A stretch of 35,497 nucleotides of DNA from Bacteroides sp. Lineage in GTDB: Bacteria > Bacteroidota > Bacteroidia > Bacteroidales > GCA-2748055. The stretch's first letter is position 1. Each line of letters begins with the position of its first letter. The stretch covers positions 1-35,497 of the forward strand of contig DSEO01000378.1 in NCBI GenBank assembly GCA_011056635.1, read 5' to 3'. The position numbers were made by a program, and so were the translations under genes. The notes under the pieces are model-generated. The model was not told where the DNA came from. It did not search any database and saw nothing but the letters and a program-made list of their open reading frames with translations. Below are positions 1-35,497 of the stretch, piece after piece.

Positions 1-711
1 CCGGATATTATCTGTTTTCAGGAGTACTTTACGACACCCTGGAAAGGCAAGACACACGACGATATTGCCAGGCAGCTTTCCTCCCTGCCTTACAATGAGG
101 TGTATTACACGACCGACCCGTCAAACAGGAGAGGATCAGGAATCGCCACCTTCAGCAGGTACCCGATCATCAAGAGAAGCCGGATCCCTTTCAATACCCC
201 GGGAAACGGCGCCATGTACACCGATATTCTGTTCCGTTCCGATACCATCAGGGTGTTCAATGTCCACCTGCAATCCATCCGGTTCAGCCAGCAGGATTAT
301 GCGTTCATGGATACGGTAAGGCTGAAATACAGCAACGAGCAGATGCGGGAAATCAGGAATATCGGGTCCCAGCTCAAAATCGCTTTTTCTCTGAGGGCCA
401 GGCAGGCGGATATGATCTCAAGCTACATCAGTAATTCTCCCCATCCGGTGGTGGTGATGGGCGATTTTAACGATACGCCCCACTCATTCGCTTACAGGAA
501 GATCAAGAAAGGGCTGAAAGACGCATTCAGCAAGGCAGGTCACGGATTCGGAAATACCTATGCAGGTGAACTGCCCTCTTTCCGCATCGATTACATTCTT
601 TACAGCAATCCGTTCAGGGCATACCAGTTTGAACGGTTCAAAGCCGATTACTCCGACCACTTCCCCATTACAACCTGGCTTCAGATGCCCGAAGCAACCG
701 ATCCGGAATGA
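1..711 (+). CDS. Endonuclease/exonuclease/phosphatase family protein (5' truncated)
   Basis: Reading frame 1 is open from the first base, so the true start lies upstream of the window. The visible part begins with PDIICFQE, the Mg-binding Glu motif of the endonuclease/exonuclease/phosphatase fold. It continues with GSGIATFSRYPI, then MGDFND (catalytic Asp/Asn loop), and ends with a SDHFPI motif holding the final catalytic Asp-His pair. These are the hallmarks of the DNase I/exonuclease III/sphingomyelinase-like superfamily. Such proteins hydrolyse phosphodiester bonds in nucleic acids or phospholipid head groups, and the sequence does not say which. In Bacteroidota the common annotation is a membrane-anchored or secreted EEP protein, with the anchor in the missing N-terminus. 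It converges on the DUF434 gene 22 bp downstream. Confidence 0.85.
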   Translation, partial: PDIICFQEYFTTPWKGKTHDDIARQLSSLPYNEVYYTTDPSNRRGSGIATFSRYPIIKRSRIPFNTPGNGAMYTDILFRSDTIRVFNVHLQSIRFSQQDYAFMDTVRLKYSNEQMREIRNIGSQLKIAFSLRARQADMISSYISNSPHPVVVMGDFNDTPHSFAYRKIKKGLKDAFSKAGHGFGNTYAGELPSFRIDYILYSNPFRAYQFERFKADYSDHFPITTWLQMPEATDPE

Positions 712-733
712 GCACCGCTGTTGCCCTGAATCT

Positions 734-1399
734 TTAAACGGCCAGCACGGGAAAGTCCGGATGATAAAATGTGTCCAGAATGGAACGGGCCAGGTCGACG
801 ATGCGTCCCTCATAGTGATCAATGATGGCCGAATCCGAGGTACAGATGGCATCACTGGCTGTATGTTTCAGCATGTGGTCCGGGGAGTTCACCGTGAAGG
901 CTTCTCCGTCGATGTCCATCTCAACCATGTCTTTGGAAAGTTCGATGGACAGCCGTCCGCTGAAGGAAACCGGCTCATCCAGGTAAAGCGTGACCTTCGC
1001 GTTTTTCCAAGCTTTCATCACATCCAGCAGCAGGTTGACCCCCCTGTTGAACACGGGTTTGTTGGTGATCCTGCCCCGCATCTCCCCCGCATCCCTGAGA
1101 AAACCGTCATTACTGATAAATACAGGTCTGCCCAGCAGGTAATTGTTGATTGTGAAAAGCACATTATAGGTATCCACCAGCACCACATCCCCTTCCCTGA
1201 CAAAGCCCAGTTTCTTTTTTCTGGCTTCCGCCTGCTCCCTTGCGCAGATTCCCCGGTAAAGGACCTGACGGTATTTCCCCGGCAGGCTGAACCTGTCCCC
1301 GACCAGCTTGAGGGCCGATTTCTGGGGATAGCCGCGGGAAAGCATCCACTCATAATGTCCGGCAGCCCGCATCAGTTCATCCGTAAATCTGTCATTCAT
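734..1399 (-). CDS. DUF434 domain-containing protein
   Basis: A 221-residue cytoplasmic protein with no signal peptide or membrane segment. The N-terminus (about 1-55, including HYEWMLSRGYPQKSALKLVGDRF) matches the DUF434 family. The following part (DTYNVLFTINNYLLGRPVF, then SNDGFLRD and LDEPVSFSG) matches the region usually paired with it, DUF5616. The conserved Asp residues in DTYN, SNDG and LDEP, and the DSAIIDH stretch, resemble a PIN/NYN-like metal-dependent nuclease arrangement, but that is inference and no activity is established. The ATG start is followed by a full-length domain. A TAnnTTTG promoter element lies 51 bp upstream. Confidence 0.8.
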   Translation of the reverse strand: MNDRFTDELMRAAGHYEWMLSRGYPQKSALKLVGDRFSLPGKYRQVLYRGICAREQAEARKKKLGFVREGDVVLVDTYNVLFTINNYLLGRPVFISNDGFLRDAGEMRGRITNKPVFNRGVNLLLDVMKAWKNAKVTLYLDEPVSFSGRLSIELSKDMVEMDIDGEAFTVNSPDHMLKHTASDAICTSDSAIIDHYEGRIVDLARSILDTFYHPDFPVLAV

Positions 1400-1449
1400 C
1401 GGGATGTGGATTGATGGGTCCTGTGGAACAGTCAGGCCCGTCCTTTAAC

Positions 1450-1457
1450 CAAAGGTA
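1450..1457 (-). promoter_or_regulatory. Promoter -7 element of the DUF434 gene
   Basis: On the minus strand this reads TACCTTTG, a perfect match to the Bacteroidota primary sigma -7 consensus TAnnTTTG, 51 bp before the ATG at 1399. No convincing -33 TTTG was seen. Confidence 0.45.
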
Positions 1458-1494
1458 CAAAAAGGTCCTGTATTAAATTGGTTCATAACCTTGT

Positions 1495-1523
1495 TTTGAA
1501 TCAACCAATTATCCTTATCTTTG
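1495..1523 (+). promoter_or_regulatory. Promoter of the SPOR lipoprotein gene
   Basis: TATCTTTG at 1516-1523 matches TAnnTTTG, and a TTTG lies at 1495-1498, 17 bp upstream (slightly shorter than the usual 19-21 bp). The ATG follows 27 bp after the -7 element. It diverges from the promoter of the DUF434 gene. Confidence 0.5.
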
Positions 1524-1550
1524 AACCTGTAGGAACCAAAAAACAAAGAG

Positions 1551-2000
1551 ATGAAAAAAATCGCCGGCTTTATCATACTTGCTATGATCGTCACCTCATG
1601 CAACCTGTTTCAGAAACCTTCCATGTCCCAGGAACAGATCGATGCCATGGTTGCGGAGAACCAGGCACTCAAATCCCAGCTGGCTGAGCGCAATGATCTT
1701 CAGGATCAGCTTGCCATGGCCAGGATGCAGGTCGATGAAGCGATGCTGAAACTTGCCAATTGCGAAGAAGCGAATAAGGGCAGGTACCACATCATCGTGG
1801 GCGCATTCAAAACCGCATCCTATGCCACCGACTATTCCACAGTCATGAAAAGCAAGGGTTACGAAGGAAAGATCCTCAAGGGGCCCTACAATTTTGACCT
1901 GGTCACTTCCAAATCCTATGAATCATTGCGGTCAGCCCTCAACGACCTGAACGATGTCCGCGCGGCCGTGATCGAGACCGCCTGGATCTATATTGAATAG
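1551..2000 (+). CDS. SPOR domain-containing lipoprotein
   Basis: A 149-residue lipoprotein. The N-terminal signal ends in the lipobox VTSC with acylated Cys17. Residues 25-75 are charged and probably helical or coiled coil (ENQALKSQLAERN). Residues 78-149 form a SPOR fold (YHIIVGAFKTASYAT, then a closing strand with AAVIETAWIYIE). SPOR domains bind denuded peptidoglycan glycan strands, usually at the division septum, so the protein is probably tethered to a membrane and touches the cell wall. The residue after the Cys is Asn and there is no acidic stretch, so the surface-export signal of Bacteroidota lipoproteins is absent. It converges on the phosphofructokinase gene with a 17-bp gap. Confidence 0.85.
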   Translation: MKKIAGFIILAMIVTSCNLFQKPSMSQEQIDAMVAENQALKSQLAERNDLQDQLAMARMQVDEAMLKLANCEEANKGRYHIIVGAFKTASYATDYSTVMKSKGYEGKILKGPYNFDLVTSKSYESLRSALNDLNDVRAAVIETAWIYIE

Positions 2001-2017
2001 CTTTCGACTACCGACTA

Positions 2018-3223
2018 TCACGTGCCGCTCATGATAAACAGCGGCTGGAACTCAAAGCTCTTGAAATAGGGCCTTAACCGTTCCGTGTTGTAGTGTTTTT
2101 TCACATCCACCAGCTTTTTCGTACTGGTCACCACATCAAGGGGTGCATTGTCGTACCTGCCGTTGCGGAGGACCACCAGGCGTCCGTGGATCCCTTTTAA
2201 AACCAGGTCCAGTGCAAGGTTCCCATATGCCATGGGAACGATGGAATCGATGGCGTCCGGGTCTCCGCCCCTGACCATATAACCCAGGTGCTGGTTGATG
2301 GTGTTGATGATTTTGCCTTTGTTGAATTGTGCCGACTCTGTTTTGATCATTTCAGACACCGCATTACCGATGCCTCCCAGTTTGGCATGACCGTAAGCAT
2401 CCTTTTCACCGTCTCTGAACATCATCTCCTTCATCCCCTTGAAGGTGGCACCTTCGGAAACCAGCACCACCGAATATTTGCTGGGGTTCTGGAACCTGTC
2501 CTCCACCAGCAGTTCGGTCAGGTGTTGAATGTCGAACTGGTGTTCCGGAATAACGCAGCGGTTGGCGGCTCCCGCCATGGTGGGCAGCATGGCGGTAAAC
2601 CCGGCATACCTCCCGAATACTTCCATCACCAGGATCCGCTCATGTGAACCGGCTGAAGTCCGCAGGGTATTCGTCATCTGGATGGTCCGCGTGACACAGG
2701 TGCTGAATCCGATGCAGTAATCCGTTCCCGGCACATCGTTATCCATGGTTTTGGGAATGGCAATGACCTTGAAGCCTTCCTGGTACAACCTGACCGCATA
2801 GCTCAGGGTATCATCTCCGCCGATGGGGATCAGGAAATCGATCCCGAGAAAAGCCAGGTTCTTCAATACTTCCGGAGTCAGGTCATTGACTTCCTTCTTA
2901 TACTGGTCCTGCAGGTGAACGGGAAGATTTTCTTTCTTCATCTTGCTGGGATTGACCCTGGATGTGTGCAGAAAGGTGCCCCCGGTCCTTCCGGCTTTGT
3001 TCACGATCTGCTCGGTGAGGACCATAAAATGTTCACTGTTATCCGCATCCTTATCTCTCCTGATTTCCGTGATCCCCTCCCATCCCCTGCGGAGACCGAT
3101 CACCTGGTAACCTTCTCTGAGTGCACGGATGGTAACGGCACGGATGGCCGGGTTCAGACCGGGTACATCACCGCCTCCGGTTAAGATTCCAATGGTTCCT
3201 GTTTTCTTGCTACCCTGTGCCAT
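2018..3223 (-). CDS. 6-phosphofructokinase, pyrophosphate-type active site
   Basis: A 401-residue member of the phosphofructokinase A superfamily that phosphorylates fructose 6-phosphate at C1. The N-terminal nucleotide/phosphate loop is GGGDVPGLN (residues 16-24). The donor-specificity residues are GGDD at 135-138 and PKTMDND at 157-163. By established family rules, Asp at the second position of GGD-D and Lys in PKT mark pyrophosphate-dependent enzymes, while ATP enzymes have Gly at both. The length exceeds the 320-residue bacterial ATP-PFK. It sits 60 bp downstream of a second PFK gene on the same strand, probably in one operon. Pyrophosphate use makes the reaction reversible, so the enzyme could serve glycolysis or gluconeogenesis. 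Donor assignment is inference from two residues. Confidence 0.9.
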   Translation of the reverse strand: MAQGSKKTGTIGILTGGGDVPGLNPAIRAVTIRALREGYQVIGLRRGWEGITEIRRDKDADNSEHFMVLTEQIVNKAGRTGGTFLHTSRVNPSKMKKENLPVHLQDQYKKEVNDLTPEVLKNLAFLGIDFLIPIGGDDTLSYAVRLYQEGFKVIAIPKTMDNDVPGTDYCIGFSTCVTRTIQMTNTLRTSAGSHERILVMEVFGRYAGFTAMLPTMAGAANRCVIPEHQFDIQHLTELLVEDRFQNPSKYSVVLVSEGATFKGMKEMMFRDGEKDAYGHAKLGGIGNAVSEMIKTESAQFNKGKIINTINQHLGYMVRGGDPDAIDSIVPMAYGNLALDLVLKGIHGRLVVLRNGRYDNAPLDVVTSTKKLVDVKKHYNTERLRPYFKSFEFQPLFIMSGT

Positions 3224-3283
3224 ATTTTTTTCTTTTAAAATTAAGGCAATATTTAAAACAAATCAATTCCGGGGAGATTTGCT

Positions 3284-4507
3284 TCACTCATCCCACTTGA
3301 GGATCCTGAAGAAATCATATTCCTCCGGGGCCTTCACGTATTTCTTTGCGGCCCTGTAATCCGCCTTGGTAATGTAATGCAGGTTGTTCCTGAATATGAG
3401 CTGTACCTGTTCCGATTCGATGTTCACCAGCCTGGGTTTTACTTTTCCATTTTCATCTTCCACATCCTTCAGATGGAGCGGGGATATGTTCCCTCCCCGG
3501 TCAATGGTTACCATGCATCCCGTCTCCCCTTTCTTGTACAGGTAAAAGACTCCCAATCCGAGCCGGGTGGCATAGGAAAGGTCGTAGGCAATGGGACGGC
3601 AGCACCTGAGTTCATACCCGATTTCTTCCGGGCGACTTTTTACGTTGATGCGAATGGATTTCAGATGCTGCTGGGTAAGCATGTTAAAAATGTGTGATTT
3701 GCTCACATTCCCCAGTTCAGGGTGACCGTGGTCGTCGTAAGTGAAATTGATCCCGGTATCGATGATCTCTTCATCACTCATGAAATGAAAAACCCCCTCG
3801 CTGATCATGGCCACACCGTAATCGATCCCCAGGATCCTGCGCTTGACCATGGAAGAAACCACCAGCCGGACAATTTTATCGAAGGTGATCTTGGTCTTGT
3901 TGAACATTTCAGGGATCACGATCATCGGATAGTGGCATGCGGTACCGATCCCGAAGGCAAGGTGACCCGCTTCGCGCCCCATGGCACTTACCACGAACCA
4001 GTTCCCGCTTGTGCGGGCATCCTCGTAGATGGTGGATGAGAGGCGTACCCCTTCTTCCTTCGCGGAATGGTATCCGAAGGTGGGAGTTCCTTCCGGCAGC
4101 GGCAGGTCGTTGTCAATGGTCTTGGGCACATGGATGTTCTTCACATCCAGCTTCTGCCCGGCCAGGTATTTGGTCAGCCGGTTCGCCGTGGAGGCGGTGT
4201 CGTCCCCACCGATGGTGACCAGCAGCTTAACGTTGTTCTTTCTGAAAAAATCCACCTTGAACTCTTCGTCCCTTGGCTTATAACGGCTCATTTTCAGGGC
4301 CGAGCCTCCCCGGCTGTAGATCTGGTCGGCATAGTCGAAATCCAGGTATTCGAAAGCGGGCTCATCGGAAAAGAGGCTTTTGTAGCCCCCGTTGATCCCG
4401 AGTACATTGAAACCGTTGTTATTGAATATTTTGGTGACGGAACTGATAACTGTATTGATCCCGGGCGCCGGTCCACCCGCGCACAAAATTGCCACTGCAT
4501 CCTTCAT
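3284..4507 (-). CDS. 6-phosphofructokinase paralogue, pyrophosphate-type active site
   Basis: A 407-residue phosphofructokinase of a different subfamily from its downstream neighbour. Its loop is AGGPAPGIN (residues 10-18), its diagnostic sites are GGDD (100-103) and PKTIDND (128-134), and an insertion follows (LPLPEGTPTFGYHSA). MGREAGHLAFGIG is the substrate-binding MGR motif, and YELRCCRPIAYDL lies in the C-terminal half. The Asp103/Lys129 pair again fits use of pyrophosphate rather than ATP. It is the first gene of a two-PFK minus-strand pair. The upstream region to yidD (about 119 bp) is AT-rich and should hold divergent promoters, though no perfect TAnnTTTG is present on this strand. Confidence 0.88.
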   Translation of the reverse strand: MKDAVAILCAGGPAPGINTVISSVTKIFNNNGFNVLGINGGYKSLFSDEPAFEYLDFDYADQIYSRGGSALKMSRYKPRDEEFKVDFFRKNNVKLLVTIGGDDTASTANRLTKYLAGQKLDVKNIHVPKTIDNDLPLPEGTPTFGYHSAKEEGVRLSSTIYEDARTSGNWFVVSAMGREAGHLAFGIGTACHYPMIVIPEMFNKTKITFDKIVRLVVSSMVKRRILGIDYGVAMISEGVFHFMSDEEIIDTGINFTYDDHGHPELGNVSKSHIFNMLTQQHLKSIRINVKSRPEEIGYELRCCRPIAYDLSYATRLGLGVFYLYKKGETGCMVTIDRGGNISPLHLKDVEDENGKVKPRLVNIESEQVQLIFRNNLHYITKADYRAAKKYVKAPEEYDFFRILKWDE

Positions 4508-4626
4508 GTGAGTATCAAATTAAAACAACAAGGCGCCAAATTAAACAAAAATGAAATGAAATCCAGTGAAGAAAAGGTCTAAATTAGTCTGGTTTAATTG
4601 TTAATTTTACACCAGTTTACAAGCAG

Positions 4627-4950
4627 ATGGCAGGGTATTTGAGTCCAATGGAACGCATCAACGATTTCTTTCTGATCCGGTGGATCAGGCAGTTGTTCAC
4701 GGTCCTTCTGATCGTTCCCATCAAGTTATACCAGTGGGTCATTTCGCCTGTGCTCCCGAAAACCTGCCGCTACCAGCCCACATGCTCTGAATACGCCATT
4801 GAATCTCTGCGCGTTCACGGGCCTGTCCGCGGACTCTTCCTGGGAACAAAAAGGATCCTCAGCTGTCATCCATGGGGCGGACACGGATATGATCCCGTTC
4901 CCCCGAAGGGCGCACCGATTTTTACCATCAAACGAAAAAAAACAAAATGA
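4627..4950 (+). CDS. yidD: Membrane protein insertion efficiency factor YidD
   Basis: A 107-residue small protein with the YidD signature: [20 protein letters not shown], then SEYAIESL, then [14 protein letters not shown]. All conserved Cys residues (in [10 protein letters not shown] and SCHPW) are present. YidD binds the inner membrane through an amphipathic N-terminal helix and helps the YidC insertase. The N-terminus is about 25 residues longer than the compact family core, so a start at the second Met (4648) is possible. It usually lies next to rnpA/yidC, but here it leads a metal-uptake operon, and its last codons overlap znuA by 4 bp (ATGA). Confidence 0.92.
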
Positions 4951-5810
4951 GAAACTGGATCATAGCCGGATTTTGCCTGGCACTGCTGGGTTCATGCAGT
5001 CCGGGAGCCGAGGAATCGGACAAGCCTGTCATCAGTGTGACCATCCTTCCACAGCAATATTTTGTGGAGAAGATCGGAGGCGATTTGTTCCGTGTGAATG
5101 TGATGATACCGCCCGGTGCCAGTCCGGCCACCTATGAACCCACCATCTCCCAGTTAAGCGAACTGGACCGGTCGGATCTCTATATGAAAATAGGTTACCT
5201 GGGGTTTGAGCTGAGCTGGATGGAAAAGATCATGGCCACCAATCCCGCCATGAAGCTGGTCAGTCTTTCCGATAACATTGACCTGATCCGCGAAGAGAAT
5301 CCGGCGCACCTGCACGGACACAACCACGGGGGGATCGACCCCCATATCTGGATGTCTCCCCTGAATGCAAAGATCATCGCCACAACCGTATACAGGGAAT
5401 TACTGCTGCTCATGCCTGAAGAAAAAGTGTTCCTGGAAGAACGGCACGAAACTTTCCAGGCAGAACTGGATTCGCTTCATGCCACGATCACTTCCATGCT
5501 TTCCAGCCTGGAGGACCGCAGCTTTATGACCTACCATCCGTCGCTTTCCTATTATGCCCGCGATTATGACCTTGAGCAGATCCCGCTCGAGATCGGCGGT
5601 AAATCCCCCTCGCCCACCCACATGAAATGGATGACCGATGTGGGAAGAGAAAAAGGCATCTCACTGATATTCCTGCAGATGCAGCTGGATCAGAAGGATG
5701 CGGAAACACTGGCAAAAGAGATCGGGGCCGAGATCATTCAGATCAATCCGCTTGACCCGGACTGGTACAGTCAGATGTTATTTATTACCGGTAAATTAGT
5801 CTCAGATTAA
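4947..5810 (+). CDS. znuA: Zinc/manganese ABC transporter substrate-binding lipoprotein
   Basis: A 287-residue cluster A-I (TroA/ZnuA-type) binding protein. The signal sequence ends at LLGSC, with Cys17 as lipidation site. A short His-rich loop (HLHGHNHGG, 121-129) precedes the metal-ligand motif DPHIWMSP (His133). The second ligand is His197 in MTYHPS, and an acidic ligand is expected in NPLDPDW (Asp270 or Asp272). The usual first His in the GASPHxYEP motif is replaced by Ala61 (SPATYEP), so the site may be three-coordinate or filled from the His loop. It is co-translated with yidD and followed 2 bp later by the ATPase. Zn is the likely substrate because of the His loop, but Mn cannot be excluded. 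Confidence 0.88.
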
Positions 5811-5812
5811 TC

Positions 5813-6556
5813 ATGGATCGACCACTCATTCAGATGAAGCATATCGATGCTTCCTACCGCGATAAGGTCGTGCTCAGCAACGTCTCCCTGTCCATCTATG
5901 AACGCGACTTTATCGGGATCATCGGTCCCAACGGAGGCGGCAAAACCACATTGCTGAAGATCATCCTGGGATTCCTGAAACCGGTGAGGGGCAAGATTGC
6001 GTACACCTTCGACAGATCAGAGATCGGCTACCTGCCCCAGGGGAACCAGATCGATGACCGTTTTCCCATCACTGTAAGGGAGGTGGTGGCATCCGGACTT
6101 GAAAAGGGATTGAAGATCCAGAAAAAGTTCAGTGCCCGGGAGAAGCAGCGGATCAATGAAGTGCTGGAGAAAGTCGGTCTGACAAAACTCCACAGAAGGC
6201 CCATCGGCGAGCTTTCCGGAGGCGAGTTGCAGCGGACGTTGCTGGGCCGGGCCATCGCGTCTTCTCCCAGGATGCTGATACTCGATGAACCCGACACCCA
6301 CGTGGATAACAAATTTGAAATGGAACTTTACAGGCTGCTGAGAGAGCTCAATGAAACCATGACCATCCTCCTGGTTTCCCACGATCTCGGCACCATCTCC
6401 CCCTATATTAAATCCATCGCCTGTGTCAATCGCAGCCTGCACTATCATCCGTCCAACGAGATCAATGAAGAACAGCTGAAAGTGTACAATTGTCCCATTG
6501 AACTCATCACGCACGGTCCGGTCCCCCACCGTGTCATGAAAACACATAATCCATAG
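5813..6556 (+). CDS. znuC: Metal ABC transporter ATP-binding protein
   Basis: A 247-residue ABC ATPase that powers the metal importer. In order: Walker A GPNGGGKTT (about residues 38-46), Q-loop region IGYLPQ, signature LSGGELQR, Walker B MLILDEP, and the H-loop VSHDLG. After Walker B the D-loop reads DTHVD, where related ATPases typically have TAGVD, a mild oddity. The C-terminus after the H-loop carries SIACVNRSLHYH, typical of the ZnuC/MntB branch. It lies between znuA (2-bp gap) and znuB (4-bp gap), so the operon order is binding protein, ATPase, permease. Confidence 0.92.
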   Translation: MDRPLIQMKHIDASYRDKVVLSNVSLSIYERDFIGIIGPNGGGKTTLLKIILGFLKPVRGKIAYTFDRSEIGYLPQGNQIDDRFPITVREVVASGLEKGLKIQKKFSAREKQRINEVLEKVGLTKLHRRPIGELSGGELQRTLLGRAIASSPRMLILDEPDTHVDNKFEMELYRLLRELNETMTILLVSHDLGTISPYIKSIACVNRSLHYHPSNEINEEQLKVYNCPIELITHGPVPHRVMKTHNP

Positions 6557-6560
6557 CCCC

Positions 6561-7424
6561 ATGGAGATACTGCGATTGCTGGAATACGGCTTTATTCAGA
6601 ATGCCTTTGCCGCGGCCCTGCTCATGTCGATCACCTGCGGGATCATCGGGACCTATATTGTTTCCAGGAGAATGGTGTTCATCAGCGGCGGCATTACGCA
6701 TGCTTCCTTCGGCGGGGTAGGTATCGGCTATTTCCTGGGTTTCCCGCCGCTGGCAGGTGCTGCAGTATTTGCCGTGCTGGCTGCACTGACTACAGAAAAC
6801 CTTACCAGGAAGAAGGTGCTCAGGAACGATTCCATCATTGCCATCATGTGGTCCCTGGGCATGGCCCTGGGGATCATCTTCGTGTACCTCACCCCCGGTT
6901 ACGCCCCCAACCTGATGAGCTTCCTTTTCGGAAGCATCATCACAGTTACTTCCACCGACCTCTGGTTCATGTTCTCACTGACCGTCACCGTCCTGCTTTT
7001 CTTCATTACCCTGTTCAAACCGATCCTCTACATCTCCTTTGATGAGCAGTTTGCAAGGACCCGGGGGATCCCGGTCATGCTGATGAATTATCTGCTGATT
7101 GTCCTGGTTGCGCTGACCATTGTGCTGAGCATACGGATCGCAGGGATTATCCTGGTACTGTCCATCCTCACCATCCCCCAGAACATTGCCAATATTTTTA
7201 CGAACCGGTTCGGCGTGATCATGGTCGCTTCGGTGATCCTCGGATTTGTGGCGTCGATGATCGGACTGGCGGTCTCCTATTACCTGGATATCCCTTCAGG
7301 GGCCACCATAATTTTTTCTCTTGTGATCATGTACCTGGCAGCAAGAGTCGTTAAAGTTCTTACTTTTGGGAAGAAATATCCATCCGGAAAAGAGACAGTC
7401 CATGAACCTGCAGAATATCATTGA
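6561..7424 (+). CDS. znuB: Metal ABC transporter permease
   Basis: A 287-residue, very hydrophobic ABC-3 family permease with about eight predicted membrane helices. Diagnostic stretches are SRRMVFISGGITHASFGGVG in the N-terminal third and SIRIAGIILVLSILTIPQ in the centre, the latter including the loop that docks with the ATPase. It completes the importer with the two upstream genes. Its 3' end runs 23 bp past the chosen start codon of dapD, so the lysine gene is translationally linked to metal uptake. That may be only gene packing, although DapD-pathway enzymes such as DapE are zinc proteins. Confidence 0.92.
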   Translation: MEILRLLEYGFIQNAFAAALLMSITCGIIGTYIVSRRMVFISGGITHASFGGVGIGYFLGFPPLAGAAVFAVLAALTTENLTRKKVLRNDSIIAIMWSLGMALGIIFVYLTPGYAPNLMSFLFGSIITVTSTDLWFMFSLTVTVLLFFITLFKPILYISFDEQFARTRGIPVMLMNYLLIVLVALTIVLSIRIAGIILVLSILTIPQNIANIFTNRFGVIMVASVILGFVASMIGLAVSYYLDIPSGATIIFSLVIMYLAARVVKVLTFGKKYPSGKETVHEPAEYH

Positions 7425-8214
7425 AGAAGCCTGGGATCAGCGGGACATGCTTACCCGGGATGAAGTAAAAGAGGCCATATTCCATGTGGTGGACATGCTC
7501 GACCGGGGAGAAGTGCGTGTGGCTGAAAAAAGCAGCGAAGGCTGGATCGTGAACGACTGGATCAAAAAAGCGGTGATCCTCTACTTCCCCATCAGGAAAA
7601 TGGAATCCATCGAACTGCCGCCATTTGAGTTCCATGACAAGATCCCCCTGAAAACCGGATACAAAGCGCGGGGGATCAGGGTAGTGCCCCACGCCATTGC
7701 CAGGTATGGTGCGTATATCTCCGGAGGAGTGATCATGATGCCCTCCTATGTGAATATCGGCGCCTACGTGGATGAAGGGACCATGATCGACACCTGGGCC
7801 ACGGTGGGATCCTGTGCCCAGATCGGGAAACACGTCCATCTGAGCGGCGGAGTGGGCATCGGCGGTGTGCTTGAGCCGGTGCAGGCCGCCCCTGTGATCA
7901 TCGAGGACAACTGCTTCATCGGTTCCCGCAGTATCGTGGTGGAGGGCGTCAGGGTGGAGCGTGAGGCGGTACTGGGTGCCAATGTGGTCATTACCAATTC
8001 CACACGGATCATCGATGTGACCGGTAACGAGCCGGTCGAGATGAAAGGGGTGGTGCCTCCCCGCTCGGTGGTCATCCCCGGGTCTTACACCCGGTCCTTC
8101 CCCGCAGGGGAGTTCCAGGTGGCATGTGCCCTGATCATAGGCAGGAGAAAGGCTTCCACCGATCTGAAAACATCGCTGAATGATGCATTGAGGGAATATA
8201 ACGTCGCTGTATAA
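7402..8214 (+). CDS. dapD: 2,3,4,5-tetrahydropyridine-2,6-dicarboxylate N-succinyltransferase
   Basis: DapD transfers a succinyl group from succinyl-CoA to tetrahydrodipicolinate in the succinylase route to meso-diaminopimelate and lysine, in the cytoplasm. From the ATG at 7402 the protein has 270 residues, the normal length. A longer frame starts at 7366 but adds 12 residues that are not family-like. The N-terminal helical domain (NLQNIIEEAWDQRDML) is followed by the left-handed beta-helix hexapeptide region (GAYISGGVIMMPSYVNIGAY, then DTWATVGSCAQIG), including the conserved GGVGIGGVLEP loop. The stop codon overlaps the next start as TAATG. Confidence 0.95.
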   Translation: MNLQNIIEEAWDQRDMLTRDEVKEAIFHVVDMLDRGEVRVAEKSSEGWIVNDWIKKAVILYFPIRKMESIELPPFEFHDKIPLKTGYKARGIRVVPHAIARYGAYISGGVIMMPSYVNIGAYVDEGTMIDTWATVGSCAQIGKHVHLSGGVGIGGVLEPVQAAPVIIEDNCFIGSRSIVVEGVRVEREAVLGANVVITNSTRIIDVTGNEPVEMKGVVPPRSVVIPGSYTRSFPAGEFQVACALIIGRRKASTDLKTSLNDALREYNVAV

Positions 8215-9338
8215 TGCGGATCGGATTTGATGCAAAACGGGCTTTTAATAACTATAGTGGTCTGGGCAACTATAGCAGGTACATTATTGCCAACATCTGC
8301 CGCTTCTATCCCGAGAATGAATGCCTGCTGTACACCCCCAGCATTGCCGACGAGGAACTGTTTCCCCAGCCGGATGGCACCATTATCAAAAAACCCGGGA
8401 CCAGCTTTGGAAAATTCTGGAGCTCCTACTGGAGAAGTTTCCGGCTGGTTCACTGGCTCGGTGAGGATGAAGTGGATATTTACCACGGACTGAGCAATGA
8501 ACTTCCCTATGGGATCCACCATACCCGGATCCGGTCCGTTATTACCATCCATGACCTGATCTTCCTGCAAATGCCCGGCCTGTACCAGCGGTTCGACCGT
8601 TATGTGTACACAAAGAAGGTACAGTACGGCACCAGGGTAGCCACCCGGGTCATCGCGGTGAGCGAGCAGACCAAAAATGACATTATCCGGTTCCTGAATG
8701 TGGAAGAATCCCGGATCCGCGTCATTTACCAGGGATGTCACAGACAGTTCTATCACCGGGTCAGCAAAGAGATCCTTGCATACACCAGGAATCAATTTGC
8801 GCTTCCGCAGGAATACCTGCTTTATGTGGGCACCATCGAGGAGCGGAAAAACCTTTTGAAAATCGTGGAAGCCATGGACCACGGGGGTATCGACTTTCCC
8901 CTGGTGGTGGTCGGCAGAAAAACTCCGTATTATCACCTGGTGAAGAATTACATTGAGAAGCACCGGATGAAAAACATCCAGTTCCTCGACCAGGTCCAGG
9001 TCACTGACCTTCCTGCCATCTACCAGGGGGCGAGGGGGTTCATCTATCCTTCCTCCTATGAAGGGTTCGGCATTCCCATCCTGGAAGCGCTGAATTCAGG
9101 GGTGCCGGTCATCACCTCGGCAACCGGCTGTCTTGCAGAAACGGCAGGAAAAGGGGGATTGCTGATTGATCCCCATAACCGGGAGGAAATGATCCATGCC
9201 ATTACCCAGGTTCTGGAAGATTCGGCCCTGAGAGACCGGCTGATCCGGGAGGGAGGGGTTCATGCGCTCAAATTCAGGGAAGAACAGACAATTCCCGCAC
9301 TGTATAGGGTTTACCTGGAATGCCTGAATGATGAATGA
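8214..9338 (+). CDS. Glycosyltransferase family 4 protein
   Basis: A 374-residue GT-B fold enzyme. The N-terminal half opens with RIGFDAKRAFNNYSGLGNY, the acceptor-side loop typical of GT4 mannosyl/glucosyltransferases. The C-terminal half has the nucleotide-sugar motifs: VGTIEERKN, then YPSSYEGFGIPILEAL, which contains the E-x7-E motif that binds the donor. No membrane segment is evident, so it probably acts at the cytoplasmic face on a lipid-linked or surface glycan. Donor and acceptor are unknown. It lacks neighbouring polysaccharide genes and is locked into the dapD/tsaC run by overlaps at both ends (1 bp and 11 bp). Confidence 0.9.
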   Translation: MRIGFDAKRAFNNYSGLGNYSRYIIANICRFYPENECLLYTPSIADEELFPQPDGTIIKKPGTSFGKFWSSYWRSFRLVHWLGEDEVDIYHGLSNELPYGIHHTRIRSVITIHDLIFLQMPGLYQRFDRYVYTKKVQYGTRVATRVIAVSEQTKNDIIRFLNVEESRIRVIYQGCHRQFYHRVSKEILAYTRNQFALPQEYLLYVGTIEERKNLLKIVEAMDHGGIDFPLVVVGRKTPYYHLVKNYIEKHRMKNIQFLDQVQVTDLPAIYQGARGFIYPSSYEGFGIPILEALNSGVPVITSATGCLAETAGKGGLLIDPHNREEMIHAITQVLEDSALRDRLIREGGVHALKFREEQTIPALYRVYLECLNDE

Positions 9339-9894
9339 GGAAGTAAGGAGGACGGCCCGGTATTTGAAGAAGGGTCTGGTTATTCTTTATCCCACCGATA
9401 CAATCTGGGGCATCGGGTGTGATGCATCCAATGCGGAGGCTGTATCCAGGGTCTACCGGATCAAACGCCGCACCGACCGGAAAAGTATGCTGGTGCTGGT
9501 CGATCAGTTCTCCAGGCTTTCATCCCATATCGATATCATCCCTGAACGGGTCAGGAATTTGATAGACCGGGAAGAAAAGCCGGTCACGATCATCTACCCG
9601 GGAGCAAAAAACCTGGCAGAGAACCTGATCGCGGAAGATGGGTCCGTCGGGATCCGCATCACTTCGGATCCTTTCTGCCAGCAGCTGGTCAGGCGCATCG
9701 GAAAACCCATTGTATCCACATCGGCCAATTATTCCGGGGGAAAAGCTCCCTCCTCATTCGCCGAGATCGACCCGGAGCTATTCAAAGAGGTGGACTATGT
9801 GGTGAACTGGCGCCGCGAGGAGATTGCCGAAAGCGCACCCTCCACCATCGTAAAATTGGAACCTGACGGAAAACTGACCACTTTACGTCCCTGA
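9328..9894 (+). CDS. tsaC: L-threonylcarbamoyladenylate synthase (YrdC/Sua5 family)
   Basis: A 188-residue YrdC-domain protein that makes threonylcarbamoyl-AMP from threonine, bicarbonate and ATP, the first step of the universal tRNA t6A37 modification. Visible motifs are ILYPTDTIWGIGCDA near the N-terminus, the KRR-x-K nucleotide-binding segment (YRIKRRTDRKSMLVLV), GIRI, and STSANYSG near the C-terminus. There is no C-terminal Sua5 domain, so this is the short TsaC-type form. Two adjacent ATG codons (9328, 9331) could start it. It is the last gene of the plus-strand run beginning at yidD. Confidence 0.93.
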   Translation: MMNEEVRRTARYLKKGLVILYPTDTIWGIGCDASNAEAVSRVYRIKRRTDRKSMLVLVDQFSRLSSHIDIIPERVRNLIDREEKPVTIIYPGAKNLAENLIAEDGSVGIRITSDPFCQQLVRRIGKPIVSTSANYSGGKAPSSFAEIDPELFKEVDYVVNWRREEIAESAPSTIVKLEPDGKLTTLRP

Positions 9895-9951
9895 AGATCA
9901 GCATGCTTCCCACCAGCCGCAACGGCAGGACAGCAGTTGGATCTGTATATG

Positions 9952-10473
9952 TTACAGGGTGGTCAATCCTTCGGGCAGGTCGAAAAGGATGGTCCTTTTC
10001 CTGTGGTTCACCTTCAGAATGATCTCACCGGCTGCCGGCACCATTAACTCCTTTCCCCCGTGGTCCACCAGCAGGACAGGATTCCGGTCATGTTCCAGCA
10101 TTCCGGTGACGGTCCCCAGGTATCCGAGCACCCGGTCATGGGCCGCGTATCCCGATAGATCCTGATGCTCTTCACTGCGGGCGGAAGGAGCCTCCTGCGC
10201 TTTGTCCGGGTCAAGATAAACATCGCGTCCGGCAACCGACCTGGCAGATCCCAGATCGTCGATAAATTCAAATTTCACAATGACCTGGTCACTGGAAACT
10301 TCTGTCAGCTCCTCCACAAAATATGGAACCCGCTGACCATCCATCTGGATGAAAAGCGGGTCGCCTTCCTGAATGCGTTGACCGGCTACCGGATCGAGTA
10401 TGATATGTACACTTCCCTGAAGTCCGTAGGGCTTGGAAATTCTTCCCGCTTTTGCACCTCCCGGAGATTCCAT
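9952..10473 (-). CDS. rimM: Ribosome maturation factor RimM
   Basis: RimM assists 30S head assembly around S19. The N-terminal RimM domain begins with AGRISKPYGLQGSVHI, and the C-terminal PRC-barrel part shows VLGYLGTVTGM and GKELMVPAAGEIILKV. The family length is about 170 residues. The ATG at 10473 (173 residues) is preceded by AGGAA. A GTG at 10491, directly abutting the rpsP stop, would add six residues and cannot be excluded. It lies immediately downstream of rpsP, the classic pairing of these two genes. Confidence 0.93.
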   Translation of the reverse strand: MESPGGAKAGRISKPYGLQGSVHIILDPVAGQRIQEGDPLFIQMDGQRVPYFVEELTEVSSDQVIVKFEFIDDLGSARSVAGRDVYLDPDKAQEAPSARSEEHQDLSGYAAHDRVLGYLGTVTGMLEHDRNPVLLVDHGGKELMVPAAGEIILKVNHRKRTILFDLPEGLTTL

Positions 10474-10491
10474 CGAAGTGGTTCCTGACAC

Positions 10492-11268
10492 CTATTTCTT
10501 CTCTTCCTGATCCTCCTCGCCGGGTTCTTCTTCAGCCTCGGGGGCTTCTTCAGCCTCGGGTTCTTCTTCAGCTTCGGGGGCTTCCTCTGCTTCGGGCTTT
10601 TCCTCAGCTTCGGGGGTTTCTTCAGCTTCGGGCTCTGCTGCTGCTTCGGGCTGCTCTTCAGCCTCGGGGGCTTCTTCAGCCTCGGTTTTTGCCTCGGCTA
10701 CGGGCTCTTCTGTTTTGGGAACACTACTTTCAGGCACTTCAGCTTCGGGCACTTCGGCATCGGGAGTTGTTTCTTCCGCGGCCTCAACCGGGGCCTCGGA
10801 TTCCATCAATTCGGACCGCTTTTTCTCAATTTCCAGGGCCCTCGCCTCCTTGATCCTGGCTTCCTCTTCCAGCTTGGTTTGCTCCAGGGAGCTTTTGGCA
10901 TTCTTGATCCGGTCACGTTTGGCCTGGATCTTTTGTTCCTTTTCGGTCATCCAGGACTGGAAGCGCTTGTCCGCTTCAGCCTCATCGAATGCACCCTTTT
11001 TCACACCCTCCAGTAAATGTTTCTTGTACAGGACTCCTTTGTAGGACAGGATAGCTCTACATGTATCTGTAGGTTGAGCGCCTTTCTGCAGCCATTCTAA
11101 GGCTCTGTCAAAATCCAGAACAATGGTAGCAGGATTGGTATTGGGATTATACTGACCCAAAGATTCAATGAATTTACCATCTCGTGGCGCCCTGCTATCA
11201 GCAACTACAATAGCGTAGATCGAAGTAAACTTTCGACCCTGTCTTTGTAATCTGATCTTTACAGGCAT
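10492..11268 (-). CDS. rpsP: 30S ribosomal protein S16 with long acidic C-terminal tail
   Basis: Residues 1-80 are a normal S16 ([30 protein letters not shown], in two parts here: [12 protein letters not shown] and [15 protein letters not shown]; then [10 protein letters not shown]). Most S16 proteins end near residue 80-90. Here a charged helical segment follows (about 95-155, rich in K/E/R), then about 100 residues dominated by Glu, Ala and Pro with units such as [14 protein letters not shown] and EEPEAEE. Acidic S16 tails are known in Bacteroidota, but this one is very long and internally repeated. The tail should be disordered and strongly negative, projecting from the 30S surface. The frame is intact to the stop, which abuts rimM. 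Confidence 0.93.
10520..10690 (-). repeat. Degenerate tandem repeat inside rpsP
   Basis: Units of 15-30 bp built on the plus-strand phrase TTCAGCCTCGGGGGCTTC recur with small changes and encode the acidic EAEE(A/E/K)PEAEE repeats of the S16 tail. All length steps preserve the reading frame. Such arrays often vary in copy number between strains by slippage. Confidence 0.75.
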
Positions 11269-11310
11269 ACTCTTATACGAATTAAATTAAACCTACATTT
11301 TAAGCGCCTG

Positions 11311-11341
11311 CAAAGGTAGCATTAATCACTCAATATGCAAA
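11311..11341 (-). promoter_or_regulatory. rpsP promoter
   Basis: On the minus strand, TTTG (11338-11341) and TACCTTTG (11311-11318) are separated by 19 bp, a full match to the Bacteroidota -33/-7 promoter (TTTG-N19-21-TAnnTTTG). It lies 42 bp before the rpsP ATG. Confidence 0.7.
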
Positions 11342-11385
11342 CAAATTAATTTATTAACAGGACTGGATCCAAGCGCAAATTCTGA

Positions 11386-11393
11386 TAACTTTG
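11386..11393 (+). promoter_or_regulatory. dnaE promoter -7 element
   Basis: TAACTTTG fits TAnnTTTG. It ends only 11 bp before the dnaE ATG, so the transcript leader would be a few bases or absent. A clear -33 element was not seen. Confidence 0.45.
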
Positions 11394-11404
11394 ATCCCTG
11401 CAGT

Positions 11405-14400
11405 ATGTTTTTAATTTTCGATACCGAAACCACCGGTCTTCCGCTCAGAGACAATGCACCCATCACCGAAATCGACAACTGGCCCAGGGTGGTGCAGATT
11501 GCATGGCAGTTACACAACGATACGGGGGAACTGACTTCACATCACAACCTTCTGATCAAACCGGATGGATTTGAAATTCCTTACTCCGCAGAGAAAGTCC
11601 ATGGCATATCGACAGAAAAAGCCACCCGTTACGGCGTACCCCTGGAGGAAGGACTTGCCTTTTTCAATGAATCGGTTTCCAAAGCCCTGTTCCTGGTAGG
11701 ACATAACATCAGTTTTGACGTGAATGCACTCGGTGTGGAATTCATCCGCACGGGGATCCAGTCCACTTTCCTGGAAAAGAAACAGGTGTGCACCATGTGG
11801 TCCAGCACGGATTATCTGAAGCTCCCGGGAGGAAGGGGAGGGAAATTCAAGCCTCCCAGGCTGATGGAACTGTACAGGAATCTTTTTGAGGAAGATTTCC
11901 CGGAAGCGCATAATGCTTCGGCCGACGTGGAAGCCACGGCAAGGTGCTTTTTTGAATTGCTCCGGCGAAAGATCATCGCTCCCGAGGCCATCAATTTTTC
12001 TCCTGCGCTTTTCTCCCGATTCATTGCGCAACATCAAAACAGGATCGGAAACTACGGGATTGTCCATACCCAGCCGTGGGAATTGCAATCCGCGGATGCG
12101 GCGCAATCCGGAGAGTCAGCCGGACCGGAGGAGGCCGCAGAGATACTCCCGGCGGGGTTTGCGGCGGATCCTGGCGGGGACGGAGCTGCATTCTGTCACC
12201 TGCACGTGCATTCCCAGTATAGCATCCTGGACGGGGCAGCCAGTATCCAGGAACTGCTGAAGAAAGCCGTGGATGACGGTATGGGAGCCGTGGCCCTGAC
12301 CGATCATGGCAACATGTTTGGCATCAAAGAGTTTCACGAAGAAGCAACCCGCCGGGGCATCAAGCCGATCCTGGGATGTGAAGCGTACATTGCCCGCCGC
12401 TCCAGGCTTACCAGGGAGGATAAAAATCTGGATGCCTTCTACCATATTGTACTGCTGGCAAAGAACCTGACTGGCTACAGGAACCTGATCACCATAGTCT
12501 CCCTGGGATGGACCGAGGGATTCTATTATAAGCCCCGCATTGACAGGGAACTGCTGTTGAAGTACCACGAAGGGATCATCTGTCTTTCAGCCTGCCTGGG
12601 CGGAGAGATCCCCCAGTCCATCATGAATCAATCCGTGGAAGATGCTGAGAAGATCATCCTTGAATACAGGAAGATCTTCGGAGAAGATTTCTACCTGGAA
12701 CTTCAGCGGCATCAGACCAATGATCCGGGTATGGACAAACTGGTGTTCGATGACCAGGTATTTGTGAATCAGACCCTGCTGGAACTGGGCAAAAAACACG
12801 GGATCAAATGCGTGGCAACCAATGATGTGCATTTTGTGAACAATGAGGATGCGGAAGCCCATGACCACCTGATCTGCCTCAATACGGGCAGGGACCTGGA
12901 TGATCCGACCCGCCTCAGGTACACGAGACAGGAATGGTTCAAGACCCAGGAAGAAATGAAGGAGGTCTTCTCGGATCTTCCCGAGGTACTGAACAACACG
13001 CTCGAGGTCGCCGATAAGGTAGAAATGTACGAATTGAATTCCAAACCGGTGATGCCGCATTTTCCCCTGCCGGAAGGATTCCAGAATGAGGACGAATATT
13101 TAAAATACCTTTCCTATGAAGGGGCGAGAAGCAGGTATGGGGAGATCACACCCGATCTGAAGGAACGGCTCGATTTTGAGCTGGAAACTATCCTGCGAAT
13201 GGGTTTTCCCGGGTACTTTCTGATCGTCCAGGATTTTATCAATGCCGCCAGGAAGATGGAGGTTTCCGTCGGTCCCGGCCGCGGTTCGGCAGCCGGTTCC
13301 GCAGTGGCATACTGCCTGGGGATTACGGACATTGATCCCATCAAATACGATCTGCTGTTCGAGCGATTCCTGAATCCTGACCGTATCTCGATGCCTGACA
13401 TCGATATTGATTTCGACGAGGATGGAAGGGATGAGGTGCTTCACTGGGTTGTCAGCAAATACGGGCACGACCGGGTCGCCCATATCATTACCTTCGGGAC
13501 GATGGCTGCGAAGATGGCCATCAGGGACGTGGCCAGGATCCAGAAACTCCCGCTGCCCGAAGCCGACCGCCTGGCCAAGCTGGTGCCGGAACGGCCGGGC
13601 ATTACACTGGAAAAGGCATACCAGGAAGTACCGGAGCTGAGCAAGGAACGGAATTCTCCCAATCCACTCATTGCCAACACACTTCGTATCGCACAACGGC
13701 TGGAGGGTTCAGTCAGGCAAACGGGGCTGCATGCCTGCGGTGTGATCATCGGACGGAACAGGCTCACCGATCATCTGCCGGTTTGCTTCTCAAAAGAATC
13801 GGACCTGCTGGTCACACAGTATGACGGTCACCATGTGGAGGATGTGGGTATGCTGAAAATGGACTTCCTGGGTCTGAAAACGCTCTCCATCATCAAGGAT
13901 GCAATCATGAATATCCGGGAATCGAGGGGGATTGATATCGATATTGAAAAGATCCCCATGGATGACGAAGCAACCTTCGCACTTTATTCCCGGGGAGATA
14001 CCACCGGTCTGTTCCAGTTCGAATCGCCCGGGATGAAAAAGTACCTGCGGGAACTCCTTCCCAACCGCTTTGAGGATCTGATCGCTATGAACGCCCTGTA
14101 TCGTCCGGGGCCCATGGAATATATTCCGAGATTCATCAACAGGAAGCACGGCAGGGAAAAGATCGAATATGACCTGCCCGAAATGGAGGAATACCTGAAG
14201 GATACCTACGGGATCACCGTGTACCAGGAACAGGTGATGCTGCTGTCAAGAAAACTGGCCGGTTTTAGCCGGGGGCAGGCCGATTCCCTGAGGAAGGCCA
14301 TGGGCAAGAAGATCAAGAAGATGATGGATGAGCTCAAGGTGAAGTTCGAGCAGGGGTGCCAGCAAAACGGAATTCCCGGTAAAAAGATAGAAAAGATCTG

Positions 14401-15682
14401 GACCGACTGGGAAGCATTCGCGCAGTATGCCTTTAACAAATCCCACTCCACCTGCTATGCGTATGTGTCCTACCAGACCGCATACCTCAAGGCAAATTAC
14501 CCCGCGGAATTCATGGCAGCGGTCCTGAGCAGGAACATCACCGATATTAAAAAGATCGGCCTCTTCATGGATGAATGCAGGAGGATGGGAATATCCGTAC
14601 TCGGTCCAGATGTGAACGAGAGCAATGTGAGATTCACCGTCAACGACAACGGGGATATCCGGTTCGGACTCGGGGCCATCAAGGGGGTGGGTGAAAATGC
14701 CGTGAAAAGCATCATCGAGGAACGGAGACGCAGTGGTCCTTTCAGGGACATCTATGATTTTGTGGAACGGAATGACCTGCGCCAGGTGAACCGCAAGAAC
14801 CTGGAAGGGCTGGTGATCGCGGGAGCACTTGATTGTTTCAAAGACATTTCCAGGAGCCAGTATATCGATACCGTGGAGGAAGCAGAACCCACCTTCATTG
14901 AGCAGTTGATCAAATATGGCAACAAGATCCAGTATGAAAGGGATACACCGCAACAGAACCTTTTCGGCGAAATAAGCGCCATCAGTATTTCCAGGCCCGA
15001 GCCTCCGGCAGTGGACGAATGGCATCTGCTTGACAAGATCACCCGGGAAAAGGAGTTGATCGGGATTTACCTCACCGCCCATCCCCTGGACCGCTTCAAG
15101 CTGGAAATCGATTCATTCTGCAATATCACACTCCATGAACTGGATGACCTGCAGCAGCACAGGGGCAGGGATCTGGTATTCTGCGGGATCGTGAAGACCG
15201 TCAGGGAAGGCGTGGACCAGTGGAGGAACAAACCCTACCTGCTGGCACTGCTGGAAGACTATACCGATACCTACAACATCCGCCTGAAGAATGACGACTA
15301 TGTGAACTTCAGACAGTATTTCAGTCCGGGTGTGGCCCTGATGATCCGTGCGGCTGTCAACGAATGGAGCCCCCGCGATGAGCCCCAGAGAAAAATTTTT
15401 TCCCTAAAATTCAAAATGGTGCACATGCTGGCCGATGTCCGCGAAAAGCTTGTCAGATCTGTGGACATTACCCTGGACATTCAACAGATCACCCGTGACC
15501 TGATCGATCAACTGGAAAGATATACCGTTCATGAAAACGGGAAGAACCTGAAATTACACATATTCGATCCGCAGACCGGTCTGAATGTCAATCTGTTTTC
15601 CAGGAACAAACAGGTGGATCTTTCAGATGATTTTATGGATTATCTGAAAAACCAGTCCGGGTTCGAATTCCGCCTGTCATGA
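11405..15682 (+). CDS. dnaE: DNA polymerase III alpha subunit with fused N-terminal DEDDh exonuclease
   Basis: A 1425-residue replicative polymerase, about 250 residues longer than a standard DnaE. Residues 1-190 are a DnaQ-like proofreading domain with all five catalytic residues: Asp6/Glu8 in DTETTG, Asp105 in HNISFD, His169 and Asp174 in HNASAD. A variable linker follows. The PHP domain starts near 263 with HLHVHSQYS, keeping the HxH metal-binding pair that is lost in E. coli. The polymerase core has the GPGRGSAAGS loop and the catalytic PDIDIDFDE motif (664-672). Helix-hairpin-helix and OB-fold regions follow (GRDLVFCGIVKTV). The protein may therefore proofread without a separate epsilon subunit. 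The start fits both the exonuclease motif at residue 6 and the upstream promoter. Confidence 0.95.
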   Translation: MFLIFDTETTGLPLRDNAPITEIDNWPRVVQIAWQLHNDTGELTSHHNLLIKPDGFEIPYSAEKVHGISTEKATRYGVPLEEGLAFFNESVSKALFLVGHNISFDVNALGVEFIRTGIQSTFLEKKQVCTMWSSTDYLKLPGGRGGKFKPPRLMELYRNLFEEDFPEAHNASADVEATARCFFELLRRKIIAPEAINFSPALFSRFIAQHQNRIGNYGIVHTQPWELQSADAAQSGESAGPEEAAEILPAGFAADPGGDGAAFCHLHVHSQYSILDGAASIQELLKKAVDDGMGAVALTDHGNMFGIKEFHEEATRRGIKPILGCEAYIARRSRLTREDKNLDAFYHIVLLAKNLTGYRNLITIVSLGWTEGFYYKPRIDRELLLKYHEGIICLSACLGGEIPQSIMNQSVEDAEKIILEYRKIFGEDFYLELQRHQTNDPGMDKLVFDDQVFVNQTLLELGKKHGIKCVATNDVHFVNNEDAEAHDHLICLNTGRDLDDPTRLRYTRQEWFKTQEEMKEVFSDLPEVLNNTLEVADKVEMYELNSKPVMPHFPLPEGFQNEDEYLKYLSYEGARSRYGEITPDLKERLDFELETILRMGFPGYFLIVQDFINAARKMEVSVGPGRGSAAGSAVAYCLGITDIDPIKYDLLFERFLNPDRISMPDIDIDFDEDGRDEVLHWVVSKYGHDRVAHIITFGTMAAKMAIRDVARIQKLPLPEADRLAKLVPERPGITLEKAYQEVPELSKERNSPNPLIANTLRIAQRLEGSVRQTGLHACGVIIGRNRLTDHLPVCFSKESDLLVTQYDGHHVEDVGMLKMDFLGLKTLSIIKDAIMNIRESRGIDIDIEKIPMDDEATFALYSRGDTTGLFQFESPGMKKYLRELLPNRFEDLIAMNALYRPGPMEYIPRFINRKHGREKIEYDLPEMEEYLKDTYGITVYQEQVMLLSRKLAGFSRGQADSLRKAMGKKIKKMMDELKVKFEQGCQQNGIPGKKIEKIWTDWEAFAQYAFNKSHSTCYAYVSYQTAYLKANYPAEFMAAVLSRNITDIKKIGLFMDECRRMGISVLGPDVNESNVRFTVNDNGDIRFGLGAIKGVGENAVKSIIEERRRSGPFRDIYDFVERNDLRQVNRKNLEGLVIAGALDCFKDISRSQYIDTVEEAEPTFIEQLIKYGNKIQYERDTPQQNLFGEISAISISRPEPPAVDEWHLLDKITREKELIGIYLTAHPLDRFKLEIDSFCNITLHELDDLQQHRGRDLVFCGIVKTVREGVDQWRNKPYLLALLEDYTDTYNIRLKNDDYVNFRQYFSPGVALMIRAAVNEWSPRDEPQRKIFSLKFKMVHMLADVREKLVRSVDITLDIQQITRDLIDQLERYTVHENGKNLKLHIFDPQTGLNVNLFSRNKQVDLSDDFMDYLKNQSGFEFRLS

Positions 15683-15714
15683 ATGATTTTTTTACTATTT
15701 TTGCCCCATCAAAT

Positions 15715-15747
15715 TGATTCTCCTCACAGCTGAGTTGCGAGGAATCA
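15715..15747 (+). terminator. Possible dnaE terminator stem-loop
   Basis: TGATTCTCCTC and GAGGAATCA pair with one bulge around a 13-base loop, 33 bp after the dnaE stop. A T-rich stretch follows a few bases later. It overlaps the trxA promoter region, so a regulatory role is also possible. Confidence 0.35.
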
Positions 15748-15760
15748 TCGATTAATTTTT

Positions 15761-15768
15761 TATTTTTG
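15761..15768 (+). promoter_or_regulatory. trxA promoter -7 element
   Basis: TATTTTTG fits TAnnTTTG and lies 38 bp before the trxA ATG, in a region otherwise rich in T. Confidence 0.4.
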
Positions 15769-15806
15769 TTGTGCTCGCGCAATTCACCTCATATAAATCT
15801 TGAACA

Positions 15807-16124
15807 ATGGCATTAGAAGCAACTGACAGCAATTTTGATGAACTGGTGTTAAAGTCCGACAAACCGGTGATCGTTGATTTCTGGGCTGAATGGTGCGGTC
15901 CCTGCCGGATGGTCGGACCCATTGTGGAAGAAGTCGGAGCCGATTACGACGGCAGGGTTGTGGTAGCCAAACTGGATGTGGACAACAATCCCGCTGTCAC
16001 TGCCAGATACGGGATCAGGAACATCCCTACCATCCTTTTCTTCAAAGACGGTAATGTGGCTGATAAACAGGTTGGCGCGGTCCCGAAAAGTATGATCGTG
16101 AATAAACTGGAAGGATTGCTATAA
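15807..16124 (+). CDS. trxA: Thioredoxin
   Basis: A 105-residue protein disulfide reductase of standard length. The active site WAEWCGPCRM has the classical CGPC pair. The cis-Pro loop is IRNIPTILFF, and VDFWA and VAKLDVDNNP complete the fold. No signal peptide is present, so it is the cytoplasmic electron donor for ribonucleotide reductase, methionine sulfoxide reductases and similar enzymes. It converges with the caspase gene, with 7 bp between stop codons. Confidence 0.96.
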   Translation: MALEATDSNFDELVLKSDKPVIVDFWAEWCGPCRMVGPIVEEVGADYDGRVVVAKLDVDNNPAVTARYGIRNIPTILFFKDGNVADKQVGAVPKSMIVNKLEGLL

Positions 16125-16131
16125 AGCCTTT

Positions 16132-18474
16132 TTATTTCGGGATAAAAAAGAAGGTCCCGTTTTCATCTTCCAGCCCGGCGATCCTGCCAAACTGAGGTTC
16201 CTGTTGCCTGTTATTCACCACTGCCGTGGTTACCTTCTGGACAATCTTTTCAATGGGTATGCAGTCACCCGGGCTGTGGGTCAGCACATTTGCAAAGGTC
16301 CGTGTAAACTGGCTGTTGTCCGCTGCACGTTCATAACCCGCAGAAGAAAATACCTGGGAGGATTTTAGCCGGGCGTCTTCCCAGTTATCACAATCCCGCT
16401 CCTGCAGCCCCGATCGCATGGCCTGATAGAAGGCAGGTCCCGATTCACAGGCATCGGTGATAACCAGGGTGTGACTCAAACAATCGGGGTAGGATTGCAT
16501 GGATGCTTTCAGCGCATTGATGCTGAAAAATGAGAACTCATCATTCCAGTTTGCATCCACCGGGATCCAGTATCCTGTTTCATTGATATATTTCCCGTGA
16601 CCGGCGTACCATACCATCAGGGAATTCACCCGGTTGCTCCGGATCAGATCCCTGAGTTCAATGGCGAAGAAACGTTCCAGTTCCTGTTTGGACATGTCCT
16701 TCTTATGGATGAGATTGTGGATCTGGTATTTATCCAGTGCAGCTTTCATCAAAGTGATATCCCTGGCAGGACCTTCGAGCCTTGCGTAGGATTCATAATT
16801 GGAATTCTCGATAAATATGGCCCAGGTCTTGCCCATGGGATTGTTGTCGAATGAACGGGTGTTCCTGTTCAGGGTGAATGATGTTTCCGACCGGTTCCCG
16901 TATACATCTTCTGCCAGCACGGTGATCCTGCTTCTGTTGCCCACGTTGACCATGGCCGAAAAGGAAGGGTTGATATCGCTCGGGATATAACTGGCTGACA
17001 CACTGTCGATGTAAATGCTGCGGATCCGGCTTTCATCTGCGATCCTTCCCTCGATATACATGTTGGGATCCTCGCTGTCCAGGCACAGCACGTTGTTTTC
17101 GGTTCCGTAAGGTGCGATAATCTGCACCGAGGGCGGGTCCACCTCGGTCCGCCTGAGCGCGTAGATGGCAGTTTCTGCATTGTCGTAAACATCCGACACC
17201 TGGACAATGATCTGGTCTGTTTCCTTTACATTCACACTGGTCAGGAACCGGTATCCCTTTTCAGTTTTCTCCACGGGAACAGCGAAGTTATTTACCTGCA
17301 ATGATTTGATATTGCTTTCATCCTTGATGAGCCCCGTGAGGGCGATCACCTCGGCACCCCTGGGGACATCCACACTGCCGTCCATTCCCGATTCCGGTTC
17401 GGTCAGTTCAACCTGTGGCTTGACATCTTCCCTGTTCAATTCAAAGATCCGTCCCCTGACCTCAGCAGACAGCTCCCGGGCTACTCTGTCCTGCCCCGAC
17501 ATGACCAGCAGCTTTTCATAGTCCGCCAGCGCATTTGAATGGTCCCTGATCGCTTCGTAGGCAGCCGCCCGTTTGTAATAGGCCTCGGCCATTTCCGGGA
17601 CCAGCTCAATCACTTTCGTGTAGTCGATCACAGCATATGGGGCCTGGTTCATCAGCGCATAATGGTCTCCGCGGATCAGGTAGATCCTGGGATCATCCGG
17701 ATGTTCAATGGAAGCCAGGGAAAGCACCTCGATGGCCCCTTGATAGTTCTGCAGTGAAGACAGGATCCTGCTCTGAAGGAGCATACCCTCCAGGTTCTGC
17801 GGATCCAGTTCAAGCATCTTACCAACGGTTTCAAGGGCTTCACTGTTTTTCTCTCTTTTGTGCAGCAATCCGGCCAGTGCAAAATGGGTTTCTGCCACCT
17901 GATCATTTTCCCGGAGGGAGTTGCGGTATGCATCTTCTGCCTCCCTGTACATCTCAAGCCGGTCATATACCTGCGCCAGATTATAGTAACCCAGCGCGTC
18001 CTCTTTGAGCCTGAGGCATATCCTGCAATCCTCCAGGGCTTCCTGATATCGTTGAAGCTTGAAATAAACCATGGATCTGACCTGGTAGGCCTCCAGGTAA
18101 TTCCGCTTCATATCAATGGCCTTTTCCAGCCTTGTCAGCGCATCGCCAAGCCGACCCTGCTGATGGTGTGCATATCCGGAAAGGTAATAGAGTTCGGCGT
18201 CTTTCTCATTGAAAACGATGGCCCTGTCATAATCGGCCGCTGCATGTTCATAATCGTTCAGCCTGGCATAAGCGTTGGCGCGCTGGATATAGGCCCTGTC
18301 ATAACCGGGATCCATTTCCACCGCTCTGGTGAACTGTTCAATGGCATCCCGGAAATTCATTTTTTCAAAAAATTCCTCCCCCGCCCTGAAATACTGTCTG
18401 GCCGACTGGGCAAACATGAACTGGGCCCCCATCATCGGCAATAAAAACAGTATGCATGCCAAACGTTTTTTCAT
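16132..18474 (-). CDS. Secreted TPR - Ig-like - caspase (C14) protein
   Basis: A 780-residue exported protein. Residues 1-22 form a Sec signal peptide ending in FAQ. Residues 24 to about 340 hold roughly nine to ten tetratricopeptide repeats (e.g. RAYIQRANAYARLNDYEHAA, AELYYLSGYAHHQQG). Two Ig-like modules follow (about 345-540), each with a segment of the type VxVxDVYDNxxT or VLAEDVYGNRSET. From about 547 (KTWAIFIENSNY) comes a caspase-like domain with both catalytic residues: His626 in WYAGHGK and Cys676 in TDACESG. The 50-residue spacing is normal for the C14 fold. Metacaspase-type enzymes cleave after basic or acidic residues, and specificity here is unknown. It lies 80 bp downstream of ribD on the same strand. 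Its periplasmic or surface location is unlike that of cytoplasmic defence caspases. Confidence 0.9.
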   Translation of the reverse strand: MKKRLACILFLLPMMGAQFMFAQSARQYFRAGEEFFEKMNFRDAIEQFTRAVEMDPGYDRAYIQRANAYARLNDYEHAAADYDRAIVFNEKDAELYYLSGYAHHQQGRLGDALTRLEKAIDMKRNYLEAYQVRSMVYFKLQRYQEALEDCRICLRLKEDALGYYNLAQVYDRLEMYREAEDAYRNSLRENDQVAETHFALAGLLHKREKNSEALETVGKMLELDPQNLEGMLLQSRILSSLQNYQGAIEVLSLASIEHPDDPRIYLIRGDHYALMNQAPYAVIDYTKVIELVPEMAEAYYKRAAAYEAIRDHSNALADYEKLLVMSGQDRVARELSAEVRGRIFELNREDVKPQVELTEPESGMDGSVDVPRGAEVIALTGLIKDESNIKSLQVNNFAVPVEKTEKGYRFLTSVNVKETDQIIVQVSDVYDNAETAIYALRRTEVDPPSVQIIAPYGTENNVLCLDSEDPNMYIEGRIADESRIRSIYIDSVSASYIPSDINPSFSAMVNVGNRSRITVLAEDVYGNRSETSFTLNRNTRSFDNNPMGKTWAIFIENSNYESYARLEGPARDITLMKAALDKYQIHNLIHKKDMSKQELERFFAIELRDLIRSNRVNSLMVWYAGHGKYINETGYWIPVDANWNDEFSFFSINALKASMQSYPDCLSHTLVITDACESGPAFYQAMRSGLQERDCDNWEDARLKSSQVFSSAGYERAADNSQFTRTFANVLTHSPGDCIPIEKIVQKVTTAVVNNRQQEPQFGRIAGLEDENGTFFFIPK

Positions 18475-18554
18475 TATTCAAATGTCATCAAATCCCCATC
18501 TGTTCCAGCGATAAGCCGCGGCTGGTTTCAAGGAGAGTACATAATTAATAAATT

Positions 18555-19604
18555 TCAATGAACAGGATCCATCCCGCGCCGGAAAAAGTCCAGTGCAATA
18601 TCGTTGAAAAAGATGGTTTCCACCGGAGGATCCCCTATTTCCGGGGCACTTACCCCCTTTCCGAAAGTTCGGTTGCCGGTGAATACCCTGGCCTCATCCC
18701 AAAGTCCCGAATCCAGAAACGCACTGATCAGGATTGCTCCTCCTTCCACAAGCACTGACAGGATCTTCTGGTCCGCCAGTGCTTCAAGCATGTCCCTCAG
18801 TTCGTAGGAGGAATCCACGGGTATCCTGCGGATCTTTCCTGAATATTTTCCGCCTGCATCTGTGAAGACAATGGTTTCCTGGGAACCATCCAGTATATAA
18901 GAACTATCAAAAATCCTGCCATTCCTGTCCATGGTGATCCTGACCGGAGCATCCCCGGTCCATTTTCTCACATTCAGCCGCGGATTATCCGTCACCACGG
19001 TATTGGTCCCCACCATGATCCCGGCTTCCTCCGATCGCCATTTATGGACCAGGGTCCTGCAGACTTCATCCGTGATCCAGTTTGGCCCGATGGGATTATC
19101 GCGTCTCCGCTCAAGATCAATAAAACCATCCCGGGTCTGCGCCCACTTCAGGATCACATAGGGACGTTTTTCCTGCTGGTACACGAAGAACCGCCGGTTC
19201 AGGTGATACCCTTCCTGTTCCATACAGCCCGTCTCAACGTCCACTCCCTTTTCCCTGAGATAACCGATGCCGCGTCCGCTTACAATGGGAAAAGGATCGA
19301 TGTTGGAGACCACCACCCTCCGGATCCCTTTTTGTTGAATAAGCAAGGAACAGGGTGGCGTCTTCCCATGATGAGAGCAGGGCTCCAGGTTTGCATAAAG
19401 GGTAGCTTCGGGCAGCAGGGAGTGATCTTTTACCGATCGGATTGCATGGACCTCGGCATGGGGACCCCCGAACTCATGATGGTACCCCTCACCGATGATA
19501 CGCCCGTTGTGTACGATTACACAACCCACCATGGGATTGGTGTGTGTCAGTCCCAGTCCCTTCCGGGCCAGTTCGAGGCATCGGCGCATGTATATTTCAT
19601 CCAT
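18555..19604 (-). CDS. ribD: Bifunctional riboflavin biosynthesis protein RibD
   Basis: RibD deaminates and then reduces the pyrimidine intermediate of riboflavin synthesis. The N-terminal deaminase domain has the zinc site HAEVHAI and PCSHHGKTPPC. The C-terminal reductase domain shows VILKWAQTRDGFI, then GIMVGTNTVVTDNPRLNVR and SVLVEGGAILISAFL. The length (349 residues from the ATG at 19604) is normal. A TTG at 19613 would add three residues, and an ATG at 19589 is also possible. It diverges from prmC with only about 40 bp between starts, and the caspase gene follows it on the same strand. Confidence 0.94.
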   Translation of the reverse strand: MDEIYMRRCLELARKGLGLTHTNPMVGCVIVHNGRIIGEGYHHEFGGPHAEVHAIRSVKDHSLLPEATLYANLEPCSHHGKTPPCSLLIQQKGIRRVVVSNIDPFPIVSGRGIGYLREKGVDVETGCMEQEGYHLNRRFFVYQQEKRPYVILKWAQTRDGFIDLERRRDNPIGPNWITDEVCRTLVHKWRSEEAGIMVGTNTVVTDNPRLNVRKWTGDAPVRITMDRNGRIFDSSYILDGSQETIVFTDAGGKYSGKIRRIPVDSSYELRDMLEALADQKILSVLVEGGAILISAFLDSGLWDEARVFTGNRTFGKGVSAPEIGDPPVETIFFNDIALDFFRRGMDPVH

Positions 19605-19644
19605 CTCATTCAACAGGTATCTGCTTTATTGCTAATTTTAAACC

Positions 19645-20508
19645 ATGCTGCAGCCGGATGCAACACTGAAACAGACCGAGAGTTATCTCCGCCGGGAACT
19701 CCGCATGATCTATCCCGAAGGTGAATCGGCCTCACTCATTCGGATAATCCTGGAGCACCTGGGATACGCCCCCCTGGTGCCGGTCAGGGACCCGGACCTG
19801 AATCCAGGTCCCGCTGCCATTGCACAAATTAATGAAATTGTATCCGAAATTCATACACGAAAACCGATTCAGTACATCCTGGGATATACCTTTTTCTGTG
19901 ATCTGAGGATCCGTCTGAATGAACATGTGCTGATTCCCAGGCCCGAAACTGAAGAGATGGTCTGCAGGATCACAGAACAAACCGGGGACCCTCCCGGACG
20001 CGTGCTGGACCTGGGCACCGGTTCGGGCTGTGTGGCCCTGGCTCTGAAAAAACATTTTCCCGGTTCGGATGTATTCGGACTGGATTTCAGCAGAGAGGCA
20101 CTGAAAGTAGCCGAAGAGAACTCCGCTCAGACCGGGCTTGAGGTTCGCTGGCTCGAAGGGGATATGATGGGGGAACTGCCGGAAGAGATCCAAACAGAAT
20201 TTGACCTGATCGTGAGCAATCCGCCCTATGTACTGGAAAGCCAGCGGAAATTGATGGATGCCAATGTGCTGCAGTTTGAACCGGAACGGGCATTGTTTGC
20301 GGATGCAGATCATCCGCTGGTGCTCTATGAACGCATTGCCGCATTCGCATCCCGGCATCTGCGTCCCCGCGGAAGTGTATGGGTGGAGATCAATGAAAAG
20401 CTGGGCAGTGAAACCGCCCGGATCTTTCAGAATGCCTCCTTCAGCCATGTGACCGTCATGAGGGACATCCATGAAAAAGACCGTTTCATTCAAGTAATCC
20501 GCCTGTGA
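19645..20508 (+). CDS. prmC: Peptide chain release factor N5-glutamine methyltransferase
   Basis: PrmC/HemK methylates the Gln of the GGQ motif in RF1 and RF2 using S-adenosylmethionine, which raises termination efficiency. The protein has 287 residues. An N-terminal helical domain is followed by LIPRPETEEMV, the SAM-binding LDLGTGSGCVALALKK, and the catalytic substrate motif IVSNPPYV. Its target release factor RF2 is encoded two genes downstream, a meaningful pairing. recX begins 1 bp after its stop. Confidence 0.95.
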   Translation: MLQPDATLKQTESYLRRELRMIYPEGESASLIRIILEHLGYAPLVPVRDPDLNPGPAAIAQINEIVSEIHTRKPIQYILGYTFFCDLRIRLNEHVLIPRPETEEMVCRITEQTGDPPGRVLDLGTGSGCVALALKKHFPGSDVFGLDFSREALKVAEENSAQTGLEVRWLEGDMMGELPEEIQTEFDLIVSNPPYVLESQRKLMDANVLQFEPERALFADADHPLVLYERIAAFASRHLRPRGSVWVEINEKLGSETARIFQNASFSHVTVMRDIHEKDRFIQVIRL

Positions 20509-20509
20509 C

Positions 20510-20962
20510 ATGAAATTCAAAGAAGCCCTGGAACGTGCTGCCGCACTCTGCAGCGGTCAGGAAAGGAACACCCGTGAGATGCTTCGTAAACTTTCTGAAT
20601 GGGGGGTGGGCGAAGAGGATTCTGAAAAGATCATTCAGCGGCTGAAAGCGGAAAGGTTCCTGGATGACCGGAGGTATGCTTCGTCCTATGTGAAGGATAA
20701 ATTCAGGTTCAACCGATGGGGCCGGATGAAGATCCGGTTCGCCTTGAGGCAGAAGGGCATCCCGGAAGACATGATTGAAGAGGCCCTGGACCAGATCGAC
20801 CAGGAAGAATATTTCCAGGTCTGCAGGGACCTGCTCGGTCAGAAATCAGCTACCCTGAAGGAGAAAGATCCATATGCAAGAAAAGCCAGGTTGTTGAGAT
20901 TCGCATCCCAGCGCGGTTTTGAATCTGACCTGATCTACCGGATCCTGCAATCTGATGAATAG
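20510..20962 (+). CDS. recX: Regulatory protein RecX
   Basis: A 150-residue RecX family protein, which binds RecA filaments and modulates recombination and the SOS response. Three RecX-type helical repeats are visible: REMLRKLSEWGVGEEDSEKI, the hallmark FLDDRRYASSYV with KFRFNRWGRMKIRFALRQKG, and the C-terminal ARKARLLRFASQRGFESDLI. No recA lies nearby. It is probably co-transcribed with prmC. Confidence 0.92.
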   Translation: MKFKEALERAAALCSGQERNTREMLRKLSEWGVGEEDSEKIIQRLKAERFLDDRRYASSYVKDKFRFNRWGRMKIRFALRQKGIPEDMIEEALDQIDQEEYFQVCRDLLGQKSATLKEKDPYARKARLLRFASQRGFESDLIYRILQSDE

Positions 20963-21001
20963 CCTGCCGGCTTGCCAATCCGCCGGGTCCGGATTTCTTT
21001 G

Positions 21002-21009
21002 TATCTTTG
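21002..21009 (+). promoter_or_regulatory. prfB promoter -7 element
   Basis: TATCTTTG fits TAnnTTTG, 17 bp before the prfB ATG at 21027. This suggests prfB has its own promoter in the 64-bp gap after recX. Confidence 0.45.
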
Positions 21010-21026
21010 CATGAAAGTATCGCATA

Positions 21027-22128
21027 ATGATCACAACCGACCAGATCAAAGATCTGAATGAGCGCCTGGATGCGTTAAGGAGGCATCTTTGACGTGGATG
21101 GAAAAACCATCCTGATAGAGGAAGAGGAACAGAAAACACACGAGCCCGATTTCTGGGATGATCCCAAATCTGCCGAAGAACAGCTCCGCAAAGTTGCCAG
21201 GCTGAAAGCCTGGGTGAACGGGTATGAAAAGGTCAAGACCGCCGTGGAGGACCTGAATGTGCTTTTCGAGTTCCTGGAAGCCGGCGAAGCATCCGCTGAG
21301 GAAGTGGATACCCAGTATCGAAGGGCCCTAACACTTACAGAAGAGCTGGAATCCAGGAATATGCTACGTAACGAGGAAGACAGCCTGGGCGCCATACTCA
21401 AGATCAATTCCGGGGCCGGTGGCACAGAAAGCCAGGACTGGGCCGAAATGCTCATGCGAATGTATATCCGGTACGGGGAGAAGCACGATTATCAGGTGCG
21501 GGAGCTGCACAGTGTTCAGGGCGACGACGCCGGGATCAAGTCGGTCACCCTTGAATTTTCGGGAGAATATGCCTATGGCTTTTTGAAAAGTGAATCAGGC
21601 GTTCACCGGCTGGTGAGGATCTCTCCGTTCGATTCCAACAAACGGCGGCACACTTCCTTTGCCTCCGTGTTTGTCACGCCCATCGTGGACGATTCCATTG
21701 AAGTGGTGATCAATGCTGCCGACCTGGAATGGGATACTTTCCGTTCCGGCGGCGCCGGAGGCCAGAATGTGAACAAGGTGGAAACCGGGGTACGGGTGAA
21801 ACATCTTCCCACCGGGATTACCGTTGACAATACAGAAACCCGGTCCCAGCTCAAGAACAGGGAGAATGCCATGCGGATCCTCAAATCACACCTCTACGAA
21901 ATGGAACTCCGGAAAAAACGGGAGAAGCAGGCCGAGATCGAAGGCAATAAGATGAAGATCGAATGGGGATCCCAGATCCGGAACTATGTCCTTCACCCCT
22001 ACAAGCTGGTAAAGGACCTGCGCACCAATTACGAAACCGGCAATGTCCAGGCCGTACTGGACGGTGAACTGGACGGCTTCATCAAGGAATTCCTGATGGA
22101 GTACGGCGGCAGTGTCACTTCAGCCTGA
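21027..22128 (+). CDS. prfB: Peptide chain release factor 2 (programmed +1 frameshift)
   Basis: RF2 releases peptides at UGA and UAA codons. The gene is split in two frames. Codons 1-21 run from the ATG at 21027 to CTT at 21087-21089, where an in-frame TGA (21090-21092) stops frame 0. Shifting +1 after CTT gives GAC-GTG-GAT and opens the remaining 345 codons, so the product is 366 residues, the E. coli RF2 length. The long frame alone would begin at an internal GTG and miss the N-terminus. The body carries [14 protein letters not shown] and the catalytic [13 protein letters not shown] (GGQ) loop. RF2 itself reads the UGA, so low RF2 raises frameshifting: autoregulation. Its methyltransferase prmC lies upstream. 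Confidence 0.96.
21077..21093 (+). promoter_or_regulatory. prfB: RF2 +1 recoding site
   Basis: AAGGAGG at 21077-21083 is an internal Shine-Dalgarno-like stimulator, followed by a 3-base spacer (CAT) and the slippery CTT-TGA-C. This is the same layout as the E. coli prfB site. Confidence 0.95.
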
Positions 22129-22166
22129 ACCGGTTCCGTCAGGAACTCATACTGCGGAAGGCACGG
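22129..22166 (+). repeat. 38-bp repeat, copy 1 (REP-like)
   Basis: Begins ACCGGTTCC directly after the prfB stop and contains the perfect hairpin GTTCC-GTCA-GGAAC, then CTGCGGAAGGCACGG. It matches copy 2 at 37 of 38 positions. The T-TCCG near the start can also pair with the CGGAA near the end. Confidence 0.8.
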
Positions 22167-22398
22167 CCATCGGGGTTCGACAGCCGGAGGAATCTCCGAT
22201 AAGCTGCCTACAATTATTTTCGCAGAAAAGAATTTCAGCAGCGGTTGGAGATGCCTCCGGGAGCAACGACCTGACGCAGATGCGGTCATCGCTGCGTAAG
22301 GTACAACCACCAGCTAATGAACGAATCACAGGTTGGATACACCGCAACCTAAGATACTGACCCACCTGACAAGGGATTTACCCTGATCGGAACCGGGA

Positions 22399-22419
22399 AT
22401 GAGCCGCCTGACGGGCCGG
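22399..22419 (-). repeat. Degenerate inverted copy of the 38-bp repeat
   Basis: ATGAG and CCTGACGG, followed by CCGG, appear in the orientation opposite to copies 1 and 2, with changes in the hairpin arms. Alternating orientation is usual in REP/BIME clusters. Confidence 0.4.
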
Positions 22420-22446
22420 ACCGAAGGGAGGTTCGTAGCGGCGGTT

Positions 22447-22484
22447 ACCGGTTCCGTCAGGAACTCATGCTGCGGAAGGCACGG
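22447..22484 (+). repeat. 38-bp repeat, copy 2 (REP-like)
   Basis: Same sequence and orientation as copy 1, with a single A-to-G change (22469 versus 22151). The starts are 318 bp apart. Confidence 0.8.
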
Positions 22485-22504
22485 GCTCGTTGGCAGGACC
22501 GGGT

Positions 22505-23008
22505 TCAGGTAAAGATGATCTGCGTATTTTCTCCCCCGCACATGGCGTAAAATTCCCCCACGGTCAGCACGTCCTTCACTTCTTCCCACAGATCCTTCTT
22601 CTCCAGCTTGAACATATCCATGGCCATCTTGCAGGCATATATCTCTCCGCCACCTGCCGTGATCATTTCCAGGAACTCATCCACCGGCGGAACGTCAAGC
22701 TTTTCCATCTGGCTTTTCATCATTGCTGATACGCCAGCTTCCACACCAGGGAGTATCCCCAGGATTGTCGGAAACGGCAGGCCTCCGGGTGCCCTCATGG
22801 CCGGGTTCCCCACGGTGGCGGTTTTTAGCCGGTTCATCTGTTTCTTGGTGATCGCATCCAGTCCGAAGAAGGTGAAGAACACCTTTGCCTCAATTCCCTC
22901 CATAACTGCCCCGTTTGCCATGATCAGTGTGGCATACACATCCTCAATGGTCCCCTTGGAACAGATGATGCACACTTTCTTCAACGGTTTTTCCGTATTT
23001 GTTGTCAT
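22505..23008 (-). CDS. DsrE/DsrF/DrsH-like sulfur-transfer protein (DsrE2 type)
   Basis: A 167-residue protein of the DsrE2 family. Recognisable parts are ICSKGTIEDVYATLIMANGA, VFFTFFGLDAI, and the conserved Cys loop GEIYACKMAMDMF with Cys126. Further Cys residues are at 13, 16 and 157. DsrE2 proteins carry persulfide sulfur and usually work with TusA and rhodanese, neither of which is adjacent. The segment around residues 80-95 is hydrophobic (PTILGILPGVEAGV) and could associate with the membrane. It is the last gene of the minus-strand sulfur cluster, 78 bp after the TusE/DsrC-like gene. Confidence 0.88.
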   Translation of the reverse strand: MTTNTEKPLKKVCIICSKGTIEDVYATLIMANGAVMEGIEAKVFFTFFGLDAITKKQMNRLKTATVGNPAMRAPGGLPFPTILGILPGVEAGVSAMMKSQMEKLDVPPVDEFLEMITAGGGEIYACKMAMDMFKLEKKDLWEEVKDVLTVGEFYAMCGGENTQIIFT

Positions 23009-23086
23009 CGTTTCCTGATTTTATTTCATTAAACACCCATGGTTCGGTTCCCTGAATCAGACCCGGTTTTTACAGACCGTTGTTGC

Positions 23087-23398
23087 TTACACACAGCTTG
23101 CCGGTTTCGGGATCCCCGCATATTTGGACGAAAACTTCAGCGGTCCCCCGGGGAAAAGCTGGTACAATCCCTTGATATCCACGATCCCTGATTTTCCGAC
23201 CTTCCTGATGGTCAGCGTTTCTCCTTTTGAATGGCTGGCCCTTAAAAATTCAAGCACTTCATAATGCTTGTCCGTAAGCACAATACCGTCCTCGCCGGCC
23301 ATTTCAGCCGCGATCTCCCGGGTCCACTGTGAAGGATCCACCATGTAACCCTCATCGTTCAGTTCGATCGTCTTTCCTGCAATTGTTTTCTGTGTCAT
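23087..23398 (-). CDS. TusE/DsrC family sulfur relay protein
   Basis: A 103-residue DsrC/TusE fold protein. The C-terminal arm reads LFPGGPLKFSSKYAGIPKPASCV, shown here in two pieces: LFPGGPLKFS and KYAGIPKPASCV. It ends with the invariant penultimate Cys102 (CysA). The second Cys of true DsrC, 11 residues earlier, is Ser91. DsrC of sulfite reduction or sulfur oxidation uses both Cys to form a trisulfide, while TusE of tRNA thiolation uses only the terminal one. By this test the protein is TusE-like, yet its neighbours (SQR-like, DUF1641, DsrE2) point to sulfide or persulfide handling, not tRNA modification. Gaps of 19 bp and 78 bp suggest one transcript. Confidence 0.9.
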   Translation of the reverse strand: MTQKTIAGKTIELNDEGYMVDPSQWTREIAAEMAGEDGIVLTDKHYEVLEFLRASHSKGETLTIRKVGKSGIVDIKGLYQLFPGGPLKFSSKYAGIPKPASCV

Positions 23399-23417
23399 TA
23401 TATTTGTTGTTTATAGG

Positions 23418-24089
23418 TTATGAATGTCTCTCGTCCCTGCTCAGGTTTCTCATGAACGTGACCAGGAAACCCAGCGCTTTTTTCATTTCAGGTTTGTTCA
23501 TTTCCCGCATCACCCTGAAAAGGGAATACTGCGGTATGTCCTCCGTCTCCATGCTGGCAAACACCTTCACCGCATTGTCCACCGATTTCAGCACTTCTGG
23601 CTGGGTGAGGTTTTTCACGGTATCCATGATCGTAACCACATTGTCGGCCAGCAGGCGTACATCTTCCACACTGTAATGGGTGATGATGTTGTCGATGATC
23701 TGTCCGAATTCTTTGATGAACGCGAAATACCCCTTCTGTTCAAACGCATGCAGCTTCGTCGTGGCATCAATGATCATCTCGTTGGCGATGGGACCAGCAT
23801 CCCGCATCAGGTCAAGGACACTGCCCAGCGTATCCAGTATGGAACTGAAATTCCCGATATTCTGTGCGAGCCTGATCCCCAGTTCCCGCAACCGGTCCGG
23901 GTCGATCACCACTTCATGCTCATCCAGCGCTTTCACAGTGGAATCATACACGTCCTTCCCGACGATGGAAACATCGGCTATCAGATCGTCCAGGGACTGG
24001 GATTTCAGTCGCTGCTGGTTCACATACTCCAGGATCGTGTCGACCTTCTCGTTCAGCGCGGCGATCTGTTGTGTTGTATTGTCGGCCAT
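23418..24089 (-). CDS. DUF1641 domain-containing protein
   Basis: A 223-residue mostly helical protein. The N-terminal 35 residues are charged (QQIAALNEKVDTILEYV) and probably coiled coil. The C-terminal part VFASMETEDIPQYSLFRVMR followed by PEMKKALGFLVTFMRN is the DUF1641 signature. DUF1641 proteins are often encoded beside sulfide:quinone-oxidoreductase-like flavoproteins or formate dehydrogenase genes. Their biochemical role is unknown, and an accessory or membrane-docking function is a guess. It lies 12 bp after the flavoprotein gene. There is no signal peptide and no Cys, so it is unlikely to carry sulfur itself. Confidence 0.85.
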   Translation of the reverse strand: MADNTTQQIAALNEKVDTILEYVNQQRLKSQSLDDLIADVSIVGKDVYDSTVKALDEHEVVIDPDRLRELGIRLAQNIGNFSSILDTLGSVLDLMRDAGPIANEMIIDATTKLHAFEQKGYFAFIKEFGQIIDNIITHYSVEDVRLLADNVVTIMDTVKNLTQPEVLKSVDNAVKVFASMETEDIPQYSLFRVMREMNKPEMKKALGFLVTFMRNLSRDERHS

Positions 24090-24101
24090 ATTTCTGTCCA
24101 G

Positions 24102-25340
24102 TTAATCGATATCATTTTTCTTCCCGGCCATGGTCATATGCGCCTCGATGGGCATCTCCCTGCCCCTTAACAGGATATGCCAGTAGATCCACCGGAACAG
24201 CATTTTACCGTAGTGGTTGATCTTGGTGTTCTTCAGCAAACCGAACGGGCCGATCCCCGGGAGGGGGAATGTCCCCGGCAACGGTTCCGTGTCATAATTA
24301 AAATCGATCAGCGCTCCCTTTCCGTAACCGGTCTCGATGTAACAGTTGGCATGACCGTCGAATTTTGCGGTAAGCGGTCTGCGCTCCATGGCATTCATCA
24401 GGTTCTCGAACAGGATTTCCGCGGCAAAATGGGCCACCGAGCCGGCCTTGGATGTGGGCAGGTTGGCTGCATCTCCCAGCACGAATATGTTCTCGTATTT
24501 CTTTGACCGGAGGGTTTCGCTGTCGGTATCCACAAAGTTCAAATCATCGCCCAGTCCGCTTCTTGCGATCATCTCGGACCCCATGTTCACGGGAACGACG
24601 GTGAGCACGTCAAACGGGATCTCCTGCTCGTCGTAGGACCTGATCACTTTCTTTTCGTTGTCCACGCTTTCCAGGTAGAAATCAGGTACCACTTTGATGT
24701 TCTTTTCTTCCAGAAGCTGGCTCAGCATCTTTGTGGCGATCGGCTTCGTGAAAGCCCCGGAGAGGGGAGTCACGTAAGTAATATCCACCCTGTCACGCAT
24801 CCCTTTTTCAGTGAAATAGGCTTCGGCGAGACTGACAAACTCGATGGGTGCAACGGGACATTTAAAGGGCAGTTCGGCAATGCACATCACCAGCCTTCCT
24901 CCTTCCCAGGATTTGAAGAACCGCTGCAATGCCACAGCTCCTTCCAGGGTATAGAAGTCGAAGATCTGCTTATACCACAACTCCCCGGTGAGCCCGGGTG
25001 TTTCCTCCGGCCGGGTCTGCGCACCGGTTGCAATGATCAGAAAATCATACCTGAGACAGGTCCCGTCCATGAGGTACACCCTGCTCTGATCGCCATCCAC
25101 CCTGTCGATTTCCTGGTAGAGGACTTTTACACCGGAGGGGAAGAAATCCCCCTTGGGCTTGATCACATCCTGCTTCTGATAGATGCCGAACGGAATGAAC
25201 AGGAAACCCGGCTGGTAGTAATGGGTCTTGTTCTGGTCCACCAGGGTGATCTCCCATTCCTGCCGGTCCAGTGCCCTGATAAGCTTGTTGGCCATCATGG
25301 TACCCGCGGTACCTCCTCCCAGGATTAGAATTTTTTTCAT
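24102..25340 (-). CDS. Sulfide:quinone oxidoreductase-like FAD flavoprotein
   Basis: A 412-residue two-dinucleotide-binding-domain flavoprotein. The N-terminus has the FAD Rossmann loop ILGGGTAGTMMANKL, then DFLIIATGAQTRP. The second half has the FAD-binding VLGDAANLPTSKAGS. Cys161 in FKCPVAP and Cys333 in HANCYIETG occupy the positions of the redox Cys pair that holds polysulfide in sulfide:quinone oxidoreductases. The C-terminus (KMLFRWIYWHILLRG) is amphipathic, as expected for membrane association. SQR oxidises sulfide to polysulfide and reduces quinone. A related NADH dehydrogenase-like role cannot be excluded, but the Cys pair favours SQR. It is the first gene of the sulfur operon. Confidence 0.88.
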   Translation of the reverse strand: MKKILILGGGTAGTMMANKLIRALDRQEWEITLVDQNKTHYYQPGFLFIPFGIYQKQDVIKPKGDFFPSGVKVLYQEIDRVDGDQSRVYLMDGTCLRYDFLIIATGAQTRPEETPGLTGELWYKQIFDFYTLEGAVALQRFFKSWEGGRLVMCIAELPFKCPVAPIEFVSLAEAYFTEKGMRDRVDITYVTPLSGAFTKPIATKMLSQLLEEKNIKVVPDFYLESVDNEKKVIRSYDEQEIPFDVLTVVPVNMGSEMIARSGLGDDLNFVDTDSETLRSKKYENIFVLGDAANLPTSKAGSVAHFAAEILFENLMNAMERRPLTAKFDGHANCYIETGYGKGALIDFNYDTEPLPGTFPLPGIGPFGLLKNTKINHYGKMLFRWIYWHILLRGREMPIEAHMTMAGKKNDID

Positions 25341-25387
25341 TATTATTGTTGCTTATTGATTCAAACATTCTTCTGAAATTTCCGTTA

Positions 25388-25395
25388 CAAAGGTA
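25388..25395 (-). promoter_or_regulatory. SQR operon promoter -7 element
   Basis: TACCTTTG on the minus strand, a perfect TAnnTTTG, 47 bp before the SQR ATG. No good TTTG -33 box lies at the right distance, which fits an activator-dependent promoter using the palindromes upstream. Confidence 0.55.
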
Positions 25396-25428
25396 TCCGC
25401 GCTGTTTCAGTGTGATTTGAATAACGAT

Positions 25429-25459
25429 ATGATACTTGTCATTGTATGATATGTATCAT
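25429..25459. promoter_or_regulatory. Tandem palindromic Crp/Fnr-type operators
   Basis: Two 14-bp inverted repeats, ATGATACTTGTCAT (25429-25442) and ATGATATGTATCAT (25446-25459), are separated by 3 bp. The second has the architecture ATGAT-N4-ATCAT, close to the FNR consensus TTGAT-N4-ATCAA. They lie between the divergent SQR operon and the Crp/Fnr gene, about 35-65 bp upstream of the SQR -7 element and 28-58 bp upstream of the regulator's ATG. Confidence 0.6.
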
Positions 25460-25486
25460 TTTGAAAACTGTTGATCAACATTTCCT

Positions 25487-26173
25487 ATGGACCCGGGCTG
25501 CACCTGCGAATTATGTGAACTGAAAGGGCTCTTCGTTGAAAAACTGGAGGGCGAACACCTGGATATCGTTTGTTCGGGGAGGGTGGAGAAATCGTTTGGC
25601 AAGAGCGAACCCATTATCAGGGAGGGTGCCCTCATCAGGGATTTCGTCTATTTGAAAAGCGGCCTGGTGAAGTTATTCCGCACCGACGAAGCAGGGAAAG
25701 AACAGATCATCACCATTGCCAAACCATTTGATTACATCAGCCTGCTGAGTGTTTTCTCCAATGACCGGTACCAGTATTCTGTCACCGCCCTGGAAGATTC
25801 GGTCACCTGCAACCTGGCCATGGATGATGTGAAAAAAATGGTCCGCGAAAACGGAATCCTGGCCCTCAACCTGCTGAAACACATGAGCCGGGTTGCCGAT
25901 AAGATCATTCTCGATTCGCTGGAGATCAGGAAGAAACACCTGAGAGGACGCGTGGCTTATCTCCTGATCTTCTTTTCGCAGCATGTATATTTCTCCCCGG
26001 AATACGACCTTCCCCTGAGCAGGAAAGAAATGGCTGAATATGTGGGCATGACCACCGAAAATGTGATACGGTCCCTCAGCGAGCTCAGAAGGGACGGGAT
26101 CCTGAAGATCTACGGAAAAACAATCCACATCATGAAACTGGATATCCTGCAATCCATTGCCGAATTTGGCTGA
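25487..26173 (+). CDS. Crp/Fnr family transcriptional regulator
   Basis: A 228-residue regulator. An N-terminal cyclic-nucleotide-binding fold (about 30-130, FVYLKSGLVKLFRTDEAGKE) is followed by a long dimer helix and a C-terminal winged helix with LSRKEMAEYVGMTTENVIRS (recognition helix) and LRRDGILKI. The extreme N-terminus has Cys5, Cys7 and Cys10, with Cys29 and Cys108 further on. Three clustered Cys plus a distal Cys recall the [4Fe-4S] ligand set of FNR, although the spacing differs. Alternatively they could be thiol or persulfide sensors. It diverges from the sulfur operon and faces the paired palindromes, so control of that operon and of itself is likely. Confidence 0.92.
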   Translation: MDPGCTCELCELKGLFVEKLEGEHLDIVCSGRVEKSFGKSEPIIREGALIRDFVYLKSGLVKLFRTDEAGKEQIITIAKPFDYISLLSVFSNDRYQYSVTALEDSVTCNLAMDDVKKMVRENGILALNLLKHMSRVADKIILDSLEIRKKHLRGRVAYLLIFFSQHVYFSPEYDLPLSRKEMAEYVGMTTENVIRSLSELRRDGILKIYGKTIHIMKLDILQSIAEFG

Positions 26174-26273
26174 GCCATCCTCTTTTCGCATATCCTGACT
26201 TCCCATTTCACACCTCAGGGCATTACCATATTTTACTATTTAGCATTATTTTATCTTTTTTGCTATTAAATTA

Positions 26274-26285
26274 ACATTATAATGT
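26274..26285. promoter_or_regulatory. 12-bp perfect palindrome upstream of asnB
   Basis: ACATTATAATGT is a perfect palindrome, 21 bp upstream of the asnB -7 element in a 180-bp AT-rich gap. It would sit at or just upstream of the -33 position, a plausible regulator site. AT-rich palindromes of this length can also arise by chance. Confidence 0.3.
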
Positions 26286-26306
26286 GTGTTTTTGATTATA
26301 ATTTCA

Positions 26307-26314
26307 TATATTTG
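26307..26314 (+). promoter_or_regulatory. asnB promoter -7 element
   Basis: TATATTTG fits TAnnTTTG, 40 bp before the asnB ATG. Confidence 0.5.
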
Positions 26315-26354
26315 AAACGTTTTATGTTTTAATCAGTAATTAAACGGTTTCGAT

Positions 26355-27941
26355 ATGTGCGGATTTTCAGTTTATACCGGGAATGATAAAATGCTGCGGA
26401 TCAGCGCGGCCGGTGAATTCAGGAAGATCAAATACCGGGGACCCGAAAATACCATCATGACCGACCTCGGGGAACAGGGCTGGATGGGTTTTCACAGGCT
26501 GAAGATCATGGATACTTCCGATGACGGGAACCAGCCCATGGTCCATCAACACATCCACCTGGTGGCCAACGGGGAAGTATACAATTACAGGGCCCTGAAG
26601 GAAGCATACAGGGACAGGTATCCGTTCCGGTCTGAAAGTGACTGCGAGGTGATCATCCCCATGTTCCTGGAACTGGGCATGCTGGAAACCGCCAGGAGAC
26701 TGGATGCGGAATTTGTTTGCGTGATCCATGATTCAAAAGCGGACAAATATTTTGCCGCCAGGGACCCGGTGGGGATCCGGCCCATGTTTTACGGGTATAC
26801 TCCTGAAGGCAGCATCATGTTCGCCAGTGAAATGAAAGCCCTGAGCAACCTGTGCGGGGTGGTGGAGCCTTTCCCTCCCGGTCATATCTACGATGGGGAG
26901 AAATTCGTTTGTTACAGGAATATTGCCAGGGTTGAGCAGTACACGGACGATCCCATGGAGGAAGTATTGCTGAAGATCAACCGGCTGCTCACCCGGGCCG
27001 TGGAGAAAAGGCTCCAGGCGGATGTGCCGGTGGGGTTTCTCTGCAGCGGGGGACTCGATTCCAGCCTGGTGTGCGCCATCGCGGCCAGGATCATGGACCG
27101 GCCGGTCCGTACCTTTGCCGTGGGGATCAATATCGATCCCATCGACACCAGGTATGCCCGGATTGTGGCCGATTACCTGGGGGCTGACCACACCGAGGTG
27201 CTCTTCACCCGGCAGGATATCTTTGATACGCTGAGCACGCTGATCTACAATCTGGAGACCTATGATATCACCACCATCCGGGCCTCCATGGGAATGTACC
27301 TGGTCAGCAAGTACATCTCGGAAAATACCGACATCAGGGTGCTGATGACCGGCGAGATCAGTGACGAGATCTTCGGGTATAAGTATACCGATTTTGCACC
27401 CACCCCGCATGCATTCCAGAAAGAAGCCGAGAAAAGGCTGCGGGAGATTTTCATGTACGATGTGCTTCGGGCCGACCGGAGCATCTCCTCCAACGGCCTG
27501 GAAGCGAGGGTGCCTTTCGGTGACCTGGATTTTGTGGAATATGTGATGCGGATCCCTCCCGAAAAGAAAATGAACTTCACGGGGATCGGAAAATATTTGC
27601 TGAGGAAGGCATTCGAAGGGGATTACCTTCCCCGTGAAATACTGTACCGGGAAAAGGCAGCCTTCTCGGATGCGGTGGGGCACAGCGTTACGGACAGCCT
27701 GAAAGCCTATGCGGAGGAGATTTACAGCGATGCAGACCTGCTGGAAGCCCGGCGCCGCTACAGGCATGCCACACCCATCTCGAAGGAGTCGCTCATGTAC
27801 CGGGATATATTCGAATCCCACTTCCCGGGACGCTCCGAAACGGTGGTGGATTTCTGGATGCCCAACCGGGAATGGGAGAACTGCGACGTGAGCGATCCCA
27901 GCGCGCGGGTGCTGCCCAACTACGGGAAAAGCGGGGAGTAA
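26355..27941 (+). CDS. asnB: Asparagine synthase (glutamine-hydrolysing)
   Basis: A 528-residue class II amidotransferase that makes asparagine from aspartate, ATP and glutamine. The start is fixed by the catalytic Cys2 (MCGFSVYTG). The glutaminase domain continues with KYRGPEN, NGEVYNYR and the FAARDPVGIRPMFYG motif. The synthetase domain has the ATP pyrophosphatase loop LCSGGLDSSLV and later LMTGEISDEIFGYKY, LEARVPF, and YLPREILYREKAAFSDA. It is somewhat shorter than the 554-residue E. coli AsnB but appears complete. It stands alone, with its own promoter, and converges on a lipoprotein gene 8 bp away. Confidence 0.93.
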   Translation: MCGFSVYTGNDKMLRISAAGEFRKIKYRGPENTIMTDLGEQGWMGFHRLKIMDTSDDGNQPMVHQHIHLVANGEVYNYRALKEAYRDRYPFRSESDCEVIIPMFLELGMLETARRLDAEFVCVIHDSKADKYFAARDPVGIRPMFYGYTPEGSIMFASEMKALSNLCGVVEPFPPGHIYDGEKFVCYRNIARVEQYTDDPMEEVLLKINRLLTRAVEKRLQADVPVGFLCSGGLDSSLVCAIAARIMDRPVRTFAVGINIDPIDTRYARIVADYLGADHTEVLFTRQDIFDTLSTLIYNLETYDITTIRASMGMYLVSKYISENTDIRVLMTGEISDEIFGYKYTDFAPTPHAFQKEAEKRLREIFMYDVLRADRSISSNGLEARVPFGDLDFVEYVMRIPPEKKMNFTGIGKYLLRKAFEGDYLPREILYREKAAFSDAVGHSVTDSLKAYAEEIYSDADLLEARRRYRHATPISKESLMYRDIFESHFPGRSETVVDFWMPNREWENCDVSDPSARVLPNYGKSGE

Positions 27942-27949
27942 TTATTGCA

Positions 27950-28480
27950 TTATCGGGCGACTGCCGTGAAGCTCCCGCTAACCGTCACTTTTTCCTCAAA
28001 CTGAACCTCTTCAACCGGACTTACGATAGTACGGTAAAGATCAATCGAAAAGCCATCGACCCTGACATAACTGCTTGCTACCTCAGCTCTGATAGACTGG
28101 GTTCCACCGGAAAGCGACTCATCAAATGAATATAATCTGGCGTTGATCTCTGCGGATGTCCCGACCGCGTGGTCACTTGTTGATAACGTAGCGGCGCCGA
28201 CTCGTACCTCACCGGGCAGCGCGCCCCCAGTACTCACAATCAGTGTCAACCCGCCAACAGGATCTTCAGGTTTGTTGTCTTCTTCAGGTCCCAGTACGAT
28301 GGTCCCGGCAAACTGTGAACCTTCCCCGCCGGAAACGACCCAGTTCGTGAACTTGCCGGAATACGACTTTCCTCCAGTCTCCTCAATATAAAACTGATAT
28401 TCACCTTCACCGGGCCCGGAGCCCTCCTCAGAGCAGGCTACAAGTAATATGGCTGCAGCAAACAATGCAAATCTTTTCAT
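27950..28480 (-). CDS. Putative surface-exposed lipoprotein, unknown function
   Basis: A 176-residue lipoprotein. The signal peptide ends at LLVAC, with Cys16 lipidated. The residues after the Cys are SEEGSGPGEGE; a Ser followed by acidic residues fits the Bacteroidota lipoprotein export signal that sends proteins to the outer face of the outer membrane. The rest is beta-rich with alternating polar and hydrophobic residues (KSYSGKFTNWVVSGGEG, SYVRVDGFSIDLYRTI) and no Cys, suggesting an all-beta adhesin-like or immunoglobulin-like fold. No family was recognised. A promoter was not identified. Confidence 0.75.
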   Translation of the reverse strand: MKRFALFAAAILLVACSEEGSGPGEGEYQFYIEETGGKSYSGKFTNWVVSGGEGSQFAGTIVLGPEEDNKPEDPVGGLTLIVSTGGALPGEVRVGAATLSTSDHAVGTSAEINARLYSFDESLSGGTQSIRAEVASSYVRVDGFSIDLYRTIVSPVEEVQFEEKVTVSGSFTAVAR

Positions 28481-28629
28481 GTCATCAGGTATGGGGTTAA
28501 TGAATCAATTTTGTTCGTGGTCCTTATGCTCCGGTCTGATAACACCGATCCGGGACGAAGGTTGCCTGAGTAAATCATAAAAGAACTGTTAAAAATTCGG
28601 GGATCCCGGTCAGATTTTTACGATTTTTC

Positions 28630-28660
28630 TTGACAGAGGCTGATTTTTGTTGTAATATTG
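28630..28660 (+). promoter_or_regulatory. Promoter of the tetR-led operon
   Basis: TTG at 28630-28632 (in CTTGACA) and TAATATTG at 28653-28660 are separated by 20 bp. The -7 element has one mismatch to TAnnTTTG. The TetR-type inverted repeats start at the next base. Confidence 0.45.
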
Positions 28661-28694
28661 TACGAAATATGTATCATTATACGTTTTTCGTATA
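28661..28694. promoter_or_regulatory. TetR-type operator
   Basis: TATACG-TTTTT-CGTATA (28678-28694) is a perfect 6-bp inverted repeat with a 5-bp centre. An outer pair TACGAAA (28661-28667) and TTTCGTA (28686-28692) overlaps it. The block lies just downstream of the -7 element and 3 bp before the tetR ATG, the position where a repressor would block its own operon. Confidence 0.6.
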
Positions 28695-28697
28695 TCA

Positions 28698-29300
28698 ATG
28701 AATATATCGTCCAATTCAAAAACAGCGCATCCAAAAAGGGAACAGCTCCTGAAGACGGGCCGGGAACTCTTCTGGAAATTCGGGTTCAGAAGGGTCACCG
28801 TAGAGGAGATCTGCAAAGAAGCCGGGGTCAGTAAAATGACCTTCTACAAATTTTTCAGCAATAAAATCGACCTGGTAAAGACCATCATGAGTGATATGGT
28901 GGATGAATCACTGGTCAAATACAGGTCTTTCATGGAAAGCGATTTGCCGTACACCGAAAAGGTATTCAGAATGATCCAGATGAAACGGGAGGGAACCGAA
29001 GCCATGAGCAATGAGTTTTTCCGGGATTATACCAGTCTGGATGATCCGGAAATGATGAAATACCTGGAAGAAATGGCTTCCACAAGCATACAGATATTCC
29101 AGGAAGACCTTTTGAAAGCGCAGAAAAAAGGGGATATCAGGGAAGATGTGAAGGTGGAATTCATTCTTTATTTCGTGAACCACATGTCTGAAATGATCCA
29201 GGATGAAAAACTGCAGGGCCTTTACAACACCCCGCAGGAGCTCGTCCTGGAGGTCATCAATTTCATGTTTTACGGTCTGCTCAGCAGAGAGAAAAAATAA
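28698..29300 (+). CDS. TetR/AcrR family transcriptional regulator
   Basis: A 200-residue regulator. The N-terminal helix-turn-helix (about 10-58) reads REQLLKTGRELFWKFGFRRV, then TVEEICKEAGVSKMTFYKFF with the typical YKFFSNK ending. The rest is a helical ligand-binding and dimerisation domain. It is the first gene of a six-gene transport operon, with a TAATG stop-start overlap to the beta-barrel gene, and an inverted repeat lies in its own leader. The natural reading is that it represses the operon until a substrate or envelope-stress ligand binds. The ligand is unknown. Confidence 0.93.
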   Translation: MNISSNSKTAHPKREQLLKTGRELFWKFGFRRVTVEEICKEAGVSKMTFYKFFSNKIDLVKTIMSDMVDESLVKYRSFMESDLPYTEKVFRMIQMKREGTEAMSNEFFRDYTSLDDPEMMKYLEEMASTSIQIFQEDLLKAQKKGDIREDVKVEFILYFVNHMSEMIQDEKLQGLYNTPQELVLEVINFMFYGLLSREKK

Positions 29301-30454
29301 TGCGCCGGTCTGCAAAACCATATGGGATCTTCCTTGGCACCATGGTGCTGTCTGTGCTAATTCACAACAGGGCGGATGCACAATCCCCTGCATTCAGCGG
29401 TCAGGCCATCGGGTGGACGGTCATGAACCCTGAAAGGCCTTTCCAGGTACAGGGGGGACTGCGATACATCCCAGAGATTTCATTCACCCTTCCGGCTGGT
29501 AATTTCAACGTGGACGGGGAGTTTTCCGCCAATCTGTGGGGAAGTGCCACCACCTGGGCGGGGGACAGCATCGCCACGGACGGGAAGATCTCTCCCTACC
29601 GCATGTGGCTCAGCTTTTACGGGAACCGGTTCGAGATCAGGGCGGGACTGCAGAAGATCAATTTCGGATCGGCTGCTCTCTTCCGGCCGCTCATGTGGTT
29701 CGACCGGATCGACCCGCGAGACCCGCTGCAGCTGACCGACGGGGTATACGGACTGCTGGGGCGGTATTACTTCCTCAACAATGTCAATATTTGGGCCTGG
29801 GGATTGTACGGAGATGACAAAACAAAAGGATGGGAGGTGTTCCCTTCCCGGAAGAACAGCATCGAGTTCGGCGGCCGTGTCCAGTTGCCCGTATATACCG
29901 GTGAGGTGGCTGCGACTTACCATCACCGCAAGGCCGATCCACACGGGGTGATCCCCGATTCATTGATCCGGAATCCTTTTTTCCCGGAGAACAGGATCGG
30001 CCTGGATGCCAAATTCGACCTGGGAGTGGGGATCTGGGTGGAGGGAGCTGTCATTCACCAGGACCTGGAATATACGGACCTGAAATATAAGTCCCTGCTG
30101 AATGCGGGAATGGATTATACGTTCAGCCTGGGCAACGGGCTGACCCTGATGACGGAAACTTTCGGTTATCTCCAGGGCAAACACCTGCTGGGCAGCGACG
30201 AGCATGTTTTCTTCGGACTGCTTTCGGCCTCTTATCCCCTGACCATCATACACAACCTGAGTGCCATGGTGTTTTATGATTTTACGCACGGGGACCTGTA
30301 CCGTTTCGTGAACTGGTCCCTTACTTTCGACAGGTGGAGCTTTTACGTGATGGGGTTCTGGAACCCCGAAACCTATCAGTTATACAATTTTGATGCGCAA
30401 ACAACCTTATACAGCGGCTGGGGATTCCAGCTGATGGCAGTATTCAATCATTAG
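29300..30454 (+). CDS. Outer-membrane beta-barrel protein of the export operon
   Basis: A 384-residue protein with a signal peptide (about 1-27, ending RADAQ). The mature part is made of alternating amphipathic strands with abundant Tyr, Trp and Gly (MWLSFYGNRFEIRAGLQKI, YYFLNNVNIWAWGLYG, DRWSFYVMGFWNPETY), and it ends in an aromatic/hydrophobic strand GWGFQLMAVFNH. This is the pattern of a 12-18 stranded outer-membrane barrel. No TonB box, plug or efflux (TolC-like) helical segment is visible. Its place between the TetR regulator and the ABC ATPase suggests it is the outer-membrane partner or destination of the transporter, which is inference. A short 13-bp gap separates it from the ATPase. 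Confidence 0.8.
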   Translation: MRRSAKPYGIFLGTMVLSVLIHNRADAQSPAFSGQAIGWTVMNPERPFQVQGGLRYIPEISFTLPAGNFNVDGEFSANLWGSATTWAGDSIATDGKISPYRMWLSFYGNRFEIRAGLQKINFGSAALFRPLMWFDRIDPRDPLQLTDGVYGLLGRYYFLNNVNIWAWGLYGDDKTKGWEVFPSRKNSIEFGGRVQLPVYTGEVAATYHHRKADPHGVIPDSLIRNPFFPENRIGLDAKFDLGVGIWVEGAVIHQDLEYTDLKYKSLLNAGMDYTFSLGNGLTLMTETFGYLQGKHLLGSDEHVFFGLLSASYPLTIIHNLSAMVFYDFTHGDLYRFVNWSLTFDRWSFYVMGFWNPETYQLYNFDAQTTLYSGWGFQLMAVFNH

Positions 30455-30467
30455 AAAACCTGATACA

Positions 30468-31166
30468 ATGAAAAACGGCACCATCATCACCATCGAGAAC
30501 CTGGCCAAACATTATCCCATGGGTGGAGGAAAATTTACCGCCCTGAGTGATATCAACCTTACCTTCAGCAAGGGAGAATTCACGGGAATTGTAGGCCCCA
30601 GCGGTTCCGGGAAAACAACCATGCTAAACATCATCGGGTCGCTGGACACTCCTTCGGAGGGGGCGACCAACGTGCTGGGAACAACCTCCAGGGAAATGAC
30701 CCCCAAAGTGGCCGCTACCCTTCGAAAGAAGCACATCGGTTTCATCTTCCAGACCTATAACCTGATGTCGGTGTACACGGTTTATGAGAACGTGGAATTC
30801 CCCCTGCTGCTGCTGAAAAAATCCGTATCGGAAAGAAAAAAAGCCGTCATGGATGCCATTCAGTGGGTGGGACTTACCGACAAGATCAAATCCAAACCGC
30901 CCCAGCTTTCAGGGGGGGAAAGCCAGCGCGTGGCCATTGCGCGGGCCATGGTGAAAAGACCGGAACTGGTCCTCGCCGACGAGCCCACGGCCAACCTGGA
31001 TGCGAAAAACTCCCATCACATCCTCCGGACCATGGAGCAACTGAACAGGGAGCTTCAGACAACCTTTATTTTCGCCACCCATGACGACAAGGTGATCCAG
31101 TACCTCCGGAGGATCATTACACTTGAAGACGGAACGGTAGCTTCCGATGAAATCGCAAAACAATAA
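30468..31166 (+). CDS. ABC transporter ATP-binding protein (MacB/LolD type)
   Basis: A 232-residue ATPase. Walker A is GPSGSGKTT (about residues 44-52), the Q-loop is GFIFQTYNL, the signature is [14 protein letters not shown], Walker B is [12 protein letters not shown], and the switch His is in FATHD. The set, with the long [10 protein letters not shown] stretch, is characteristic of the LolD/MacB/FtsE branch, which pairs with FtsX-like permeases and moves lipids, lipoproteins or peptides out of the inner membrane mechanically rather than by a channel. Two such permeases follow, the first starting 10 bp after its stop. Confidence 0.95.
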
Positions 31167-31176
31167 ATCCAGAGCC

Positions 31177-32349
31177 ATGATCGCATTTAAACTCGCATAC
31201 AGAAATCTTGTAGGGGCAGGTCTGCGCACCTTTCTGATCGTTTTTGTGCTTTCCGTCGCCTATGTGCTGATCATATTCATGAACGGTTTATATCAGGGTT
31301 GGGAACGGGAAGGAAAATTCGAAATGATCAGGTGGGAAGTGGGACAGGGACAATACTGGGAGGAGGACTACGATCCCTACGATCCCATTACCCTCACCGA
31401 TGCACATGCACCGCTGCCGGTTTCGCTTGCAAAGGCAACGGATAATGGTTCAGCCGCTGCCATCCTGATCACCCAGGCCACCGTCTACCCCGAAGGGCGC
31501 ATGCTGGGCATCATGCTGAAGGGCATCAGTGCCGGGCAGCAGGTGCTTGCGATCCCGACGGAACAGTTTGCCTCCCGCGAAGATGAGATCCCGGCGCTGA
31601 TCGGTACCCGCTTTGCACAGAGCGCCAACCTGAACGTGGGAGACCGTATGCTGGTGCGGTGGAGGGATGTGAACGGGACCTTTGATGCCACCGAACTTAC
31701 CATCGCGGGAATTTTCAACAGCTCCGTCCCCGCGGTTGATAACGGCCAGATCTGGATCTCGCTGGAGAAGTTGCAGCAAATGACCGGTATGCCGGGAGAG
31801 GCCACCTTGCTGGTCATGGGAGAGCATGCTGACATGCCGGCAGAGGTGGCCGGCTGGGAATTCAAGGGACATGATGTTCTCTTCGCGGAACTTGATCAGA
31901 TGATCAAGACCAAATCCATCGGAGGATCAGTGTTTTATCTTATCCTGCTTGCCCTTGCCCTGCTGGCCGTTTTTGATACCCAGGTGCTTTCCATATTCCG
32001 CAGGCAGCGGGAGATCGGCACCTATATTTCCATGGGCATGACCCGAAGCCAGGTGGTGGGATTGTTTACCACGGAAGGGGCCATGCATGCCATTCTGGCT
32101 CTGTTGCTGGGAGCCGTTTACGGAACCCCTCTGCTCCTCTATATTGGCTCCAAAGGCCTGGGAATGCCTGAAGGGACAGACTCATTCGGGCTGGCGGCTG
32201 CACAGCGCATCATGCCCTATTATAGCGCAGCCCTTGTGATCGGCACGATAATCCTTGTCATCGTTGCCACCACCATTGTCAGCTACATGCCCTCCAGGAA
32301 GATCGCGAAAATGAATCCCACCGAGGCCATCAGGGGAAGAATACAATGA
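31177..32349 (+). CDS. ABC transporter permease, FtsX/MacB type (first)
   Basis: A 390-residue permease from the ATG at 31177; an in-frame ATG at 31147 would add ten polar residues overlapping the ATPase. The N-terminus FKLAYRNLVGAGLRTFLIV leads into one membrane helix. A large periplasmic domain follows, then three C-terminal helices (SVFYLILLALALLAVFD, AILALLLGAVYGTPLLLYIG, YYSAALVIGTIILVIVATTI). FRRQREIGTYISMGMTRSQV is the coupling helix of MacB/LolC-type permeases, and the end NPTEAIRGR is typical. Together with the next gene it should form a heterodimeric transmembrane unit like LolCE. Confidence 0.93.
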   Translation: MIAFKLAYRNLVGAGLRTFLIVFVLSVAYVLIIFMNGLYQGWEREGKFEMIRWEVGQGQYWEEDYDPYDPITLTDAHAPLPVSLAKATDNGSAAAILITQATVYPEGRMLGIMLKGISAGQQVLAIPTEQFASREDEIPALIGTRFAQSANLNVGDRMLVRWRDVNGTFDATELTIAGIFNSSVPAVDNGQIWISLEKLQQMTGMPGEATLLVMGEHADMPAEVAGWEFKGHDVLFAELDQMIKTKSIGGSVFYLILLALALLAVFDTQVLSIFRRQREIGTYISMGMTRSQVVGLFTTEGAMHAILALLLGAVYGTPLLLYIGSKGLGMPEGTDSFGLAAAQRIMPYYSAALVIGTIILVIVATTIVSYMPSRKIAKMNPTEAIRGRIQ

Positions 32350-32367
32350 TAAAAAAATGAAAAAACC

Positions 32368-33639
32368 ATGCTAAAATTTTATCTCAAAGGACTGTTCAGG
32401 GACCGCGCCAGAAGTCTGCTGCCTGTCATCGTGGTAACCATTGGAGTGACCCTCGTGGTGCTGGCAAATTCTTGGGTTACCGGAGTACTGGAAGATATGG
32501 TTGTCTTTAATGCCCGTTTCGCAACCGGCCATGTGAAGATCATGAGCCAGGCCTATTACGAGAACAGGGGCCAGCAACCCAATGATCTTGCCCTGGTCGG
32601 CACATCATCATTCATGGATTCCCTCGAATCGCAATACCCGGAAATGGAATGGGTTGAGCGGATCCAGTTCGGGGGCCTGGTAGACGCACCGGATGAAAAT
32701 GGTGAAACCAGAGCCCAGGGCCCTGGCGGAGGAATGGCCGTGGACCTGCTTTCGGAAGACAGCGGGGAAATAGAGCGACTGAACCTGGAAAAAGCGATGG
32801 TAAGGGGCAGAATTCCGCAGTCTCCTTTCGAAATCATCCTCAGCGAACAATTTGCAGATAAACTGGAAGTGGAACCGGGGGACCAGGTGACCCTGATCAG
32901 TTCTACCATGTACGGGGCCATGTCCATCACCAATTTTACGGTATCGGGGACCATTACATTCGGGACAGCTGCGCTGGACCGGGGAGGCATGGTGGCCGAT
33001 ATCAGCGGGATCCGGCAGGCGCTGGACATGACGGATGCCACCGGGGAGATCCTGGGATACTTTCCTTCCGGGGAATACGATGACCCGGAAGCTGCATCCT
33101 TTGCCGCTGCATTCAATGAAAAATACAGTAATCCGCAGGATGAGTTTTCCCCTGTTATGGCCACACTGCGTGAACAGAGCAACATGGCCGGATTCCTGGA
33201 CCTGATCGATTACTTCAAGGGGATCATTGTGACCATTTTCGTAGTGGCCATGTCCATCGTACTCTGGAATTCAGGATTGCTAGGGGCGCTCAGACGGTAT
33301 GGTGAGATGGGACTGCGGATGGCCATTGGCGAAGAGAAGGGACATATTTACAGGAGCCTGATCATTGAAGCAGTCTTCATCGGGCTGGCAGGCTCAGTGA
33401 TTGGCACACTGTTTGGACTCTTCTTTTCATCCCTGATGGCCAGGGGGATCGATATCAGCGGCATGATGCAGAATTCTACCATGATGATGCAAGGTGTGAT
33501 GAAAGCAAAAATAACCCCGCTGGCTTACTATATAGGCTTTTTCCCCGGACTCATCGCCACGGTGCTTGGAACCGCCCTGGCCGGGTTCGGGATCTATAAA
33601 CGACAAACCGCAAAACTCTTTAAAGAATTACAGGCATGA
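32368..33639 (+). CDS. ABC transporter permease, FtsX/MacB type (second)
   Basis: A 423-residue permease with the same four-helix plan. An N-terminal helix (LLPVIVVTIGVTLVVLANSW) is followed by a periplasmic domain of roughly 230 residues and then three C-terminal helices. The coupling segment is GALRRYGEMGLRMAIGEEKG. A Met-rich stretch (GMMQNSTMMMQGVMKAK) sits in the loop before the last helix and is unusual. Its end overlaps the LolA-like gene by 4 bp (ATGA), which indicates translational coupling of the permease with a periplasmic carrier. Confidence 0.92.
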   Translation: MLKFYLKGLFRDRARSLLPVIVVTIGVTLVVLANSWVTGVLEDMVVFNARFATGHVKIMSQAYYENRGQQPNDLALVGTSSFMDSLESQYPEMEWVERIQFGGLVDAPDENGETRAQGPGGGMAVDLLSEDSGEIERLNLEKAMVRGRIPQSPFEIILSEQFADKLEVEPGDQVTLISSTMYGAMSITNFTVSGTITFGTAALDRGGMVADISGIRQALDMTDATGEILGYFPSGEYDDPEAASFAAAFNEKYSNPQDEFSPVMATLREQSNMAGFLDLIDYFKGIIVTIFVVAMSIVLWNSGLLGALRRYGEMGLRMAIGEEKGHIYRSLIIEAVFIGLAGSVIGTLFGLFFSSLMARGIDISGMMQNSTMMMQGVMKAKITPLAYYIGFFPGLIATVLGTALAGFGIYKRQTAKLFKELQA

Positions 33640-34370
33640 CACACACGATACGAATTGCGGCGGGACTCCTGCTGATCTCATTTTCAGCAGCCGCCCAGCC
33701 TTCAGGGGAAGAGATCCTGGAGCGGATCGACCGGAATATGTCTTCCGAATCCAGTTACGTGAAATCCAGAATGATCATCCATGGTCCCCGCACCTCCCGC
33801 ACCATTGAATCGGAAACCTGGGCGCAAGGGAAATCGGCATTCACCGAATACCTGGCCCCCGCAAGGGAACGGGGGACTAAAATGCTTAAGCTGGAGGACC
33901 AGCTGTGGATCTTCTCCCCTTCCTCCGACAGGACCATCCAGTTATCGGGACATTTGCTGAGGCAGTCGGTGATGGGATCGGACCTGTCCTACGAGGACAT
34001 GATGGAAAATCCGGACCTGGCCAGCAAATACGATGCGGTGGTGGTGGGATCCGAAACGGTGGATGACAGGGAATGCTGGGTCGTGGAGATGCATGCGAAA
34101 ACCGAGGATGTGGCCTACCAGAAAAGAAAAATCTGGGTGGACCGGCAGCGGTATGTCCCCCTGAGAGAAGAACTCTATGCCAAAAGCGGCGAACTGTTGA
34201 AACAGACCGAACTGACTGATATACAGCAGCACGGTTCACGCTGGTACCCCGGAAAGATTGTCTTCAAGGACATGCTGAAGACCGGCGCCGGCACGGAATT
34301 TATCGTGGATGAAATATCCTTTGACGTGGATATCCCTGATTACCTGCTCAGCAAGGCAGCTTTGCGGTAA
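33636..34370 (+). CDS. LolA-like outer-membrane lipoprotein-sorting protein
   Basis: A 244-residue periplasmic protein with a signal peptide (about 1-20, ending AAAQ). The mature part has the LolA-like open beta-barrel plan: EEILERIDRNM helix, MLKLEDQLWIFSPSSDRTIQ, GSDLSYEDMM, a Trp-Val strand (CWVVEMHAK), KIWVDRQRYVPLREELYAK and a WYPGKIVFKDM strand. This matches the family annotated as outer membrane lipoprotein-sorting protein. Such folds shield acyl chains during transit of the periplasm. No Cys lipobox is present, so it is soluble like LolA rather than anchored like LolB. It closes the operon; the stop is 4 bp from the convergent neighbour. Confidence 0.88.
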   Translation: MTHTIRIAAGLLLISFSAAAQPSGEEILERIDRNMSSESSYVKSRMIIHGPRTSRTIESETWAQGKSAFTEYLAPARERGTKMLKLEDQLWIFSPSSDRTIQLSGHLLRQSVMGSDLSYEDMMENPDLASKYDAVVVGSETVDDRECWVVEMHAKTEDVAYQKRKIWVDRQRYVPLREELYAKSGELLKQTELTDIQQHGSRWYPGKIVFKDMLKTGAGTEFIVDEISFDVDIPDYLLSKAALR

Positions 34371-34374
34371 ATGT

Positions 34375-35112
34375 TTACAGTGCGATGATCGCGCTCTGGA
34401 TGGTCAGGGACTGATTCTTTAGATTATTCACATCACCCCGCAGCAGTTCGAGCCTGGAACGAAGCTGGGGCAGTGTTTCAATCAGCCGCTGCTTGTCCGA
34501 ACTCAGGGTCATCATCTCAGCTTCCAGCTCCTGGGTCTTCAGGGCATCGGTTTCACCGGCAAGTTTTTTACCGGTTTTCTCGATTTTCTTTTCCAGTCTT
34601 TTTACCTGTTTTTCTCCCTTGGCCAGTTCCTTGTTCAGGGTTTTTATTTCCTGCGTTGCCGTTTCTATGCGTTCCGAATAGGACCGTTCATAATGGTAAG
34701 ACATAAATTCCTTTGCATAGTTACGCAGGTTGGTCATCTCCTGGTTCCACTGCTCGCTGTTCAGATAAACGTCATATCCCAGTTGGAATGCAATGCCCAG
34801 TGTGTTATAACTTTCCAGCGGGAACCCATGACCGATCAAATCCCCGTTCTTGGTGGCAATTGCCGGGATTGAGACATCCTCTGCGGTGAGTGTGTTTCCT
34901 TTGCTCTTCATTTTGATCTTACTGCGCTCTTTGGCATAGTCCTGCAGGTGATCCAGCGCCCCGTCGATCTCACCCTCCACAGGGAAAACCCACGCTGTTC
35001 CGGTGCTATTTCCAATGACGATTTCCCTCTCTTCGAGAAACAGGGACTGCTGGGCGATCAGCGGGACAGCCAGCAACAGCAGCGTACACAGTATGGAAAA
35101 ATTTCTTTTCAT
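34375..35112 (-). CDS. Exported coiled-coil protein, unknown function
   Basis: A 245-residue protein with a Sec signal peptide (1-20, ending LIAQ). The N-terminal globular part (about 25-140: EIVIGNSTGTAWVFPVEGE, SIPAIATKNGDLIGHGF) is not recognised. Residues about 148-235 form a long coiled coil with heptad Leu/Ile/Val and charged residues (IKTLNKELAKGEKQVKRLEK, then LETLPQLRSRLELLRGDV). No lipobox or transmembrane segment is seen. A periplasmic structural or adaptor role is a guess. It diverges from the BNR-repeat gene, with 90 bp of AT-rich DNA between, and converges on the export operon. Confidence 0.75.
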   Translation of the reverse strand: MKRNFSILCTLLLLAVPLIAQQSLFLEEREIVIGNSTGTAWVFPVEGEIDGALDHLQDYAKERSKIKMKSKGNTLTAEDVSIPAIATKNGDLIGHGFPLESYNTLGIAFQLGYDVYLNSEQWNQEMTNLRNYAKEFMSYHYERSYSERIETATQEIKTLNKELAKGEKQVKRLEKKIEKTGKKLAGETDALKTQELEAEMMTLSSDKQRLIETLPQLRSRLELLRGDVNNLKNQSLTIQSAIIAL

Positions 35113-35202
35113 GAGGTTTAAGTTTAAGTGGTTTTTTTCAATCTGATTGATGCAAATAAGTTAATCAAAAATTGAACACCAAAAAATAGTTATTTTTATA
35201 AG

Positions 35203-35497
35203 ATGAAAAGAAAATCTGCAGCCATCGCTGTGCTGATCAGCACGCTGTCCGTCCAGTCACAGGTGAAAGCGCCGGTCCTCACCGGGGCCGAAAAACTGAA
35301 CATGTATGTCTCTCATGAACAGATGCGGGAAGTTTCCGCGTACGGGGACCTGCACTGGCAATATCTGGGCCCCGTCAACATCAGCGGGAGATGCACCGAT
35401 GTGGAGGCGGTGGGACCGAAAGGCAAAAGCTACACCATCTGGGTGGCCTCCGCTTCCTCTGGGGTCTGGAAAAGTGTGAACGAAGGAGTGACCTTCG
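35203..35497 (+). CDS. BNR/sortilin-like repeat protein (3' truncated)
   Basis: The first 98 codons of a secreted protein. The signal peptide is about 1-20 (MKRKSAAIAVLISTLSVQSQ). The mature part reaches LHWQYLGPVNISGRCTDVEA, then SYTIWVASASSGVWKSVNEG. The pattern 'W..LGP.N..GR...V' followed by 'GVWKS.N.G.TF' is that of the first blade of BNR/Asp-box or VPS10-like beta-propellers, commonly annotated as glycosyl hydrolase or WD40/YVTN/BNR-like proteins in Bacteroidota. Blade repeats, catalytic residues and any type IX secretion tail lie beyond the window, so function cannot be assigned. Confidence 0.8.
   Translation, partial: MKRKSAAIAVLISTLSVQSQVKAPVLTGAEKLNMYVSHEQMREVSAYGDLHWQYLGPVNISGRCTDVEAVGPKGKSYTIWVASASSGVWKSVNEGVTF

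Follow-up and report, generated by a model that had tools for sequence, protein, structure and literature searches.

An exported caspase-like protease and a transmembrane receptor phosphatase, encoded by two genes that usually lie side by side, very probably form a conserved module of Bacteroidota. The caspase gene was analysed in a stretch of 35,497 nucleotides assigned to a Bacteroides sp. (hereafter the window; contig DSEO01000378.1 of assembly GCA_011056635.1) and compared with its orthologues in related genomes. Our leading reading, to which we give slightly less than an even chance, is that the extracytoplasmic caspase controls the transmembrane phosphatase switch, probably by cleavage; the cleavage, the direction of the signal and the target of the phosphatase are what we infer. 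The features on which the analysis is based are collected in Table 1.

Table 1. Features of the caspase gene and its surroundings in the window
Feature	Position	Strand	Basis or remark
Exported TPR-Ig-caspase gene	16132..18474	-	780 aa; ATG start
Predicted signal peptide, residues 1-22	18409..18474	-	hydropathy and orthologue comparison; cleavage expected after A22
Nine TPR repeats and cap helix, residues 25-346	17437..18402	-	Pfam and AlphaFold2
Two all-beta, probably Ig-like modules, residues 354-443 and 449-536	16867..17415	-	AlphaFold2; relatives match Big/Glucodextran_B weakly
Caspase (C14) domain, residues 548-780	16135..16833	-	Pfam, model and fold matches; most conserved part
Asp572, aligned with MALT1 Asp365 (S1 pocket)	16759..16761	-	64/64 sequences
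Catalytic His626 codon	16597..16599	-	sequence and orthologue alignment
Asp674, expected to be the other Asp of the S1 pocket, two residues ahead of Cys676	16453..16455	-	64/64 sequences; assigned by motif spacing only
Catalytic Cys676 codon	16447..16449	-	sequence and orthologue alignment
Invariant Cys695, possible disulphide with Cys738	16390..16392	-	64/64 sequences
Invariant Cys738	16261..16263	-	64/64 sequences
Site of the propeller-SpoIIE gene (about 3.2 kb) of relatives	16125..16131		stop codons of caspase and trx 7 bp apart in the window
trx (thioredoxin), conserved convergent neighbour	15807..16124	+	named by eye
ribD, conserved upstream neighbour	18555..19613	-	named from an earlier note and by eye

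Domain organisation and export of the caspase

An ORF check found the reading frame to be intact and real, and its coordinates exact. Pfam searches with the window protein returned TPR_1 (E 2e-30) and Peptidase_C14 (PF00656; residues 550-762, E 2.4e-16, score 60.6 bits where the cut-off is 21.4), and neither NCBIfam nor PADLOC gave a specific name for it. The AlphaFold2 model, built on a 64-sequence alignment (mean pLDDT 84), consists of a TPR superhelix followed by two all-beta modules and the caspase domain. In the TPR region the model has 19 helices, i.e. nine TPR pairs plus a cap, which bears out the TPR platform proposed in an earlier note on this DNA. The Ig-like modules proposed with it correspond to the two predicted all-beta modules; their Ig identity is plausible only, as the segment has no Pfam match in the window protein. 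Glucodextran_B/Big matches for this region were obtained with some orthologues and paralogues, below threshold in the orthologues. A fold search with the whole model gave, among the matches listed, helical-repeat proteins only.

The window protein begins with a single hydrophobic segment (residues 5-23 by hydropathy), preceded by K/R and followed by A-Q, the usual pattern of a Bacteroidota signal peptide. A simple signal-peptide heuristic was passed by 78 of the 80 orthologues kept as the best of 245 relatives, and in the two rows that failed the start was not properly read. Judged by this heuristic, the caspase is predicted to be exported from the cytoplasm by a Sec signal, as had been proposed. 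A clade of 14 among the same 80 rows (L108, L112, L113, L115-L120, L122-L124, L132 and L136) carries a lipoprotein-like Cys at the expected cleavage point, and these caspases may be lipoproteins. The earlier note also regarded bacterial caspase-like proteins of defence and cell-death systems as usually cytoplasmic and an exported one as unusual. This was only partly right: N-termini were inspected at 17 other caspase loci of the order and all 17 have an N-terminal hydrophobic segment, and sections of the 2012 survey by Asplund-Samuelsson et al. (PMC3501461) had pointed out probable signal peptides for many caspase homologues of prokaryotes.

The catalytic domain

The catalytic residues stand in the contexts YAGHG (His626) and DACESG (Cys676). 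The intact dyad reported earlier was confirmed in the sequence and is kept in 24/24 loci when the window genome is taken together with its relatives, and in 80/80 orthologous loci (best 80 of 245 relatives), the two sets overlapping in genomes. Loss of the His/Cys pair in homologues, named beforehand as a refuting observation, was seen at none of these loci; the other such observation, a failed signal-peptide prediction, did not occur under the heuristic either. C14 is the slowest-evolving part of the protein, with a mean pairwise identity among orthologues of 74%, compared with 43% for the Ig and 38% for the TPR region. A pseudoprotease or scaffold, whose C14 domain would bind without cutting, is highly unlikely in view of the universal dyad, the invariant pocket aspartates (Table 1) and a catalytic domain that is more conserved than the binding modules.

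Structure prediction of the catalytic domain gave a caspase-fold C14 model with a pTM of 0.87 (AlphaFold2). Its best PDB match by Foldseek was the MALT1 paracaspase (E 2.3e-12), which was also the top match by VIA-align (Z 20.3, rmsd 2.5 over 194 residues), tied with caspase-8 and caspase-9 (Z 20.1). The VIA-align superposition extends over MALT1 338-563 and takes in the part that follows the Cys. The caspase fold of the C14 domain is thus supported by a predicted model. Asp572 aligns with the residue that we take to be Asp365 of MALT1, presumably lining its S1 pocket. Two such aspartates hold basic P1 residues in the metacaspase TbMC2, according to passages of PMC6426788, and on this ground an Arg/Lys specificity would be expected of the window caspase. 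The protein is best described as a predicted caspase of the Arg/Lys type, probably exported and catalytically competent. A possible disulphide between Cys695 and Cys738 would suit a location outside the cytoplasm.

Sampling of orthologues and gene order

Among 61 relatives searched, 24 genomes carry a full or near-full orthologue and one more a contig-end fragment. A scan of GTDB representative genomes gave 245 relatives, and the 80 best of them were retained; these orthologues align over most or all of the query and have Bacteroidota titles, except for one MAG labelled Chlorobiota. A phylum sample of 395 genomes, searched at E 1e-60 with two candidates scored per genome and few genomes of the same order, returned the window genome alone.

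The gene order prmC-ribD-caspase-trx-dnaE is conserved in comparison with the relatives, and most genomes have at least 3 kb extra between caspase and trx. As described below, this extra sequence holds a receptor gene. Among the best 80 of 245 relatives, ribD lies directly upstream of the caspase in 55 of the 72 loci with room and is not there in the other 17; at 15 of the 16 such loci with room downstream the receptor is still adjacent. Since the receptor stays where ribD does not, ribD was treated as a bystander, and an operon with ribD was rejected as a clue to function. The earlier view that the position behind ribD explains nothing is right for ribD; the neighbour that does explain something could not be seen from the window, since this genome has lost it. 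The conserved ribD linkage marks a chromosomal, vertically inherited locus.

Two other genes of the window were named by eye. Positions 10492-11268 hold a gene taken as rpsP (S16), whose product of 258 aa in total has a long acidic Glu/Ala/Pro repeat tail, and 11405-15682 a DnaE-type polymerase of 1425 aa with an exonuclease-like N-terminus. Between 22505 and 25340 lie DsrE-like, TusE/DsrC-like, DUF1641 and sulfide:quinone-type reductase genes, in an order conserved in relatives; of these, the TusE/DsrC-like gene was named by eye.

A receptor phosphatase gene beside the caspase

The gene-order comparison led to a propeller-Y_Y_Y-TM-SpoIIE receptor gene beside the caspase in relatives. It is the extra gene between caspase and trx, about 3.2 kb long (about 1055 aa) and on the same strand as the caspase, and its start is mostly no more than some tens of bases away from the stop of the caspase gene. 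Pfam assigns to its product Reg_prop (PF07494) propellers, a Y_Y_Y domain (PF07495) and a SpoIIE phosphatase (PF07228), with one TM segment; a single TM-like stretch at about 744-794 was found in 16/16 receptors. The PP2C-type Asp positions and the motifs SGDFYW, DCTGHGVPGAF and DG.DQFGG, which we take to serve the phosphatase, are invariant or nearly so in the 16 aligned sequences. From these sequences the double beta-propeller and the Y_Y_Y domain are predicted to be periplasmic and the SpoIIE/PP2C phosphatase cytoplasmic. By eye, no obvious conserved basic cleavage site was seen next to the TM segment in the 16-receptor alignment.

The receptor gene follows the caspase directly, on the same strand, in 71 of the 80 orthologous loci (best 80 of 245 relatives). 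The remaining nine comprise six without a receptor although at least 1 kb of sequence is available and three at contig ends. An adjacent pair is also present in Plebeiibacterium marinum D04, a strain-designated species (L130), which opens the idea to tests beyond metagenomes.

Bacterial caspase homologues have often been proposed as cell-death, fratricide or anti-phage effectors. The C14 domain and the export would fit such a function, and surface or fratricidal roles are raised in parts of PMC3501461. For the present family we consider it very unlikely: no PADLOC model matches the caspase domain, the weak matches being confined to the TPR region, the C14 domain has no match in 50,697 phage records, and the gene paired with it encodes a sensor phosphatase, neither a toxin nor a pore former. 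A defence or toxin identity was rejected on these negative searches and on the conserved housekeeping synteny of the locus, which is not an island. The pairing instead places the caspase in envelope sensing.

Co-occurrence and joint loss of the two genes

Of the 61 relatives, 18 have both genes, 7 the caspase only, 2 the receptor only and 34 neither, and both receptor-only cases are cut by contig ends. A count over 295 genomes of the order, in which a receptor ortholog was defined by at least 940 bits and two or three candidates per genome were scored, so that misses are possible, first gave 28 with both, 4 with the caspase only, 1 with the receptor only and 262 with neither. In G518 the receptor lies beside the caspase in two frames with an unread base between them; it was counted as both, which corrected the table to 29, 3, 1 and 262 (Fisher p 1e-35, for genomes that are related and not independent). 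Of the 29 genomes with both, 25 have the two genes side by side. In G674 both genes are at contig ends, and in G455, G457 and G462 each lies on a contig of its own.

In G458, the sole genome with the receptor only, and in G462, a short exported caspase of 264-266 aa, made up of signal and C14 domain with an intact dyad, directly precedes the receptor. It follows that the constant mate of the receptor is an exported C14 domain and that the TPR-Ig arm is optional. A receptor ortholog truly without an exported caspase, adjacent or in the genome, was not seen among the 61 relatives or the 295 genomes of the order. In one relative that is 99% complete (G019), both genes have been lost next to ribD.

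Lower-scoring receptors in G484, G508 and G584, set aside as paralogues ahead of the 295-genome count, also adjoin a caspase. Further diverged caspase/receptor pairs lie side by side in G021 (two), G023 and G025; they belong to two further caspase groups and amount to 4 of 21 paralogue stretches. No caspase was found by the receptor paralogues in eight stretches (L206, L207, L208, L209, L210, L219, L220 and L223).

Two arrangements with consecutive caspase genes were observed. At four loci (L094:1402-2205, L095:253-1056, L096:9893-10711 and L101:1605-2429) a short exported caspase, consisting of signal and C14 domain with the dyad intact, directly precedes the TPR-Ig-caspase gene. In L059/L035 (G016:C153) the full TPR-Ig-caspase gene is duplicated in tandem and the second copy alone touches the receptor gene; an apparent fusion of the first copy to ribD is due only to a run of unread bases.

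Solo caspases and the window genome

The window genome is a solo derivative, in which the receptor is cleanly missing and the caspase is kept. A receptor elsewhere in this genome was rejected: the best match, G000:C23 with 708 bits and about 30% identity, lacks an adjacent caspase and is a distant paralogue. The genome also has a second caspase (L051:2028-3266, G000:C114) of about 412 aa with a signal-like N-terminus and an intact dyad, again without an adjacent receptor.

Together with six others, the window genome makes up the 7 solo cases among the 25 caspase-bearing genomes of the 61 relatives. The solo state arose repeatedly. A single ancestral loss of the receptor was rejected, as the tree needs seven changes, at least six of them on starred branches, and shuffled solo labels equalled the tree's number of changes in 101 of 500 trials, so the solo copies are not clustered. 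In this tree L067 was scored as solo since trx follows, and L059, L080 and L094 were left unscored. The dyad is kept in the solo copies. Compared with outgroups, the C14 domains of five solo copies are 66-77% identical and those of five paired copies 76-80%; identity is lower only in L067 and L070, and a clear relaxation after receptor loss was accordingly rejected. With C14 conservation mostly as in paired copies, the caspase appears to have a use without the receptor.

The solo cases, and the non-adjacent pairs of G455 and G457, count against our leading reading. A possibility that we consider rather unlikely is a periplasmic protease that serves in processing or quality control and has many substrates in the envelope. 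The caspase would then be upstream and able to live alone, and the receptor would report its state, e.g. by sensing products. Repeated persistence without the receptor, the constraint on C14 in most solo copies and the lack of receptor orthologs truly on their own would all agree with such a role, whereas the strict adjacency and the co-loss favour a dedicated partnership. The one-sidedness of the loss, solo caspases being seen and the converse not clearly so, is a hint of a caspase that acts upstream or has a wider use. A reversed order of control, in which a ligand on the propellers frees or activates the TPR-caspase, with an extracytoplasmic output and the phosphatase as second output, draws on the same adjacency and co-occurrence and on the TPR array as a docking platform. 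It is improbable, as solo caspases would be unregulated, yet their C14 domain is conserved.

A proposed mechanism

We return to control of the phosphatase by the caspase. By predicted topology, the caspase shares one side of the inner membrane with the propellers, and the phosphatase is inside. The caspase would fold in the periplasm, or be lipid-anchored there in one clade, and its TPR-Ig arm would dock a ligand or an envelope partner. On a trigger, it would cut the propeller region of the receptor or else a protein of the envelope that is read by the propeller, and the cut would set the cytoplasmic phosphatase to act on phospho-STAS antagonists and, through them, on transcription. We favour a receptor controlled by caspase cleavage or by the products of the caspase, with a PP2C output via STAS/HATPase partners. 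RsbW-type HATPase and STAS proteins are present in 5/5 genomes searched; since 12 and 10 of the 14 control genomes match the two families as well, this presence is weak support. In the window genome, where the receptor was lost and the caspase retained, the caspase would have to act on another substrate or receptor.

Taken further, the caspase might be the switch of a PP2C receptor, a protease event outside the inner membrane setting a phosphatase cascade inside, which would be a new form of bacterial signal transduction; we offer this tentatively. With the same reserve, the module could be pictured as spread across environmental Bacteroidota, with several diverged pairs per genome and a receptor that can be shed.

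Comparison with known systems

Exported and TPR-bearing prokaryotic caspase homologues are already known from portions of PMC3501461 and PMC6426788. The orthocaspases and metacaspases treated in the former likewise have a C14 domain with His/Cys and probable N-terminal signals; TPR_1 is given for 7.0% and TPR_2 for 5.8% of 671 sequences, and some homologues lie in predicted operons with signalling domains. In contrast, the TPR-Ig-C14 architecture and the propeller-SpoIIE partner are not described in these portions of PMC3501461, and the family of the window caspase differs from the homologues there in being full length and syntenic across environmental Bacteroidota. In the open-licence PMC literature no description of a caspase/propeller-SpoIIE pair was found. 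For most bacterial caspase homologues no trigger, substrate or pathway is known, and a conserved, co-lost partner offers a pathway that can be tested.

Human MALT1, a cytoplasmic eukaryotic signalling protein, is the best PDB match of the window C14 domain, shares the pocket aspartate (Asp572 at the place of Asp365) and likewise has an Ig module beside the caspase domain. Its Ig3, however, follows the caspase domain, and it has neither a TPR array nor a receptor phosphatase; the identity is as low as 16%. The partner has exactly the Pfam domains of Reg_prop-Y_Y_Y sensors with SpoIIE output. These occur as several paralogues per genome, whereas the partner subfamily is distinguished by its tie to a caspase that is exported. 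RsbU/SpoIIE proteins belong to partner-switching systems with PP2C output, an output that the receptor shares, and the RsbW-type HATPase and STAS proteins of such systems are present in the genomes. Here, by contrast, the sensor is a periplasmic propeller and its neighbour is a protease.
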